Shown here: positions 1-64,000 of the stretch, in pieces | How the letters are laid out: every line of letters starts with the position of its first letter | Position numbering within the stretch: position 1 is the stretch's first letter | Origin: Rhodospirillales bacterium | GTDB taxonomy: Bacteria > Pseudomonadota > Alphaproteobacteria > Rhodospirillales > Casp-alpha2 | Assembly: GCA_017640505.1 (NCBI GenBank) | Contig: JAEPQO010000004.1 | Coordinates: 124,001 to 188,000, forward strand | Direction: 5' to 3' | Length of the DNA stretch: 64,000 nucleotides | Program-made: the position numbers and the translations under genes | The notes under the pieces: generated by a model | What the model was told of the DNA's origin: nothing | Database searches by the model: none | Seen by the model: the letters and a program-made list of their open reading frames with translations, nothing else

Positions 1-36
1 GTTGACCCCCTGACGGCTTCGTCGCACGGTAGGTGT

Positions 37-747
37 ATGATCACCGACGACTTAAACCACGCCCTCGACCAGTATGGCCTCGTGACGCGCGGCGCCTTTT
101 ACCCGGCGCTCTCTGATCTTGCGCACCTGACGGCAAGACCTGATTTTTCGCACCTGACGGTGCAACCTGATTTTTCGCCCCTAAATATGGGGACAATCAT
201 CCTAGTCGGCAACATAGGACCGCATATGTGGCGTGTTTTTTCTAAATCCATGGCCGATGTGCCACACCCGCTTGATACATGGACGGAGGCGGTTATTTCG
301 CCGATCGCCGATGATTTCGGCGCCACAGCGGCCTTTCCGTTCGAAGGACCGCCGTATCATCCGTTTCAGCGCTGGGCGCTTGCCGCCGATGACGTCTCGC
401 CATCACCGATCGGACCGTTGATCCATCCGCTGTACGGCATGTGGCATGCCTACCGGGCCGCTTTTCTGTTCACCGACCGGCTCGAAATTCCGGTGACCAC
501 GGAGAAAACGCCGTCGCCATGCATTTCTTGCCGCAACAAACCGTGCCTGAACACCTGCCCCGTCGGCGCGTTCACGGCCGAAGGATATGACGTTCCGGGT
601 TGCCGCGCGCATATCGGCAGCCCGGGTGGCGAAACCTGCCTGTCGGCCGGCTGTCTGGCCCGACGCGCCTGCCCTGTCGGCCAGGACTACATTTATGAAG
701 GCCCGCAGGCTGCTTTTCACATGGATAAGTTCCTGAACGCCGATTAG
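37..747 (+). CDS. QueG-like 4Fe-4S ferredoxin-fold protein
   Basis: A 236-aa soluble protein whose C-terminal half carries a ferredoxin-like cluster motif, C-x2-C-x4-C-x3-CP (CISCRNKPCLNTCP, about residues 161-174), followed by further cysteines (GC, ETC, SAGC, RRACP) that could bind a second cluster. The arrangement resembles the Fe-S part of epoxyqueuosine reductase (QueG) and short related alphaproteobacterial ferredoxin proteins, but the cobalamin domain of full QueG is absent, so tRNA modification should not be assumed. The N-terminal part contains an odd duplicated nonapeptide (HLTARPDFS/HLTVQPDFS) encoded by a 27-bp tandem repeat. A weak AGG lies ahead of the ATG. The electron partner is unknown. 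Confidence 0.7.
   Translation: MITDDLNHALDQYGLVTRGAFYPALSDLAHLTARPDFSHLTVQPDFSPLNMGTIILVGNIGPHMWRVFSKSMADVPHPLDTWTEAVISPIADDFGATAAFPFEGPPYHPFQRWALAADDVSPSPIGPLIHPLYGMWHAYRAAFLFTDRLEIPVTTEKTPSPCISCRNKPCLNTCPVGAFTAEGYDVPGCRAHIGSPGGETCLSAGCLARRACPVGQDYIYEGPQAAFHMDKFLNAD
124..177 (+). repeat. 27-bp in-frame tandem repeat, two copies
   Basis: Two adjacent 27-nt units (124-150 and 151-177) differ at only three positions and encode HLTARPDFS and HLTVQPDFS inside the Fe-S protein gene. The unit length keeps the frame. The repeat looks like a recent slippage duplication in a surface loop between the N-terminus and the conserved ILVGN core. Confidence 0.85.
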
Positions 748-818
748 CGCCCTTTGTACGGTGTCCATATGATTGATAATGTACCGCAAATTTCGCGTCA
801 TCAGATTATCAGGGCCTC

Positions 819-1973
819 ATGTCTATACGAACGACTCGGATCGTCATTGCGCTGTTTTTGATCGCTGCTTTGGCCGCTTGCAGCACGTATTCCAGCTCCC
901 GAACAGGATGGATCACCTTCTCCCCTGACGCTGAGAACATACTTTTCCCTTGGTGCTTTAATGACAGACCTTGCACGCTCGCAGAGTTAGACCTCAACTC
1001 CGGCGAAACTCATCTCATCAAAAACGTACCCGAGACATTCATCAATAATGCTCGCGCTTCTTATTCGCCTGATGGCTCGCGTTTAGTGTTCTCTATCAAT
1101 GAACCAGGCACGAACAACATACAAATCGCTACGATTAATCGCGATGGATCGAACTACAGCCAGTTGACCAGAGGGTATGGCGCCAGATTCCATGCAGAAG
1201 TGCTGCCGGACAACGAAACAACAGTATTCAAGCTTAAGAACGGCAAATTCTCCGAGAGCAGGCGTTTCTTCATTGATGGCCCCCGATTGGTTTCAAGAAA
1301 GAACGACGGCACAATTCGCTTCATCGAATTTGACACTGAATGGTGCAAACTGCGGCTCGACCTAGAAGAGCAACCGACCTCTATGATCATCGACTACAAT
1401 ATGGTCATCGACGATGGCGTGAAGCTCTTTTCCCAACGACAACTAATTTCAAAGGCACGAAAGTATGATTACCTGCTCGCCAGCATGACCGATGGATCAT
1501 GCATTCGAATCGAACAGCCGGACGTGAAGATCCGTGAGTTTTCAACGAAGGTTGAGATTGACCAAGCGCATGCGCGCATCATGCGCTCCAAAGTTTCAGA
1601 TCAACTCAAAACTAAGTGGATATCAGAAATAGGAGACAGCAAAGTCGCGAATTCCTTCAATAATCCCACGATATCGCGCAACGGCAGGTTCGTGTTGGGA
1701 ACCGTACCAACGAACCTTACTCCGAGCCAATACAACTACGATCTGTTTCTTCTCGACATTAGTCAGCAGCGATATTCCCGCCTAACTGATATGAAGACAT
1801 ATGCTGCAGGCTTCGCAATATCCGACGACGGAAAGTCATATGCCTTACTGTCCGATACTGAGCGGGACGGGGACTTTCAGCTTTGGGTCCGCCGGGAGGG
1901 GGAGGACGACTTCAGGCACATTCCCTGGCCAAAGAAGCCGGTCAATTACGAGAGTTACGTCAAAAACCGGTAG
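819..1973 (+). CDS. TolB/PD40-type beta-propeller lipoprotein
   Basis: A 384-aa predicted lipoprotein. The signal peptide has a hydrophobic core and a lipobox LAAC with the lipidated Cys at residue 21. The mature part contains WD40-like TolB/PD40 blades (FSPDAENILF, YSPDGSRLVF, ISRNGRFVLG, ISDDGKSYAL), so a periplasm-facing beta-propeller is likely. No enzymatic motif is visible. An AGGG lies four bases before the ATG. The gene is visibly richer in A+T than its neighbours and has no operon partner, which suggests lateral acquisition. Upstream, TGATAAT (774-780) and ATTATCA (805-811) form a loose inverted repeat of unknown use. Confidence 0.7.
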   Translation: MSIRTTRIVIALFLIAALAACSTYSSSRTGWITFSPDAENILFPWCFNDRPCTLAELDLNSGETHLIKNVPETFINNARASYSPDGSRLVFSINEPGTNNIQIATINRDGSNYSQLTRGYGARFHAEVLPDNETTVFKLKNGKFSESRRFFIDGPRLVSRKNDGTIRFIEFDTEWCKLRLDLEEQPTSMIIDYNMVIDDGVKLFSQRQLISKARKYDYLLASMTDGSCIRIEQPDVKIREFSTKVEIDQAHARIMRSKVSDQLKTKWISEIGDSKVANSFNNPTISRNGRFVLGTVPTNLTPSQYNYDLFLLDISQQRYSRLTDMKTYAAGFAISDDGKSYALLSDTERDGDFQLWVRREGEDDFRHIPWPKKPVNYESYVKNR

Positions 1974-2131
1974 CCGTGATTCCCGCGCAGGCGCGAGTCC
2001 ATTTCACCTGATGACTCGGGTCCATACTGCCCTCCCCCGGCCCTTTAGCTGGGTTCGCAGGAAGGAAGAATTGGTGTGAAGTTGTGCTTCCCACTGGACT
2101 TTGAACCCCCTTCGGACCTATATCGTGCGCC

Positions 2132-2977
2132 ATGAACAACGGTTTGCCATTTCGGAAGATGCATGGGCTCGGGAACGACTTCGTCGTGATCGACGCGCGC
2201 GCGCGCCCGGTGACGTTCGACGACGCGCAAGCAAAGCGCATCGCCGACCGGCACACGGGCGTCGGCTGCGACCAGTTCATCGTGCTCGAACAACCCGCCA
2301 ACGGCTCGGCTGACGTCTTCATGCGGATCCGCAATCATGACGGCGGCGAGGTCGGCGCGTGCGGTAACGCGACGCGCTGTATCGCCGACCAGATCATGAA
2401 TGAAATGGGATCCGACCGCGCCGTGATCGAGACACTCGCCGGTAATCTTCAGACCTGGCGTGCCGAGGGCGGCCTCGTCACGGTCGACATGGGGCCGGTA
2501 CATACAGACTGGCAGTCCATCCCACTGGCGCGCGAAATGGACACTTTGCATGTCGACCTCAGCGTCGGCCCGTTGCGCGATCCGGCCTGCGTCAACGTCG
2601 GCAATCCGCACACCAGCTTTTTCGTCGACGACGCCGAGGCCATCAATCTCGTCGCGCTCGGCCCCGAGATCGAAAATCATCCCCTCTTCCCTGAACGCAC
2701 CAACGTCCAGGCGGTGCAGGTACTGTCAGACAGCCGGATCCGTGTCCGCGTCTGGGAACGCGGTGCGGGAATCACGCTCGCCAGCGGGTCCAGCGCCTGC
2801 GCAACGGCCGTCAATGCGCACCGGCGCGGTCTGACCGGCCCGAGGGTCGAAGTCGAACTGCTGGGCGGCACGCTGATCGTCGAACACACGCCCGAAGGCC
2901 GCGTGACGCAGACCGGTCCGTTCGCGACAAGCTTCGAAGGCATCATCACGCCGGACCTGATGGGCGCACCGTCATGA
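2132..2977 (+). CDS. dapF: Diaminopimelate epimerase
   Basis: A 281-aa enzyme converting LL- to meso-diaminopimelate for lysine and peptidoglycan synthesis. Family signatures are KMHGLGNDFVVID at the N-terminus and ACGNATRC with catalytic Cys77. The second catalytic cysteine (Cys217 in Haemophilus, in TxACGSGAC) is replaced by Ser218 in ITLASGSSAC; a cysteine is kept five residues later at 223. Whether this is a subfamily variant or a real change of mechanism cannot be told from sequence. Otherwise the length and motifs are normal. Its stop overlaps the start of mtaB by four bases (ATGA), so it is translationally coupled with mtaB. Confidence 0.93.
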   Translation: MNNGLPFRKMHGLGNDFVVIDARARPVTFDDAQAKRIADRHTGVGCDQFIVLEQPANGSADVFMRIRNHDGGEVGACGNATRCIADQIMNEMGSDRAVIETLAGNLQTWRAEGGLVTVDMGPVHTDWQSIPLAREMDTLHVDLSVGPLRDPACVNVGNPHTSFFVDDAEAINLVALGPEIENHPLFPERTNVQAVQVLSDSRIRVRVWERGAGITLASGSSACATAVNAHRRGLTGPRVEVELLGGTLIVEHTPEGRVTQTGPFATSFEGIITPDLMGAPS

Positions 2978-4224
2978 GTGCACCTGAAGTCATCACCATG
3001 GGCTGTCGCCTGAATGCGTTCGAGAGCGAGGTCATCCGGGACCACGCGGGCCGCGCGCGCATGGATGATGCGATTATCGTCAATACCTGTGCCGTCACGG
3101 CCGAGGCGGAACGCCAGGCACGTCAGACCATCCGCCGCATGCGCCGCAAGAACCCGGGCAAACGGATCATCGTCACCGGGTGTGCCGCACAGCTTAACCC
3201 GCGCGGCTTCGCGGATATGCCCGAAGTCGACCATGTCATCGGCAACGAAGAAAAAATGAAGGCGGAGACCTTCGCCGGATTGAACGGACATCCCGAGGTC
3301 AGAGTCGCCGATATCATGACGGTCCGCGAAACGGCGTCGCACCTCGTGAAGGGATTCGACGGCCGCGCCCGCGCGTTCGTGCAGATCCAGCAGGGCTGTG
3401 ATCATCGTTGCACGTTCTGCATCATTCCGTTTGCGCGCGGCAACAACCGCTCGGTGCCGCTGGGTGCCATCGTCGAGCAGACGCGGACGCTGGTGAGCGA
3501 AGGCTACCGGGAAATCGTACTGACCGGCGTGGATATCTGTTCCTATGGCACGGACCTGCCGGGACAGCCCCAGCTTGGCGAGATCGTCAAACGGCTTTTG
3601 GTACAGGTGCCCGAACTCGAGCGGCTGCGCCTGAGCTCGCTCGATCCCGCTGCCATGGACGACACCCTGTTCGACGTGCTGGCTAACGAGACGCGCCTGA
3701 TGCCGCATCTTCATCTCAGCCTGCAGGCGATGGATGACATGGTGCTGAAGCGCATGAAGCGCCGTCACCTCCGGGACGAGGCCATGCGTGTCGCCGAGCG
3801 TGCCCGAGCGGCACGTGCCGATGTCGTACTGGGCGCCGATCTGATCGCCGGCTTTCCGACGGAAGACGACGACATGTTCGAAAACACGCTCGCTGCCGTG
3901 GCCGAGATGGGGCTGACGCATTTGCACGTCTTTCCCTACTCGGAACGGGACGGCACTCCGGCCGCCAAGATGCCCGCCGTCGACGTCCACGAACGGAAGA
4001 AACGCGCCGAGCGCCTGCGCGCGACGGGGGATGCAGCGCTTGATACATTCATGAAGGCTCAGGTCGGGAAGGACGTTCAGGTGTTGGTCGAGAAAGACAA
4101 CCGCGGCCTTAGCGAGCACTATGTTCCCGCCGAGATCCTCGGCGGCGCCAACGCCGGCGAGATTGTCGCCGGGCGCGTCACCGGCATCACCGACGGCACG
4201 TTACAGGTGCAGCGCATCTCATGA
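2974..4224 (+). CDS. mtaB: tRNA t6A37 methylthiotransferase MtaB
   Basis: A 416-aa radical-SAM methylthiotransferase that converts t6A37 to ms2t6A37 in ANN-decoding tRNAs. The N-terminal UPF0004 domain supplies three cluster cysteines (Cys11, Cys39 and Cys70). The radical SAM cluster motif CDHRCTFC uses Cys142, Cys146 and Cys149, and a TRAM-like segment closes the C-terminus. The N-terminus is short but complete, starting MGCRLN-like at residue 9. It lies between dapF and ftsY with four-base overlaps at both ends, an arrangement common in alphaproteobacteria. Confidence 0.93.
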   Translation: MSAPEVITMGCRLNAFESEVIRDHAGRARMDDAIIVNTCAVTAEAERQARQTIRRMRRKNPGKRIIVTGCAAQLNPRGFADMPEVDHVIGNEEKMKAETFAGLNGHPEVRVADIMTVRETASHLVKGFDGRARAFVQIQQGCDHRCTFCIIPFARGNNRSVPLGAIVEQTRTLVSEGYREIVLTGVDICSYGTDLPGQPQLGEIVKRLLVQVPELERLRLSSLDPAAMDDTLFDVLANETRLMPHLHLSLQAMDDMVLKRMKRRHLRDEAMRVAERARAARADVVLGADLIAGFPTEDDDMFENTLAAVAEMGLTHLHVFPYSERDGTPAAKMPAVDVHERKKRAERLRATGDAALDTFMKAQVGKDVQVLVEKDNRGLSEHYVPAEILGGANAGEIVAGRVTGITDGTLQVQRIS

Positions 4225-5159
4225 GCGATGGAGAACAGACAGGCTGGCTCGGGCGGTTGCGCCGGGGCCTCGGCAAATCGTCCGATAAGATCACCGGATC
4301 GATCGGCTCCCTGTTCCGGGGCCGAAAACTCGATCAGGCCGCCCTCGACGAACTCGAAGACGCCCTGATCACGTCCGACATCGGCGTGACAACGTCTGCC
4401 AAGCTGGTGAACGCGCTCGCCAAATCGAAATTCGACAAGGACGTCACCGACGAGGAAGTCCGCGAGGCCCTCGCCGACGAAATGGCAACGGTGCTGGATC
4501 CGGTAGCGCAGCCGCTAGAGATCGGCGATGCCCACAAGCCGCACGTGATTTTGGTCTGCGGCGTCAACGGATCGGGCAAGACGACGACCATCGGCAAACT
4601 CGCCAACCGCTTCAAGTCGGAAGGCAAATCCGTCATGCTGGTCGCCGGCGATACATTCCGCGCCGCGGCCGTCGAACAGCTCCAGGTCTGGGGCGAGCGC
4701 TCGAACTGTCCTGTTGTCTCGGGCGCGCATGGTGCCGACGCCGCCGGGCTAGCTTATGGCGCCCTCGAACAGGCGAGAGCCCAGAACATCGACGTCGTCA
4801 TGATTGATACCGCCGGCCGCCTGCAGAACCGCAAGGACCTGATGGCGGAGTTGGAAAAAGTCATCCGCGTCATCAAGAAACTCGACGACAGCGCACCGCA
4901 TACGACGCTTCTGGTGATGGACAGCACCATCGGCCAGAACGCGCACAGCCAGGTCGAGACCTTCAAAGAAATGGTCAACGTTTCCGGCCTTGTCATGACC
5001 AAGCTCGACGGTTCGGCCCGGGGCGGCGTCGTCATCGGCCTCGCCGAGAAATTCGCGCTGCCGGTCCACGCCGTCGGCGTCGGTGAAGGGATCGACGATC
5101 TCAGGCCGTTCGAAGCCCGCGCATTCGCGCGCGCGCTGATGGGGCTGCCGGCGGCCTGA
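4221..5159 (+). CDS. ftsY: Signal recognition particle receptor FtsY
   Basis: A 312-aa SRP receptor GTPase that docks ribosome-SRP complexes at the inner membrane. The NG domain is intact: P-loop GVNGSGKT at residues 114-121, DTFRAAA, DTAGR and TKLDG. The guanine-binding region reads DSTIGQNA where DATTGQNA is usual. The long acidic A domain of E. coli FtsY is missing, as is typical of alphaproteobacteria; a basic amphipathic N-terminus (GRLRRGLGKS) probably contacts the membrane. It overlaps mtaB by four bases. Confidence 0.95.
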   Translation: MSDGEQTGWLGRLRRGLGKSSDKITGSIGSLFRGRKLDQAALDELEDALITSDIGVTTSAKLVNALAKSKFDKDVTDEEVREALADEMATVLDPVAQPLEIGDAHKPHVILVCGVNGSGKTTTIGKLANRFKSEGKSVMLVAGDTFRAAAVEQLQVWGERSNCPVVSGAHGADAAGLAYGALEQARAQNIDVVMIDTAGRLQNRKDLMAELEKVIRVIKKLDDSAPHTTLLVMDSTIGQNAHSQVETFKEMVNVSGLVMTKLDGSARGGVVIGLAEKFALPVHAVGVGEGIDDLRPFEARAFARALMGLPAA

Positions 5160-5175
5160 GGCCCCGGGAACTTTT

Positions 5176-6024
5176 ATGCAACTTGATCCGTTCCTGATCG
5201 CCATCGTCCTGGTGGCGGCGCTGACGCACGCGTCGTGGAACGCATTGGTCAAATTTTCCGGCGACCGCCTTCTCATGGCGACCTGCGTACAGGGCATGGG
5301 GACCCTGCTGGGAAGCGTCCTTGTCTGGTTCGTGCCGCTGCCAACGCCCGAAGCCTGGCCCTTCATCATCGCGAGCGTGGTTATTCACACGACCTATCAC
5401 CTGACGCTGATCAACGCCTACCGGGTCGGTGACCTGTCATTCGTCTATCCGCTCGCCCGCGGCGCGGCACCGCTGATGATTGCCGTCGGCGCGGCCATCT
5501 GGGCGTCCGAGTTTCCCAACGGCGTCGCCATGTTCGGTATCGCGCTGGTATCAATCGGCATCATGTCGATGGGGTTCGAAAAGGCGTTGCGCCACCGCGG
5601 CAACATCCTGCCGTTCCTGCTCGCTCTACTGGTCGGGCTGCATATCGCCGCGTATTCCGTCGTCGACGGCATTGGAATCCGGAACGGCGATGCGTTTTCC
5701 TACATCGTCTGGCTACATGCGCTCGAAGGCCTGCCGTTTTACCTCTGGATCATGGCGTTCCGGCGCGGCGATTTCGTCGAGTTCGTCGCCGTCAACTGGA
5801 AGCCGGCCGCGATGGCAGGCGTCCTTGCAAAACTCGCCTACGGCCTTGTGCTTTATGCTTTTGTCGAAGGTGCGCTTGCCTCCGTCACCGCGCTCCGGGA
5901 AACGTCCGTTTTGTTCGCTGCCGTCATCGGCGCCCTGTTCCTGGGCGAGAGATTCGGCTGGCAGCGCTGGCTGGCTGCCGTCCTGATCGTCTCCGGCGTC
6001 ATCGTGATTCAGCTATCGGGTTAA
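5176..6024 (+). CDS. EamA/DMT-family transporter
   Basis: A 282-aa integral membrane protein with about ten hydrophobic segments arranged as two EamA repeats, typical of drug/metabolite transporters that export amino acids or other small metabolites. The substrate cannot be assigned. It starts 16 bases after ftsY with a GGGAA ribosome binding site, so it is probably the last gene of the dapF-mtaB-ftsY transcript. No clear terminator follows. Confidence 0.8.
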   Translation: MQLDPFLIAIVLVAALTHASWNALVKFSGDRLLMATCVQGMGTLLGSVLVWFVPLPTPEAWPFIIASVVIHTTYHLTLINAYRVGDLSFVYPLARGAAPLMIAVGAAIWASEFPNGVAMFGIALVSIGIMSMGFEKALRHRGNILPFLLALLVGLHIAAYSVVDGIGIRNGDAFSYIVWLHALEGLPFYLWIMAFRRGDFVEFVAVNWKPAAMAGVLAKLAYGLVLYAFVEGALASVTALRETSVLFAAVIGALFLGERFGWQRWLAAVLIVSGVIVIQLSG

Positions 6025-6113
6025 GGGACTTGGACGTTCCGAAATGACCGACTAAGCTGCGCAAACCAATCCAAGAGGCCCCCGGCCCAAATAACTTAGG
6101 GAGAGACTTCACC

Positions 6114-6440
6114 ATGCTTTATGAACTTCGCATCTATCACTGCGCGCCCAGTCGCATGCCCGCGCTTCTGAAACGCTTCGAAGATGTAACCCTGAAGAAA
6201 TGGGAACAGCACGGCATCCGCCAGGCCGGGTTCTGGGTTACCGAGATCGGTTCCGACAATCATGATCTCTATTACATGCTGCAGTGGGAATCGCTGGCCG
6301 AACGGGAAGAAAAGTGGAACGCATTCCAAGCAGATCCGGAATGGATCAAGGCCCGCGCCGACAGCGAAAAGGACGGCCCGATCCTCAAGGGCATTTCCAA
6401 TCACATCCTGAAGCCGACGGCGTTTTCGTCGGTGCAGTGA
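6114..6440 (+). CDS. NIPSNAP family protein
   Basis: A 108-aa protein with the NIPSNAP ferredoxin-like fold: MLYELRIYHC at the N-terminus, a central FWVTEIG strand and MLQWESLAERE. Members are small dimeric alpha/beta barrel proteins often found near catabolic genes; a biochemical role is not established. GGGAGAG precedes the ATG. It is monocistronic and converges on the gene at 6445, four bases away, with no space for a classical terminator. Confidence 0.85.
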   Translation: MLYELRIYHCAPSRMPALLKRFEDVTLKKWEQHGIRQAGFWVTEIGSDNHDLYYMLQWESLAEREEKWNAFQADPEWIKARADSEKDGPILKGISNHILKPTAFSSVQ

Positions 6441-6444
6441 CGTC

Positions 6445-7443
6445 TCAGCCGTCCGCGATTTCCGGATAAACGAACAGCGCCGGCGTGCCGCCCGTGTGCA
6501 GGAACAGCACCGGGCCAGTGCCGGCGAGTTTTCCGGTCCTGGCGTAATCAATCAGACCCGCCATCGCCTTGCCGGTATAAACCGGGTCCAGGAATATTCC
6601 CTCGGTCCGCGCCAACATCCGAACAGCGTCCGCCATCTCCGGCGTTTCGACGCCGTATCCCGGTCCGACGTATGCGCCGTCACAGTTGACCTCAATCACG
6701 TCGGCGAGGTCCGGACGACCGATCAAATCGCAGGTCGCGGCAACCAGCGCCGACACTTTTTCCTGCTGTGCACCGGCGGCTCGGCTGACGCACATGCCCA
6801 CGACGGCAATCTCAAGACCTGCAAGTGCGAGCCCGACCAGCAGTCCCGCCTGCGTTCCTGCACTGCCGCTGGCATGCACGATCAGGCCCGGATGCACGCC
6901 CGCCTCCCGGAGCTGGCCCGCGAGTTCGAATGCACACGAAACATACCCGAGCGCGCCCAGCGAGTTCGACCCGCCGACCGGCACCGCGTAAACGGTTTCG
7001 CCCTTCGCTGTGAGATCGCCAACAAGCGCGTCCATCGCCGCATCCATATCCGCGTCTTTTTCAACAAAGTGCGGCACCGCACCGAACATGTGATCCAGCA
7101 GAAGATTACCGTTGGTTTCGTAAAGCGCATCGGTCCGCACGCGCTCCAGCACCGCATGACACTCCATGCCGAGACGCGATGCAGCCGCCGCCGTCTGACG
7201 CACGTGGTTGGATTGCGTGCCGCCGGCAGTGACAATCGCCGTCGCCCCTTTCGACTGAGCCTCGGCCATGAGAAACTCGAGCTTGCGCACCTTATTCCCA
7301 CCGAGCGCAAAGCCCGTGCAGTCATCGCGCTTGATCCAGATATCCGGACCGCCAAGGGCTTTTGTAAAGTTAGCCAGATGCTCCAGAGGCGTCGGCGTGA
7401 AAGCCAAGGAAACCCGCCCGAACCTGTCCAGTACATCCGCCAT
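6445..7443 (-). CDS. dcyD: D-cysteine desulfhydrase-like PLP enzyme
   Basis: A 332-aa fold-type II PLP enzyme of the D-cysteine desulfhydrase / ACC deaminase family. The Schiff-base lysine lies in GGNKVRKLEF (about residues 49-58), followed by TAGGTQSNHVRQTA, which binds the cofactor phosphate and substrate. D-cysteine would give pyruvate, ammonia and sulfide; ACC deaminase or another D-amino acid activity is possible. Its ATG shares one base with the stop of the upstream ABC ATPase (TAATG), so it is the last gene of the ydbH operon. Confidence 0.8.
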   Translation of the reverse strand: MADVLDRFGRVSLAFTPTPLEHLANFTKALGGPDIWIKRDDCTGFALGGNKVRKLEFLMAEAQSKGATAIVTAGGTQSNHVRQTAAAASRLGMECHAVLERVRTDALYETNGNLLLDHMFGAVPHFVEKDADMDAAMDALVGDLTAKGETVYAVPVGGSNSLGALGYVSCAFELAGQLREAGVHPGLIVHASGSAGTQAGLLVGLALAGLEIAVVGMCVSRAAGAQQEKVSALVAATCDLIGRPDLADVIEVNCDGAYVGPGYGVETPEMADAVRMLARTEGIFLDPVYTGKAMAGLIDYARTGKLAGTGPVLFLHTGGTPALFVYPEIADG

Positions 7444-8216
7444 TACGGCGCAACCACGGGCATGTCGATGGGACCTTCGGCGCGGCTATGCACGAACTGA
7501 TCAACGTAATCGTTGCCGCTGCCCATCATGTCACCGGCAGGGCCGTGCCAAATGATCCGCCCGTCGTGCAGCATCGCCACTTTGTCGCCGAGCCGTTCCG
7601 CACCCGCCATGTCGCTGTCGATGGAAATCGCCGTGCACCCAATCTGGCGCACGAGATCCAGAATCAAATCATTGATGACGTTCGACATGATCGGATCGAG
7701 GCCGGCCGTCGGCTCGTCCAGCAACAGGATTTCGGGATCGCCGAAAATGGCCCGTGCGATGCCGACGCGTTTCTGCATCCCGCCGGAAAGTTCGGCAGGC
7801 GACAGATCTGCGACGTGCGGATCGAGTCCGACCATCACCAGCTTGTCGATCGCCGCTTCGCGGACCTGCTGGCGATCCGAATCCGCTGCCTGAAGCGCGC
7901 GAAAGCCGATGTTCTCCCACGTTGTCAGACTGTCAAACAGGCCAGAGCGCTGGAACAGCATGCCGGTACGCGCGATGAAGGCATCGCGCCTGTCGCCCCG
8001 GTATCTCGCGGTGTCGTCACCGCCAACGAGGACTTTTCCTTTGTCGATCGGGATCAGACCAAGGATGCATTTCAGCAGCAATGTCTTGCCGGAGCCCGAC
8101 GTGCCGATAAGCACCAGCGACTCGCCCTCGGCAACGTCCAACTCAACGCTGGTCAAAACATGTTTGTCGCCAAAGCTTTTGGTCAGCCCCGAAATTTCTA
8201 TAAACGGCTGGGTCAC
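7443..8216 (-). CDS. MlaF-like ABC ATPase, switch histidine missing
   Basis: An ABC ATPase of about 257 aa that most resembles MlaF, the ATPase of phospholipid transporters (ISGLTKSFGDKHVL at the start, PAGDMM near the end). Walker A GTSGSGKT, signature LSGGMQKRV and Walker B ILLLDEPTAG are intact. The H-loop, normally (T/S)HDM, reads IDSDM, so the switch histidine is Ser (codon 7614-7616). No MlaE permease or MlaD MCE protein lies nearby. I chose the GTG at 8216: GGAGGG lies six bases upstream and the gene overlaps the amidase by four bases (GTGA). An in-frame ATG at 8231 is the alternative. Confidence 0.82.
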   Translation of the reverse strand: MTQPFIEISGLTKSFGDKHVLTSVELDVAEGESLVLIGTSGSGKTLLLKCILGLIPIDKGKVLVGGDDTARYRGDRRDAFIARTGMLFQRSGLFDSLTTWENIGFRALQAADSDRQQVREAAIDKLVMVGLDPHVADLSPAELSGGMQKRVGIARAIFGDPEILLLDEPTAGLDPIMSNVINDLILDLVRQIGCTAISIDSDMAGAERLGDKVAMLHDGRIIWHGPAGDMMGSGNDYVDQFVHSRAEGPIDMPVVAP

Positions 8217-9646
8217 GCGTCGCCCTCCCACGCGGCAGCATCGGGGGACGTTTTAAACCATTCCGTTTCCCGTTCATAGGCCCGCCCGAGGCGGTACAGC
8301 GTCGCTTCGTCGAACGAGCGTCCCACGAACTGGATCGAAGAGGGCAGGCCCGCCGCCGTAAATCCGCTCGGCACGCTCAGTCCGGGAAGGCCCAGATAAT
8401 TAACCGGACGCGAGCAATGCCCGACCCGCGTCAGCAGTTCAGCAGCGTTTGGGCCGTCACGCACATCCGTTTCCTCGATCGTCGGCACGTCCATGATCAT
8501 CATCGGGGTCATCAGGGCGTCGACGTTACCGAACACCATCTCGTTGAATTCCGCCAGCATGGAACTACGAAGATTAAGCGCCTGCACGTAACGCGTCGCC
8601 GGTGTCGCGAAACCGCCCGCGAACCGGGCGAACGTCTGCTTGCCGTACTCGTCGCCACGCGTTTCCATCCAGTGTTGGTGCAGCGCGGACCCTTCCGTCG
8701 CCGTGATAAGGCTGGTCAGCGCGTTCGCATACTGGATGCCATCCGGCAGATCGACATCGACGATCTCCGCGCCCGCTTTCTGCATCACCGCGACCGCGTC
8801 GTCGAAGCGCCGCGCAAGCTCGTCCGAGATACCGTCCATAAAGTGACTCGTCGCAAGACCGACCCTGAGCCCCTTCGCACCCTTTTCCAGGTCGCCAAGG
8901 TAATCCTGCACCGGCATATTCGCGGATGATGCGTCGTCGGCATCGTACCCGGCAACGACCGACAGCATCAGCGCATTGTCCGTGACCGTGCGGGTCAGCG
9001 GTCCGATGGTATCCAACGTGTACGAGAGCGGCATGGCGCCGAACCGGCTGACGCGGCCCATGGTCACCTTCATGCCGACAACGCCGCAGCATGCCGCCGG
9101 CAGCCGCACCGACCCGCCGGTGTCCGAGCCAAGCGCTGCAAACGTCGCCCGCGCCGCGACCGCGGCGCCGGACCCGCTGGAAGAGCCCCCCGTGATATGC
9201 GCCGGGTTCCAGGGATTGCGGACGTCGCCGGTGATTTCGTTGTGTCCCGTCACGCCGAGGGCGAACTCGACCATGTTGAGACGCGCGATGTCGAGAGCGC
9301 CGGCCCCATCCAGCCGCTTTAACGCGCCGGACAGCTGATCGGGCATGAAACCTTTGCGAATTTTTGAGCCGCATTCGCTGAGCCGGCCGGGACGGTAGAA
9401 CATGTCCTTGTGCGCCAGCGGCACGCCCCAGAGCGGCATTTCCTGGGGATTGGCATCCGCTTCCTGTGCCTGGCGCCGCGCATCGGCGGCATCCATCCCG
9501 GCAACGGCATTGAGTGCCGCACCCCGTTCATTAAGACGCGCAATGGATGCCTCCGTGACCTCGGCCGAAGAAACGCTGCCTGCCTTGAGAGCAGCGGCGA
9601 TTTCCGTCAGCGTCGCGTCGCAGGGGTTTGCCGGCAGATCAGTCAC
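8213..9646 (-). CDS. Amidase signature family hydrolase
   Basis: A 477-aa amidase with the Ser-cisSer-Lys triad: the lysine in PLAHKDMF, the Ser-rich loop GGSSSGSGAAV and the nucleophile region TGGSVRLPAACCG. It probably hydrolyses a small amide; it is not clearly GatA because gatC and gatB are absent. The start is taken as the GTG at 9646, four bases after the preceding gene, because it matches the usual family N-terminus; the open frame continues upstream to 9751 without similarity to amidases. It lies in the ydbH operon, which is unexpected. Confidence 0.85.
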   Translation of the reverse strand: MTDLPANPCDATLTEIAAALKAGSVSSAEVTEASIARLNERGAALNAVAGMDAADARRQAQEADANPQEMPLWGVPLAHKDMFYRPGRLSECGSKIRKGFMPDQLSGALKRLDGAGALDIARLNMVEFALGVTGHNEITGDVRNPWNPAHITGGSSSGSGAAVAARATFAALGSDTGGSVRLPAACCGVVGMKVTMGRVSRFGAMPLSYTLDTIGPLTRTVTDNALMLSVVAGYDADDASSANMPVQDYLGDLEKGAKGLRVGLATSHFMDGISDELARRFDDAVAVMQKAGAEIVDVDLPDGIQYANALTSLITATEGSALHQHWMETRGDEYGKQTFARFAGGFATPATRYVQALNLRSSMLAEFNEMVFGNVDALMTPMMIMDVPTIEETDVRDGPNAAELLTRVGHCSRPVNYLGLPGLSVPSGFTAAGLPSSIQFVGRSFDEATLYRLGRAYERETEWFKTSPDAAAWEGDA

Positions 9647-9650
9647 GCGT

Positions 9651-9854
9651 TTACTTTCCGCCGCCGGGTGCGAGTTCGCGCAGCAGCTTGTAGTACCGTG
9701 CCGGCTCGGTATCGAACTCGAGCCCGCCACCTGCACCACGGACAATTTCACCGACCGATTTACCCGAACGCGCCGGGTCCATCACGTCGCGGCCGCCAAG
9801 GTCGACGGCCTGGACGTTCTTCATCCAGTATTCAAAGGCATCCTTGCCGTTCAT
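9651..9854 (-). CDS. Small protein of unknown function in ydbH operon
   Basis: A 67-aa soluble protein (starts MNGKDAFEYWMKNVQAVD, ends ELAPGGGK) without a family I recognise. It has no signal peptide or membrane segment. The start overlaps the ydbL stop by four bases (ATGA) and its stop lies four bases before the amidase GTG, so it is almost surely translated. Aromatic residues (FEYW, YYKLL) and a Gly-rich centre hint at a small binding protein. Confidence 0.65.
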   Translation of the reverse strand: MNGKDAFEYWMKNVQAVDLGGRDVMDPARSGKSVGEIVRGAGGGLEFDTEPARYYKLLRELAPGGGK

Positions 9855-10207
9855 AGCTTGCGGACCCAGTTGCCGGAAGCGTCCTGCACGTACTCGCCCG
9901 ATGCGGCACGGCTGATGGCCTTGTCGGCGGCGAGCTTCTCGACAGTGTTTAGCGGGATGTTGTTCTTGCGCGCGATATCGCGATACAGCTGGCGTCGCTG
10001 CAGGTTGACCTCGTCAACCAGCCCGGCGATCCCGGGTGCGTTCTGGACAACCCCGACGTAGCCGTCGAGACGTTCGCCCACGAGACCCTGCGCCTGAGCC
10101 TGTTGCAGCGACATTGACTGCGCCGCCGATGGTTGCGCGGCAAAAAGACCCAGGGAAAAGATGGCGACGGCCATGAGGCGCATGAAATTGGTCATCGGAT
10201 ATCTCAT
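9851..10207 (-). CDS. ydbL: YdbL family periplasmic protein (DUF1318)
   Basis: A 118-aa exported protein: hydrophobic signal segment (FMRLMAVAIFSLGLFAA), cleavage near SAAQS, then the DUF1318 region with GERLDGYVG, RRQLYRDIARKNN and a C-terminal tail YVQDASGNWVRK. In E. coli YdbL assists the YdbH-YnbE intermembrane bridge, probably keeping YnbE from uncontrolled multimerisation. Its ATG shares one base with the ynbE stop (TAATG). The gene order ydbH-ynbE-ydbL is the same as in E. coli. Confidence 0.9.
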   Translation of the reverse strand: MRYPMTNFMRLMAVAIFSLGLFAAQPSAAQSMSLQQAQAQGLVGERLDGYVGVVQNAPGIAGLVDEVNLQRRQLYRDIARKNNIPLNTVEKLAADKAISRAASGEYVQDASGNWVRKL

Positions 10208-10407
10208 TAGAACAGCCCCGGGTTGTTCGAAAGAGCCTGGTCAAGATCCTTCTCGACCCGAACCCGGACCTCGTGTTCGATCTTTACGTTCAGATTGATG
10301 ACGATGGGTTTGTCCGGGGCTTCGACCTTGACCCTCGGCTCGCAGGCGATAATCGGAAAAGAAATGGTTACCGCGGTGAGTACAGCGCAAAAATTACGGT
10401 ACGACAT
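10207..10407 (-). CDS. ynbE: YnbE family outer-membrane lipoprotein
   Basis: A 66-aa lipoprotein. The signal peptide ends with lipobox IIAC (Cys22). The mature part has the family core EAPDKPIVINLNVKIEHEV and ends DQALSNNPGLF, very close to E. coli YnbE. There YnbE stacks by beta-strand augmentation and joins the C-terminus of YdbH, completing a bridge that carries phospholipids to the outer membrane. Sits directly between ydbH and ydbL. Confidence 0.92.
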   Translation of the reverse strand: MSYRNFCAVLTAVTISFPIIACEPRVKVEAPDKPIVINLNVKIEHEVRVRVEKDLDQALSNNPGLF

Positions 10408-10434
10408 CGGTCGCGCTCCGTCTGTTTACTCCTC

Positions 10435-13400
10435 CTACGGCTTCCCGGAAGGACCCTGCATCTGGTCCCGGATTTGTCCCGGAAGGTCACGAATAACGTT
10501 AGAGCTTTGCAGCAGGTCCCGCAAGGCTCCTTGCAGGGTTACGTTGAGTTCGATCCGCTTACCGTCATAAAGCGCGGGATTGGCACCGTCGAGCTTCGCG
10601 GTGGCGGTGATATCGCCGGAAAGCGGTCCGTTCAGCGACATCTGGAGGTTGGTATAGCGGAAATCCGACAAAGCACGCGCGAGCAAATCTGCCATCTCGC
10701 CACTTTGCTGCAGGCTTTCCAGTGCGACCCGGGAGCGGAACTTGAGCACCCCGCTCTTGAGTGACCAGATCCGCGCATCATCGATGACGGGCCCATCCGC
10801 CGTGATGCGGACCGGGATGCTGCCGGCCAGAGACCCATCCGCCTCAAGCCCGTCGATATCGATGTTTCTTGCAAGGTCGGCCGCATCGATATCCTTGAGA
10901 CTGGCGACGATAATGTCAGGTACGTCCCCGAACGGAACGTCAAGGTTCTCGATTGCAAGCATACCTCCTGCAACCGGCCAACCCGCGTGTTTCAGGGTCA
11001 GACGCTCCGTCCCGTCCAGTTCGAACGCTATGGTACCGTTCGTAAGTGGTAGGCCCGCGTCCAGATACCCGACCGACAACGTCTGCGGTTCACTCGTCTT
11101 CAACGCCAGCAGATCGGCGATCTCGACCGCACCACTGACGCCTGCGACCTCGGCCGGGGCCGTGCCGAAGGCAAAGTCATCGAGCGTGACCTTCGCCGTC
11201 GAGGTGACTGTGCTTCCCGTCCAGCCGATGCGCATCGAAACGCCAAGATCGCCTGCAACGTCCGCCACGACCCCTTTCAGGGGCGGAAGGAAGTCCTGTG
11301 GCTGCAATCGGTCTGCGCTGAAGGTCCATGGCCGCACCTCCACCTTCAAGATGCCGCGTTGTTCAGGTATGCGGTGACCCAGATCGATCTCGGCGACCGG
11401 GCCATTTTCCGGACCGACCTCACCCTTGAAACCGAGAGCGGAGGGTTTAAACGACCCCTTGCCCATCAGCACCATCGGCATAACGCGCACCGGGCGCCGT
11501 GCATCGGCGACGATGGCACGGCGGATATCGGCCCGGGCGCCGAGCAACGTTTTCTCTCCCTCGAGCGAAATTTCCGCATCAACGGTGCTCACGGCCAGAT
11601 CGAGCTCGTCCGCCTTGAGGTTGCCGCCCTTGGCATCGAATTTTGCCCACCACGTGCCACGCCGGGCATCGAAGCTGGCTGTACCATTGAGCCGCGGCAA
11701 GGTGCCGCTCAAGGGGTACGGACCCGCACCTTCAAGCGCGACATCGATACTGTTAAAGACGGCCGCCAGATCGACCCGCTTCAACCCGGCATCACCGGTC
11801 ACGACATGGACAAGAGGCGTCGTGTCGGAACGGGAACAAACGGATACGGGGCCCGGCCGAAACAGCATCTTATCGGCGGTGATGCCGGTCGCGCGCAGCT
11901 CAGGACATCCTTCCGGGTAAACGCGTATCCCGTCCGGGCCATAACCGAGATTACCAGCAAACGAAAACTGGCCGCCGCTTACCGTAACCCCGCCGGCAGG
12001 CGATCCGGAGAAACGCGCATCCGCCGCAACCTCGAGATCGAGCGATTTGAAAGGTCCTGAAATCCTGACGCCGATCTGCTCGGCGACCACTTCCATGCCG
12101 CCAACCTTCATCTGCCAGGGATCGAAACGAAACGCCACGTCCTCCAGCATCAGGCCGTCTGTCGTTGCCGGCCATAGCGAACCACCGGCATCCCCCGAGA
12201 ACGGAAACCAGCCATTGAAAACACCCTGATACACTGTCGCGACACGCAACGGATCAGCAGGCGTCGGGCCGCCGGCCAGGAACGGCAGATCGGATATGCT
12301 GCCGAATGACAGCTCGATGCGCTGAGACCGACCCGGCAGTCCAAGATCGAAATTAAGGCCCGGCACCGGGTTCACCCGCCACCCCCGGCTGTCGATAGCG
12401 AGATCGAGTTCGCCGTCCAATGTCACGTCCAAGTCATTTTCCGCGGCAACACCCAGGTGCGTCAGAACGACGGACCCGGAGATAACATCCGAAGCACGCA
12501 CGGCATTCGCCGCAATTGCCGCCGGCAGTGCCTGGAAATCGGCTCTTGTCCCCGTGACATCGAAGTCGATCGCGCCGACCACATCCAGCGGGACAGGCAA
12601 GGCGAGTGATCCGCGCAGGCCGTCCGTCGCTGCCTGGCCGACGAGATGCAATGGTGCCTCGCGGTCGAAAACATCAGCCGTCGACGCGCGGACCTGCATC
12701 GAGAGGCCTGTGCCGTTGCCCCCGACCAAAAGCTCTCCAACCGCCGATTTACCGTCGACATCGGCGACCAGGTCAACGTTGCCCAAGGCAACGCCATCAA
12801 TATGCACCTTTTGGAGAGTCAGCGACCCGCCGCCTTTGAGGGCGCCACCGATTCGACCGGATATGTTTACAGCGCCGGCGAGTGCCGCGAACGCGATCCG
12901 GGCCTCGCTATATGCATTCTGAATGTCGACCGTGAGCTGGATCTGATCTTCCTGATCGATGATCCCGCGAACGCGTCCACTCAGTTGTGCTTGAGGATGC
13001 TGCAATGCGAACTGGAAGTTGGCGTCCGACCCGATACCGTCCGTCAGAAGGGCCACGCCTTCGAGGGCAGCGTCGACCCGTCCGAGTGGCGACGAGATAT
13101 TCAGCAGACCGGCAGCGACCATGATCGGACCAAGAACACGAACCTGCGGCGGTTCGCCGTCGGACGTGCCGGTCGCAAAAAGGGGCTCGAGCGGCCCCAG
13201 ATGCACACCAGCCGCATCGATGGCAAGCGGCAGTTCAGGTTGCTCGACCCTGATCCCGTCGATCACACCGTGCGCGAGCCGACCGGGTGAGTAAGCCACC
13301 ACGATGCGACGCACGCGAACGCCGCTGTCGGGGCCGAGTTCAAGGTCGCTGACAACAGCTTCGGTCAGGCCAAGGGCGTCAATTTTGAAACGTGCTTCCG

Positions 13401-13527
13401 GAAAGCCATTGTCGGCGAGATACCCGGCAACGGCCCAAGCACAAAGCCATGGGACGCCGAGATACGCGCCACCCACGGTAACGCCGGCAAAGGCCATGAA
13501 GATCAGAAACAGGGTGGTGCGCTTCAT
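10435..13527 (-). CDS. ydbH: YdbH, AsmA-like intermembrane lipid transporter
   Basis: A 1030-aa AsmA-superfamily protein: one N-terminal membrane anchor (about residues 5-35), then a very long beta-rich periplasmic part of the kind that forms a hydrophobic groove bridging the envelope, and the YdbH signature close to the C-terminus (DIDGLEADGSLAGSIPV, SLKSGVLKFRS). E. coli YdbH is partly redundant with TamB and YhdP in moving phospholipids to the outer membrane. Its length is slightly above the E. coli protein. It heads the minus-strand operon; the promoter should lie in 13528-13609, which holds a small palindrome ACGTTAACGT (13540-13549). Confidence 0.9.
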   Translation of the reverse strand: MKRTTLFLIFMAFAGVTVGGAYLGVPWLCAWAVAGYLADNGFPEARFKIDALGLTEAVVSDLELGPDSGVRVRRIVVAYSPGRLAHGVIDGIRVEQPELPLAIDAAGVHLGPLEPLFATGTSDGEPPQVRVLGPIMVAAGLLNISSPLGRVDAALEGVALLTDGIGSDANFQFALQHPQAQLSGRVRGIIDQEDQIQLTVDIQNAYSEARIAFAALAGAVNISGRIGGALKGGGSLTLQKVHIDGVALGNVDLVADVDGKSAVGELLVGGNGTGLSMQVRASTADVFDREAPLHLVGQAATDGLRGSLALPVPLDVVGAIDFDVTGTRADFQALPAAIAANAVRASDVISGSVVLTHLGVAAENDLDVTLDGELDLAIDSRGWRVNPVPGLNFDLGLPGRSQRIELSFGSISDLPFLAGGPTPADPLRVATVYQGVFNGWFPFSGDAGGSLWPATTDGLMLEDVAFRFDPWQMKVGGMEVVAEQIGVRISGPFKSLDLEVAADARFSGSPAGGVTVSGGQFSFAGNLGYGPDGIRVYPEGCPELRATGITADKMLFRPGPVSVCSRSDTTPLVHVVTGDAGLKRVDLAAVFNSIDVALEGAGPYPLSGTLPRLNGTASFDARRGTWWAKFDAKGGNLKADELDLAVSTVDAEISLEGEKTLLGARADIRRAIVADARRPVRVMPMVLMGKGSFKPSALGFKGEVGPENGPVAEIDLGHRIPEQRGILKVEVRPWTFSADRLQPQDFLPPLKGVVADVAGDLGVSMRIGWTGSTVTSTAKVTLDDFAFGTAPAEVAGVSGAVEIADLLALKTSEPQTLSVGYLDAGLPLTNGTIAFELDGTERLTLKHAGWPVAGGMLAIENLDVPFGDVPDIIVASLKDIDAADLARNIDIDGLEADGSLAGSIPVRITADGPVIDDARIWSLKSGVLKFRSRVALESLQQSGEMADLLARALSDFRYTNLQMSLNGPLSGDITATAKLDGANPALYDGKRIELNVTLQGALRDLLQSSNVIRDLPGQIRDQMQGPSGKP

Positions 13528-13609
13528 AGGCGCATGCTCACGTTAACGTTACGGGTGGTCAAGTACGGGGCTCTTCCGTTTCCGGAAATTAACCGCCATA
13601 TATAGTTGC

Positions 13610-14197
13610 ATGTCAGACACCATCACCATGTCCGATGTGACGCCTGCCGTGCTGGCGTTCTGGTTCGGCGGCCTGGATGAACGTTCCGCGGAAACCCAGC
13701 AACCGTTCTGGTTCAAGTCGACGCCTGAAACGGATACTGACATCCGTGAGCGGTTTCTGGAAATTCATGAACTGGCGAAGCAGGGAAAGTTTGATGCCGA
13801 GGTAAAGACGCCCGACGACTACCTTGCGATTGTGATCGTGCTGGACCAGTTCCCGCGAAATATCCACCGGGGCACGCCCGACGCGTTTGCGACCGACCCA
13901 TTGGCCCTTAAATGGGCTAAGGAAGCGATCGCGCAGGGGCTCGACAAGCAACAGCAGGCACCTTACCGCCGCATGTTTCTTTACCTGCCGTTCGAGCACG
14001 CGGAGAATCTGGACGACCAGCATGAAGCCGTTCGTCTGTTTGGGGAAATGGGCGATGATGAACTGACCGGATTTGCCGTCGCCCATCGCGACGTGATCGA
14101 GCGGTTCGGTCGCTTTCCGCATCGAAACGCGGTATTGGGTCGTGTATCAACGCCGGACGAGGAGGAGTACCTGAGCCAACCGGGGGCTGGCTGGTAA
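13610..14197 (+). CDS. DUF924 family protein
   Basis: A 195-aa alpha-helical protein of family DUF924 (TPR-like fold), recognised by VLAFWFGG at the start, IVIVLDQFPRNIHRGTPDAFATD in the middle region, YLPFEHAEN and the closing RFPHRNAVLGR. Function unknown; members are cytosolic. It is divergent from ydbH and followed 17 bases later by a lipoprotein gene in the same direction, so the two may be cotranscribed. Confidence 0.9.
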   Translation: MSDTITMSDVTPAVLAFWFGGLDERSAETQQPFWFKSTPETDTDIRERFLEIHELAKQGKFDAEVKTPDDYLAIVIVLDQFPRNIHRGTPDAFATDPLALKWAKEAIAQGLDKQQQAPYRRMFLYLPFEHAENLDDQHEAVRLFGEMGDDELTGFAVAHRDVIERFGRFPHRNAVLGRVSTPDEEEYLSQPGAGW

Positions 14198-14214
14198 TCG
14201 AGGAAACTGGAGCG

Positions 14215-14997
14215 ATGTCCAATAATCAGACCGTGAAAACCCTGTTGGCGATGCTAGTGATAGCAGGCGCGCTTGGCGCCTGTTCGTTCAATAAAATCGA
14301 TACTGGGGTGTTCCGTAAACCTGCCGAAAATCAAGGCCGCGTCCTCGTCGAGGTGCCGGCTTTCGAGGGCCTGGACCCGGTTCGGGTCAACTACGCCGAT
14401 TCCCGCATAACCGAAGAGTATGTCCTTTACCGTTCTCAAGGCGGTCAGGCGGAAGTCTTTTTCGCCGAAACTCTGCCACTTTTCAGGAACCGCACGATCC
14501 TCGATTTCAACAAACTGGCCACGACGACGGTACCGATGTGGCGTTTCAATCAGAACCGCGAGCTGTCACTCGGCAAAAGCTTCTTGACCGAGAACGCCTT
14601 TGCCGATTTCTGGGTGCAACCGTATCAGCAGGCCGACACCGGTCGTCAGTGCGCGGGCTTCATAAGCCAGTGGGAAATCCGCATGGACGACCCGGACCTG
14701 CGTCCGAGCAAGATCATGTTCGGGTATTTCTGCGCACCGAAAGGCACGCGTTTTAACGACGAGGATGCCGAACGTCTGATAAAATCCATTCAGATTCGCG
14801 GCATTTCCGTACCGCTCCGTGTCGAGTCCGTATATGCGCTGAACACAAAGACACCGCCGCCGCCGCGGGACACTCAGATGGCGAATATGGTACTTGCCCA
14901 GGACGGCGCGGGTGGCGGCATCGCAGGGCTGCCTGATTACCCGCTGTTGATCTGGCGGATGTACAACGACTTCGATTTCAACTGCGTTAACTGCTGA
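14215..14997 (+). CDS. Predicted lipoprotein of unknown function
   Basis: A 260-aa protein with a lipoprotein signal peptide (LLAMLVIAGALGAC, Cys23). I do not recognise a domain. The mature part is mixed alpha/beta with a central FISQWEIRMDD segment, a proline run (TPPPPRDT) and a C-terminus with a closely spaced Cys pair (NCVNC). GGAG lies two bases ahead of the ATG. It faces the DUF2141 gene, ending 13 bases from it. Confidence 0.65.
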   Translation: MSNNQTVKTLLAMLVIAGALGACSFNKIDTGVFRKPAENQGRVLVEVPAFEGLDPVRVNYADSRITEEYVLYRSQGGQAEVFFAETLPLFRNRTILDFNKLATTTVPMWRFNQNRELSLGKSFLTENAFADFWVQPYQQADTGRQCAGFISQWEIRMDDPDLRPSKIMFGYFCAPKGTRFNDEDAERLIKSIQIRGISVPLRVESVYALNTKTPPPPRDTQMANMVLAQDGAGGGIAGLPDYPLLIWRMYNDFDFNCVNC

Positions 14998-15010
14998 GCC
15001 GCGCCCGGAC

Positions 15011-15442
15011 CTAGTTGCCGAGGTCGATGACGATCCGGGTTTCCGGTGCCGACACCTGAAACGCCGCCGCATCGAATGACGGCGGAGCGAAGAATACCGT
15101 CGCGCCGTTGGAAAACCCGTAATCTTCCAGCGGAATGCCGAGAAATCCCTGGTCGAAATCGTGATTGCCGTTTTCGTCGTGATAAACGGCAACCGCGAAG
15201 CGTCCCGGTTTGAGGTCCCTGTAAACCGCTCTGGCGCGCCGATTGCGGGCGGGCACCTCCGTTTCCGCCAGCATGCCGTCGGATTCCGGAAAAGCGTCCG
15301 GTGAATCGTAAAGTGCGATGTGAACGTCGCCATCGTCGCTGGCAAGTCCGACCACCACGACTTCAAGCGTTGCGGCCAGCACTGTTCCCGGGAACGACAG
15401 CGTCAACGCCACGATGGTACTGGAGAGAAACTGACGCCCCAT
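15011..15442 (-). CDS. DUF2141 exported protein
   Basis: A 143-aa protein with a cleavable signal peptide (SSTIVALTLSFPGTVLA) and the DUF2141 beta-sandwich: VVGLASDDGDVHIALYD, LKPGRFAVAVYHDENGN and GIPLEDYGFSNGA. Such proteins are periplasmic or extracellular and of unknown function; the DENGNHDFD stretch could bind calcium. Lies 11 bases downstream of a small gene on the same strand. Confidence 0.87.
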   Translation of the reverse strand: MGRQFLSSTIVALTLSFPGTVLAATLEVVVVGLASDDGDVHIALYDSPDAFPESDGMLAETEVPARNRRARAVYRDLKPGRFAVAVYHDENGNHDFDQGFLGIPLEDYGFSNGATVFFAPPSFDAAAFQVSAPETRIVIDLGN

Positions 15443-15453
15443 GACGGGGCCTA

Positions 15454-15684
15454 CTAAACCCGGATATTCAGGTAGTAACCGCGCGGTGCATTTTGATCGA
15501 GCGGCTGGCCCTGATTCAGAAGGCTGCGCAGGCGTTTAACACCAGCCTGCTCCTGCGGCGATTGCTCGTGTTCCAGGAACTGCGCCCGCGAGCGAACCTC
15601 GCGCACGCCGTCGGACTGATAGTGGGTGCGCACGGGTTTCGCCGCGCCCGCACCGCCGAATGTAACGTTGACCCCGTCCGTCAT
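15454..15684 (-). CDS. Small conserved-looking protein, function unknown
   Basis: A 76-aa soluble protein beginning MTDGVNVTFGGAG and ending NAPRGYYLNIRV. I cannot name the family, but similar short proteins with an RL..LL..G.PL..APRGYYLN ending occur in alphaproteobacteria (from memory, not checked). No signal or membrane segment. It starts a two-gene unit with the DUF2141 gene, and a CtrA-like site lies just upstream. Confidence 0.6.
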   Translation of the reverse strand: MTDGVNVTFGGAGAAKPVRTHYQSDGVREVRSRAQFLEHEQSPQEQAGVKRLRSLLNQGQPLDQNAPRGYYLNIRV

Positions 15685-15730
15685 TGGCTAACCCTGTCCC
15701 TTCCTGCCTCGAACGCTAGCGGGAAAAGGG

Positions 15731-15745
15731 TTAACGAGCGGTAAA
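15731..15745 (-). promoter_or_regulatory. Possible CtrA-type site TTAA-N7-TAAA
   Basis: TTAA (15731-15734), seven bases, then TAAA (15742-15745), one mismatch from the alphaproteobacterial CtrA motif TTAA-N7-TTAA. It sits 47-61 bases ahead of the 76-aa gene. An overlapping inverted repeat AAGGGTT/AACCCTT (15726-15732/15744-15750) offers an alternative reading as a repressor site. Motif-only evidence. Confidence 0.3.
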
Positions 15746-15788
15746 CCCTTCGCGAACTGCGGCAGCATACCTGTGGATAAGTCAGGGG

Positions 15789-16325
15789 TCAGGGATGACG
15801 GAAAATCTCGAACCGGGGGCCGTCACCAGCGCGAAAGACCTCAAGCGCCCAGGTCACACTCGGGAAAGCCAGTTCCTGCCAGGGAATCTCGTCCCAGGAA
15901 AACAGCGCTGCCTCTGAACTTTCCGGGCCCGGATCGAGCGCCGGGCTGATCATCGCCGCTTCATAGATCATGTAGATTTGCGATATCCGCGGGATTTCGA
16001 ACATCCCGAGAAAGGCGCCGATATCGACGTTGGCGCCGGATTCCTCGACGACTTCCCGCTTTGCACCTTCGTCGACACTTTCGTTGAGCTCAAGATAACC
16101 CGCCGGGATGGTCCAGTACCCAATCCTGGGCTCGATGGCGCGCCGGCACAAAAGTATCTTGTCCTGCCACGTACAAACGGCACCGGTGACAATGCGGGGA
16201 TTATCGTAGTGGACGAAGCCACAATCGACACAGACCATACGCTCCCGGTCGTCACCTTCCGGCACCTTGCGCACCACGGGACCCTGCGCCTGTCTGTCGG
16301 CAGTGCTGTCGGTCTTTTCGTTCAT
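15789..16325 (-). CDS. NUDIX hydrolase with partial zinc ribbon
   Basis: A 178-aa protein with a NUDIX box (GYLELNESVDEGAKREVVEESGA region: G-x5-E-x7-REVxEE-x-G) and an N-terminal VCVDCGFVHYDNPR segment typical of NUDIX proteins that carry a zinc ribbon; here only one CxxC is present. The likely substrate is a nucleoside diphosphate derivative such as ADP-ribose or NADH, undefined. I chose the ATG at 16325 because upstream codons in the open frame (to 16490) look non-coding; the ribosome binding site GGAAAG is too close to be decisive. Confidence 0.82.
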   Translation of the reverse strand: MNEKTDSTADRQAQGPVVRKVPEGDDRERMVCVDCGFVHYDNPRIVTGAVCTWQDKILLCRRAIEPRIGYWTIPAGYLELNESVDEGAKREVVEESGANVDIGAFLGMFEIPRISQIYMIYEAAMISPALDPGPESSEAALFSWDEIPWQELAFPSVTWALEVFRAGDGPRFEIFRHP

Positions 16326-16467
16326 CTTTCCAACGGAACTTCCGATCCCTGATCGAAACCAGCTATCGCTCGGCCGCATACTGTCAGGAATAGGACGAGG
16401 CTGCAAATGCGGCTGCGAAACCGGGGATGGAGTGGTATAAACGATTCTCCGGGGGATATGGGAAGCG

Positions 16468-18429
16468 ATGGCGATCCACGCAGAGCGCAACGACGAAGGC
16501 GATTACGACAGCGCCAGCCCGGGCTTCGGCGACCGCACGTTCATGGGCGGGCTCAGCCTGGGGGCCCGGTCGTGGCTGTATTTCTTCGCCTGCCTGCTCG
16601 CCGCGGCGGCATTCGGTGCGCTTTATTTCCATGTCGATCAGCGTCTCGACCAGGCCTTGCAGAGCCTGCAACGCGCGGCACGGATCGATGAACTGGCCAA
16701 TACCGTCGAACGCGGCACGTACAGCCTGCAGGCGCGCCAGCGGAAGTTCCTGCTCACCCGCGACACCGAAATCGCCGACGGCTTCTCCGCCGATCTCGCC
16801 GACGTATCCGCGGCCTTGGACGAACTATTCAGCTATCCCCAGGCGCAACCACTGGCACAGCATGTCACGACGATCCGCGACGGCCTGGTACAATACGACC
16901 AGCAGTTCCAGACCTTCCTCAATGCCGAACGCGAAATCGGCGCGAACAGCGATGACGGACTGAGCGCGCAACTGCGCCGCACCTCCGCCAACCTGCGGGC
17001 CGCGTTTCGCGAAAGCGGCAACGCCAACCTGATCAACCAGGTCGAACGTATCGACCAGCAGGGCGAAGAGACGATCCTGTCCGGTTCCAAGAAAGGCGTC
17101 GAAGAAATCAGCAAGCGGTATGAGGCGCTGCATGCCTTCGTCGACGCAGCAAGCCTCGAACCCGCGCAAAAGGACCGGATCGACGAACTGCTCAAGGTGC
17201 ACGAAACGCAGATGCTTTCCATCATCAATGCCCGGTTCGAACTGGCGGATCAGACGCGCCGGTTTGAAGAGCTGTTCGATTACTTCGTCCCCAGCCTGAC
17301 GGGACTAGCCGGATTCTCGGAACGGCTTCGGATTCAGGCGGCAGCAGACGTCCGTAACATGCAGTTGTTCGCGCGATACACCATTGCCGGTGGCTCGCTG
17401 GCGATCATCCTCTGGCTGTTCTTCTTCGGCCTGCTGCTGATTAAGAGCCTGAGCGGGCCGGCAAGGCGGATCGCGGACGCGACGGAGCGGATCGCGCGCG
17501 GCGCAAGTCACGTTTCGGTTCCGGCACAGGGCAACAAGGACGACTTCGGACGCATTGCCCGCATGCTGGACGGCTGGGCGGATACGATCATCGAGGCCGA
17601 TCAGCTGAGGAACGATCTGGAGCGGACGCGCGACCGGCTGCACCAGGCGCTGGGCGACGCGGACGAAGCCGCGAACCGCGCCCATGTCGCCGAACAGCGC
17701 GCCGAACGTGCCGAACGCAAGCTCGAGGAAGAGCCTTTGGCACTGCCTGCCCCCGAGCCGGCACCTGCGCCGCAACCCGAGCCGGAAGCGGCCGAAGAAC
17801 CGGCACCTCGGCGATCCCAGCGCCAGCGCCCGATCCCGGCCCTGGACATCGGCGATGTCACCCAGGGCGGCGCCATCTCATCGGTCAGCCAGCAGCTTCA
17901 GAATTTCACGCAGTACGTCACTGCCGCCGCCAACGACGTGGAGCGGACGGAAGCCCTGATCAAGGGCATCGATCAGATGACCGTTCTGGTCGACGATATC
18001 TCGGAACTGGTGATGACGATCCGCGATCAAAGCAACCTGCTCGCCTTCCGTTCGCCCGGCAAGGAAGCCGCGCGCGAGGCGGAACGGGACGGCGATGATA
18101 ATCTGGTGGCTTTTTCGTCGGAACGCCGCACAAGCGATGCCGACCGGGTGTATGCGCAGCGCTTCGACCATCTGCGCGAAGCCACCGATCAGACCGAGCG
18201 GACGGCGCACCGGATCAAGAACACGCTGGCCGAAGTGAGTCAGATCGCCCGCGAAATCGCCGAGACCGCATCGCATCAGGCCCTGGACGCAACGCACCGG
18301 CTGCTCAATCAGTCGGAGTACCTGCAGAACATGCTGGACGATATCCTGAGCCGGGTACACCCGGCGAAACCCGGGGCGCTGTCGGAACAGCGCGAACCCA
18401 GGCGGTCGAACGACGACCCGTTCGCGTAA
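16468..18429 (+). CDS. HAMP protein resembling a chemoreceptor, tip degenerate
   Basis: A 653-aa membrane protein: TM1 about residues 33-53, a long helical periplasmic sensor of about 250 residues, TM2 about 308-330, a HAMP domain, a Pro/Ala/Glu-rich linker (PAPEPAPAPQPEPEAAEEPA) and a coiled-coil output domain. The output resembles an MCP signalling helix up to the tip (IRDQSNLLAF matching I.DQTNLLAL), but the invariant NAA-EAARAGE-GRGFAVVA core is replaced by RSPGKEAAREAERDGDDNLV. Classical CheA/CheW coupling is therefore doubtful. No che genes are nearby. The gene stands alone, divergent from NUDIX. Confidence 0.75.
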   Translation: MAIHAERNDEGDYDSASPGFGDRTFMGGLSLGARSWLYFFACLLAAAAFGALYFHVDQRLDQALQSLQRAARIDELANTVERGTYSLQARQRKFLLTRDTEIADGFSADLADVSAALDELFSYPQAQPLAQHVTTIRDGLVQYDQQFQTFLNAEREIGANSDDGLSAQLRRTSANLRAAFRESGNANLINQVERIDQQGEETILSGSKKGVEEISKRYEALHAFVDAASLEPAQKDRIDELLKVHETQMLSIINARFELADQTRRFEELFDYFVPSLTGLAGFSERLRIQAAADVRNMQLFARYTIAGGSLAIILWLFFFGLLLIKSLSGPARRIADATERIARGASHVSVPAQGNKDDFGRIARMLDGWADTIIEADQLRNDLERTRDRLHQALGDADEAANRAHVAEQRAERAERKLEEEPLALPAPEPAPAPQPEPEAAEEPAPRRSQRQRPIPALDIGDVTQGGAISSVSQQLQNFTQYVTAAANDVERTEALIKGIDQMTVLVDDISELVMTIRDQSNLLAFRSPGKEAAREAERDGDDNLVAFSSERRTSDADRVYAQRFDHLREATDQTERTAHRIKNTLAEVSQIAREIAETASHQALDATHRLLNQSEYLQNMLDDILSRVHPAKPGALSEQREPRRSNDDPFA

Positions 18430-18453
18430 TCAGGTGGACGACGCCCCGTTCGC

Positions 18454-19647
18454 CTAAGCCATGAGCGCAGCGACACCCGGCAGCGATTTCCCTTCGATCC
18501 ATTCCAGGAACGCCCCGCCCGCAGCGGAAACATAGGAAAAACCGTCTTCGGCTCCAGCACCTGCGAGTGCCGCCACCGTATCGCCGCCGCCCGCGACCGA
18601 GAGCAGGCTGCCGGCGCCGGTCAGCTCGGCCACTGTCTGTGCAACTGCATTCGTCCCGGTGTCGAACGGCTTGACCTCGAACGCGCCGAGCGGGCCGTTC
18701 CAGAGAACCGTCTTCGCGGACTTCAGGCGTTCCTGAAGATCGGTAATGCTTTTCGGTCCGATATCCAGGATCATCATGTCATCCGGTACGTCTGACAGTG
18801 CAACGGTTTTTGACGCAGCGCCGTCCTCGAACTTGTCGGCAACGACGGCATCCAGGGGTAGCACGATTTCGCAGCCGGCATTCGCCGCCGTGTCGACGAT
18901 GGCGCGCGCCTCGGCCGCCATCTCCTTTTCACAGAGCGAGTTTCCGATCCCGACGCCATTGGCATAAAGGAAAGTATTCGCCATGCCCCCGCCGATGACG
19001 ATCTGATCGACTTTTTCGGACAGGTGCCCTAGCACCGCCATCTTTGTCGACACCTTGGCACCGCCGACGACCGCGATGACCGGATGCGCCGGCGTTTCCA
19101 GCGCCCCCGTCAACGCCTCGATCTCGGCTTGCATCAGACGCCCCGCCGCCGACGGGAGCAGATGCGTGATTCCCTCGGTCGAGGCATGCGCACGGTGCGC
19201 GACGGAAAAAGCATCAGACACGAACGCATCGCCGTTGGCGGCAAGCGCCTTGGCAAAATCCGGATCGTTCTTTTCCTCGCCCGCATGGAAGCGCAGGTTT
19301 TCAAGCATCACGAAACCGCCAGCCGGCGCCGCGTCAATCACGGCGGCCGCTTCTTCGCCGATGCAGTCCGGTGCAAACGCAACGTCTTTGCCGGCAATGC
19401 TGGCGAGCCCTTCGGCGACGGGACGCAGGCTCATCTCCGGCTTCACCTCGCCTTTCGGACGGCCGAAGTGCGAAATGATCACGACCTTGGCGCCTTTGTC
19501 CGCGAGTTCGTTCAACGTTTCCAGCGCGCGGTCGATCCGCGTCGTATCCGTGATCCGGCCATCGCGCATCGGCACGTTGAAGTCAACGCGGACCAGAACC
19601 CGCTTACCGGCGACATCGAGATCGTTGAGCGTTTTTAGATGAGACAT
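18454..19647 (-). CDS. pgk: Phosphoglycerate kinase
   Basis: A 397-aa glycolytic/gluconeogenic enzyme converting 1,3-bisphosphoglycerate and ADP to 3-phosphoglycerate and ATP. Signatures are [46 protein letters not shown] and the C-terminal [14 protein letters not shown] start it at the ATG at 19647, preceded by AGAAGG at good spacing; the frame is open to 19698 without similarity. It follows a lysE-type gene by 26 bases, not gap or fba as in many genomes. Confidence 0.95.
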
Positions 19648-19673
19648 ATGTACCTTCTTGAAGCTTGTTGAAG

Positions 19674-20303
19674 TCAGTTTCTCGCGGCAGCCGAACACCC
19701 GGCGGCGATCATCAGCGACCCCGCGGCACGGTTGATATGGCGCACGGCACTTTCGGTGCGAAACAGGCGGCGGGCTTGCATGCCCAACAGCGCATACCCG
19801 ACGAGAACACCGACCAATACCGAGAGCACCGTTATGACGACCGCAAGCCCGTCACCGAAAGCGATCGTCTCCAGATCAATGAATGTCGGCAGAAAACTGA
19901 GGTAGAAGATGATCACCTTCGGGTTACCCAAGGCCAAAAACAGGCCGCCGGCGTATGCCCGGACCTGACTGAGCCTTGGTGCATCGACGCCCGGTGAACC
20001 GGCCGGAGGTAACGCGCAGACAGGCTGACGCCACGCCTTTACGCCCAGATAGATCAGGTAGGCGGCACCCGCCCAGCGTACGACGATGAAGAGCTCGCCA
20101 AGCATCCCCGCGACCATGCTCAATCCGAGGAGCGCAAACAGCACGTATATGAGATCGCCGCTGGCAATACCCAGGATAAACGGCAGTGTCGAGCGGAACC
20201 CGAATGCGGCCGATCTGGCGACGGTTGCGATTACACCCGGCCCCGGCGCCACCATCCAAAGGAAACTGGCCATCGCAAGCGCGAGAACAATACCGATGCT
20301 CAT
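19674..20303 (-). CDS. LysE-family translocator
   Basis: A 209-aa inner-membrane exporter of the LysE/RhtB family with about six hydrophobic segments. Diagnostic motifs are [15 protein letters not shown] near the N-terminus (family PGP motif), [11 protein letters not shown] and [16 protein letters not shown]. It probably exports an amino acid; the substrate is unresolved. It ends 26 bases before pgk on the same strand, so cotranscription is possible but functionally unexplained. Confidence 0.87.
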
Positions 20304-20381
20304 TTGCCTTCAGCCAACCACAGGTTTCAGATGACGGCTTGTATAGCGGTCAGTTGACCTCTTTGCCAGAATTTCGAGATC

Positions 20382-21572
20382 TTAGTTTGCCTGTAAAGCT
20401 TTCAGACTCTCTCGCGCCTCTTCCGCCTTTTCCGTCTCGCCGAGCACGTCATAGGCACGGATCAGACGCTCCCACCCAGCGGGATCATTGGGATTTTCTT
20501 CAAGCTTCTCCGCAAGCCGCTCGACCATGGAGCGGATGAAAGCCTGGCGATCCTCTGCCGTCATTTCCTGCGCCGCGCGAACCTGTTCCTGTGTCGGACC
20601 GGGAACTACCGGTGCAGCCGCGCTCTCACCGGATGACGGGGCTTCCTTGGGCAAGCTATCGGCAACGCCTTCCGCCAGCTTTTTCGCCGTTTCGCTCGGC
20701 TCGATCGCCGCCGCATCGAAACCGCCATCCCGGGCGGCGCGCGCGATCTGATCGCGGATTGCGGCGACAAACGGCGCGTCGGCGGGCTGGAATGCCAGGA
20801 GATCGGTCCAGATCTGAGCCGCCCCCTCAAGATCGCCCCCCATGGCCTTGTCGAGACCAATATAAAACCAGGGCTTCGGCAGCAGCGGGTTCTTGTCACG
20901 GGCTTCCAGGAAATCAGCGAAGATTTCCGGTGTAAACGTGCCTTCGCGGGCCATTAGCCGGGCCTCTGCCCAGTCGGCCAGCAGCTCCGGGTCCCGGTTC
21001 GTCAATTCGACGGCGCGCTGATAGGCCGCAGCGGCTTGCCGAGAATCACCGGTATTGGCATAGGTCCGGCCAAGCAAAATCCAGCCGCGCGGGTCGTCCG
21101 GGTTTTCGCGCAAACGGTCCTGAAGCCGCGCCGCCAGTTGTTGCATGCTCTGGCCCTCGACGCTGGCGGCACTCTGCGTATTATGCTGATCCGTCCTTTC
21201 CGCCAGCGGAAAGTCGGGCATGCCCGGCGAACCCGTCTGAAGATAAAATACGAGCGCCGCCAGGGGCGCGGTCAGCACGGCGGCGACGATCATCGCCTTA
21301 CCCTTGCCGGACGCGGCACTTTGCGCGTCCTCGCCCTCGGCGTCGTCGGCAGCGGCGAGCAGACGGCGCTGGATTTCGAGACGCGCCGCATCCGCTTCGG
21401 CACCGCCGATACGGCCTTCGGCCTGATCCCGGTCCAGTTCCACCAACTGGTCCTTGTAAACGTTAACGTCGTATTCCGCGCGTCGCGCGGCAGATGCGTA
21501 CCCGCGCAACTGCGGCACGAGCAGCAGGGCAACAACCACGATTGTCATCAGTCCGGCAAGCACCCAGAACAT
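20382..21572 (-). CDS. ccmI: Cytochrome c biogenesis protein CcmI (CycH)
   Basis: A 396-aa apocytochrome chaperone subunit. Two N-terminal membrane segments (residues about 1-22 and 95-113) flank a cytoplasmic leucine-zipper-like helix (YDVNVYKDQLVELDRDQAEG), and the periplasmic part carries TPR repeats (GWILLGRTYANTGDSRQAAAAY and similar). A second TPR-like block lies at the C-terminus after a linker. The start shares one base with the ccmH stop (TGATG). It is the last gene of ccmABCDEFGHI; no terminator was seen after it. Confidence 0.92.
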   Translation of the reverse strand: MFWVLAGLMTIVVVALLLVPQLRGYASAARRAEYDVNVYKDQLVELDRDQAEGRIGGAEADAARLEIQRRLLAAADDAEGEDAQSAASGKGKAMIVAAVLTAPLAALVFYLQTGSPGMPDFPLAERTDQHNTQSAASVEGQSMQQLAARLQDRLRENPDDPRGWILLGRTYANTGDSRQAAAAYQRAVELTNRDPELLADWAEARLMAREGTFTPEIFADFLEARDKNPLLPKPWFYIGLDKAMGGDLEGAAQIWTDLLAFQPADAPFVAAIRDQIARAARDGGFDAAAIEPSETAKKLAEGVADSLPKEAPSSGESAAAPVVPGPTQEQVRAAQEMTAEDRQAFIRSMVERLAEKLEENPNDPAGWERLIRAYDVLGETEKAEEARESLKALQAN

Positions 21573-22042
21573 CAGGACTTATCCTCATCCAGCAGCTGGG
21601 CGAGTTTCTTCTTCTCGGCCTCGCTCAGGGATTGCGCACGTCCGTCGGGCGCTGCCGCCACATTCTTGTTCCGGAAGAACATGAAGGCCGCGAAGATCCC
21701 GAACAGCACGAGCGCCGCCGGACCGAACCAAAGCGCGTATGTCTTCAGCTTAAACGGCGGGTTCAGCAGAACGAAATCGCCATAGCGCGACACCACGTAA
21801 TCGATCACTTCCTGATTGGTGTCGCCGGCAACAATCCGTTCACGCACGAGAACGCGAAGGTCCCGGGCAAGATCGGCATCCGAGTCGTCTATCGACTGGT
21901 TCTGACAGACGAGACACCGTAGATCCTTACCGACTTCGCGGGCGCGGGCCTCCAGCGCCGGGTCGTCGAGGATCTCGTCCGGCTGCACGGCCAACGCCGG
22001 CAGCGAGATAAGCATTGCCAATGCGAAGATAAACCACTTCAT
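21572..22042 (-). CDS. ccmH: Cytochrome c biogenesis protein CcmH (CycL)
   Basis: A 156-aa membrane-anchored periplasmic thioredoxin-like reductant for apocytochrome c. It has a signal peptide, the LRCLVCQNQSI active-site motif (two redox cysteines) and DSDADLARDLR, then a C-terminal membrane anchor (WFGPAALVLFGIFAAFMFF). It works with CcmG and CcmI in haem ligation. Overlaps ccmG by four bases (ATGA) and ccmI by one. Confidence 0.95.
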   Translation of the reverse strand: MKWFIFALAMLISLPALAVQPDEILDDPALEARAREVGKDLRCLVCQNQSIDDSDADLARDLRVLVRERIVAGDTNQEVIDYVVSRYGDFVLLNPPFKLKTYALWFGPAALVLFGIFAAFMFFRNKNVAAAPDGRAQSLSEAEKKKLAQLLDEDKS

Positions 22043-22584
22043 TCGCCCTGCCCCCGCAGGTGTTCGATCAATGGATTCAGCGTTCCCGACCAGACTTTCT
22101 CATCGATGGGGCCAACGTGCTTGTAACGGATGATGCCCTGCTTATCGACAACGAAGGTCTCCGGCGCGCCGGTCACACCGAAAGCGATGGCCGCTTTAGA
22201 CTTTGGATCGTCCCCGGCGAGCGTATAAGGGTCACCATGACGCCTGAGCCACTGCGGTCCTGCCGTACGGTTCGGCTCGCGCCAGTCGATGCCGTGGATC
22301 GGCACCCAACCGTTTTCCTTGATCTTCATCAGGAACGGATGCTCGACCCGGCATGCCACGCACCACGAGCCAAAAACGTTGACCAACGATACCTCGCCCC
22401 TGAGGTCCGTGTTCGCGAACCCCTTTTCGTCGCGCCCTTCCAGTCCCGCGAGGTTAAACGCGGGCACCGGTTTGCCTTCCAGCATGTTCGGCAGCTTCTG
22501 CGGATCGAGTGTCAGGCCGATCGCAAGGTAGACACCGATGACCAGAAACGCGGCGAGCGGCAGGATATAGAAAAGACGCTTCAT
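22039..22584 (-). CDS. ccmG: Thiol:disulfide interchange protein CcmG (DsbE)
   Basis: A 181-aa membrane-tethered periplasmic thioredoxin that keeps apocytochrome c cysteines reduced. The N-terminal anchor is followed by a thioredoxin fold with active site WCVACRVEH and the family segment GVTGAPETFVVD including the cis-proline. Lies ten bases after ccmF and overlaps ccmH by four bases. Confidence 0.94.
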   Translation of the reverse strand: MKRLFYILPLAAFLVIGVYLAIGLTLDPQKLPNMLEGKPVPAFNLAGLEGRDEKGFANTDLRGEVSLVNVFGSWCVACRVEHPFLMKIKENGWVPIHGIDWREPNRTAGPQWLRRHGDPYTLAGDDPKSKAAIAFGVTGAPETFVVDKQGIIRYKHVGPIDEKVWSGTLNPLIEHLRGQGE

Positions 22585-22594
22585 GCCGGGTCCG

Positions 22595-24583
22595 TTATTC
22601 CGCCGGTTGTGCGCCGGCAGGCACAGCAGAGCGTTTGGGCGCGCCGATCCGGAAACGTCGATCCGAAAGCGATAGCGCGCCGCCCAGGACCATAGTCAGC
22701 GAGCCGATCCACATCCAGGCGACAAGCGGATTGAAATATATGCGCGTCACGTAGGAACCATCGCTCTTACTATCGCCGACAACGGCATAAAGATCGCCGG
22801 AGAGCAGCGTGTGAATGCCGGCCTCGGTCGTCGGCATCTGGCGCACGGTATAGACCCGCTTTTCCGGGAACAACTGCGCCACCACGTCGCCGTCCTTGCT
22901 GACGGTGAAACGCGCTTCGGTCGTCAGATAATTCGGCCCCTGTTTTTCCGCAGCGCCGTCGAAGCGGAATTCGTAGCCGGATACGGTCACGGTCTCGCCC
23001 GGCCGCATGGACTGAACACTCTCTACCTTCCATGCCCCGGCGCCGGTGACGCCGAACACGGCAAGCGCGAGCCCGAAGTGCGCCAGCGTCATCCCCCACG
23101 TCGCACGCGGCTGGTTGACAAGGCGACGCAGCGATTGGCCAAGCGGCAGGCGGAATAGGCGGATACGTTCGGCAAGCTCGATCAAGGTACCGATCGCCAG
23201 CCACGAGCCGATGGCGACACCAACGATCCCCCAGGGGGACTGGCCGCTCTGCCAAACCCAGGTGGCGACAGCGAGAGCAAATGCTGCGACGAACGCGAGC
23301 CACAATGTTTTCAGCGCGCGCGCCAGATCGCCCCGCTTCCACGCCAGCAGCGGGCCGACGGCCATGGCAGCAACCATCGGCGTCATCAGCGGAATGAACA
23401 CCGCGTTGAAGAACGGCGCGCCGACGGAAATCTTGTCCTGCCCGTTCGAGATTGCGTCGATAAACAGCGGATAGAGCGTCCCCAGCAACACCACGCCCGC
23501 TGCCGTACCCATCAACAAGTTGTTGAGCAGCAGCGCACCCTCGCGCGAGATCGGCTGAAACAGCCCGGTGCTTTTAAGCTGCGGCGCGCGCCAGGCATAA
23601 AGCGCAAACGAGCCACCAATGACGATCAGCAACAGGATAAGGATGAACACACCGCGCTCGGGGTCGGTCGCAAAAGCGTGCACTGACGTCAGCACGCCCG
23701 ATCGCACGAGGAACGTGCCCAGCAGCGAAAACGAAAATGCGACGATGGCGAGGAAGATGGTCCACGACTTCATGGTGTCGCGTTTCTCGACGACGACACA
23801 GGAATGCAGAAGCGCGGTCCCGATCAGCCACGGCATGAAGGACGCGTTCTCGACCGGATCCCAGAACCAGAATCCGCCCCAGCCGAGTTCGTAATAGGCC
23901 CACCATGACCCGAGCGCGATCCCGCCCGTCAGGAAACACCACGCCGCCAGCGTCCACGGCCGGACCCAGCGTGCCCACGCCGCGTCGACACGTCCCTCGA
24001 TCAGGGCAGCGATCGCGAACGAGAACGCCATCGAGAACCCGACGTACCCCAGGTAGAGCATCGGCGGATGGAACGCGAGGCCCGGGTCCTGCAGCAGCGG
24101 ATTCAGGTCCTGCCCGTCCTGCGCCGGCGGGAACATACGCTCGAACGGATTGGAGGTCAGCAGGATGAACAGATAGAAGCCGATCGCCACTAGTGCCTGA
24201 ATACTGAGTGCTCGCGCCTTGAGCGCCGGGGGCAGGTAACGACCGAAAAGCGCGACGGCGGCGCCAAAGATCGCGAGAATCAAAACCCATAGGAGCATCG
24301 AACCTTCGTGATTCCCCCACACGCCCGAAATCTTGTAGAGCATCGGCTTCGCGGAATGGGAATTTTGGACCACGTTCACCAGCGAGAAATCGGACGTCAC
24401 GTAGGCGTAGGTCAGACATCCGAAACTGATGGCGACGAGAACGAACTGAACGACGGAAGACTGGTCGGCGAACCGCATCCACGAAATCTGCCCCCGGTGC
24501 GCGCCGACAAGCGGAACGACCCCTTGCAGGCAGGCAACCGTGAGCGCGAGGATCAGCGCAAAATGTCCAAGTTCGGCAATCAA
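22595..24583 (-). CDS. ccmF: Cytochrome c haem lyase subunit CcmF
   Basis: A large polytopic membrane protein of about 662 aa that attaches haem to apocytochrome c with CcmH and CcmI. The tryptophan-rich WWD motif is [14 protein letters not shown], with flanking periplasmic histidines as haem ligands. I place the start at the TTG at 24583: AGGGAG lies six bases upstream, it gives the family N-terminus (M)[10 protein letters not shown], and it overlaps ccmE by four bases (TTGA). An in-frame GTG at 24601 is the alternative. Confidence 0.94.
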
Positions 24584-25017
24584 TTTTCGCTCCCTTGCCA
24601 CTGGCCCGACTTCTTGATCGCATCGGCGACCTCGGGCGGCATGTAGTTTTCGTCGTGTTTGGCCAGAACCTCGTCGGCAACGAAAACGCCGTCGACGATA
24701 CGGCCTTCGGCGACAACGCCCTGCCCCTCACGGAACAGGTCCGGGAGAATACCGGTGTAGCTGACCTTGACCACATTCGCCGTGTCGGTGACGCGGAATT
24801 GCACCGTTTCACCGCCGGACCTGTCTACGCTGCCGTCCTCGACCAGTCCGCCGAGACGGAAGCGGCGCTCGTCGGAGACTTTGCCTGCAGCGATGTCGCT
24901 CGGACTCATGAAGAAGACGATATTTTCCTCGAACGCGTTCAGGACCAGCGTAGCCGCACCGCCAAGCAGCACCAGCGCGACCAGAACGAATGTCAGTCTT
25001 TTGTGTTTACGCTTCAT
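24580..25017 (-). CDS. ccmE: Haem chaperone CcmE
   Basis: A 145-aa periplasmic haem chaperone with an N-terminal membrane anchor ([20 protein letters not shown]) and an OB-fold domain. The covalent haem-binding motif H-x3-Y is present as [13 protein letters not shown] chose the ATG at 25017 (GAGG seven bases upstream); it overlaps ccmD by 11 bases. The frame is open to 25044 without family support. Confidence 0.95.
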
Positions 25018-25189
25018 CCTTGTCCCTCGGCATCTGTGCTTCAATCCGCTCCAATTCGGCGCGTGTCCGCTTCAACGCTCTCAGGCTCAGGACAACCAGC
25101 CCCACCAGAACCAGCGCCGCAATACCATAGCTGGGCCATACGTAGCCCGCGTGCTTGGTCATCGAGAGAATTGTTTCTGTGTTGTTCAC
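25007..25189 (-). CDS. ccmD: Haem exporter subunit CcmD
   Basis: A 60-aa single-span membrane protein that helps release holo-CcmE from the CcmABC complex. It has the family look: [20 protein letters not shown] then a basic cytoplasmic helix ([16 protein letters not shown]). The gene starts at GTG 25189, with AGAGG seven bases upstream, 11 bases after the ccmC stop; it is hidden inside a longer open frame. An ATG at 25162 lacks a ribosome binding site. Confidence 0.9.
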
Positions 25190-25200
25190 GGCCAAACCTC

Positions 25201-25923
25201 TTATGCCGCTGCCTGACGATGCCGGAGCGCGCGGGTCCGGTTCGCCATCAGTTCGCGGCGAATGCGTACCAGCACCAGCCAGAAATAGTAAAGCTGGAAT
25301 GCCGCCGCCATAAGAAAGAGCGGCGTCAGCATATCCGGGTGGATCGTCGGTCCGTCCATCCGCAGCACACTTGAGGGCTGATGCAGCGTATTCCACCAGT
25401 CGACGGAAAACTTGATGATAGGCACATTGACGAATCCGACCAGAACGAGGATCGCCGATGCGCGTGCACCGCGCCCGGGCTCGTCGAACGCATCGCGGAG
25501 CGCCATGTAGCCCAGATAGAGGAAGAACAGCACGAGGACCGACGTCAAACGCGCATCCCACACCCACCATGTGCCCCACATGGGCTTGCCCCAAAGTGAG
25601 CCCGTAACCAGCGCGAGAAAGGTGAATACCGCACCGATCGGGGCCGTCGCCTTGGCAGCGACGTCGGCGAGCGCATGCTTCCAGATCATTGCCACAGCCG
25701 CCGCCACCGCCATCGCGGTATAACAGAACAGCGCCATCCACGCCGCCGGGACATGGATATACATGATCCGCACGGTGTGCCCCTGCTGGTAATCGACGGG
25801 TGACGAGAACAGCGCGAAATAGAGCCCGAATGCGAAGCACAGGATCATGGCCACCAGCAGCCACGGCTCGATACGGCGGCTCAGGCGCTGAAAGCGGGTC
25901 GGATTGGCGAAGTAATGCAGCAT
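25201..25923 (-). CDS. ccmC: Haem exporter CcmC
   Basis: A 240-aa inner-membrane protein with six hydrophobic segments that presents haem to CcmE. The WWD motif is MWGTWWVWDARLTSVL, with the conserved histidines in VRIMYIHVPAAWM and NTLHQPSS. In the correct place between ccmB and ccmD; a 43-base gap separates it from ccmB. Confidence 0.95.
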   Translation of the reverse strand: MLHYFANPTRFQRLSRRIEPWLLVAMILCFAFGLYFALFSSPVDYQQGHTVRIMYIHVPAAWMALFCYTAMAVAAAVAMIWKHALADVAAKATAPIGAVFTFLALVTGSLWGKPMWGTWWVWDARLTSVLVLFFLYLGYMALRDAFDEPGRGARASAILVLVGFVNVPIIKFSVDWWNTLHQPSSVLRMDGPTIHPDMLTPLFLMAAAFQLYYFWLVLVRIRRELMANRTRALRHRQAAA

Positions 25924-25966
25924 TGTTTTACGATGTTTCCTTGGGGTTTATAGCACCTGTGTCCAG

Positions 25967-26632
25967 CTATGCCACCGCTTCCCGCAAAGCCTGCGCTGCG
26001 GCCCATGGCGTCAGCGCCAGCGAACCGAGCAGCACGCCGCCCAGCAGCATCAGATTGGCCTTGGCGCCGGTCCCGTAAAGCACCGCATCGCCCGATCCGA
26101 CGGCAAAGATGAGCACCGGAATCAGGAGCGGCAGCACCAACAGCGACAGCAACACGCCGCCCCGCCTGGCACCCAGAACCAGTGCCGCACCAACGCTGCC
26201 CAAGAGACTCAGCACAGGCGTCCCCAGCAGCAGCGTCATCAACAGCACCGGCCAGATTTCGGTCGGTACGTTCATCATCACGAACAGCAACGGCGCGGTG
26301 ACGATCAGCGGCAATCCGGTCGTCAGCCAGTGCGCCAGCACCTTGACCAGCACCACGAATTCCAGCGCGACCGGCGACAACACGAGCAATTCCAGCGAAC
26401 CGTCCTCGTAATCTCCCATGAACATGCGATCCATTGACAGCATTGCCGCCAGAAGCGCGGCGACCCAGATCACGCCGGGACCGATGCGCGCCAGCATGTT
26501 CGGTTCCGGCCCGACGCCGAACGGAAACAGCACAACGGCAATCACGAAAAACGCGATGACCATGACGCTGTCCGCGCTCTGACGCATGGCAAGTCGCATC
26601 TCGCGCCGGAAAAGGACGGAAACAGCGTTCAT
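25967..26632 (-). CDS. ccmB: Haem exporter permease CcmB
   Basis: A 221-aa polytopic membrane subunit of the CcmABC(D) complex, which releases holo-CcmE using ATP. Family features are the N-terminal LFRREMRLAMRQ, a central MDRMFMGDYEDGSLELLVLS and LPLLIPVLIFAVG. Overlaps ccmA by four bases (ATGA). Confidence 0.94.
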   Translation of the reverse strand: MNAVSVLFRREMRLAMRQSADSVMVIAFFVIAVVLFPFGVGPEPNMLARIGPGVIWVAALLAAMLSMDRMFMGDYEDGSLELLVLSPVALEFVVLVKVLAHWLTTGLPLIVTAPLLFVMMNVPTEIWPVLLMTLLLGTPVLSLLGSVGAALVLGARRGGVLLSLLVLPLLIPVLIFAVGSGDAVLYGTGAKANLMLLGGVLLGSLALTPWAAAQALREAVA

Positions 26633-27252
26633 GACGCAGCTCCCAGCGTCAGCAGACCGGATGACGCAAGACCGAGGTCGGTATGTGTCGAAATCACCGC
26701 CATGCCGCCCGATGCGAGATGCCGGTCAATAAGGCCGCGCAGCGCATCTGACGTATCCTGATCCAACGCTGTCGTCGGCTCGTCGAGCAGCCACAACGGC
26801 GCACCCGATGTCAGCATTCTCGTCAGCGTGACACGCCGCCGCTGTCCGGCGGAAAGGTACCGCGCGGGAAGGTCCGCGAGATGGCCAATACCGAGCGCCG
26901 TAAGTGCCTCCGTGGCACGCATACCGCCGGCGCCCGACAGTTCGGACCAGAACGAAACGTTTTCGGTGACGCTGAGCGCCGGCTTCACCGCATCCGCATG
27001 ACCGATATAGGCAATGCGCCGGTTATGCTCATGCGGGTCGTCGGCGATATCCTCGCCATCCCATGTGATGGCCCCGGCAACGGGGCGCATCAGGCCGGCC
27101 ATCAGGCGCAAAAGCGTCGACTTGCCGCTACCGTTGGCGCCGCGAAGCACCAATGCCGCACCACTTTCAAGCGAAAACGTAGCGCCCGACAGAACCTGCC
27201 GTTCACCCCGAACGCAATCGATATTGTGGCCGCTGAAAACCGCCATTCTCAC
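26629..27252 (-). CDS. ccmA: Haem exporter ATPase CcmA
   Basis: A 207-aa ABC ATPase, first gene of the ccm operon. Walker A GANGSGKSTLL, signature YLSAGQRRRV and Walker B LWLLDEPTTALD are intact, with the switch histidine in ISTHTD. Short length is normal for CcmA. A second ATG two codons later is an alternative start. The promoter must lie in 27253-27325, between ccmA and the terminator of the upstream operon. Confidence 0.93.
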   Translation of the reverse strand: MRMAVFSGHNIDCVRGERQVLSGATFSLESGAALVLRGANGSGKSTLLRLMAGLMRPVAGAITWDGEDIADDPHEHNRRIAYIGHADAVKPALSVTENVSFWSELSGAGGMRATEALTALGIGHLADLPARYLSAGQRRRVTLTRMLTSGAPLWLLDEPTTALDQDTSDALRGLIDRHLASGGMAVISTHTDLGLASSGLLTLGAAS

Positions 27253-27325
27253 CCTCGAACGATGCCGGGAAAACCTAGCTTATGGACCCCGTCAAGGAAA
27301 GCCGAAGGGACATGACCCGACCGAC

Positions 27326-27371
27326 AAAATAAAACGGCCGGATCGCTCCCTGGGGGAAATAGATCCGGCCG
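27326..27371 (-). terminator. Rho-independent terminator of the paaK/liv operon
   Basis: A perfect 10-bp stem CGGCCGGATC/GATCCGGCCG (27335-27344 with 27362-27371, 17-base loop) is followed on the minus strand by TTTTATTTT. It ends transcription coming from the PaaK-like gene, or from the candidate small RNA, before ccmA. Confidence 0.8.
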
Positions 27372-27443
27372 ATTAGTTTCGGCGTCTGGCGCCGATAGGG
27401 GACCAGAGAGGGGGGTCTCTGGTGTATAGACGAGGAGGTCTAT
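27326..27443 (-). ncRNA. Candidate small RNA with C-rich hairpin loops
   Basis: Between the PaaK-like gene and ccmA the minus strand can form, in order, ATAGAC-CUCCUC-GUCUAU (27443-27426), CCAGAGA-CCCCCC-UCUCUGG (27422-27403), CGGCG-CCAGA-CGCCG (27394-27380) and the terminator hairpin, whose loop again holds CCCCC. Exposed CUCCUC loops pair with Shine-Dalgarno sequences and are known in alphaproteobacterial small RNAs. It could be processed from the operon 3-prime end or have its own promoter; I saw no convincing promoter. The plus strand of the same region would show AGGAGG before an ATG at 27448, a competing reading. Confidence 0.45.
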
Positions 27444-27546
27444 GATCATGAAAATAGGCGCTGAATGTGGCGCGATTGTGGCACCGAACATTACAAATTT
27501 GTTAGGTTTTGACGTGCCGCTCAAGCCGTTGATTCACGGCCCTGAA

Positions 27547-28785
27547 TCAGACTTCGCGGGCGTCCTCGATGACCTTGCCGTCATTTGGCAGGCTGCCCTC
27601 GGCGACACATTCCGCGTGCCCCTTGAGCTTGCAGACGTTCTGCACCGTCTCGTTAATACTATCTATAAGTGCATTTCCGCCTTCCGCAACCTCGCATTTG
27701 ACGGTCATGACGTCGGCCTTGCCGTCATGCGTGACGACGACGCGGGCACGCTTGATTTCCGGATGGCGGCGGACGATTTCCGCGACCTGTGCCGGATGCA
27801 CGAACATGCCCTTGACCTTGGTCGTCTGATCGGCCCGCCCCATCCAGCCGGCTAGGCGCATGTTGGTCCGGCCGCACGGACTGACACCGGAAAGCAGTTT
27901 TGACAGGTCGCCCGTCGCAAACCGGATCAGCGGATAGTCGTCGCGCAACACGGTGACGACCACTTCGCCGACTTCACCCTCGGCAACAGGATCGCCGGTG
28001 CCCGGACGGACGATCTCGACAATCAGCCTTTCATCGACGATCAGGCCCTCGCGAGCTTCGGACTCGTAACCGATATTGCCGATATCGGCTGTCGCATAGA
28101 CCTGGCCGCAATGTATCCCATGATCCTCGATTTCCTGGCGCAGCGCGGGCGGCAGTCCTTCTCCTGCGACACAGGCTTTTTTCAGGCTTGATGTATCACG
28201 CCCCATTTCATCCGCTTTTTCGAGGATGACCTTGAGGAAGCTCGGCGTGCCGGTATAGCCCGACGGCTTGATGTCGTGAATCGCCTGAACCTGGAGTTCC
28301 GTGTTGCCCACACCTGCCGGAAACACGGCACACCCAAGTGCACGGGCCCCGGCTTCCAGCATCACGCCCGCAGGCGTGAAGTGATAAGCGAAAGTATTGT
28401 GCATCACGTCTCCGGCGCGGAAGCCGCTGGCGTAAAGCGCACGGGCCGTGCCCCACCAGTCCTTGCCGTGGCCTTCCGGATCGTAGGTCGGCCCCGGCGA
28501 CTGGAAAATCCGGGACAGTTGACCGACGGCAAGCGTCGTCATGCCACCGAACGGGTCGCCCTCGCTCTGAATATTGACCAGTTCCGATTTCCGCGTCACG
28601 GGCAACGCCGCCAGCGCCGCCCGGTCTGTAACCGACGCCGGATCGACATCGGCCAGAAGCTTGGCGAAATAAGGCGCGTTGTCGCGGGCGTTCCGGATAT
28701 GCGCCGGCAACCGCTCGAACAGCGCCGTTTCGCGTTCGGCCGGATCCCGAACCTCGAGATCGTCGTAATACCGGTTGTCAGCCAT
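27547..28785 (-). CDS. PaaK-like AMP-dependent CoA ligase, altered P-loop
   Basis: A 412-aa member of the phenylacetate-CoA ligase branch. Supporting segments are SGYTGTPSFLK, RFATGDLSKLL, GRADQTTKVKGMFVHPAQV and a C-terminal ACT-like tail. The adenylation P-loop (SSGTTGxP in PaaK) is replaced by SPGPTYDPEG at residues 96-105, so ATP binding is unusual or lost. Sits two bases after livF as the last gene of the liv operon, suggesting it activates, or senses, an imported aromatic or other carboxylate. Followed by a hairpin-rich 3-prime region and a terminator. Confidence 0.8.
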   Translation of the reverse strand: MADNRYYDDLEVRDPAERETALFERLPAHIRNARDNAPYFAKLLADVDPASVTDRAALAALPVTRKSELVNIQSEGDPFGGMTTLAVGQLSRIFQSPGPTYDPEGHGKDWWGTARALYASGFRAGDVMHNTFAYHFTPAGVMLEAGARALGCAVFPAGVGNTELQVQAIHDIKPSGYTGTPSFLKVILEKADEMGRDTSSLKKACVAGEGLPPALRQEIEDHGIHCGQVYATADIGNIGYESEAREGLIVDERLIVEIVRPGTGDPVAEGEVGEVVVTVLRDDYPLIRFATGDLSKLLSGVSPCGRTNMRLAGWMGRADQTTKVKGMFVHPAQVAEIVRRHPEIKRARVVVTHDGKADVMTVKCEVAEGGNALIDSINETVQNVCKLKGHAECVAEGSLPNDGKVIEDAREV

Positions 28786-28787
28786 CT

Positions 28788-29642
28788 TCAGCCGAGCCAG
28801 CGTTTGCGGCGCCGGTAGTGCTTGACGTCACGAAAGCTCTTCCGTTCGCCACTGGAAAGACCGAGGTAGAACTCTTTCACATCCTCGTTCTCGCGCAGAT
28901 TGCTGGCCGGGCCGTCCATAACGACACGTCCGTTTTCCAGAATGTAACCGTAATCGGCATACTTGAGCGCGATATTGGTGTTCTGCTCGGCCAGCAGGAT
29001 GCTGACGCCTTCCTTCTTGTTCAGGTCGTCGACGATCTCGAAAATTTCTTCGACGAGCTGCGGCGCGAGACCCATCGAAGGCTCGTCCAACAGGATCATT
29101 TTCGGGTTCGACATCAGCGCGCGCCCAATGGCACACATCTGCTGTTCGCCACCGGACGTATACCCGGCCTGCGATGTACGGCGTTCTTTCAAACGCGGGA
29201 AATAGGTATAGACCTTTTCGAGTGATGCCGCGATCGCAGCCTTGCCGTCAGCGCGTGTATAGGCGCCCGTCAGCAAATTCTCCTCGATCGTCAAATGTTC
29301 GAAACAATGGCGGCCTTCCATCACCTGAATGACGCCGCGCTTCACAAGATCGTTCGGCGATGATGCCTCGACCTTTTCGCCGTCATAGACAATGGAGCCC
29401 TTGGTCACTTCACCACGTTCAGCATGAAGGAGATTGGAAATTGCCTTCAGCGTCGTTGTTTTCCCGGCACCGTTGGCGCCCAGGATGGCAACGATCTGCC
29501 CCGTCGGCACCTCGAGCGAGACACCCTTCAGGACGAGGATCACGTGGTTATAGATGACCTCGATATTATTTACGGAGAGGAGGGTGCCGGCGCCCTCTTG
29601 GGCGCCGGCGGTGTCCTCCATCACTTGGACGGAACTGCTCAT
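28788..29642 (-). CDS. livF: Branched-chain/carboxylate ABC ATPase LivF-type
   Basis: A 284-aa ABC ATPase of the LivF group: Walker A GANGAGKTT, signature TSGGEQQMCAIGRAL, Walker B ILLDEPSMGLAP. It has an N-terminal extension of about 20 residues and a C-terminal tail (FLGLSSGERKSFRDVKHYRRRKR) not found in classical LivF, as in liv systems for aromatic acids. Starts one base after the binding-protein stop and ends two bases before the PaaK-like gene. Confidence 0.88.
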   Translation of the reverse strand: MSSSVQVMEDTAGAQEGAGTLLSVNNIEVIYNHVILVLKGVSLEVPTGQIVAILGANGAGKTTTLKAISNLLHAERGEVTKGSIVYDGEKVEASSPNDLVKRGVIQVMEGRHCFEHLTIEENLLTGAYTRADGKAAIAASLEKVYTYFPRLKERRTSQAGYTSGGEQQMCAIGRALMSNPKMILLDEPSMGLAPQLVEEIFEIVDDLNKKEGVSILLAEQNTNIALKYADYGYILENGRVVMDGPASNLRENEDVKEFYLGLSSGERKSFRDVKHYRRRKRWLG

Positions 29643-29643
29643 A

Positions 29644-30963
29644 TTAGTTGCAGGTCCGGGGCGTGATGTTGTTTTCCTTCGCGTAGTTCTCGGAATCTTC
29701 CTTGATCAACGCATCAACAACTTCACGGTCGGCGGTATAGAAGTCGGAAACGAAGCTCCACTTCTTGGCTTTCGCGTCCCACTGCTGCAGCGCAACCTTG
29801 CCCGGTCCGGTGTGGTTTTCACAGGTGATCTTAACCGGATAGGTGAACCCTTCGAGACCCAGAACGGCCAGACGCTTGGCGTCGACGTCCAGAGCTTCGA
29901 AACCGTCACGAACCTGTTCGCTGGTCGGTTCCTTCGTGTTGTGCATGCGCATAGCGGTGCGGATGGCTTCGGAGGTCCACATCGCAGCGACCATGCCACG
30001 GTTGTAGAGCACTTCACCGATCCGATCGCGGTCGCCGCCGCCGTTACCCTTGTCGTAGACGAACTTCTTGATGTCGTCATGGGCACGGAAATTGTCACCG
30101 GCTGCGTGGAATGCACCGGAAAGATAACCGTTGGCATCGTCACCGGCCGGCAGCACGTCGTTCTCGGAACCCGACCACCAGACGCCGATGAACTTGTCCA
30201 TCGGGTAGCGGATCGATGCGGCTTCCTTGATGGCGACCTGGTTCATAACACCCCAGCCCCACATCATGGTCCAATCGGGACGCTCGCGGCGAATCTGCAG
30301 CCACGTGGCTTTCTGTTCCTGACCCGGGTGGTCGACGGCCAGCAGCATCAGTTCGAAACCGTGCTTCTTGGACAGTTCCTCGAGAGTCCGGATCGGCTCT
30401 TTGCCGTATGCAGAGTTGTGATAGACAAGCGCGATCTTCTTACCCTTGAGCTTGTCCATGCCGCCTTCCTTTTCACCAATGTACTTGATGAAGACGGAAG
30501 CCTGATCCCAATAGGTCGCCGGCAGGTTGAAGATGTACGGGAACACTTTGCCGTTGGCAGCCGACGTACGGCCGTACCCCATCGAGAACACCGGAATCTT
30601 GTCCTCGGTGGCCTTCGGGATCAGCTGATAGGTGATACCGGTCGACAGCGGCTGGTAAACCAGACCGCCGGAGGGCGGCGTGCCCTTGGTGTTTTCGTAG
30701 CACTCGACACCCTGCTTGGTGTTGTAGGCGGTTTCACATTCGATGTACTTGATTTTTACACCTTCGATGCCGCCATCGCGCTCGTTGAGCATCTTGTAAT
30801 AATCGCCATACCCGTTGGCGAACGGAATGCCGTTCGGTGCGTACGGACCGGTGCGGTAGACCGTGGCCGGAATGACCAGCTCATAGGCGTCCGCGACCGC
30901 AGTCGTCAGCGGCATGGCGACCGCAGCAACTGCCAGTGCTTTCGTCAAAAGTTTCAGTTTCAT
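29644..30963 (-). CDS. Periplasmic binding protein, LivK family
   Basis: A 439-aa type I periplasmic binding protein. The signal peptide (LLTKALAVAAVAMPLTTAVADA) is cleaved near ADA. Mature core has KGKKIALVYHNSAYGKEP, LAVDHPGQEQKATWLQI and GWGVMNQVAIKEA. It is larger than LivJ/LivK and two conserved cysteine positions (YIECET, GVECYE) may form a disulfide. In the context of two acyl-CoA ligases the ligand is more likely an organic acid than leucine; this is inference. A strong GGGAGG precedes the ATG and a stem-loop lies upstream, consistent with high expression. Confidence 0.87.
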   Translation of the reverse strand: MKLKLLTKALAVAAVAMPLTTAVADAYELVIPATVYRTGPYAPNGIPFANGYGDYYKMLNERDGGIEGVKIKYIECETAYNTKQGVECYENTKGTPPSGGLVYQPLSTGITYQLIPKATEDKIPVFSMGYGRTSAANGKVFPYIFNLPATYWDQASVFIKYIGEKEGGMDKLKGKKIALVYHNSAYGKEPIRTLEELSKKHGFELMLLAVDHPGQEQKATWLQIRRERPDWTMMWGWGVMNQVAIKEAASIRYPMDKFIGVWWSGSENDVLPAGDDANGYLSGAFHAAGDNFRAHDDIKKFVYDKGNGGGDRDRIGEVLYNRGMVAAMWTSEAIRTAMRMHNTKEPTSEQVRDGFEALDVDAKRLAVLGLEGFTYPVKITCENHTGPGKVALQQWDAKAKKWSFVSDFYTADREVVDALIKEDSENYAKENNITPRTCN

Positions 30964-30989
30964 GTGTGCCTCCCTTTTGAGGTTGTTTT

Positions 30990-31004
30990 GGCGGCTTTGC
31001 CGCC
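30990..31004 (-). other. Stem-loop between livM and the binding-protein gene
   Basis: A perfect six-bp hairpin GGCGGC-AAA-GCCGCC on the minus strand, just ahead of the binding-protein ribosome binding site. No U-run follows. It may protect the more abundant downstream message after processing. Confidence 0.4.
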
Positions 31005-31065
31005 GGTTAATCCCTTGGATGTCAATATGCTAACGCTTGTTTCTCCAATTTGATAGGGGTCCCCG

Positions 31066-32142
31066 TCAGTACGGGAACGGCCACTTTCTGAGTTTCTCCT
31101 TCAGGATTTGCCACAATCGGGCCAGTCCGTGCGGCTCGACGATCAGGAAAAAGATGATCAGCGAACCGAGCAGCATGACCTCGACGTGTTTCGCGGCACC
31201 GACTGCGAAGCCCATGCCGTCGACCATGATGGTCTTGAGCGTAATCGGGACCAGGACCATAAATGCGGCCCCCAGGAACGATCCCAGAATACTGCCCAAA
31301 CCACCGATGATGACGATGAACAGAACGAAGAACGATTGGAAAATATCGAATGCCTCGGTCGGCTCGGCGGAGCCCAGCCAGACATTGAAATAAAGCGCGC
31401 CCGCTACGCCGACATAGAACGAGCTGACCGCAAACGCCGTCAGCTTGGCTTCAAGAGGGCGGATGCCGATCAACTCGGCGGCGATGTCCATATCACGGAT
31501 CGCCATCCAGCTCCGGCCGACGCGGCCACGAACAATGTTCTTGGCGGCCAACGCGAAAACCGTAACGACACTGAGACAGAATAGATAACGCACCGCCGGG
31601 CTCGCTTCCGGGCCCGTGACGAGAAAACCGAAGACCTCGCGCGGCGGCGACACGATCATGCCGGTCGGCGAATAGTTGAAGAACCAGCCCACCTTATTGA
31701 ACAGCCACACCAGGAAGAACTGTGCCGCCAGCGTCGCGACGGCCAGATAGAACCCTTTGATCCTAAGCGACGGCAGACCGAAGATCACCCCGACGCACGC
31801 CGTGATACCGCCCGAAAGCAGAATTGCGACGATGAAGTTCAATTCCGGGAACGACGTCGTCAGTTTATAGGATGCATAGGCACCGACCGCCATGAACCCC
31901 CCGGTGCCGAGTGACACCTGACCGCAGTAACCGGTCAGAATGTTCAGCCCGAGGCCCGCCAGCGCGTAGACGAGCACGTGAATGAGGATGGCATTGGCCC
32001 AGTAATCGTTGATGAAAAACGGCACCACGCCGAACGCAATCAGCAGGAATGCACCGACAAAGAATTTGTCCTGCGTAATCGTGAAGATCGCCTGATCGGC
32101 GTTGTAGCTCGTCTTGAATTGACCTGCCTCGCGATAAAACAT
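31066..32142 (-). CDS. livM: ABC permease LivM-type
   Basis: A 358-aa membrane permease with about nine hydrophobic segments. LivM features: ALAGLGLNILTGYCGQVSLG, and the coupling region RSWMAIRDMDIAAELIGI followed by IGGLGSILGSFLGAAFM. It pairs with LivH. Six bases separate it from livH; the downstream gap to the binding-protein gene holds the stem-loop. Confidence 0.9.
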   Translation of the reverse strand: MFYREAGQFKTSYNADQAIFTITQDKFFVGAFLLIAFGVVPFFINDYWANAILIHVLVYALAGLGLNILTGYCGQVSLGTGGFMAVGAYASYKLTTSFPELNFIVAILLSGGITACVGVIFGLPSLRIKGFYLAVATLAAQFFLVWLFNKVGWFFNYSPTGMIVSPPREVFGFLVTGPEASPAVRYLFCLSVVTVFALAAKNIVRGRVGRSWMAIRDMDIAAELIGIRPLEAKLTAFAVSSFYVGVAGALYFNVWLGSAEPTEAFDIFQSFFVLFIVIIGGLGSILGSFLGAAFMVLVPITLKTIMVDGMGFAVGAAKHVEVMLLGSLIIFFLIVEPHGLARLWQILKEKLRKWPFPY

Positions 32143-32148
32143 GGCTGT

Positions 32149-33072
32149 CTAAACCCTCTCGATGATTTTTTCGCCGAACAGGCCTTGCGGACGAACCAGC
32201 AGGAAGGCCAAAGCCAGCATGTATGCGAACCAGTTTTCGATGGCACCGCCGACGAACGGGCCGGCATAGACTTCCGCCACCTTCTCGCCGACGCCGATGA
32301 TCAGGCCGCCAATGATCGCCCCCGGCACGGATGTAAACCCGCCGAGTATGAGCACCGGCAGCGCCTTGAGCGCAATGAGCGATAGAGAGAACTGAATACC
32401 GGACTTGGACCCCCACATGATACCTGCAACGAGCGCGACGAACCCGGACACCGACCAGACAATGACCCAGATCGTGCGCAGCGAAATCCCGACGCTGAGC
32501 GCGGCCTGGTGATCATCCGCCACGGCCCTGAGCGCACGGCCGATACGTGTCTTCTGGAAGAAGATCGCGAGAACGATCACCAGAACTGCGGCAACGCCGG
32601 CGGCAACAATTTCCAGCTTCTCGATATAAAGGTTGTGCGTGTCGAGCAGATAATCCCAAGCGCCCGACGGCAGGCCGATATCCAAAGGTTTCACGTCGGA
32701 CCCGAACAGCGTATCGCCGAGACCTTCCATGAAATACGCGAGTCCGATCGTCGACATGAAAAGAATGATCGGTTCCTGGTTGACCAGGTGGCGAAGCACC
32801 AGCCGCTCGACCAGCCAGGCGACGATAATCATCACCCCCATGGTCGCGATGATGCCGAGCCAGATCGGCAGGGCAAACCCGAACAGATCGTAAAACCACC
32901 CGTCCTCTGCAATGAAGTCGTAAAGCGCCAGACCGGCAAACAGCGCGAACACGCCCTGTGCGAAGTTGAAGATGCCGGAAGCCTTGAAGATCAACACGAA
33001 CCCGAGCGCGACGAGGGAGTACATCACCCCCGCCATCAGGCCGCTGATCACCGTCTCTAGAAAAAACAGCAT
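32149..33072 (-). CDS. livH: ABC permease LivH-type
   Basis: A 307-aa membrane permease of the LivH group: MYSLVALGFVLIFKASGIFNFAQG at the N-terminus, the coupling helix IGRALRAVADDHQAALSVGI and LILGGFTSVPGAIIGGLIIG. Eight or so hydrophobic segments. Starts 12 bases after livG. Confidence 0.91.
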   Translation of the reverse strand: MLFFLETVISGLMAGVMYSLVALGFVLIFKASGIFNFAQGVFALFAGLALYDFIAEDGWFYDLFGFALPIWLGIIATMGVMIIVAWLVERLVLRHLVNQEPIILFMSTIGLAYFMEGLGDTLFGSDVKPLDIGLPSGAWDYLLDTHNLYIEKLEIVAAGVAAVLVIVLAIFFQKTRIGRALRAVADDHQAALSVGISLRTIWVIVWSVSGFVALVAGIMWGSKSGIQFSLSLIALKALPVLILGGFTSVPGAIIGGLIIGVGEKVAEVYAGPFVGGAIENWFAYMLALAFLLVRPQGLFGEKIIERV

Positions 33073-33084
33073 AATCTATTCGCC

Positions 33085-33888
33085 CTATTCTTCGTCGTCG
33101 TCGTGCGAGACACCAAGATAGGCGTCGATCACATCTTGATTGGTCCGCACCTCGTCCGGCGTGCCTTCCGCCAGCTTCTTGCCGTAGTCGAGGACGACGA
33201 CACGGTCGGAAATATCCATGACAACGCCCATATCGTGTTCGATCAGCACGATGGTGGTGCCGAACTCGTCGTTAACGTCGAGGATGAAGCGGCACATGTC
33301 CTGTTTTTCTTCCAGGTTCATGCCGGCCATCGGTTCGTCGAGCAAAAGCAGGTCCGGCTCCGCCGCTAGCGCCCGCCCAAGCTCGACCCGCTTCTGCAGA
33401 CCATACGGCAACGTGCCGACCGCGGTCTTCCGGATCGCTTCGATTTCGAGGAAGTCGATGACCTTCTCGACCACGGCGCGGTGTTCCATCTCTTCCTTCT
33501 CGGCGGGGCCATAACGCAGCGCCTGCCAGAAGATGCCCTTGTTCATTTTCGTATTACGCCCGGTCATGATGTTGTCGAGCGTCGTCATGCCGCTGAACAG
33601 AGCGATGTTCTGGAACGTCCGGGCGATCCCTTCCCGCGCCGCTTCTGACGGGCGCACCTGCCGGCGCGTATTCCCCTTGAAGGTGATCGTGCCTTCCTGC
33701 GGGTGATAGAAGCCGTTGATGCAGTTGAGCATCGAACTCTTACCGGCGCCGTTGGGACCGATGATCGCGAAGATCTCGTGCTCCCGGACCGAGAACGAAA
33801 TATTGGACAGCGCCTTCACGCCGCCGAACGCCAGCGAAATCTGGTCCACAGCGAGGATGGTATCCCCGATTTTTCTTTCATAAGCCAT
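33085..33888 (-). CDS. livG: ABC ATPase LivG-type
   Basis: A 267-aa ABC ATPase: Walker A GPNGAGKSS, REGIARTFQNIALF (LivG hallmark), LPYGLQKRVELGRAL as signature and LLLLDEPMAGMN. Pairs with LivF under the LivH/LivM permeases. Starts 11 bases after the acyl-CoA synthetase stop, so the synthetase and transporter are one operon. Confidence 0.91.
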   Translation of the reverse strand: MAYERKIGDTILAVDQISLAFGGVKALSNISFSVREHEIFAIIGPNGAGKSSMLNCINGFYHPQEGTITFKGNTRRQVRPSEAAREGIARTFQNIALFSGMTTLDNIMTGRNTKMNKGIFWQALRYGPAEKEEMEHRAVVEKVIDFLEIEAIRKTAVGTLPYGLQKRVELGRALAAEPDLLLLDEPMAGMNLEEKQDMCRFILDVNDEFGTTIVLIEHDMGVVMDISDRVVVLDYGKKLAEGTPDEVRTNQDVIDAYLGVSHDDDEE

Positions 33889-33899
33889 TGATGCCGCCG

Positions 33900-35867
33900 C
33901 TATTCCGCTGCTTGTGCCTGTTGTGAGGGATAGACCTGCGCTTCACGAATTTTAACGTCGGCCTTGATGGTGCCGGTACGGCCGTCTTCGAACGTCACGG
34001 TCGCTTCGACCGGACAGACATCGACACCGGAATAGAGCGCATTGATGAGCTCGCCGTAGCGCTCGGAGACGGTGTTCCTGCGCACCTTTCTGGTCCGCGT
34101 CAGTTCGCCATCGTCGGCATCGAGCATCTTGTGCAGGATGAGAAAGCGCTTGATCTGAGAGCCTGCCAGCGCCTCGTCTTCAGAGAGGTCCTTGTTGACC
34201 TTGTCGACGCATTCGGCAACCAGGTCGTAGACTTCCTGACGCATCGCCAGGTCCGTGTAGCCCGAATACGCGATACCGCGCCGTTCCGCCCAGTTGCCGA
34301 CAGCCTCCAGGTCGATGTTGATGAATGCTGCCGCATGATCGCGTTCGTGTCCGAATGCCACCGCCTCGGTGATATACGGAAAGAACTTCAGCTTGTTCTC
34401 GATATACTTGGGGGCAAACATCCCGCCGCTGTTGAGTTTGCCGACATCCTTGGCGCGATCGATGATCTTCAGGTGCCCGTCGGCATCGAAGAACCCGGCA
34501 TCGCCCGTCATCACCCATCCGTCTTCGGTCTTCGTGTCGCGGGTGGCGTCGTCGTTCTTATAGTAAGCGACGAACACGCCGGGGCTGCGGAACAGCACTT
34601 CGCCGTTGTCCGCGATCTTCAACTCCACGTCCGTTGCCGGCGGGCCGACGGTGTCCGGTTTGATGTCGCCGTCTTTCTGCATGCAGATAAACACCGACGC
34701 CTCGGTCGAGCCGTAAAGCTGCTTGATGTTGACGCCAAGCGAACGGAAGAAATCAAAAATGTCCGGGCCGATTGCCTCGCCCGCCGTATAGGCAAGGCGG
34801 AAACGCGAGAACCCCAGTTCGTTCTTGAGCGGGCCGTATACAAGGAATTCGCCGATCGCGTAGAGGATGCGATCCAGGATGGAGACCGGTTTTCCGTCCA
34901 GCAGGTCGGGGCCGACACGGCGCGCCACATCCATGAATTTCTTGTAGAGCCACTGATTAAGCTTTGTCGCATCTTCCATCCGAATCGACACCTGCGTCAG
35001 GATGTTCTCGAAAATACGCGGCGGCGCAAAGAAATAGGTCGGGCCGATTTCCTTGAGGTCCTGCATCACCGTGTCCGAGCTTTCCGGGCACGAAACACAA
35101 AAGCCAGCCACATACGACTGACTATAGGAAAAGATATTATCGCCGACCCATGCCATCGGCAGGTAGGCCAGAACCTCGTCGCGCTCATTGAGGTTGTCCC
35201 ACTCGACGCCGTTACGCGCCGTAATGACGAGGTTGTCGAAGCTGAGCATGACACCCTTCGGGCGCCCGGTGGTCCCCGACGTGTAGAGCATGATGGCGAT
35301 GTCCGAGCCCTTGCCCTTGGCCGCCTCTTCCTCGAACCAGCCCGGGTTCTCGGCCAGGAACTTGCGACCGGCTTCCATCAGGCTGTCCAGCGAACGCACG
35401 TAAGGCTGGTCATAATGACGCATGCCACGTGTGTTCTCGTAGACGATTTCCTTGAGCTTGGGACAGCGGTCCATGATTTCGAGCAACTTGTCGGTCTGCT
35501 CCTGATCCTCGACCACCGCGAAGCTGGCCTCGGCATGCTCGAGCACGAACTGCATCTCTTCGGCAACCGAGTCCTGATACATCGGCACCGGTGTACCGCC
35601 CAGCGCTTGCGCCGCGGTCATCGCCCAGTAAAGCTGCGGGCGGTTGTCACCGACGATGGCGAGACTGTCGCCGCGCTCGAAACCGAACGCCTTGAGTCCG
35701 GCCGCCATGGCCGCGATCTCGTCCTTGACCTGCCCCCAGGTCCACGTCTGCCAGATCCCAAGATCCTTCTCGCGTATAGAAGGCCGGTCGCCGATACGGC
35801 GCGCGTTTTCGATCAGCAATTTCGGAAAGGTGTCGGCAGACCCTGCCGCCAGCTTGGCGTCACCCAT
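33900..35867 (-). CDS. Long-chain acyl-CoA synthetase-like AMP-binding ligase
   Basis: A 655-aa ligase of the eukaryote-like long-chain acyl-CoA synthetase group (similar to FadD15-type). The adenylation P-loop is IMLYTSGTTGRPKGVML; also YGSTEASVFICMQ and GWVMTGDAGFFDADGHLKI, and the catalytic lysine region near the C-terminus. It makes a CoA thioester from a carboxylate with ATP. As first gene of the liv operon it probably activates the imported substrate. The 384-base region upstream is shared with acnA and holds a palindrome. Confidence 0.88.
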   Translation of the reverse strand: MGDAKLAAGSADTFPKLLIENARRIGDRPSIREKDLGIWQTWTWGQVKDEIAAMAAGLKAFGFERGDSLAIVGDNRPQLYWAMTAAQALGGTPVPMYQDSVAEEMQFVLEHAEASFAVVEDQEQTDKLLEIMDRCPKLKEIVYENTRGMRHYDQPYVRSLDSLMEAGRKFLAENPGWFEEEAAKGKGSDIAIMLYTSGTTGRPKGVMLSFDNLVITARNGVEWDNLNERDEVLAYLPMAWVGDNIFSYSQSYVAGFCVSCPESSDTVMQDLKEIGPTYFFAPPRIFENILTQVSIRMEDATKLNQWLYKKFMDVARRVGPDLLDGKPVSILDRILYAIGEFLVYGPLKNELGFSRFRLAYTAGEAIGPDIFDFFRSLGVNIKQLYGSTEASVFICMQKDGDIKPDTVGPPATDVELKIADNGEVLFRSPGVFVAYYKNDDATRDTKTEDGWVMTGDAGFFDADGHLKIIDRAKDVGKLNSGGMFAPKYIENKLKFFPYITEAVAFGHERDHAAAFINIDLEAVGNWAERRGIAYSGYTDLAMRQEVYDLVAECVDKVNKDLSEDEALAGSQIKRFLILHKMLDADDGELTRTRKVRRNTVSERYGELINALYSGVDVCPVEATVTFEDGRTGTIKADVKIREAQVYPSQQAQAAE

Positions 35868-36251
35868 AATGTTTATCTCCCTGCGCAGCCTCGGTCTTTA
35901 ACGCCGATGTTCTGCTGTATTCCCGACAGAGGTTTACAAAACTACCAACCCTCGACAAGTCAAAAGATCGATTTGTTGAACCCCGTGTCGCTATGCGGAA
36001 TTCATTCACCGAACACCGCAATAACGTTTACGTAAACGTAAGTACAGCAGGACCATAGTGTGTCCACGAACGATATATCAAGGAGTATTTCCGGAACCCT
36101 TATTTTCTGATCCCGACACCAAAACCGGTCCGCGGGAAGTGCGCCTCATGCATACCCGGGAACATTGCAATCACGGCATGCGCAAAGCCGCAAAACCATG
36201 GAGATTCCACATCAAGCTGACTATGTGAGTCTGAACAAGGAGGGCCGTAAC
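35868..36251. other. Divergent intergenic region, ligase operon and acnA
   Basis: 384 bases without a gene I can support. It carries both promoters. Visible elements are the 16-bp palindrome at 36024-36039 and an AAGGAGG ribosome binding site for acnA eight bases before 36252. An open frame upstream of acnA (from 36165) in phase with it has no protein support. Confidence 0.6.
36024..36039. promoter_or_regulatory. 16-bp perfect palindrome, likely operator
   Basis: ACGTTTACGTAAACGT is a perfect palindrome 157 bases ahead of the acyl-CoA synthetase. It resembles TTTACGT/ACGTAAA sites described for MerR-family (LiuR-type) regulators of acyl-CoA catabolism; the resemblance is from memory. Control of the ligase-liv operon is the likely role. 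Confidence 0.5.
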
Positions 36252-38936
<2,685 letters not shown>

Positions 38937-38964
38937 GCGTCTCTTATATATAATTGACGGGAAT

Positions 38965-38991
38965 GGGCGTCCTTCGGGGCGCCCTTTTCTT
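38965..38991 (+). terminator. Rho-independent terminator of acnA
   Basis: An eight-bp stem GGGCGTCC/GGGCGCCC (one G-U pair) with a TTCG tetraloop (38973-38976) and a TTTTCTT tail, 28 bases after the acnA stop. Its end touches the last codon of the opposing gene. Confidence 0.88.
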
Positions 38992-39802
38992 ATGCGCGGC
39001 TGCGCCGCATCCACCAGCTCGAGAGTTGCGAGAACGCGAGCAGGTAAGCCGCCGCCGCGACATAGGCGACGGCCGTTCCCCAGCCGAGTCCCATGGCCGG
39101 CAGGCTGAACGCGGCCGTGACGCAGAATGACACCACACCACCGAGGCCCGCGGGCACATGCTTAAGCACGGCGGCGATCTCGCTGCCGGTATAGGTAATG
39201 TGGATCACCAGGATCAGCGGAAAGAGTGTTATCGGAAACGCCGTCAGGATACCGGTCCATTGCGGCCCGACGTTGCCGGCAATCCCCGTGATCAGCAGGA
39301 TCGCGGCCGTCGCCATGCCGGCGCGGAACGCCATCACCCGCCAGCCGAAGCTGACGCGGGCCATGATCGGCGTGTTCGGCAGGTGCGCCAGGAGCTTGGA
39401 ACCGGCAACGAAACAGAGCGCCACCATCGGCACCGACCAGATCAATGGAATATTGGTGAAGCTCATGCCCCACGCCGCAAGCGCGTAGCCCGCATTGGCT
39501 AGAAGCGACGGCACGATCACGCCCCTGACCCCGCCGACCCCGCCACGTGCGGCAGCCATGGCATAGATGTAGACGAACATCACCGTCGTCACGAACCCTG
39601 GCACCATGTGATGCGCGGACGCGGCGGCGAAGGCCGCACCCTGCTCGGCGCCCGTGAAAATAATGACCATCCCCGCGCCCAGCGGGAGACCCGTCAGCAA
39701 ACCGGCAACGCGCGGCCCCGCACGTTCGGCGATCAGCGACAACGCGACCACGATCGAGATCGAGGCCAGCGCCTTCAGCAAAAACAATGTGTCGATGATC
39801 AT
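38990..39802 (-). CDS. Membrane protein with two-fold internal repeat
   Basis: A 270-aa integral membrane protein with about eight hydrophobic segments and no family I can name. It has an internal duplication: GPRVAGLLTGLP (residues 29-40) matches GPQWTGILTAFP (179-190), followed in both halves by TG(A/S)E and a Gly-rich helix, offset 150 residues. Such inverted or tandem repeats are typical of transporters and some exporters. It converges on acnA and has an open upstream region to 39868. Confidence 0.7.
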   Translation of the reverse strand: MIIDTLFLLKALASISIVVALSLIAERAGPRVAGLLTGLPLGAGMVIIFTGAEQGAAFAAASAHHMVPGFVTTVMFVYIYAMAAARGGVGGVRGVIVPSLLANAGYALAAWGMSFTNIPLIWSVPMVALCFVAGSKLLAHLPNTPIMARVSFGWRVMAFRAGMATAAILLITGIAGNVGPQWTGILTAFPITLFPLILVIHITYTGSEIAAVLKHVPAGLGGVVSFCVTAAFSLPAMGLGWGTAVAYVAAAAYLLAFSQLSSWWMRRSRA

Positions 39803-39928
39803 CGTCGAGCTCGGCGGATAAAAAGATGAACGGAACCCGATAGATACCCGATCGGCCGGGCGAATGAAATGCCACCCTCACCGGCTTGTGACTTGAGCGT
39901 GAAGTCGAAATGCGCGTATCAACAATGC

Positions 39929-40678
39929 ATGAACTGCACAGCATTCCCGAAATGGCGTTCGTATCTGACGGCACTGCTTGTCGTGCTGGCGCTGGGCCTC
40001 ACCTCCCAGGCCCGGGCCGGCGAAGCGCTGACCGTCGTCGAACTCTATACGTCGCAGGGATGCTCTTCCTGTCCGCCGGCGGACACCTATCTCGGCACGC
40101 TTGTCGATCGACCTGACATTCTGGCGCTATCGCTGCACGTCGACTACTGGGACTACATTGGCTGGAAGGATCCGTATGCCCTTCCCGGCAACACGGAACG
40201 CCAACGCAGCTACGCCCGCAACCTCGGCATGGGGTACGTTTATACGCCGCAGATGGTCGTACAGGGCATGGCACACACCACCGGTTCCAACCGGGGCGCG
40301 GTCGAACGGCTGATCCGTGAGCTCAAGGGCGCCAAACGGCTCGACATCACCGTCGAGCAAGCAAACGGCACGGTGCAGGTGAACATCCCCGGCGGTACGT
40401 TTGAAGACGAAACCGGCCGCATTCTCATCGCCGCGTTCGACAAACGCCACGAAAACGACGTGTCCCGCGGCGAAAACTCCGGCCGCAAGTTGGCGCATTA
40501 CAATGTCGTGCGTGACCTTGTCGAAGTCGGTTCATGGAAGGGCGAGCCCCTCTCGATGACCGTCACCGATCAGCTCGTCGACATGAAGGGCCGCGACGGC
40601 TGCGCCATCCTCGTGCAGTCAACGAAGACAGGCCGCATCCTGGGCGCCGCCAAGATCTGGCTGACGCCGCAGAGCTGA
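39929..40678 (+). CDS. DUF1223 thioredoxin-like exported protein
   Basis: A protein of about 249 aa with a signal peptide (SYLTALLVVLALGLTSQARA) and the DUF1223 core: VVELYTSQGCSSCPPAD (CxxC in a thioredoxin-like position), LSLHVDYWDYIGWKDP and YTPQMVVQG. Probably a periplasmic thiol protein; function unknown. The start could be the ATG at 39929 or one of the upstream codons (frame open to 39869); 39929 gives a compact signal peptide. Confidence 0.87.
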   Translation: MNCTAFPKWRSYLTALLVVLALGLTSQARAGEALTVVELYTSQGCSSCPPADTYLGTLVDRPDILALSLHVDYWDYIGWKDPYALPGNTERQRSYARNLGMGYVYTPQMVVQGMAHTTGSNRGAVERLIRELKGAKRLDITVEQANGTVQVNIPGGTFEDETGRILIAAFDKRHENDVSRGENSGRKLAHYNVVRDLVEVGSWKGEPLSMTVTDQLVDMKGRDGCAILVQSTKTGRILGAAKIWLTPQS

Positions 40679-40681
40679 CAA

Positions 40682-41659
40682 CTATTTCCGTCCGCTTCGC
40701 GCGACTTTCTCCGCCATCAGACACAGAATCTCGAACATCATGGTGACGCCAACGAGCGCCGTGTTGCCCGTCGGGTCGAACGGCGGCGCGACCTCGACCA
40801 CGTCGCCGCCGACGATATCGAGGCCGGATAGCCCCCTTAGCATCCGCTGCGCGTCATGGGTCGAGAACCCGCCGATTTCCGGCGTGCCGGTGCCGGGCGC
40901 ATAAACCGGATCCAGACCGTCCACATCAAAGCTGACGTACATCGGCCCTTCGCCGACGACGTCGCGCGCCAGTTCGGCGACCTTGTCCGGACCGAGATCG
41001 AAATATTCCTCGATCTCGACGACGCGGATACCCTGCTCCAGTCCCCAGTCCTTGTCCTCGGCGGTGTAGAGCGATCCCCGGATACCGATCTGGATGGTAC
41101 GTTTGGGGTCGAGCAGTCCTTCCTCGATGGCGCGGCGGAACGGTGTGCCGTGGGTGTACTGATGACCGCCGAAATAGCGGTCCCAGGTGTCCGTATGGGC
41201 GTCGAAGTGCACCATGCCGAGGAGCTTGCCCTCGAAGATGCCGCGCATGATTGGCAGCGTGATCAGGTGATCACCCCCCGCCGTCAGCGGCATGACGCCC
41301 GCCGCGTGCAGGTCGGTATAGTATTTACCGACGCGTTCCAGCGTATCCAGCAGATCGACCGGATTGACCGACGTATCGCCCATGTCGGCGCAACTCGCGA
41401 GGCGAAACGGCTGCGTCCCCGTCACGTGATGGACGTTCCTGACCATGGTCGACAGATCGCGCATCTGGCGGGGACCGTGCCGTGCGCCGGCGCGGTTCGT
41501 CGTGCCGCCGTCCCAGGGCACGCCGACGATGCCGATGTCGACCTCCTGGGCAGCCGTTTCCATATCTACGTGCGGCAGCCGCATGAAGGTCGGGATGCCC
41601 GCGAACCGGGGCAGATCGGCGCCGGAACGCGGCAGGTAGTTCTTGTGTTTGTCGTCCAT
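40682..41659 (-). CDS. Agmatinase/ureohydrolase
   Basis: A 325-aa manganese ureohydrolase: metal ligands in TAGGDHLIT, VHFDAHTDTW and SFDVDGLDP are all present. The family includes agmatinase, guanidinobutyrase and guanidinopropionase; NRAGARHGPRQMRD fits agmatinase-like enzymes but the substrate is unproven. Agmatinase would make putrescine, which could link to the polyamine-type transporter at 44.7-49.4 kb. The ATG at 41659 follows GAGAGG; a GTG at 41683 is possible. Confidence 0.87.
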   Translation of the reverse strand: MDDKHKNYLPRSGADLPRFAGIPTFMRLPHVDMETAAQEVDIGIVGVPWDGGTTNRAGARHGPRQMRDLSTMVRNVHHVTGTQPFRLASCADMGDTSVNPVDLLDTLERVGKYYTDLHAAGVMPLTAGGDHLITLPIMRGIFEGKLLGMVHFDAHTDTWDRYFGGHQYTHGTPFRRAIEEGLLDPKRTIQIGIRGSLYTAEDKDWGLEQGIRVVEIEEYFDLGPDKVAELARDVVGEGPMYVSFDVDGLDPVYAPGTGTPEIGGFSTHDAQRMLRGLSGLDIVGGDVVEVAPPFDPTGNTALVGVTMMFEILCLMAEKVARSGRK

Positions 41660-41812
41660 GAAACCTCTCAGCGTTTCGATCACCCTACGCCATCGGGCGC
41701 AGACGTAAAATAGTCAAAGAGACGTCACATCCGGGTCACGGCGCTGCCACGATTGGCCCGTAGGTATAGCGCCGATCCGGGGACGATCCCCGGCATGACC
41801 TGGGAGGCCAAA

Positions 41813-42001
41813 ATGATCAAAACGTACCCGTTCCCCGCTGAAAGCGGCATTGAACCCCCGCTCGCGGACCTGCTGGCCGATCCGACCCTGAAATCGCTGC
41901 TGGACCGCGACGGCCTCAGCGTCGACGACGTCCGCGCCTGCGTGGCGGATTGGCGAAACCGCCACCTGCTTGCACCGCGCCTCGTGCCGGCGGCCGCCTA
42001 A
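41813..42001 (+). CDS. Small protein of unknown function
   Basis: A 62-aa protein (starts MIKTYPFPAESG, ends LLAPRLVPAAA) with an amphipathic centre (LADPTLKSLLDRDGLSVDDV). Family not recognised. GGGAGG lies five bases upstream of ATG 41813, which I prefer to upstream starts at 41753. It is 93 bases ahead of the ferritin-like gene and could be cotranscribed. Confidence 0.55.
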   Translation: MIKTYPFPAESGIEPPLADLLADPTLKSLLDRDGLSVDDVRACVADWRNRHLLAPRLVPAAA

Positions 42002-42094
42002 CCGGCAAAAGACACTCACCGGCGGTTGCACCTCAAGCCGACGATCCCCATACTTCAAGTGTGAATATCGATTGTCGACAAGGAGAGCCCCAAA

Positions 42095-42388
42095 ATGGCC
42101 AGTGACAGCCTGCACGCGCCCCGTGAACGCCTGAGCAAGGAAACCCTTCACCTGCATCACGCCATTGTTTCGCTGATGGAGGAAATGGAAGCCGTGGACT
42201 GGTACCGTCAGCGCGCCGACGACTGCGACGACGAGGAACTAAAGGAAATCCTGCTGCACAACATGCGCGAGGAAATGGAACACGCCTGCATGGTGCTGGA
42301 ATGGCTGCGCCGCAACAACGCGGACTTCGCCAAGGAACTGGAAGACAACCTGTTCAAGGAAGGCCCGATCTCCGGCCATCACGGCTGA
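42095..42388 (+). CDS. Encapsulated-ferritin-like protein (EncFtn type)
   Basis: A 97-aa two-helix ferritin-like protein very similar to Rhodospirillum rubrum EncFtn: HAIVSLMEEMEAVDWYRQRA and ILLHNMREEMEHACMVLEWL. Ferroxidase residues are kept by alignment: Glu30, Trp36, Glu60 and His63. EncFtn dimerises into a ferroxidase centre that oxidises Fe(II) inside encapsulin nanocompartments. Here the protein ends FKEGPISGHHG without the C-terminal targeting extension, and no encapsulin gene is nearby. Confidence 0.85.
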   Translation: MASDSLHAPRERLSKETLHLHHAIVSLMEEMEAVDWYRQRADDCDDEELKEILLHNMREEMEHACMVLEWLRRNNADFAKELEDNLFKEGPISGHHG

Positions 42389-42394
42389 CGACCA

Positions 42395-43972
42395 TCATTG
42401 AGCTTCAAGCGCGAAGGTCACTGTCGAATTCACGGCCGGCTTTTCAATGGCGGCACTTGATCCTGACGGCATGTGTAATGTCACGCGTTCGATGCTTGAA
42501 GCGTCCCCCAATCCAAAGTGCAGGTCCGGCGTCGGGTCGGTCATCAGCCCCGTTGATGCGATAACCTGCCGGGTCAGCTTACGGCCATCTGCAAGCGCAA
42601 CCGTCACGTGAGCTCCCAGGGTGCGTGGGCTGTCGGGTAAGCGGACCGCGAGAAACTGGCCCGGTGACTTGTTAAGGAACGCGCGGACCGGACCGTTCAT
42701 GTTGATCCATACCACGTCAGCACGACCGTCTCCGTCCAAATCCACAATCAGCGGTGACTGCGCGAACAGGGTGTTGTCGAGACCGAGGCCCGGCACCTGA
42801 TAGAATGCCGTACCTTCGGGTGCGTTCAGCCGCAATAGTGCCTTGCCCGGCAACGGCGCAATCCGGTGCAGTGGCCACTTGATATAGTTCTGGGCGACCA
42901 GGAGATCGATTTCACCATCAAGGTTCAAATCTTCAAATTGCGCGCCCCAGGCGAATCCGTAACCATCGAGATTCATTGCTGTGGCAATGTCGGTAAACTT
43001 GAATGCTCCATCATTTCGAAGATACCCCCATCCCGTATTCTGGCGCTGATCATCCCTCAGATCCCCTGACGTAACGAAATCCGGTATCGACGTCCCGATA
43101 TTGCTCACCAGAATATCCTGATCCCCGTCCTGGTCGGGGTCGCCGATGGCCAGCCCCATCCAGAAACCGTAGCCGGTTCCGGTTGGCCTTGCCTCGAATT
43201 TCATTGGGCCGGTTCGCTCGAAGACCTCAAGCTCCGCCGTGTTCTGCGACAGGACGAGGTCCTGATCGCCGTCCTGATCCAGGTCGACAAATGTGCTGTG
43301 GAAGGTGTTCTGAACGGAAGCCGTACCGGTTTGCTGTGTGACGTCCCGGAACTGCATGGCCCCGTCGTTCAATAGCATGATGTTCGCCTTGGCATGTTCC
43401 GGGTCATTGAAGGTGGCACTTCTAAAGGCCGGGAAAGACACAAAGACTGAAATGTAAAGATCGCCAAATCCGTCGCCGTTGATATCGCTGACACTGACGC
43501 TCATCGGGACCGAGTCGGCTGGCAACTGGATTGGCACGTCGCGGGCTTCGAAACGCCCGCCTTGGTTGATATAGACGGTCAATCCGTCTTCGTGCGCCAC
43601 GGCCAGGTCAACGTCACCGTCCCCGTCCAGATCGCTTGAAGCCGCACCGTGTGTCGCCGACGCGGACTTGCCGAGACCGGTCCCCTCTATAAGATCGACC
43701 AATGCGCCATTCCGGTAACCAAGTAGCGCGTCCGCCTGGCCACGTCCGCCGCCGACAAACAATTCCATACGGCCGTCACCGTCGATATCGATGACGGCCG
43801 CACCGGTAAACGGGTGGCTCGGCTCTACCCAATTATGGGAAAATGCCACGGGAATTTCCTCGAATGCCGTAACGGCAGGTGCTGCAGACGAAATATGATC
43901 ATCTTCGAACCTGGGCAGGCACGCCCCCAGGGCCAAGCACGCGCCTATGCCGAACTGTCGGACAACTTTCAT
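42395..43972 (-). CDS. FG-GAP/VCBS repeat lipoprotein with ASPIC/UnbV domain
   Basis: A 525-aa CRTAC1-type lipoprotein. Signal peptide with lipobox LGAC. Seven calcium-type motifs mark a beta-propeller: DIDGDGRMEL, DLDGDGDVDL, DINGDGFGDL, DLDQDGDQDL, DPDQDGDQDI, DLNLDGEIDL, DLDGDGRADV. The C-terminal part (LGAHVTVALADGRKLTRQVIASTGLM) is the ASPIC/UnbV domain. Probably a surface-exposed binding protein. I prefer the ATG at 43972 (GAGG six bases upstream) to 43984, where the GAGGA touches the codon. Confidence 0.85.
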   Translation of the reverse strand: MKVVRQFGIGACLALGACLPRFEDDHISSAAPAVTAFEEIPVAFSHNWVEPSHPFTGAAVIDIDGDGRMELFVGGGRGQADALLGYRNGALVDLIEGTGLGKSASATHGAASSDLDGDGDVDLAVAHEDGLTVYINQGGRFEARDVPIQLPADSVPMSVSVSDINGDGFGDLYISVFVSFPAFRSATFNDPEHAKANIMLLNDGAMQFRDVTQQTGTASVQNTFHSTFVDLDQDGDQDLVLSQNTAELEVFERTGPMKFEARPTGTGYGFWMGLAIGDPDQDGDQDILVSNIGTSIPDFVTSGDLRDDQRQNTGWGYLRNDGAFKFTDIATAMNLDGYGFAWGAQFEDLNLDGEIDLLVAQNYIKWPLHRIAPLPGKALLRLNAPEGTAFYQVPGLGLDNTLFAQSPLIVDLDGDGRADVVWINMNGPVRAFLNKSPGQFLAVRLPDSPRTLGAHVTVALADGRKLTRQVIASTGLMTDPTPDLHFGLGDASSIERVTLHMPSGSSAAIEKPAVNSTVTFALEAQ

Positions 43973-44043
43973 CTGCGACCTCATTCCTCGGACCTGTAAT
44001 CGGGTGCCAACCTTACATACAGCCGCTGGATACCAAAATCACA

Positions 44044-44427
44044 TCATCGGGAGTTGCCTGGCTGCTCCAGTATCCGCTCTACCCCTGCCCGGCCGTCGGA
44101 CCGGCACCAGGGTTTGTGTCCACCAAGGCCGCGGTTGATGTATTCCCGCTCCGCGTCCGCCATGGCGCCGACGCGGATGTCCGTCAGCTCATCGGCTGCC
44201 AGCCCCGACAAGCTCTCCAGCCGTTCACGTTTTTTGCTGTATGCGGCGTGCACGGGCGCACGGACGAGGCCGCAGAAACTCGCGACCTCGTAGTCATAGA
44301 TCAGGCGGTAATAGGGTTCATCGGCGACCGCAGGCAGCGCGGCAAGCAGGGCGCATGCCACCAATGCGGCGCTAACCCCTGGCGAAATACTCGCCGATGA
44401 TTTCTTCTTTTGTGTCGAGGGAAACAT
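44044..44427 (-). CDS. Exported protein of unknown function, pot operon
   Basis: A 127-aa protein with a convincing signal peptide: basic n-region (STQKKKSSA), hydrophobic VSAALVACALLAAL and cleavage at AVA-DEP. The mature 90 residues (FCGLVRAPVHAAY, REYINRGLGGHKPWC) hold two cysteines; family not recognised. The start at ATG 44427 has AAGGAAG six bases upstream and overlaps the previous gene by 56 bases in another frame, an unusually long overlap. Last gene of the potD-A-B-C unit. Confidence 0.6.
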   Translation of the reverse strand: MFPSTQKKKSSASISPGVSAALVACALLAALPAVADEPYYRLIYDYEVASFCGLVRAPVHAAYSKKRERLESLSGLAADELTDIRVGAMADAEREYINRGLGGHKPWCRSDGRAGVERILEQPGNSR

Positions 44428-44740
44428 CGGCAACTTCCTTGCGGGCGCCCAACTGCGTCCACTGAATTTTCCAGTAGAGTTCATCTTCGCTCCGCAGCAG
44501 CCCGACGAACGGTTCGTAAAAGCTGACATCGAAAAACGCCGTAACGTTTTCGTTCTCGTTGTGCCCGACGGGGAGTTCGGCCTCCAACGAGTCGCCGTAG
44601 TTCTTGAAAACCGCCGTACCCACCATTTTGCCACCATCATCATAAAGCCGGACGATGATCGACGGTCTTGGTGCCGGGCCCGTGCGCTTGTTCAGGACCT
44701 GGATCGCGTAACGGGAGATTTTCTGGACCGTGGACGGCAT
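44372..44740 (-). CDS. Unknown protein encoded after potC
   Basis: A 122-aa soluble, probably beta-rich protein (SIIVRLYDDGGKMVGTAVF, TAFFDVSFYEPFVGLLR). No family recognised, no signal peptide. It starts nine bases after the potC stop with GAGGA upstream, so it is part of the transporter operon. Its 3-prime end overlaps the exported-protein gene. Confidence 0.6.
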   Translation of the reverse strand: MPSTVQKISRYAIQVLNKRTGPAPRPSIIVRLYDDGGKMVGTAVFKNYGDSLEAELPVGHNENENVTAFFDVSFYEPFVGLLRSEDELYWKIQWTQLGARKEVADVSLDTKEEIIGEYFARG

Positions 44741-44749
44741 GGCTTTTCC

Positions 44750-45649
44750 TCACGCAGCGGCCGCGGCCTGCTGGGCAGCGGCTTCGGTATCTTTCATGCG
44801 CTTCATCGCGGCGCGCTTCTTCGATGCTTCGACAATCGCTTCCTCGCGGCGCTTCTTGATCTCGTAGATCACGGCGCCGATCAGCGTAAAGCCCATGATG
44901 ACAACGGCCAGCGCCGAGATCGACGGATTGACGCCGAACCGCGCCAGACCGGCGAGTTCGGTCGTCAGCGTGCCGCGTGCGACCATCGTAAAGACGGTCG
45001 TGTTGTAGTTTTCGAACGAGGTCAGGAACGCCAGTACGACGGATGACAGGATTGCCGGGCGCAGGAACGGGATCAACACCTTCCAGAAGACCTGCACGTG
45101 TGTCGCGCCGAGATCCAGTGCCGCTTCTTCCTGGGTCTGGTCGAACCGCTGAAGCCTGGCAATGAACACCAGCATGCAATAGGCCGAGATGAACGTGGAC
45201 TGGCCGACGATGGTCAGGAAGAACGGATTGTTGGTCGTCTCGTAATCAAGCCCGACGATCGACCCGAACCGTTCCCAGAAGATCACCGTCGAGATACCGA
45301 TGATGACGCCGGGCACCAGTACCGGCGAAACGACGATAGTGTAATAGATCGGCCTCACCTTCTCGGACACCTGCATCAGCATGATGGCCCCGGCAAGCGC
45401 GGTCGGCACCGACAGCGCGACGACACCGGCGCCGATCCAGAGCGAATTGATGAAGCCGGAAACAATACGGTCGTTCTGGCCCAGCTCGACAAACCAGTTC
45501 AGCGTCGTGCCTTCCCACGGCGTGATCGTCGGATAGCTCGACGTATTGAACGCAGACGCCGACATGATCATCAGCGGCCCGAACAGATACAGGAAGAAAA
45601 GGAGGATATAACCCCGGACAACCCAGGCGCGGATTTGATTACTGCTCAT
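44750..45649 (-). CDS. potC: Spermidine/putrescine-type ABC permease PotC
   Basis: A 299-aa binding-protein-dependent permease with six hydrophobic segments and the EAA coupling loop EEAALDLGATHVQVFWKVLIP. The C-terminus adds a charged Lys/Ala-rich helix (KKRAAMKRMKDTEAAAQQ). The start is ATG 45649 in a four-base overlap (ATGA) with potB; the open frame to 45934 is antisense-like noise. Polyamines, amines or small organic compounds are the probable cargo. Confidence 0.88.
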   Translation of the reverse strand: MSSNQIRAWVVRGYILLFFLYLFGPLMIMSASAFNTSSYPTITPWEGTTLNWFVELGQNDRIVSGFINSLWIGAGVVALSVPTALAGAIMLMQVSEKVRPIYYTIVVSPVLVPGVIIGISTVIFWERFGSIVGLDYETTNNPFFLTIVGQSTFISAYCMLVFIARLQRFDQTQEEAALDLGATHVQVFWKVLIPFLRPAILSSVVLAFLTSFENYNTTVFTMVARGTLTTELAGLARFGVNPSISALAVVIMGFTLIGAVIYEIKKRREEAIVEASKKRAAMKRMKDTEAAAQQAAAAA

Positions 45650-47013
45650 CGTTTTGCAATGTCCCCAAGTCCGACCTTGAACACCCGCATCATGATGCGC
45701 ACGAAGATGATGCATGAAACCAGCAGCACGAAGGCGTATGCCGAGCCTTGCGGCCAGTTGCCGCCGGTGTTGTACCACTGGTAGATGATCTGCGTGAACC
45801 AGAGCGAGCTTGGTCCGCCCAGGATGTTGGGCGCCGCCAGCGCGCCGGCGGTCAGCATGAACACCATGGTGCACCCCGACGCGATACCCGGCTTGGCGTG
45901 CGGCATCACGACGCGCATGTGGATCTTCATCCACGATGCCCCCATGTCACGCGCGGCCTCGACCTGGTTCGGATCGAGGCTTTCGATGGCGTTATAAAGC
46001 GGGAAGATCATCAGAAGAATGTAGGCATACGTGAGCCCTGTATAGAGCGCCACGTTGGCACCCAGGAAGTCATACGGCTGATCCAGAATCCCCAGGGCCA
46101 TAAGGAAGTTATTGATCAAGCCGAGCTCGGCAAAGATCAGCTTGAAGGCGAAAGCGCGCAGGATTTCGTTGACCCAGAACGGCAGCAGCAGGCACAGGAA
46201 CAACAGCCGCTGACCACGTCCGCGTACCGACTGCGCCATGAAGAACGCCAGCGGATAACAGAGCAGGAAGTTGATCAGCGTTACGATCACGCTGGCGAAG
46301 ATCGTCTTGGCGAAGACCTCGAGGTGCAACCAGTTGAACAGTTCGGAATCACTCTCGCGGCCGAAGATCAGGTACTTGTAGTTCTTCAGCGTATAGACGT
46401 CGTTCGGCCCGCCGATCTCGTTGGGCGTCAGGTTGAAGCGGAACGAGAAATCGAGCATGTACAGCTGCGGCAGAACGATCATGAAGATGATCCAGCCGAA
46501 CGTGAAGATCAGCAGGTAGGCCGAAATCGCGAGGCCGTTCTTCTGCACGAATTGCAATGCGTTCAGGTTTGCCGTCCACTTGCCGGCTTCACGCTGCACG
46601 AATGGTGCGATCAGCAGCGCGGCAACGATGGCGATGAAAATCTCGACGAAGCCCAATCCGCCATCCGCGGGCGGCTGGGCATTCGGGTCCTGAATGACCA
46701 GTTTCAGCTCGTGGTCCCCCGCCGGCAGCGACGGCAGCTTGTCAGGATTGGTGATCGTGATGTTCAGATTGCTGCCGCCCTCTGTCGGTGCGCTTGGTGC
46801 AGCGGGTGCCGGACTGCTGGAACCGGGAAGCTTCGGCGCGATGCCGGGCGTACTGGACCCCGGCAGCGATGGCGTGATCCCCAGACCACCCCCCGAGCTT
46901 GGCGGGGGCGTCGGCGCGGGCTCCGCCGGTTTCGGCTGGCTCGGCTGCGGCAAACTTGGCGTAATTTGCAGCTGCGCCATTGTCACCGGTGCGTTGGCGG
47001 CGACATCATTCAT
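45646..47013 (-). CDS. potB: PotB-type permease with Pro-rich extension
   Basis: A 455-aa permease. The C-terminal 290 residues are a standard PotB with EAA loop VEAARDMGASWMKIHMRVVMP. The first 115 residues are unusual: a Pro/Ser/Gly-rich stretch with imperfect repeats (ITPSLP at 17-22, GITPSLPGSS, GIAPKLPGSS), a short NLNITITNP strand, and an extra hydrophobic segment at about 121-138 before the normal six. The extension overlaps potA by eight bases. It could project into the periplasm or bind a partner. Confidence 0.85.
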   Translation of the reverse strand: MNDVAANAPVTMAQLQITPSLPQPSQPKPAEPAPTPPPSSGGGLGITPSLPGSSTPGIAPKLPGSSSPAPAAPSAPTEGGSNLNITITNPDKLPSLPAGDHELKLVIQDPNAQPPADGGLGFVEIFIAIVAALLIAPFVQREAGKWTANLNALQFVQKNGLAISAYLLIFTFGWIIFMIVLPQLYMLDFSFRFNLTPNEIGGPNDVYTLKNYKYLIFGRESDSELFNWLHLEVFAKTIFASVIVTLINFLLCYPLAFFMAQSVRGRGQRLLFLCLLLPFWVNEILRAFAFKLIFAELGLINNFLMALGILDQPYDFLGANVALYTGLTYAYILLMIFPLYNAIESLDPNQVEAARDMGASWMKIHMRVVMPHAKPGIASGCTMVFMLTAGALAAPNILGGPSSLWFTQIIYQWYNTGGNWPQGSAYAFVLLVSCIIFVRIMMRVFKVGLGDIAKR

Positions 47014-48097
47014 CGGCGAGTTCCCCGACGGGCAGTGCGACCGCGCGGTCCGGATCGAACGTCACCTTGACCGACGTTCCGGGGCTGCGGCGCGTCACGT
47101 TGGCGTCGTTGACGAGCGCCATCTTGAACGGTTTGTCCTCGTTGTCGGATTTGAGGAAGACGTGAAGGAAGCTGCCTTCGAACTCTTCCTTGATCGCTTC
47201 CGTCTCGAACGTGGTGTCGCCGCTGGCCCCCTCTTCCGCGGGGCGAAGCACCTCCGGACGGATGAACAGGTAGGCAGCATCGCCTTCCTTGAGGCCGCGG
47301 TTGTTGATGCCACGCAGCGGCCCGAAGGACGTGTCGAGAACGGCATAGTTCCCCTCGGCACGCGATACCTTGCCGCTGATGGCGTTGTTCTCGCCGACGA
47401 ACGAGGCAACGAACGCGGTCGCCGGATTGTTGTATATTTCGGAGCCGTTACCGACTTGCTGCACGATCCCGGCGCTCATGACGGCGATGCGGTCCGACAT
47501 CGTCAGCGCCTCGCCCTGGTCGTGCGTGATGTAGATAAAGGTAATGCCGACGCGCTGCTGGATCGCCCGCAGTTCCGTCCGCATGTGCTGGCGCAGCTTG
47601 AGATCGAGCGCCGAAAGCGGCTCATCGAGCAAAAGCACTTCCGGTTCGACCGCCAGCGCTCGGGCGATGGCAACGCGCTGGCGCTGCCCGCCGGAAAGCT
47701 CGGAAACCATCTTGTCGCCCTGACCGGGCAGCGCAATCAGGTTCAACAGCTCTTCGGCACGACGCCGGCGTTCATTGTACGGAATGCCGCGCACCTCGAG
47801 CCCGAAGGCGATGTTGTCGGCGACACTCATCAGCGGGAACAGGGCCAGGTTCTGGAAAATCAGGGCCGTCGGCCGGTTATTCGGGCCGATGCCCCTCATA
47901 TCCTTGCCGCCGATTCTGACGCTGCCCTCGGTCGGGTCATTGAACCCCGAAACGGCGCGAAGAATGGTCGTCTTGCCGCAACCCGACGGGCCGAGGAAGC
48001 TGAAGAATTCTCCGGATTCAATCGTCAGGTTACAGTTGTCGACAGCGACGAAGTCGCCAAAACGGATCGTGACCTGGTCAAGCTCAACGCTGCTCAT
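47006..48097 (-). CDS. potA: Polyamine-type ABC ATPase PotA
   Basis: A 363-aa ATPase with N-terminal ABC domain and C-terminal OB/TOBE domain. Walker A GPSGCGKTT, signature LSGGQRQRVAIARAL, Walker B VLLLDEPLSALD, and the switch histidine in YITHDQ. GGGGGA precedes the ATG. The operon order is potD-potA-potB-potC. Confidence 0.91.
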   Translation of the reverse strand: MSSVELDQVTIRFGDFVAVDNCNLTIESGEFFSFLGPSGCGKTTILRAVSGFNDPTEGSVRIGGKDMRGIGPNNRPTALIFQNLALFPLMSVADNIAFGLEVRGIPYNERRRRAEELLNLIALPGQGDKMVSELSGGQRQRVAIARALAVEPEVLLLDEPLSALDLKLRQHMRTELRAIQQRVGITFIYITHDQGEALTMSDRIAVMSAGIVQQVGNGSEIYNNPATAFVASFVGENNAISGKVSRAEGNYAVLDTSFGPLRGINNRGLKEGDAAYLFIRPEVLRPAEEGASGDTTFETEAIKEEFEGSFLHVFLKSDNEDKPFKMALVNDANVTRRSPGTSVKVTFDPDRAVALPVGELADE

Positions 48098-48191
48098 CCG
48101 TCCCCCTATGGACCAATAACGTTCGGTCCTCCCTCGTGTGGATTTTTTTATAGGACGGCTATCACCGTCTCGTTTTTCTGATCAGGCGGTC

Positions 48192-48215
48192 GCCGCCCGG
48201 CCGAGGCCGGGCGGC
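48192..48215 (-). other. GC-rich stem-loop between potD and potA
   Basis: A nine-bp perfect stem (GCCGCCCGG/CCGGGCGGC, six-base loop) 15 bases after the potD stop. No U-run follows, so it is not a normal terminator. It probably stabilises the potD message or attenuates transcription, a common way to make more binding protein than permease. Confidence 0.6.
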
Positions 48216-48229
48216 TGTAATGCGGATGA

Positions 48230-49387
48230 TCAGGCAGCGACGAACTTGTCGCGGTACTCGGCGCGAATGGACGCGTACCACGCCGGCTCGTCCGGCCACC
48301 ACCACAGCTTGGCAAGCGCATCGCCCGGATAGGCGAGGTTGAACGCTTCCTTCGACTTGGCATCGAGCTTGTCGGCATAGCCTTTGACCGTGCCGTTGTA
48401 GCCGGTCTTGATTGCCGAATCGGCGGCCGCTTCGACCGTATAGATCGCGTTGATAAGCTCGTAGGTCTCGTCCTTGTTCTTTGCGCCGACCGGCATGCAA
48501 AGACCGTCGAGCCATGCGAACGCACCTTCTTTCGGCGCCATGTACTGGACCGGCTTGCCGTCCTTGAACAGCTCGATCGCCGGACCGTCCCAGGTCTGGC
48601 CGAGAACGACACCATTCTGCATAAAGCCCGTTTTCTGCGTGTCGTGGTCGTTCCAGAACTGCTTGACCCACGGCTTGTGCTCGACAGCGAACTTGGTGAT
48701 CTCTTCCCAGATCTTCCGCATGCTGTCTTCGTCCTTGTAGGCCTCGACGAACGGCGGCAGCTTGCCGGCACCTTCGAGGTAACGGCCGATGCCCGCCATC
48801 ATCGAGTGCGGACGGCCCTGCACCTTGCCCTTCATTTCCGGGATCCACAGATCGCCGAACGACAGTTTGCCGTACTCGGTCGACCAGAGGTCCGTGCGCC
48901 ATGACATTGCTTCCGTCCCCCAGATATGCGGCAGGTGATGCTGGCCACCGCCCCACGTCCAGGCTTCGGACGCCTTGACGAATGCCGGCTCGACGTTCGA
49001 CAGGTTCGGAATCTTCGAAAGATCCCACGGCTGCAGCAGGCCGAGATCGATCCACTGACCCTTACGGTTCAGCGTCGGCGTGATCATGTCGAAGCCGCGG
49101 CCCTTGGAGGCCTTCATCTTGTTCAGCAGTTCCTCGTTGGAACCGAGCGGGGTCACGTTGACCTTGATGCCCGTGTCCTTTTCGAACTTCTTGATGAAGT
49201 CTTCGGTGAGGTAGTTGGTCCAGACGATCGCGTTGACGGTGCCGGCGGCAAACGCGTCACGGATCACGAAAGGACCAACAGCAGCGGCGCCGGCGACGGC
49301 GGCCGTACCTTTAAGAACGGTTCGGCGATTGAATTTCTTCGCCGCCGCGACCGTTAATTGTGCGCTGGTTTTCGTCTCTTTGCTCAT
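48230..49387 (-). CDS. potD: Periplasmic binding protein PotD-type, Tat signal
   Basis: A 385-aa solute-binding protein of the spermidine/putrescine group. The twin-arginine signal NRRTVLKG (about residues 20-27) and hydrophobic GTAAVAGAAAVGPFV precede cleavage near AFAAG. Core motifs: VNAIVWTNYLTEDFIKKFEK, YNGTVKGYADKLD. The Tat route suggests folding or cofactor/ligand loading before export. A GGGAG lies eight bases before the ATG. First gene of the pot operon. Confidence 0.88.
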   Translation of the reverse strand: MSKETKTSAQLTVAAAKKFNRRTVLKGTAAVAGAAAVGPFVIRDAFAAGTVNAIVWTNYLTEDFIKKFEKDTGIKVNVTPLGSNEELLNKMKASKGRGFDMITPTLNRKGQWIDLGLLQPWDLSKIPNLSNVEPAFVKASEAWTWGGGQHHLPHIWGTEAMSWRTDLWSTEYGKLSFGDLWIPEMKGKVQGRPHSMMAGIGRYLEGAGKLPPFVEAYKDEDSMRKIWEEITKFAVEHKPWVKQFWNDHDTQKTGFMQNGVVLGQTWDGPAIELFKDGKPVQYMAPKEGAFAWLDGLCMPVGAKNKDETYELINAIYTVEAAADSAIKTGYNGTVKGYADKLDAKSKEAFNLAYPGDALAKLWWWPDEPAWYASIRAEYRDKFVAA

Positions 49388-49746
49388 AAACGTAGCTCCC
49401 TGAGTCTGTGTGTGTCGTTTGAAAAACAGGCGTCGCGCCGTAATTTTTATGGATTCGAGCGCGTCCTGCAGAGCTCTTCCCCGCGTTGGTCCGCAAGGAC
49501 TTATGTAAATTATGAAACCTGAAATGTTACGTGGTCAACGGCCCCTTCATGACGTTTTGGTGCAACTTGGCGTCTAGCTTCGGGCGGAATCGAAATTTAC
49601 CGTTAGTGCCAGATTGCCCGATTACTTGGAACCAACCGGCCAAAACCCCGGGATTCCGGGTCCGGGCGGCTTGCCAAGTCATCGACCCGTGCCTTTAACT
49701 AACGCCAAGCATTAAACACTAATTTGCGACCAAACGGGGTGGAATC
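49388..49746. other. Divergent intergenic region potD/mmsA
   Basis: 359 bases with no gene I can support. It is richer in A+T around 49440-49600 and must hold both promoters. I see no clear operator; a CCGGGATTCCGGG-like stretch near 49650-49665 is a short imperfect repeat. Confidence 0.6.
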
Positions 49747-51252
49747 ATGAGCACGACCATTCAGCATTTCATTGACGGTGCCATCGTCGAGGGCAAAAGC
49801 GGCCGCACGGGCGACGTCTTCAATCCCGCAACCGGCGAGGTCACGAAACAGGTCTCGCTCGCATCCGCCGACGAGGTCCGCAGCGCCATCGCCGCTGCCG
49901 ACGCCGCATTGCCGGGCTGGGCCGCCACGCCACCGGCAAAGCGCGCACAGGTCATGTTCAAGTTCCGCGATCTGCTGATGCAAAATCATGACAAGCTCGC
50001 CGAAGCCGTATCGGCCGAGCACGGCAAGACCTTCGAAGATGCCAAGGGCGAGGTCGCACGCGGCCTCGAGGTCGTCGAGTTCGTGTGCGGCATCCCGCAT
50101 CTGCTGAAGGGTGAGTACTCCGACAGCGTTGCCGGCGGTGTCGACAGCATCGGCATGCGCCAGCCGGTCGGCGTCTGTGCGGGGATCACCCCGTTCAACT
50201 TTCCGGCCATGGTGCCGATGTGGATGTTCCCGGTGGCGCTCGCGTGCGGCAACACGTTCGTCCTGAAACCGTCCGAGCGCGACCCGTCCGCCCCGCTGAT
50301 GCTAGCACAATTGCTGATCGAAGCCGGCCTGCCGAAGGGCGTGTTCAACGTCGTCAACGGCGACAAGGAGGCGGTCGATACGCTGCTGACCGATCCGACC
50401 GTCGGCGCGATCAGTTTCGTCGGCTCGACCGTGATCGGTCGCTACATCTACGAGACTGGCTGCGCCAACGGCAAACGTGTGCAGGCGTTGTGCGGCGCCA
50501 AGAACCACATGGTCATCATGCCGGATGCCGATATCGACCAAGCGGTCGATGCCGCGGTCGGCGCGGCGTTCGGCTCCGCCGGCGAACGCTGCATGGCGGT
50601 CTCCGTCGCGGTTGCCGTCGGTGACGAGGCGGCCAACAGCTTCGTCGAGAAAATGGCACCCCGCGTACGCGGGCTCAAGATCGGCCCCTACACCGACAGC
50701 GCCGCGGAAATGGGGCCGGTCATCACGAAGGAATCTAAAGAAAAGATCGAACGCTACATTTCCGAAGGTGAAGCCGATGGCGCCGAGGTCGTGGTCGATG
50801 GCCGCGGAATCAGCCTGCAGGGTTACGAAAACGGCTTCTTCGTCGGCGGCACCCTGATCGACCGGGTCACCAAGGACATGTCCGTCTACAAGGACGAGAT
50901 CTTCGGCCCCGTGCTCTCGGTCGTCCGTGCCGAAAGCTATGAGGAAGCCAAGGGCCTCGTCATCGGGCACGAATACGGCAATGGTGCCGCCGTCTTTACC
51001 CGCGACGGCGACACGGCGCGCGACTTCGTGCGCGACGTCAACATCGGCATGGTCGGCGTCAACGTGCCGATCCCGGTACCGGTGGCATATCACTCATTCG
51101 GCGGCTGGAAGGCGTCGCTGTTCGGCGACCATTCGATCCACGGCATGGAAGGGGTGCGGTTCTACACCAAGCTCAAGACCGTGACCGCGCGCTGGCCTTC
51201 GGGCGTCAAGGAAGGCGCGGTGTTCAACTTCTCCGCCGGGTCGGACGTTTAA
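49747..51252 (+). CDS. mmsA: CoA-acylating methylmalonate-semialdehyde dehydrogenase
   Basis: A 501-aa aldehyde dehydrogenase oxidising methylmalonate or malonate semialdehyde with NAD and CoA to propionyl- or acetyl-CoA, in valine, beta-alanine and inositol breakdown. The nucleophilic Cys is in FGSAGERCMAVSVAV, Rossmann contact ISFVGSTVIG; the C-terminal SFGGWKASLFGD is family-typical. GGGGTGG precedes the ATG. It ends in a four-base convergent overlap (TTAA) with the DUF3500 gene. Confidence 0.94.
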   Translation: MSTTIQHFIDGAIVEGKSGRTGDVFNPATGEVTKQVSLASADEVRSAIAAADAALPGWAATPPAKRAQVMFKFRDLLMQNHDKLAEAVSAEHGKTFEDAKGEVARGLEVVEFVCGIPHLLKGEYSDSVAGGVDSIGMRQPVGVCAGITPFNFPAMVPMWMFPVALACGNTFVLKPSERDPSAPLMLAQLLIEAGLPKGVFNVVNGDKEAVDTLLTDPTVGAISFVGSTVIGRYIYETGCANGKRVQALCGAKNHMVIMPDADIDQAVDAAVGAAFGSAGERCMAVSVAVAVGDEAANSFVEKMAPRVRGLKIGPYTDSAAEMGPVITKESKEKIERYISEGEADGAEVVVDGRGISLQGYENGFFVGGTLIDRVTKDMSVYKDEIFGPVLSVVRAESYEEAKGLVIGHEYGNGAAVFTRDGDTARDFVRDVNIGMVGVNVPIPVPVAYHSFGGWKASLFGDHSIHGMEGVRFYTKLKTVTARWPSGVKEGAVFNFSAGSDV

Positions 51253-52292
51253 GGCCTATGCCCGTGCGCGACCGGCGCGTCCCTATAGTGCCGGTGCAGG
51301 TCGTCGCGCCCGAAATCGTTTAACGGGTCGCGCCACACGCTGTGAATGTGGTTGCCGCCGCCCTGCGTGTTGTCGAACTCGATCAGGATGCGCGGGCCGT
51401 GGATGCGGTAATAGAACGGTTCAACCTCCGACACCGGCCCTGCCCAGGCGAACCGGGTCTCGGCCCAGCCGTCTTCCACCAACTGCATGTAGGGCCGGCC
51501 GATCTCGTCCCGCGCCATGCCGACGTAAGCCGCGATCAACTGCGTGAGGACATTGCGCTGCGCGCTGCTGAGTTCAGTAACCGGCAGCCCTTCCGGCGTT
51601 TCGAGCGCATCGCCGCGCCCGGGATTGGTGACGATGTTGCCGAGCGCGCGATCGGACAACAGCGCTTGCTGCATATGCTCCGGCTTCATGGACCGTGCCA
51701 AGCGTACCGCCAGAATAAACTCGTCATACTGCACGAACTTGCCTTTGTGCGGACCGGACGGCACCCGCGCCGGGTTCGAGCCGAGGAACGTCGGCGTCAC
51801 CGATACCTCGCCCGCCGCCGGCACAGTCACGTTGATCGAAAGGTGATGACCTTCGAACCGCCAGCCCCACGGGTATTCCCCCGGCGTGCCGAACACGCTG
51901 ACGAAATACTTCTCCGGGTCGCGAAAACTGCGCGACGAACCCTCGATGTCGGCGAGGATGCCTTCGAGCGCCATGATGGCTTCGGCCTTGAGAATGCCCT
52001 GCGCGGAGAGCGTCGAGCGCATCAGTTCCTTCAGGTCGTCGCGTTGTCGCGGGATGAGATCCTTGACGTTTATGCCGTCGCGGGACCGGGGCGTGTAATG
52101 CCAGTCGAAGCGTTCCTCGTCGGTAAAAGCGAATGACGCCTCATCGGTGCGCGGTGCGATTCCGGTCAGGAACGTTCTCGCCGCGGCAGCCATGCCGTCG
52201 GTCAAAGCCTCGTTGCCCGATGCGGGGTGGATGGCCATCACGCAGGCGGCGATGAATGCGGCGAAGATCGATTTGGGTATCCAGCGGGTCAC
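51249..52292 (-). CDS. DUF3500 exported protein
   Basis: A 347-aa protein of family DUF3500, with a signal peptide (WIPKSIFAAFIAACVMAIHPASG) and hallmarks FAFTDEERFDWHYTPRSR, WGWRFEGHHLSINVT and IEFDNTQGGGNHIHSVWRD. Function unknown; the conserved His/Trp residues suggest an enzyme or metal-binding protein. The GTG at 52292 has AGGAGG six bases upstream; the ORF is open to 52400 without support. Confidence 0.87.
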   Translation of the reverse strand: MTRWIPKSIFAAFIAACVMAIHPASGNEALTDGMAAAARTFLTGIAPRTDEASFAFTDEERFDWHYTPRSRDGINVKDLIPRQRDDLKELMRSTLSAQGILKAEAIMALEGILADIEGSSRSFRDPEKYFVSVFGTPGEYPWGWRFEGHHLSINVTVPAAGEVSVTPTFLGSNPARVPSGPHKGKFVQYDEFILAVRLARSMKPEHMQQALLSDRALGNIVTNPGRGDALETPEGLPVTELSSAQRNVLTQLIAAYVGMARDEIGRPYMQLVEDGWAETRFAWAGPVSEVEPFYYRIHGPRILIEFDNTQGGGNHIHSVWRDPLNDFGRDDLHRHYRDAPVAHGHRP

Positions 52293-52362
52293 GTCATGCC
52301 TCCTCCGTGTCCCTGTGCCTTTCATGCATATGGGAACGAAGATGGGTGAATCAAACCGCCGC

Positions 52363-53265
52363 TCAACTGCGGTCGGCGGTCCGCGTTTCCGGGAACGCAC
52401 CCGTCTTCAGAAACCGGACGCTGTCGAACAATACCGGTGCAAACCCGGTGAACGGATCGGACAGCGACAGCACAAGCCGGGCATGGCCAATGCCGTCATA
52501 AAACCGCGCCACCGCGGGCACACCGACGGTGTTGAGCGCGCTTGCCAGCGCCCGCGAGTTCCGCGGCATGACCGTGGTGTCGTCGGCGCCATGAAGCAGC
52601 AGCGCCGGCGGCGACTTGGCATTGACGAATGTAATCGGGCGCGCCGTATTCTCGTCGTCCAAGTGCTGGAAGATCGCCCCAACGTAGTCGATCTTCGAGG
52701 GATAGAACGCATACGGCCCGGCAAGACCCACCCAGCGGCCGAGCACGTCCTGAGACAGACCTTCGGCTTTCAGATAAGCGGCATCGAGGGCAATCATCGC
52801 CGCGATGTGTGCGCCCGCCGAATGTCCCATCAGGTGTATGCCCGTGGTCTTCCCGCCATGTTCATCGGCATGTTCGGTGAGCCATCGAACGGCCTTTGCG
52901 CCATCCTCCACAAAACCGGGAAAAATCGTCTCCGGGTAAACCCGGTAATCGGCGACAGCGACCAGGAACCCGGCACGCGCCAGGGCCCGTCCGGCAAAAG
53001 CGTAATCTTCCTTGTGCCCACGCTTCCAACTGCCGCCATAAAGGAACAAGACCGTCGGCAGCCGCCCGGACACATTCGCCGGTTTATAAAGATCGAGCGT
53101 CTGGCGCCGGTGTGCGCCGTACGCGATGCCGGGCGTTTCCACCACGCCGCCATCCGGCGCGACCGCGTTGACCATGTCGAGACCGGAGCACCCCTGCACC
53201 AGCGCAACAATAAGCATCGCAAGCGCCGCGACACCGATCTTCATTTTAAGGCTTAATCCGCGCAT
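52363..53265 (-). CDS. Alpha/beta hydrolase lipoprotein
   Basis: An esterase-like hydrolase of about 300 aa with lipobox VQGC near the N-terminus. The triad is visible: nucleophile in MGHSAGAH, Asp in LHGADDTTV, His in YDGIGHARLV; oxyanion GGSWKRG as in kynurenine formamidase/BD-FAE-type hydrolases. The start could be 53265 or 53244 (MKIGVAAL); neither has a strong ribosome binding site. Independent of its neighbours. Confidence 0.8.
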   Translation of the reverse strand: MRGLSLKMKIGVAALAMLIVALVQGCSGLDMVNAVAPDGGVVETPGIAYGAHRRQTLDLYKPANVSGRLPTVLFLYGGSWKRGHKEDYAFAGRALARAGFLVAVADYRVYPETIFPGFVEDGAKAVRWLTEHADEHGGKTTGIHLMGHSAGAHIAAMIALDAAYLKAEGLSQDVLGRWVGLAGPYAFYPSKIDYVGAIFQHLDDENTARPITFVNAKSPPALLLHGADDTTVMPRNSRALASALNTVGVPAVARFYDGIGHARLVLSLSDPFTGFAPVLFDSVRFLKTGAFPETRTADRS

Positions 53266-53305
53266 CTCGGTCTTGATACGCAGACAACTCGGGATTGGAT
53301 GCGTC

Positions 53306-53899
53306 TTACTGCACCATCGGCACGATGCAGAGCGCAAGTACAACGCCCATCGCACCATTGAAGATGCGCCGCCGCCGGTCATCGGCAAGGAAGCCTCTCA
53401 GCGCCGTGCCGAACCCTGCCCAGACGGAAACGCTGGGGAAGTTGACGAGTACGAACGCGACGGCCACCAGCAGCACGGACAGATAAGGCTCCGCCGGGTC
53501 GGTATAGATCGCCATGGCACTGACGCCCATCATCCACGCCTTGGGATTGACCCACTGAAACATCGCGGCGGCCAGGAACGACATCGGCTCGCGACGCTTC
53601 TCCGATCCGCCGAGCGCCCCCGCCGTCGCAATCTTCCATGCGAGATATAGCAGGTACAGCCCGCCCGCGATCTTGAGCCCCGTATGCACCGCTGGAAATG
53701 TGGTCAGCAACGTCCCCAGCCCCGCACCGACACAGATCAGCAGCAGGAAAAAGCCGCCGGCAATCCCGAACATATGCGGGATCGTTCGCCGGTAGCCGAA
53801 GTTCACACCGGACGCCAACAGCATCATGTTGTTCGGCCCCGGCGTGACCGAGGCGACGAACGCGAAAATCACCAGCGCGATGAACGTATCGAAAGCCAT
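53306..53899 (-). CDS. LysE-family translocator
   Basis: A 197-aa exporter of the LysE/RhtB family: SVTPGPNNMMLLASGVNFG, GGLYLLYLAWKIA and FQWVNPKAWMMGVSAMAIY. Six hydrophobic segments. It is divergent from the XRE-cupin regulator with the operator-like repeats between them, which suggests regulation by it; the substrate is unresolved. Confidence 0.87.
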   Translation of the reverse strand: MAFDTFIALVIFAFVASVTPGPNNMMLLASGVNFGYRRTIPHMFGIAGGFFLLLICVGAGLGTLLTTFPAVHTGLKIAGGLYLLYLAWKIATAGALGGSEKRREPMSFLAAAMFQWVNPKAWMMGVSAMAIYTDPAEPYLSVLLVAVAFVLVNFPSVSVWAGFGTALRGFLADDRRRRIFNGAMGVVLALCIVPMVQ

Positions 53900-53978
53900 G
53901 CGGGAAACCTAGCCGCAGCCGATTTCCGCCAGCAACAAGGGCATTGTCGCCGTGACAATAAAACGCTCATGCACATAT

Positions 53979-54004
53979 TGAAAAAATTTTCATTTGACTG
54001 AAAA
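53979..54004. promoter_or_regulatory. Three TGAAAA half-sites in the lysE/XRE promoter region
   Basis: TGAAAA (53979-53984), TTTTCA (53987-53992) and TGAAAA (53999-54004) alternate in orientation, forming two overlapping inverted repeats in an AT-rich gap with a TATTAT at 54006-54011. This is a good candidate binding site for the adjacent XRE-cupin regulator. Confidence 0.55.
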
Positions 54005-54028
54005 ATATTATCTGGGTTTCATGACGCC

Positions 54029-54634
54029 ATGAAGACATTGCCGAAAGACGATGCTGCCGGTATCGACGACAACGCCCGCAAAATCGGCGCCGAGATCCGC
54101 GATCTCAGAAAAGCACGCGGTCTGACGCTGGAAGAACTGGCGTCGCGCATCGGCCGCTCGGTCGGCTACGTCAGCCAGGTCGAGCGCGGTCTGTCGCCTT
54201 TGACCATCCCCAACCTGAAGGCGATCGCCGAGCAACTCGGTATCGGCGTCAACTGGTTCTTCCGCAACGAAGGCGCGGGACAATCCTCCGACGAGGACGG
54301 CCTGATCGTCAGGCGCGAGAATCGCGGACGCCTCGATTTCCCCGGCACCGGCGTGACGGAGGAACTGTTGTCGCCAAGCCTCAACGGCATGTTCGAGATG
54401 ATCCTCGGCCGCTTTCAACCGGGCGCGGAAACCGGTGATGCGAAATACGCCCAGACCGGCGAGGAAGGCGGCTATGTCATTTCCGGCGAACTGGAGCTGA
54501 TCGTCGACGGCAAGCTGCACCGGCTGCGTGCCGGCGACTCGTTCACTTTCCCGCTTTCCGCACCGCATAAATCGCGCAACCCGACGGACCAGGAGACCGT
54601 GGTTCTCTGGGTCGTCGCGCCGCCCACTTACTAA
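54029..54634 (+). CDS. XRE-family regulator with cupin domain
   Basis: A 201-aa transcription factor: helix-turn-helix about residues 23-80 (LTLEELASRIGRSVGYVSQVE) and a C-terminal cupin effector domain (GGYVISGELELIVDGKLHRL, GDSFTFPLSAPHKSRNP). Relatives (PuuR/SutR type) control polyamine, amino acid or betaine genes. It precedes the GcvT-type dehydrogenase by 25 bases in the same direction and faces lysE, so these are likely targets. An upstream ATG at 54021 runs into a stop, so 54029 is the start. Confidence 0.9.
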   Translation: MKTLPKDDAAGIDDNARKIGAEIRDLRKARGLTLEELASRIGRSVGYVSQVERGLSPLTIPNLKAIAEQLGIGVNWFFRNEGAGQSSDEDGLIVRRENRGRLDFPGTGVTEELLSPSLNGMFEMILGRFQPGAETGDAKYAQTGEEGGYVISGELELIVDGKLHRLRAGDSFTFPLSAPHKSRNPTDQETVVLWVVAPPTY

Positions 54635-54659
54635 CTCTTAGATCAGGGACGCATACGTC

Positions 54660-57104
54660 ATGGCCAAGGAACTTCCCAACAAAGCACGCGTCGTCATCGT
54701 CGGGGGCGGCGTCATCGGCTGTTCGATTGCCTATCACCTCACCAAAATCGGCGTTTCGGATGTAGTCCTGCTGGAGCGGAAGCAGCTTACCTCAGGAACG
54801 ACATGGCACGCCGCCGGCCTGATCGGACAACTCCGTGACAACCACCACATGACCAACCTCGCCAAGTACACGGCGGAGCTCTATCTCGAACTGGAAAAGG
54901 AAACCGGTCAGGCGGTCGGTTACAAGGTCAACGGTTCGCTCTCGACGGCGACCAACGAAGGCCGCATGGAAGACCTGAAACGGCGTGCCGATATGGCCAA
55001 GGTGTTCGGCCTCAAGGTCGATGTGCTGAGCCCGAAAGAGTGCCAGGAACATCACCCGCTGATCGAGATTCACGACGTGATCGGCGGCATCTTCATACCT
55101 ACCGACGGTCAGGCCGACCCGGTCGGCATCACGCAGGCACTCGCCAAGGGCGCGCGCATGGGCGGCGCGCAGATTTTCGAGAACACGAAAGTGAATCGCG
55201 TCCTTGTCGATGCGGACAAAGTGACCGGTGTCGAAACGGACACCGGGACCGTAATGGCCGATCATGTCGTTCTTGCCTGTGGCATGTGGACGCGCGAACT
55301 GGCAAGCCGCATCGGCGTCGCGGTGCCGCTGCACGCGTGCGAACATTTTTATGTTATTACCGAACCGTTCGACGGCGTGACGCCCGACCTGCCCGTCTAT
55401 CGCGATTACGATCACCAGGCATATTATAAGGAAGACGCGGGCAAGATTCTCATCGGCGCCTTCGAAACCGTGGCCAAACCCTGGGGCATGAACGGCATCA
55501 ACGAAGATTTCTGCTTCGATCAGCTGCCGGACGACTTCGATCACTTCGCACCGATCCTTGAAGACGCCATCCGGCGCATGCCCGCGCTCGAGAACGCAGG
55601 GATCCAGACCTTCTTCTGCGGGCCTGAGAGCTTCACGCCGGACGACCGTTATCACCTTGGCGCGGCGCCCGAACTTGAGGGCCTGTTCGTCGCAGCGGGC
55701 ATGAACTCGATCGGCGTACAGTCGGCCGGCGGTGTCGGCCGCCTGATGGCGGATTGGATCGTCAACGGCCATCCGCCGGGCGATTTCAACGGCGTCGACA
55801 TTCGCCGTAACCTGCCGTTCATGCGGAACCGCAAATACCTGCACGACCGGGTATCGGAAACGCTCGGGCTTCTCTATGCAACGCACTGGCCGTTCTATCA
55901 GTACAAAACCAGCCGCGATGTCCGCCGTTCGTCGCTGCACCGTCATCTCGAAACCATGGGTGCGTGCTTCGGCGAGGTTGCGGGTTGGGAACGCGCCAAC
56001 TGGTTCGCGCCCTATGGGGTCAAACCGGAATACGAATATTCCTTCACGCGCCAAAACTGGTTCGAACATTCCGCGGATGAGCATCGGAACGTGCGCGAAA
56101 ACGTGGGCGTTTTCGACCAGTCCTCGTTCTCCAAGTTCCGGGTCCAGGGCAACGACGCCTGCAAGGTCCTGAACAACATCTGCGCCAATGACGTCGACGT
56201 CACACCGGGCCGGATCGTCTATACGCAATGGCTCAATGAGCGCGGCGGGATTGAGGCCGATCTGACCGTCACACGGTTGGCCGAGAACGATTACCTGGTG
56301 GTCACGGGTGCCGGCGCGCAGGTCCGTGACTTCAAATGGTTGACGTCCCACATTCCGGACGATGCGCATTGTATCGCCACCGATGTCACCTCGGGTTACG
56401 CCGTGATCAGTGTCATGGGACCCAACAGCCGTGCGCTGCTGCAGTCCGTCAGCCCGGACGATCTGTCGAACGAGGCTTTCCCGTTCGCGCATTCGCGCGA
56501 GATCGAACTCGGCATGGGTCTCGTCCGCGCGTCGCGGATCACATATGTCGGTGAATTGGGATGGGAGCTTTACGTCCCCACCGAATTCGCACCCCACATT
56601 TTCGAGACCGTCGTCGAGGCCGGCGAGAACCACGGTTTAAAGCCGGCCGGCCTGCATGCGCTGAATTCACTGCGCATGGAGAAAGCGTACCGGCATTGGG
56701 GACACGATATTTCGGAAGAAGAAACGCCGCTCGAAGCAGGTCTGATGTTCGCCGTCAAACCGGACAAGGGCGACTTCATCGGCCGCGACGCGGTGCTGCG
56801 GCAAAAGGAAGAGGGTGCGAAGCAGCGCCTCGTCCAGTTCCAGCTCGAGGACCCGGTGCCGCTGCTCTATCACAACGAACCGATCCATCGCGACGGCACC
56901 ATCGTCGGGTACCTGACGTCGGGCATGTATGGTCATACGCTGGGCGGCGCGATCGGGCTTGGCTACGTCAAGAATACGGCAGGCGTCGACGCGGCCTTCA
57001 TCGACGCGGGCACGTTCGAGATCGAGGTCTGCGGCGAGAAATTCGCCGCCAAGGCCTCGCTCACACCGTTGTTTGATCCGAAAAACGAGAAGATTCGCAT
57101 CTGA
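54660..57104 (+). CDS. Dimethylglycine/sarcosine dehydrogenase-like flavoenzyme
   Basis: An 814-aa two-domain enzyme. The N-terminal DAO-type FAD domain has VVIVGGGVIGCSIAYHL and TSGTTWHAAGL, where His50 matches the covalent FAD site of mammalian DMGDH/SARDH. The C-terminal half is a GcvT-like folate domain (residues about 425-800; YVGELGWELYVPTEF, RMEKAYRHWGHD). The reaction would oxidatively demethylate a methylated amine such as dimethylglycine or sarcosine and pass the C1 unit to tetrahydrofolate; the substrate is unproven. Probably under the upstream XRE-cupin regulator. Confidence 0.9.
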   Translation: MAKELPNKARVVIVGGGVIGCSIAYHLTKIGVSDVVLLERKQLTSGTTWHAAGLIGQLRDNHHMTNLAKYTAELYLELEKETGQAVGYKVNGSLSTATNEGRMEDLKRRADMAKVFGLKVDVLSPKECQEHHPLIEIHDVIGGIFIPTDGQADPVGITQALAKGARMGGAQIFENTKVNRVLVDADKVTGVETDTGTVMADHVVLACGMWTRELASRIGVAVPLHACEHFYVITEPFDGVTPDLPVYRDYDHQAYYKEDAGKILIGAFETVAKPWGMNGINEDFCFDQLPDDFDHFAPILEDAIRRMPALENAGIQTFFCGPESFTPDDRYHLGAAPELEGLFVAAGMNSIGVQSAGGVGRLMADWIVNGHPPGDFNGVDIRRNLPFMRNRKYLHDRVSETLGLLYATHWPFYQYKTSRDVRRSSLHRHLETMGACFGEVAGWERANWFAPYGVKPEYEYSFTRQNWFEHSADEHRNVRENVGVFDQSSFSKFRVQGNDACKVLNNICANDVDVTPGRIVYTQWLNERGGIEADLTVTRLAENDYLVVTGAGAQVRDFKWLTSHIPDDAHCIATDVTSGYAVISVMGPNSRALLQSVSPDDLSNEAFPFAHSREIELGMGLVRASRITYVGELGWELYVPTEFAPHIFETVVEAGENHGLKPAGLHALNSLRMEKAYRHWGHDISEEETPLEAGLMFAVKPDKGDFIGRDAVLRQKEEGAKQRLVQFQLEDPVPLLYHNEPIHRDGTIVGYLTSGMYGHTLGGAIGLGYVKNTAGVDAAFIDAGTFEIEVCGEKFAAKASLTPLFDPKNEKIRI

Positions 57105-57115
57105 CGCCCCAAAAC

Positions 57116-57131
57116 TGTGACCCTTATCACA
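57116..57131. promoter_or_regulatory. Perfect CRP-type palindrome TGTGA-N6-TCACA
   Basis: TGTGACCCTTATCACA matches both half-sites of the CRP consensus. It lies 12 bases after the dehydrogenase stop and 79 bases before the degenerate-EAL gene, so it is placed to control that gene through a CRP/FNR-family regulator. Confidence 0.6.
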
Positions 57132-57209
57132 CGCGCTCCGGATTCCTAGGCCTACCCTCGGTTTCGCGTCTGTGTCATAGTGGCATGAGAACGTTTTCGG
57201 GGGAGCACG

Positions 57210-58418
57210 TTGAGTACCGAGGGGCAACCGCAACGCTCGCAGAATGCGGGTGATCTGCTTAAACTGTTACGAAACTGGGGAAAACAGTCGCAGGAGCACA
57301 ATACCCTGCTGCTGATATCTCTTGGTGTGCTTGCGACCGACGACGCCGAGCCAAGTTTCTGGACCGATTTTAACAAGATGGTGGCCGCATTCCGGTTGCG
57401 GCATCATGCGCAGGATTACGCCCTGTCCCATACCGACAGGGCATGCCTCGTCAAAATCACGGAATACAACCAGGTCTCGCTGTTCACCGACGCCAAGGTC
57501 GAACTGCTGCGTCTGATCCAGGAGTATTTCCCCGACCAGTTCGGCCTGATCGACCAGTCGCGGCTGCTGCGCCCGATCGATCTCCGCTTCAAGTTGCCAA
57601 ACGCGATCCGCTTCGTGGAGCGATACGAGGAAATCGACAAAGGCGAAGGCGGCGGTCCTGCAAAGGCCGCGCAGCAGCGCCGCAAGCTTCGGCGCCTTGG
57701 CGAACAGGACATCGAGCGCGTCGTCGAGGTCAACCAGCAGATCGGCCGGGGATCATTCGCCAAGGTGTTCGTCCGCCACCAGAAGATGGTGGAGATTCTG
57801 CCCGGCGGCCCGCCCCAGGATTTCATGCATGAGTACTTTGTCGGCATGGACGCGCTCAAGTCGCACGTGTTTCTCGATGTCGAACTTCGTGGCAGCGGCA
57901 ACATCTTCAACCAGTTGACCATTACGCTCGACCGCCTGCTGCTCGATGCGTTCGGCGACGCCAATCCCGGCCGCGCCGCATGTTCGATCAACCTCAACGT
58001 GGAGTCCGTGTTTACGCGGGCGTTCCAGGCATTCCTCGAAGAGGCCGACGACAATACGTTCGACAACATGGTGTTCGAGTTCCGTCAGGCGAACGTGCTT
58101 CAGCAGTACGACGAGTACGAGGTGGCCGCGAACCTGATTGCCTCGCGCAAGGGCCGCATCGCCGTCGACGCGGTGTTCCCGGAGACGGTGGGCATCGTCA
58201 ACATGAACCGGCTGAACGCGAATTACGCCAAGATATTCTGGCGTCAGGGGGCCGAGACCGTCCTGCAGAACCTGAGCAAGGAAATCGAGGCCATGCAGGA
58301 GGGCGGCACGCAGTTCATCCTCGCGCGCGTCGATGACGATCTCGGGATACAGGTCGGTCACGACCTCGGTATCACCCTATTTCAGGGCTTCCATATCGAT
58401 GACATGATGAAGGGTTAG
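57210..58418 (+). CDS. Degenerate EAL-domain protein
   Basis: A 402-aa cytosolic protein. The C-terminal about 200 residues have the layout of an EAL (c-di-GMP phosphodiesterase) domain (MVFEFRQANVL, KGRIAVDAVFPE where DDFG is expected, QFILARVDDD at AEGVE, LGITLFQGF at GCD-QGY), but the catalytic EAL, DD and Lys-Glu residues are missing, so it is likely a binding or structural version. The N-terminal half is unrecognised and helical. The start is TTG 57210, with GGGGGAG four bases upstream. It converges on the STAS gene. Confidence 0.65.
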   Translation: MSTEGQPQRSQNAGDLLKLLRNWGKQSQEHNTLLLISLGVLATDDAEPSFWTDFNKMVAAFRLRHHAQDYALSHTDRACLVKITEYNQVSLFTDAKVELLRLIQEYFPDQFGLIDQSRLLRPIDLRFKLPNAIRFVERYEEIDKGEGGGPAKAAQQRRKLRRLGEQDIERVVEVNQQIGRGSFAKVFVRHQKMVEILPGGPPQDFMHEYFVGMDALKSHVFLDVELRGSGNIFNQLTITLDRLLLDAFGDANPGRAACSINLNVESVFTRAFQAFLEEADDNTFDNMVFEFRQANVLQQYDEYEVAANLIASRKGRIAVDAVFPETVGIVNMNRLNANYAKIFWRQGAETVLQNLSKEIEAMQEGGTQFILARVDDDLGIQVGHDLGITLFQGFHIDDMMKG

Positions 58419-58729
58419 GCGACGGCCCGGAAACCTTCGCTGGGAATGCGCCCGTCTTTTTCGGCGTCGAAGAACACTTTTTCGAGCCGGGCGAAGCGGA
58501 TCACCCGCATGACGCCGTCGCGAACCTTCGAGAGACGGAAACTGCGACCCGACACCCTGGCCGCCTGCAACACCTCGACCAGGCCGGCAAGGCCGGCACT
58601 GTCGATGCGGTAGACGTCGGACATATCGACGACGAGACCGTCGCTGTCGGTCAGATTCTTCAGCAAAAGCTGACGGGTTTCGTTGATGCGGCGGAAGTCG
58701 ATATCGCCGGAGACACGGATCGTATGCAT
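58415..58729 (-). CDS. STAS-domain protein
   Basis: A 104-aa protein with a STAS fold (anti-sigma factor antagonist type): IRVSGDIDFRRINETRQ and VVDMSDVYRIDSAGLAGLVEV, where Ser in DSAG matches the phosphorylated serine of SpoIIAA. Start at ATG 58729 (GGGAGG five bases upstream); the frame is open to 58780. No anti-sigma kinase is adjacent, but the histidine kinase lies 106 bases upstream on the same strand. Confidence 0.85.
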   Translation of the reverse strand: MHTIRVSGDIDFRRINETRQLLLKNLTDSDGLVVDMSDVYRIDSAGLAGLVEVLQAARVSGRSFRLSKVRDGVMRVIRFARLEKVFFDAEKDGRIPSEGFRAVA

Positions 58730-58807
58730 GACAACCTCCCGATAAGGCATGGCCGGATAAACGTCATCCGGGTCCGGCATTGCGGACGGTCACATCATCG
58801 ATCACGA

Positions 58808-58829
58808 TTGCGGCAAGGTCTGGCCGCAA
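58808..58829 (-). other. Stem-loop between kinase and STAS genes
   Basis: A seven-bp stem TTGCGGC/GCCGCAA with an eight-base loop, seven bases after the kinase stop. The minus strand has no U-run after it, so it is more likely an intercistronic processing or attenuation element than a terminator. Confidence 0.35.
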
Positions 58830-58835
58830 AAAAGG

Positions 58836-60257
58836 TCATTTCGTGGCGGTGCCGGAGACGATCCGCTCTTTCGGGATGGTGAACGTCACCGTCGTCCCCT
58901 TGCCCACCTGGCTCGCAATCACGACCGTGCCGCCATGGAGTTCCACCATCGACTTGACGAGACTGAGACCCAGCCCCGTGCCCTCGCTCTGCAGACTGGC
59001 CGGCCTGCGCAGCTGGTTGAAGGGTTCGAGGATATCCTTGAGGTCCTTCTCGGGAATGCCGAATCCGGTATCGCTGACGCTGAATTCACCGTTACCGTCA
59101 TCGTCCATTTTTCCGGTCACCGTGACCTCGCCACCGGCCGGCGTAAATTTCACGGCATTCGACAGCAGGTTAAGCAGGATCTGCTTGATCGCACGTTCGT
59201 CGGCACGGATCACAAACTTGTCCATGGTGATGTCGGAACCGATGACCAGTTTGTCCGCGTTGGACCAGGCGCGTGCAATCCGAAGCGCATCGCCGACGGC
59301 GGTACAGAGATCGAGTTCCCGCTCCTCAAGCTCGTATTTGCCGGCATCAATCTTGGAAAGATCAAGGATATCGTTCACCAGTTTCAGCAAATGGCCAGCG
59401 GAGAAATTGATGTCCTTGGAGTACTCCAGGTATTTTGGATGTTCGAGCGCACCCAGATCGCCGCGGATCATCATCTCCGACAACCCCTGGATCGCGTTCA
59501 GTGGCGTGCGCAGTTCATGGCTCATGTTCGCAAGAAATGCCGACTTCGCGTTTTCGGCCTGAACGGCGCGGGCGCGTTCCAGGTTCAGGTCGAAATTGCG
59601 TTTTCTGAGTTCAACGGTGACGAGCCGGAGTGCCCACAACGGCACCAGAAGGATTACCAGCGTCAGCCCGGCGATGATGACGCCGAAGATCGCAAAGTCC
59701 TCTTTGATCTGCGCCGACGTGCTGGTTTCGTCGATATAGACCTCGGAAATCGCAACGACCTTCCCATTCTTCATGATCGGGACATAAGCTTCGACATATA
59801 TGTCCGGGCGGTTCGATTTGTTCGTGCCGTCGTTAACCGAGGCATATGGTTTGAGTGTCGAGATGACCCGCGCTGCAGTGGCGTTGTGTTCGCCAAGGTC
59901 CTCCGGATCCGCGCTGCCCATTGTGAAGCTGTCGGAAACGACCCTGAGATGCCCTTTCGCATCGAACAGTTTATAGCGGAAGATATCGCCGAACTTGCTG
60001 ACCCGTTCCAGAAAATCCCGCTCGGCGAGGGTCGGCTGATCCCCGCTTGCGATGGCTTCAATACGCTCAATGGATGTGCCGATGTATGCCGCCCACGCGA
60101 TCGCTTCCCGCTCCGCCTGCTGGCGAATGAGACGTTCACTGACACCATCTAGGATTGCTATACTGACGAACGCGAGCGCCGACATCGACACGATGACCGC
60201 AATGGCCAACGGCCCGGTTCGTAACCAGATGCGTCGAGTTTCGCGCTGCGAAGTCAT
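58836..60257 (-). CDS. Membrane sensor histidine kinase
   Basis: A 473-aa kinase: TM1 about residues 15-37, an extracytoplasmic sensor of about 150 residues, TM2 about 189-212, then a HisKA domain with phospho-acceptor His247 (ANMSHELRTPLNAIQG) and a HATPase domain (N box LNLLSNAVKFTP, G1 VSDTGFGIP, G2 GTGLGLSL). No HAMP or receiver domain. No response regulator is in the window. Its promoter region (60258-60471) is AT-rich. Confidence 0.9.
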   Translation of the reverse strand: MTSQRETRRIWLRTGPLAIAVIVSMSALAFVSIAILDGVSERLIRQQAEREAIAWAAYIGTSIERIEAIASGDQPTLAERDFLERVSKFGDIFRYKLFDAKGHLRVVSDSFTMGSADPEDLGEHNATAARVISTLKPYASVNDGTNKSNRPDIYVEAYVPIMKNGKVVAISEVYIDETSTSAQIKEDFAIFGVIIAGLTLVILLVPLWALRLVTVELRKRNFDLNLERARAVQAENAKSAFLANMSHELRTPLNAIQGLSEMMIRGDLGALEHPKYLEYSKDINFSAGHLLKLVNDILDLSKIDAGKYELEERELDLCTAVGDALRIARAWSNADKLVIGSDITMDKFVIRADERAIKQILLNLLSNAVKFTPAGGEVTVTGKMDDDGNGEFSVSDTGFGIPEKDLKDILEPFNQLRRPASLQSEGTGLGLSLVKSMVELHGGTVVIASQVGKGTTVTFTIPKERIVSGTATK

Positions 60258-60471
60258 GTCCGTTGCCGGGTTTCAATAAACGGTTGAGAAACATGCCGCC
60301 TATACGTAACCCGCGCACCATTAATTAGGTTGAACGCATACCTTATTCGGCCGCGGCAAAGAGCCAGGAAAATGTGAATTTCTCTTTATATGTTAGAGCG
60401 TTACGGGGATTAGCAACCTCGAAACGAAAATAAAGCCACTGTGGAAAACCCGTATCCGGTCGAAACGCCCA

Positions 60472-62211
60472 TCAGGCGGCGCTTTCGTCCAGCAAACTCT
60501 CCCCCGGCTTGACCCGGGAAAAATCGACCGGTGCTGTACCCAACGTAATTTTCCCGTCTTCCAACCGGACCACGGTAAAGGTCGAGTTTTCAAGGTCGCG
60601 CACATCCGGGAAATCGGCCCTAAAGTGAGCGCCGCGGCTGTCTTCGCGCGCTGTCGCCGCCGCAACAACGGACTTCGAAACAAGGATCAGGTTCTTCAGA
60701 TTGAGCCAATCATGCCACGTTAGGTTGTATGCAAGATTGCCGCCGTCGACCCCGATCGTATCCAGTTCCGCATCCAGATCGTCGAGCGTGGCCCCGGCGC
60801 GCGCAAGACTCGCGGCGTCACGGACAATCCCCGCATCCTCCCACATGTGGTGCCACAACTTTGTGCGGACCTGATCGATTCCCGCCGCCGGCCGCTCGAG
60901 TGGCTGACGGCACAGCCCGATCGCGGCTTCAATCGCGTCGCGGTCCGGTTCGGGCAGCGCCATGCCGGCGTTGATCGCCCCGGCAATGGTGTCGCCCGCA
61001 ATACCGCCGAACACGGTCGAATTGGCGACACCGTTGCCGCCGAGCCGATTGGCACCGTGTACCCCGCCGGTGTCTTCACCGGCAGCGTAAAGGCCGGGGA
61101 TTTCGGTGGTACAGTCGGGCTCGAACACGACGCCACCCATCATATAATGCGCCGTCGGCACGACCTCGACATTGCCCGAGACGAGATCAAAGCCGCAGTC
61201 CGCACAACGTTCAACCATGCCCTTGAAGTTCTTCTTCACCATGGCCGGATCCAGGTGCTTCATGGTGATGTAGAGACCGCCGTGCTTTGCGGTGGTACCT
61301 TCGCGCATTTCCTGAAACATGCCGCGGCTGACGATGTCGCGGGTCGCCCGCTCGCCGCGCTCGTCGTACTTGTGCATGAAGCGCTCGAGGTTGCCGTCGA
61401 GCAGATATCCGCCGGCACCGCGAAGCCCCTCCTCGATGATGGTGCCGGTAATCCTCGTGTCCTCGCCCGCGATAAGCCCCGTCGGATGGAATTGCACCAT
61501 CTCCATGTCGCGAAGCGTGAGCCCGAGGCGGAGCGCCATCGCCATTCCATCGCACGTCTTGTCGCCGCTGGGCGTGTGAAATTTGTACATCGTCGGCCCG
61601 CCGCCGGTGGCGAGCAGCACCGCGCCCGCACGCACCATACGAAACGCACCGGAACGCATGTCGATCATCAGCACGCCGGCTATCCGCGTTCCGTCGTTGG
61701 CCGGAATGAGCGCCACGGCACGATGATCCTCCATCCGCTTGATATCACGTGCCCAGACCTGTTCGGCCAGCCGGTTGATAATTTCGATCCCGGTCAGATC
61801 GCCTTTGTGAACGGTACGATCGAACGTCTGCCCGGCGAACGCCTTCTGGTGCACGGTGCCGTCCGGGTTGCGGTCGAAGTAACAGCCAAGTTCGTTTTCC
61901 AGTTCGCGGATACGGACCTGTGCCTGTTCGACCAGTGTCCAAGCCAGGTCCTGGCGGTTGATCCATTTGCCGCCCTCGACCGTGTCCATGAAGTGGCGTT
62001 CCGTGCTGTCGCCCGGCGCCAGTGCGACGTTGTAACCGCCCTGCACCATACGCGTGCAGCCGCACTTGCCGAGCAATCCCTTCACCGCGACCGTCACCTC
62101 CAGGTCGGGGTTGGCTGCCTTGGCGTGCAACGCACCGAACAATCCGGCACCGCCCGAGCCCAGGATCAGCACATCGGTCTTGGTTTCTTCGATCTGGATA
62201 TTTTTGGACAT
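60472..62211 (-). CDS. Fumarate reductase/succinate dehydrogenase-like flavoprotein
   Basis: A 579-aa FAD subunit of the FrdA/SdhA family. The dicarboxylate site is intact by alignment to E. coli FrdA: VQFHPTGL, IIEEGLRGAGG, RATRDIV, PTAHYMMGG and HGANRLGGNG. But the covalent-FAD histidine (His44 in SHTVAAEGG) is replaced by Cys52 in GCTRMVQGG, so FAD is probably non-covalent. Start at ATG 62211 (GGAGG eight bases upstream). It is the last gene of an frdB-like, two-anchor, TSUP, flavoprotein operon; canonical order puts the flavoprotein before the Fe-S gene. Confidence 0.85.
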   Translation of the reverse strand: MSKNIQIEETKTDVLILGSGGAGLFGALHAKAANPDLEVTVAVKGLLGKCGCTRMVQGGYNVALAPGDSTERHFMDTVEGGKWINRQDLAWTLVEQAQVRIRELENELGCYFDRNPDGTVHQKAFAGQTFDRTVHKGDLTGIEIINRLAEQVWARDIKRMEDHRAVALIPANDGTRIAGVLMIDMRSGAFRMVRAGAVLLATGGGPTMYKFHTPSGDKTCDGMAMALRLGLTLRDMEMVQFHPTGLIAGEDTRITGTIIEEGLRGAGGYLLDGNLERFMHKYDERGERATRDIVSRGMFQEMREGTTAKHGGLYITMKHLDPAMVKKNFKGMVERCADCGFDLVSGNVEVVPTAHYMMGGVVFEPDCTTEIPGLYAAGEDTGGVHGANRLGGNGVANSTVFGGIAGDTIAGAINAGMALPEPDRDAIEAAIGLCRQPLERPAAGIDQVRTKLWHHMWEDAGIVRDAASLARAGATLDDLDAELDTIGVDGGNLAYNLTWHDWLNLKNLILVSKSVVAAATAREDSRGAHFRADFPDVRDLENSTFTVVRLEDGKITLGTAPVDFSRVKPGESLLDESAA

Positions 62212-62212
62212 G

Positions 62213-62950
62213 TCAGCGTCCTCCCGGATTGAGCAAGAGCAGCGCACCGGCGACAATCAGAAGCGCCAACACGCATTGCCGGAAACGCTTGTCATTGAAG
62301 TGGCCATAGAGTCTGATACCGATCCAGGCGCCGATAGCAATAGCCGGGACGGCGATCAGAAACCGGTTCGCGGTCACCGGCGTCACCAGGCCGCCCAACG
62401 CCAGCCAGCCGAGCGCCATGCCGTGCATCGCCAGGATATAGGGCTGCGTGACACCGCGCGCCTGTTCACGCGGCCAACCACGCTGCGTGCACCAAATGGC
62501 GGGAATGAAACCGGACAACCCCGCGAACCCGCCGAGCACCCCGCCGACCCAGCCGATCGCACCGTCGAGCGCCCGTCCGCCGCGCGTAATCACCGGCAGA
62601 TTGGCAAGTGCCAGCATCACCGTGCCATAGGCTACCAGTCCTGCGCCCGCGACCAGCTTGAACGTGCCGGGCTCGACGACCTTGAGCAACTGCGCGCCGA
62701 TCGGCACACCGATCGCGCCGCCGACCAGAAATGGCCACAGGTGACGGAAATCCAGCCGCCGTTTCATCGATGCCAGCATGACGATATGCATTGCAAAGAA
62801 ACAGGTGACGATCAGCGGCACGGCATCGGGTGGCGAAAAGAACTGCAACCAGATTGCCGCGGCGACCAGCGCATCGCCAAACCCGGCCGCACCCGCGACG
62901 AACGACGCCGCGAAGGCCCCAAGCAGGATGATGGCAATCTCAGGTCCCAT
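62213..62950 (-). CDS. TSUP-family (TauE/SafE) membrane transporter
   Basis: A 245-aa membrane protein with about eight hydrophobic segments and the TSUP repeats (FVAGAAGFGDALVAAA and LGGFAGLSGFIPAIW). The family exports or imports sulfite, sulfoacetate, taurine-derived anions or organic acids; substrate unknown. It overlaps the upstream anchor gene by 11 bases and ends one base before the flavoprotein ATG, so it belongs to the oxidoreductase operon. Confidence 0.85.
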   Translation of the reverse strand: MGPEIAIILLGAFAASFVAGAAGFGDALVAAAIWLQFFSPPDAVPLIVTCFFAMHIVMLASMKRRLDFRHLWPFLVGGAIGVPIGAQLLKVVEPGTFKLVAGAGLVAYGTVMLALANLPVITRGGRALDGAIGWVGGVLGGFAGLSGFIPAIWCTQRGWPREQARGVTQPYILAMHGMALGWLALGGLVTPVTANRFLIAVPAIAIGAWIGIRLYGHFNDKRFRQCVLALLIVAGALLLLNPGGR

Positions 62951-63284
62951 TGAGCAGAAAGATCAGACCTGTGCAGACCGCGATTCCGGTGCCCACGGCA
63001 ACGGCGATACGCGAGCTTTCCCGGCTGCCGACGAATTCCAGTATGAGCAACCGCACACCACCGGTCAGGTGCGCCGCGAGCAGGATCACGAGCGCGGTCT
63101 CGAACAACTTGGCGACGGGCGTTTCGGCCCAACTCAGAAAACCGTCAAGGGTCGCCGCCCCTTCGATGGCTAGGCCCAGCACGTAAAAGTGGGCCGGCAA
63201 GAACAACGCCAACAGCAGTCCTGAAGCGCGATGCAGGACAAACGCCCAATAATGCGGATGATTGCGGTGAGCGGCTACCTTCAT
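62940..63284 (-). CDS. Succinate dehydrogenase-type membrane anchor
   Basis: A 114-aa anchor subunit with three hydrophobic segments: HPHYWAFVLHRASGLLLALFLPAH, then LVILLAAHLTGGVRLLILEF with a histidine in the haem-ligand position. It should bind quinone and/or haem b with its partner subunit. Start at ATG 63284, overlapping the previous gene by four bases (ATGA). Confidence 0.82.
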   Translation of the reverse strand: MKVAAHRNHPHYWAFVLHRASGLLLALFLPAHFYVLGLAIEGAATLDGFLSWAETPVAKLFETALVILLAAHLTGGVRLLILEFVGSRESSRIAVAVGTGIAVCTGLIFLLNGT

Positions 63285-63637
63285 AGCCCGGCACCCGCCT
63301 GATAAAGACCGATCACGGCGCGGAACCCCATCACCAGAATGACGAGACACAACACCGCCATGATCAGATGCGTCGCTTTCGGACTCAGCCCCGTCATTTC
63401 GTTCAGAATGGTGCGCACGCCGATCGGGGCATGCACCGCAACGGCAACGATAAAGACGGCATAGAACACGAACCAGACCGCGTTACCGGACACGCGCGTG
63501 ATGATCTCGGCTGCGCTGAGGCCGTCCTGCACCGCATAGATAATCATGCCCAGATGCACGAGAACGCAAAGGCCCAAGACGGCGGCACTTAGCCGCTGCC
63601 ACACCCAGAGCCTGGTTTCCACGCGTGCACTTGCCAT
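63281..63637 (-). CDS. Succinate dehydrogenase-type membrane anchor
   Basis: A 118-aa anchor subunit with three hydrophobic segments. WVWQRLSAAVLGLCVLVHLG and VAVHAPIGVRTIL carry the candidate haem-ligating histidines. Its ATG shares one base with the Fe-S subunit stop (TGATG). Start chosen at 63637; the frame is open to 63733 inside the Fe-S gene. Confidence 0.82.
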   Translation of the reverse strand: MASARVETRLWVWQRLSAAVLGLCVLVHLGMIIYAVQDGLSAAEIITRVSGNAVWFVFYAVFIVAVAVHAPIGVRTILNEMTGLSPKATHLIMAVLCLVILVMGFRAVIGLYQAGAGL

Positions 63638-64000
63638 CAGTCGCTCCCGCCGAGCAGCCCCTTGAACGCCGCCTTCGCGGTTTCCCGTTTGAGACCGGCA
63701 ATGGAATGGGTGGGGCTCAGGTGTTTCGGGCAATGCTCGACGCAGCCCTGCTGCGAGTGGCAGGCATGACAGCCGGCGTCACCGGCGACCGCGGCGAGAC
63801 GCACATCGTTGCCGCCATCGCGCTCATCATTGACCAGCGTCCAGGCGCGGTTGAGCGCCGCGGGACCGAGGTAATCCTTGTTCCAGTCGACGACATCGCA
63901 GGCCGCGTAGCAGACGCCGCAGCCGATACACTCGATCCCCGCAGAGGCCTGCTTTCGCTTTTTGTCATCCGGTGTGATGAAGTCGAAATCGTCATGACGG
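63637..64000 (-). CDS. Fe-S subunit of Frd/Sdh-like complex, 5-prime end beyond window
   Basis: The C-terminal 120 residues of an FrdB/SdhB-like Fe-S protein; the gene starts outside the window. Visible cluster motifs are IECIGCGVCYAACD (4Fe-4S, C-x2-C-x2-C-x3-C) and CHACHSQQGCVEHCPK, which supplies the other cluster ligands. The N-terminal 2Fe-2S part is not in view. First gene of the five-gene operon as far as visible. Confidence 0.85.
   Translation of the reverse strand, partial: RHDDFDFITPDDKKRKQASAGIECIGCGVCYAACDVVDWNKDYLGPAALNRAWTLVNDERDGGNDVRLAAVAGDAGCHACHSQQGCVEHCPKHLSPTHSIAGLKRETAKAAFKGLLGGSD

Follow-up and report, generated by a model that had tools for sequence, protein, structure and literature searches.

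The minus strand of positions 27326–27443 in the window, the 64,000-nucleotide stretch of Rhodospirillales DNA analysed in the present study, is a conserved RNA gene with a predicted product of about 118 nt. Its structure is conserved, a terminator is present and no open reading frame is kept on the opposite strand, as looked for in a free-standing small RNA gene; a conserved promoter-like block precedes it and the same promoter box is found at chvI. We consider it probable that the gene is autonomous and activated by ChvG-ChvI, and that its product acts in trans through C-rich loops on G-rich ribosome-binding sites, working like ChvR of Caulobacter. According to this proposal, the ChvG-ChvI envelope two-component system would activate the gene via an 11-bp direct-repeat box placed where the -35 element would be, and transcription would halt at the intrinsic terminator. 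The CUCCUC loop, the CCCCCC loop and a CCCC linker would then pair with the G-rich ribosome-binding regions of mRNAs, probably from envelope genes, and block their translation.

Folding gave three hairpins and a terminator (Table 1) with a minimum free energy of -52.1 kcal/mol, against a mean of -29.6 kcal/mol (sd 3.7) for 200 dinucleotide shuffles, none of which was as good. Sequence and fold confirm the three hairpins with C-rich loops and the terminator holding CCCCC that had been described in the original prediction, as well as their position between a PaaK-like gene and ccmA, all three lying on the minus strand. Both ends of the RNA are predicted, the 5' end at about 27443–27447 and the 3' end inside the U-tract. 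The terminator comprises a 10-bp GC-rich stem with CCCCC within its loop, followed by UUUUAUUUU; its U-tail is broken by an A, its inner loop is long, and it was not listed by a simple terminator scan of positions 27200–27700. Membership of an Rfam family was ruled out, with 0 matches to Rfam 15 at the gathering cut-off in the whole 64-kb window or in 19 homologue loci, and a lax search of the RNA region returned nothing close (best sub-threshold match FsrA, 14.5 bits vs 80). No tRNA or tmRNA genes are present in the window (positions 1–64000).

Table 1 Features of the RNA locus and its flanking genes, numbered from the first nucleotide of the window
Feature	Position	Strand	Basis
Promoter box GCCACAATCGCGCCACATTC with a pair of 11-bp half-sites (putatively bound by ChvI)	27463–27482	minus	23.8 bits, best in window; next 8.8
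-10-like element CTATTT	27452–27457	minus	by eye from aligned upstream sequences
Small RNA gene	27326–27443	minus	fold z -6.13; covariance model match 27327–27443 at 111.9 bits; covariation
Hairpin 1, AUAGAC-CUCCUC-GUCUAU, loop CUCCUC	27426–27443	minus	fold, covariation
Hairpin 2, ACCAGAGA-CCCCCC-UCUCUGGU, loop CCCCCC	27402–27423	minus	fold, covariation; stem sequence nearly invariant
Linker CCCCUA, single-stranded	27396–27401	minus	fold
Hairpin 3, UCGGCG-CCAGA-CGCCGA, loop not conserved	27379–27395	minus	fold, covariation
Intrinsic terminator, stem-loop 27371–27335 and U-tract 27334–27326	27326–27371	minus	fold, covariation
ccmA (haem exporter ATPase), the gene usually found downstream	26629–27252	minus	TIGR01189, 225 bits vs cut-off 131.6
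PaaK-like AMP-binding gene, upstream neighbour	27547–28785	minus	PF00501 and PF14535 over cut-off

A covariance model (R1) was built from 27 of 30 fetched loci, and 57 homologues (56 distinct rows) were aligned to it, an alignment that leans towards the model. In these rows 94.9% of cells were paired and 27 of the 30 base pairs changed on both sides, namely 6/6 in helix 1, 5/8 in helix 2, 6/6 in helix 3 and 10/10 in helix 4 (the terminator), and the covariation score of 0.412 dropped to ≤0.080 when the partners were slid. The covariance-model search and this check indicate that the originally predicted stems are kept in relatives with compensating changes. A control alignment made with MAFFT without structure (24 distinct rows) had 11/30 pairs changing on both sides and scored 0.201, against 0.122 for shuffles; helix 1 was without any such change, helix 3 was paired in just 77.8% of cells and the pair-type count was equalled by 35 of 500 shuffles. 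Covariation in the 56 homologues supports a structure beyond chance, as does, more weakly, the structure-free alignment. Runs of C were present in most of the R1-fitted rows, with CC in loop 1 in 54/56, CCCC in loop 2 in 52/56 and CCC in the linker in 53/56; CCC occurred in the terminator loop in 27/56. Judging from these rows, the kept feature of the loops is their C-rich character, not one exact word, and hairpin 2 has a stem with hardly any variation. Two loci (L073 and L075) have the loop of hairpin 3 swapped for a far longer insert, of 47 and 36 nt respectively.

BLASTN searches with a 161-base region as query matched 52 of 100 relatives at E≤0.01. Of 317 genomes from the order, R1 matched 151 at E≤0.01, many of them weakly, and 68 genomes from 13 families reached at least 40 bits; order-level matches below about 35 bits were mostly not counted as members, and three loci (L087, L095 and L096) were rejected as matches that look false. 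Of the 48 genomes in the family to which the window belongs, 43 matched, 41 of these at ≥54 bits, and 14 of the 43 hold further matches, those listed being weak (the second in the source genome scores 28 bits). A class-wide search of 385 genomes, run with stricter filters that lose weak matches, returned four genomes at E≤1e-4 and no credible homologue outside the order: one was the source genome and three matched at 30–34 bits, of which two were by eye unlike the family and one (L257) had neither the box nor the CCAGAGA stem. Scanning named genomes with a pattern yielded 32 stretches, all titled metagenome-assembled genomes, 31 of them Rhodospirillales, Rhodospirillaceae, Proteobacteria or Alphaproteobacteria by name. 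The remaining one, named Rhodanobacteraceae (L243; CAJXGK010000043.1), has the RNA, the box and ccmA, and is possibly a misnamed bin, a mixed bin or a transfer. RNA-like loci missed by the covariance model lie before ccm genes, read as such by eye, in two further genomes (L187 in G073 and L192 in G051), and are probably divergent or expanded copies. One assembly (G295) carries the same RNA and a near-identical acnA on two contigs (L077 and L098), possibly a strain duplication in the bin.

The promoter box, scored as agreement with at least 12 of the 20 consensus positions in the 70 nt preceding the RNA, was found in 65 of the 71 loci matched by the covariance model, mostly ending 18–24 nt ahead of the RNA start; the six loci without it are L073, L087, L090, L092, L095 and L096. 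A sigma-70 consensus scan of positions 27200–27700 gave no promoter match. An exact search with a 17-base pattern of the box hit 19 of the 48 genomes in the family, a single time each and always at the RNA; the control gave no match. Allowing one mismatch, a related pattern had 39 matches in 38 of 100 genomes, comprising 25 at the modelled RNA, two at the RNA-like loci L187 and L192, and 12 elsewhere in mixed settings, one of which lies in the source genome inside a MutY-like reading frame. In family f2 (L165, L166 and L193) the same box and -10-like element precede a glycine-zipper lipoprotein gene in both genomes seen. A box CATAATTTCGCCACATT in family f18 (L186 and L194) has an inverted CCACAAAATATGG-like block after it, and the region lacks both the RNA and any clear target gene.

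The source genome has 13 OmpR-family regulator matches, and the box was looked for at these with a matrix built from 52 distinct RNA-promoter boxes only. For the 260-nt region ending about at the start of each gene, the best score was that of a chvI candidate (11.5 bits), and 11 others scored ≤4.7 bits; L153 was left out of the scoring because its start could not be placed. A whole-locus scan gave scores of 12.5 and 12.2 for the regulator L162, outside its upstream region. Pfam, NCBIfam and PDB gave no chvI name, and the identity of the candidate rests partly on its sequence. Downstream of the candidate come a gene for a kinase that has Stimulus_sens_1 and Sensor_TM1 domains and then one for HPr kinase; a PEPCK-like gene flanks the candidate at its opposite end. 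We also read the candidate as chvI because the order of kinase and HPr kinase is that of the chvIG-hprK operon in Caulobacter (PMC6237742).

A protein search at E≤1e-80 recovered chvI from 53 of 61 relatives, and the box lies upstream of the gene in 28 of the 30 loci fetched. Among the 26 loci located automatically, 24 had the box at p<0.05 (200 mononucleotide shuffles), with scores of up to 19.6, and two failed (0.2 in genus g7 and -5.1 in family f9); three further chvI loci in g7 score just 7.8–8.2. The remaining four loci, scanned up to 1.5 kb and without shuffles, score 14.2–19.1 just upstream of the gene. In a background of 2212 overlapping 260-base segments from 44 other loci, 1.3% reached 8 bits and the maximum was 13.6, which is exceeded by the 12 of 26 chvI loci that reach 14 bits. 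The source-genome chvI box lies below this maximum, as do most scores in its own genus, and the association of box and chvI appears to rest on the whole set of loci, which are related and do not represent independent tests. ChvI binds the promoter of the chvI operon in Caulobacter (PMC9731502). Two ChvI motifs are quoted in the same source, N-GCC-N8-GCC for S. meliloti and TTGC-N3-GCAA for Caulobacter (PMC9731502); the window box (GCC-ACAATCGC-GCC) fits the former and is unlike the latter. Binding of ChvI to the RNA promoter, and activation from it, are proposed.

A candidate target in the source genome is mlaC (PF05494; L282, G000:C8:26104-26122, minus strand), in which 14 nt perfectly complementary to hairpin 1, AUAGACGAGGAGGU, lie over the ribosome-binding site. 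The predicted duplex between RNA bases 1–46, taken as open, and this leader has an energy of -31.9 kcal/mol, below all 46 genes of the window (lowest -25.3 kcal/mol). The mlaC of G003 gave -27.1 kcal/mol; for that of G001, 8 of the 46 window genes were lower, and for the other candidates tested 5–24 were lower. Across the mlaC leaders read (27 of 30 fetched, with starts picked automatically, a few of which look wrong), the complement measured 14 nt in the source genome, 10 contiguous nt in G001 and ≤6 nt in 25. The complement is not kept beyond the closest species, and mlaC was rejected as a conserved target; the leader comparison suggests it as a lead for the source species only. A 9-nt complement, ACGAGGAGG, occurs at start sites in the genus in mlaC, in mlaA (Pfam) and in other proteins that look exported or membrane-bound by eye, and also in an aminotransferase-like protein, an ABC-ATPase-like protein and several spurious-looking frames, and we claim no enrichment. 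A PycTM-like membrane-protein gene (L111/L112/L115; G000:C5:523281-523892, and orthologues), identified by a weak match of 20.7 bits vs a cut-off of 27.2, in three close species combines the RNA-promoter box with 8–9 nt at the gene start that are complementary to loop 1. Of its 13 orthologues, seven were located by script and six were not; in the four more distant of these seven, the start picked is probably an internal ATG. TonB receptors, the kind of target in the ChvR-chvT pair, were rejected: the source genome has two, and their leaders show by eye just the short complements GAGGAG and GAGGGG.

The surroundings of the gene bear on whether it is transcribed independently. On the upstream side many loci have either the PaaK-like gene or a divergently oriented acnA (NCBIfam AcnA), and loci with acnA in place of the PaaK-like gene still carry the RNA. 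The suggestion in the original prediction that the uptake operon releases the RNA at its 3' end is unlikely, because the conserved box and -10-like element directly precede the RNA. On the other side, ccmA lies on the same strand with its first aligned residue 36–202 nt past the RNA in 51 of the 71 loci, and within 2.4 kb downstream in 30 of the 32 loci from named records, as would be expected if the RNA formed the 5' leader of the ccm operon and acted as an attenuator or RNA sensor, its terminator setting read-through into ccmA. However, ccmA is displaced by about 390–1390 nt in 7/71 loci and is outside the DNA examined in 13/71; these 13 include the three probably false matches named above, L012, where the contig runs out, and two loci (L014 and L020) for which longer records place ccmA 2.3 and 1.7 kb away, respectively. 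In seven loci (L024, L026, L058, L062, L066, L076 and L091) an open reading frame on the opposite strand, picked by length and composition only, adjoins the RNA on the ccmA side, and inspection by eye revealed no conserved antiterminator pairing. A cis-acting leader that is always directly upstream of ccmA was rejected on the 51/71 count and the interposed frames, and we regard a pure ccm leader as unlikely because other genes, some facing the RNA, intervene elsewhere. The arrangement suggests that the RNA does not need ccmA right behind it and that the location is nonetheless old.

Alternatively, the small RNA may be as described and the box may belong to another OmpR-family regulator, such as CenR or PhoB, that also controls chvI. 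The box resembles the layout of the Pho box, and the half-sites of some genera have the sequence TCA-N8-TCA, which is the CenR motif (TGA-N8-TGA) in reverse. Against this, chvI is alone in passing 5 bits among the 12 OmpR-family upstream regions scored in the source genome, and 28 of 31 Rhodobacter CenR sites lie upstream of the -35 element and are co-directional with transcription, whereas the RNA box has the opposite orientation; we find such a regulator quite unlikely. The repeated short C-rich loops on stable stems, and the lack of a conserved mRNA target among the candidates above, would also suit loops that bind a protein, as in protein-sequestering RNAs, and not mRNAs. No candidate protein accompanies that explanation, which we consider very unlikely. 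The original prediction had named a plus-strand role as its main alternative. In that case the ATG at 27442, closely preceded by AGGAGG, would open a small protein. This fails and is hardly credible: the frame that follows is not kept, its length in five genomes from the genus being 137, 43, 43, 29 and 19 codons, and the ATG itself is complementary to the start of the conserved RNA. An autonomous, ChvI-activated, trans-acting RNA remains our preferred explanation.

Several described RNAs resemble this one in part. The 6C RNA of actinobacteria has hairpins with runs of C in their loops. It shares with the ccmA-linked RNA C-run loops on hairpins, but belongs to another phylum, and its gathering score in Rfam is not reached here. 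The rhizobial anti-Shine-Dalgarno RNAs SmelA075 and SmelA099 carry CCUCCUCCC in each hairpin loop (PMC3927594), and the alphaR8 family (SisA-D) has a single-stranded UUUCCUCCCU motif (PMC12559287). Like these, the present RNA has C-rich segments complementary to ribosome-binding sites; unlike them, it has CUCCUC and CCCCCC loops and no Rfam match. ChvR of Caulobacter crescentus (CCNA_R0100) is ChvI-controlled and Hfq-independent, with three predicted hairpins and a terminator, and is described as pairing with chvT via two stem-loops, one site being at -20 to -10 (PMC6237742). The two share a small structured form with hairpins and a terminator, control by ChvI (putative in the present RNA) and stem-loops as pairing sites (predicted here), the ChvR site lying near the start codon. 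By description they are set apart: ChvR reportedly occurs in C. crescentus only and lies upstream of recF/gyrB (PMC6237742), whereas the ccmA-linked RNA is spread over an order and has C-rich loops. The proposed assignment to anti-Shine-Dalgarno small RNAs can be retained in part, the exposed C-rich loops and the covarying stems kept in relatives agreeing with it; the rhizobial loop word is absent, and membership of the SmelA075/SmelA099 group was rejected.

ChvGI is an alphaproteobacterial envelope-stress system. Our literature search, which covered titles and the starts of abstracts and few subscription papers, returned no small RNA at ccmA in this order and no characterised ChvI-controlled RNA besides ChvR. 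Another Caulobacter locus, CCNA_R0088, bears a locus number of the RNA-gene type. ChvI ChIP in Caulobacter also peaks at its promoter, in a passage that does not describe the locus further (PMC9731502). A bolder reading, which we regard as doubtful, is that an order-wide ChvGI-activated C-loop RNA silences envelope genes (including Mla lipid-asymmetry genes in some species), that the RNA arm is separate in two alphaproteobacterial orders, and that read-through into ccmA may couple envelope stress to cytochrome c maturation. For RNA annotation, the locus adds a family with strong covariation. Based on the genomic comparisons above, the RNA of this order may be a widespread regulator of the cell envelope that appears to be switched on by ChvI. 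If so, the retention of such a ChvI-linked RNA in many families outside the order of Caulobacter would suggest that an RNA arm belongs generally to the ChvGI response, and the promoter of this RNA would provide a marker for ChvI activity.
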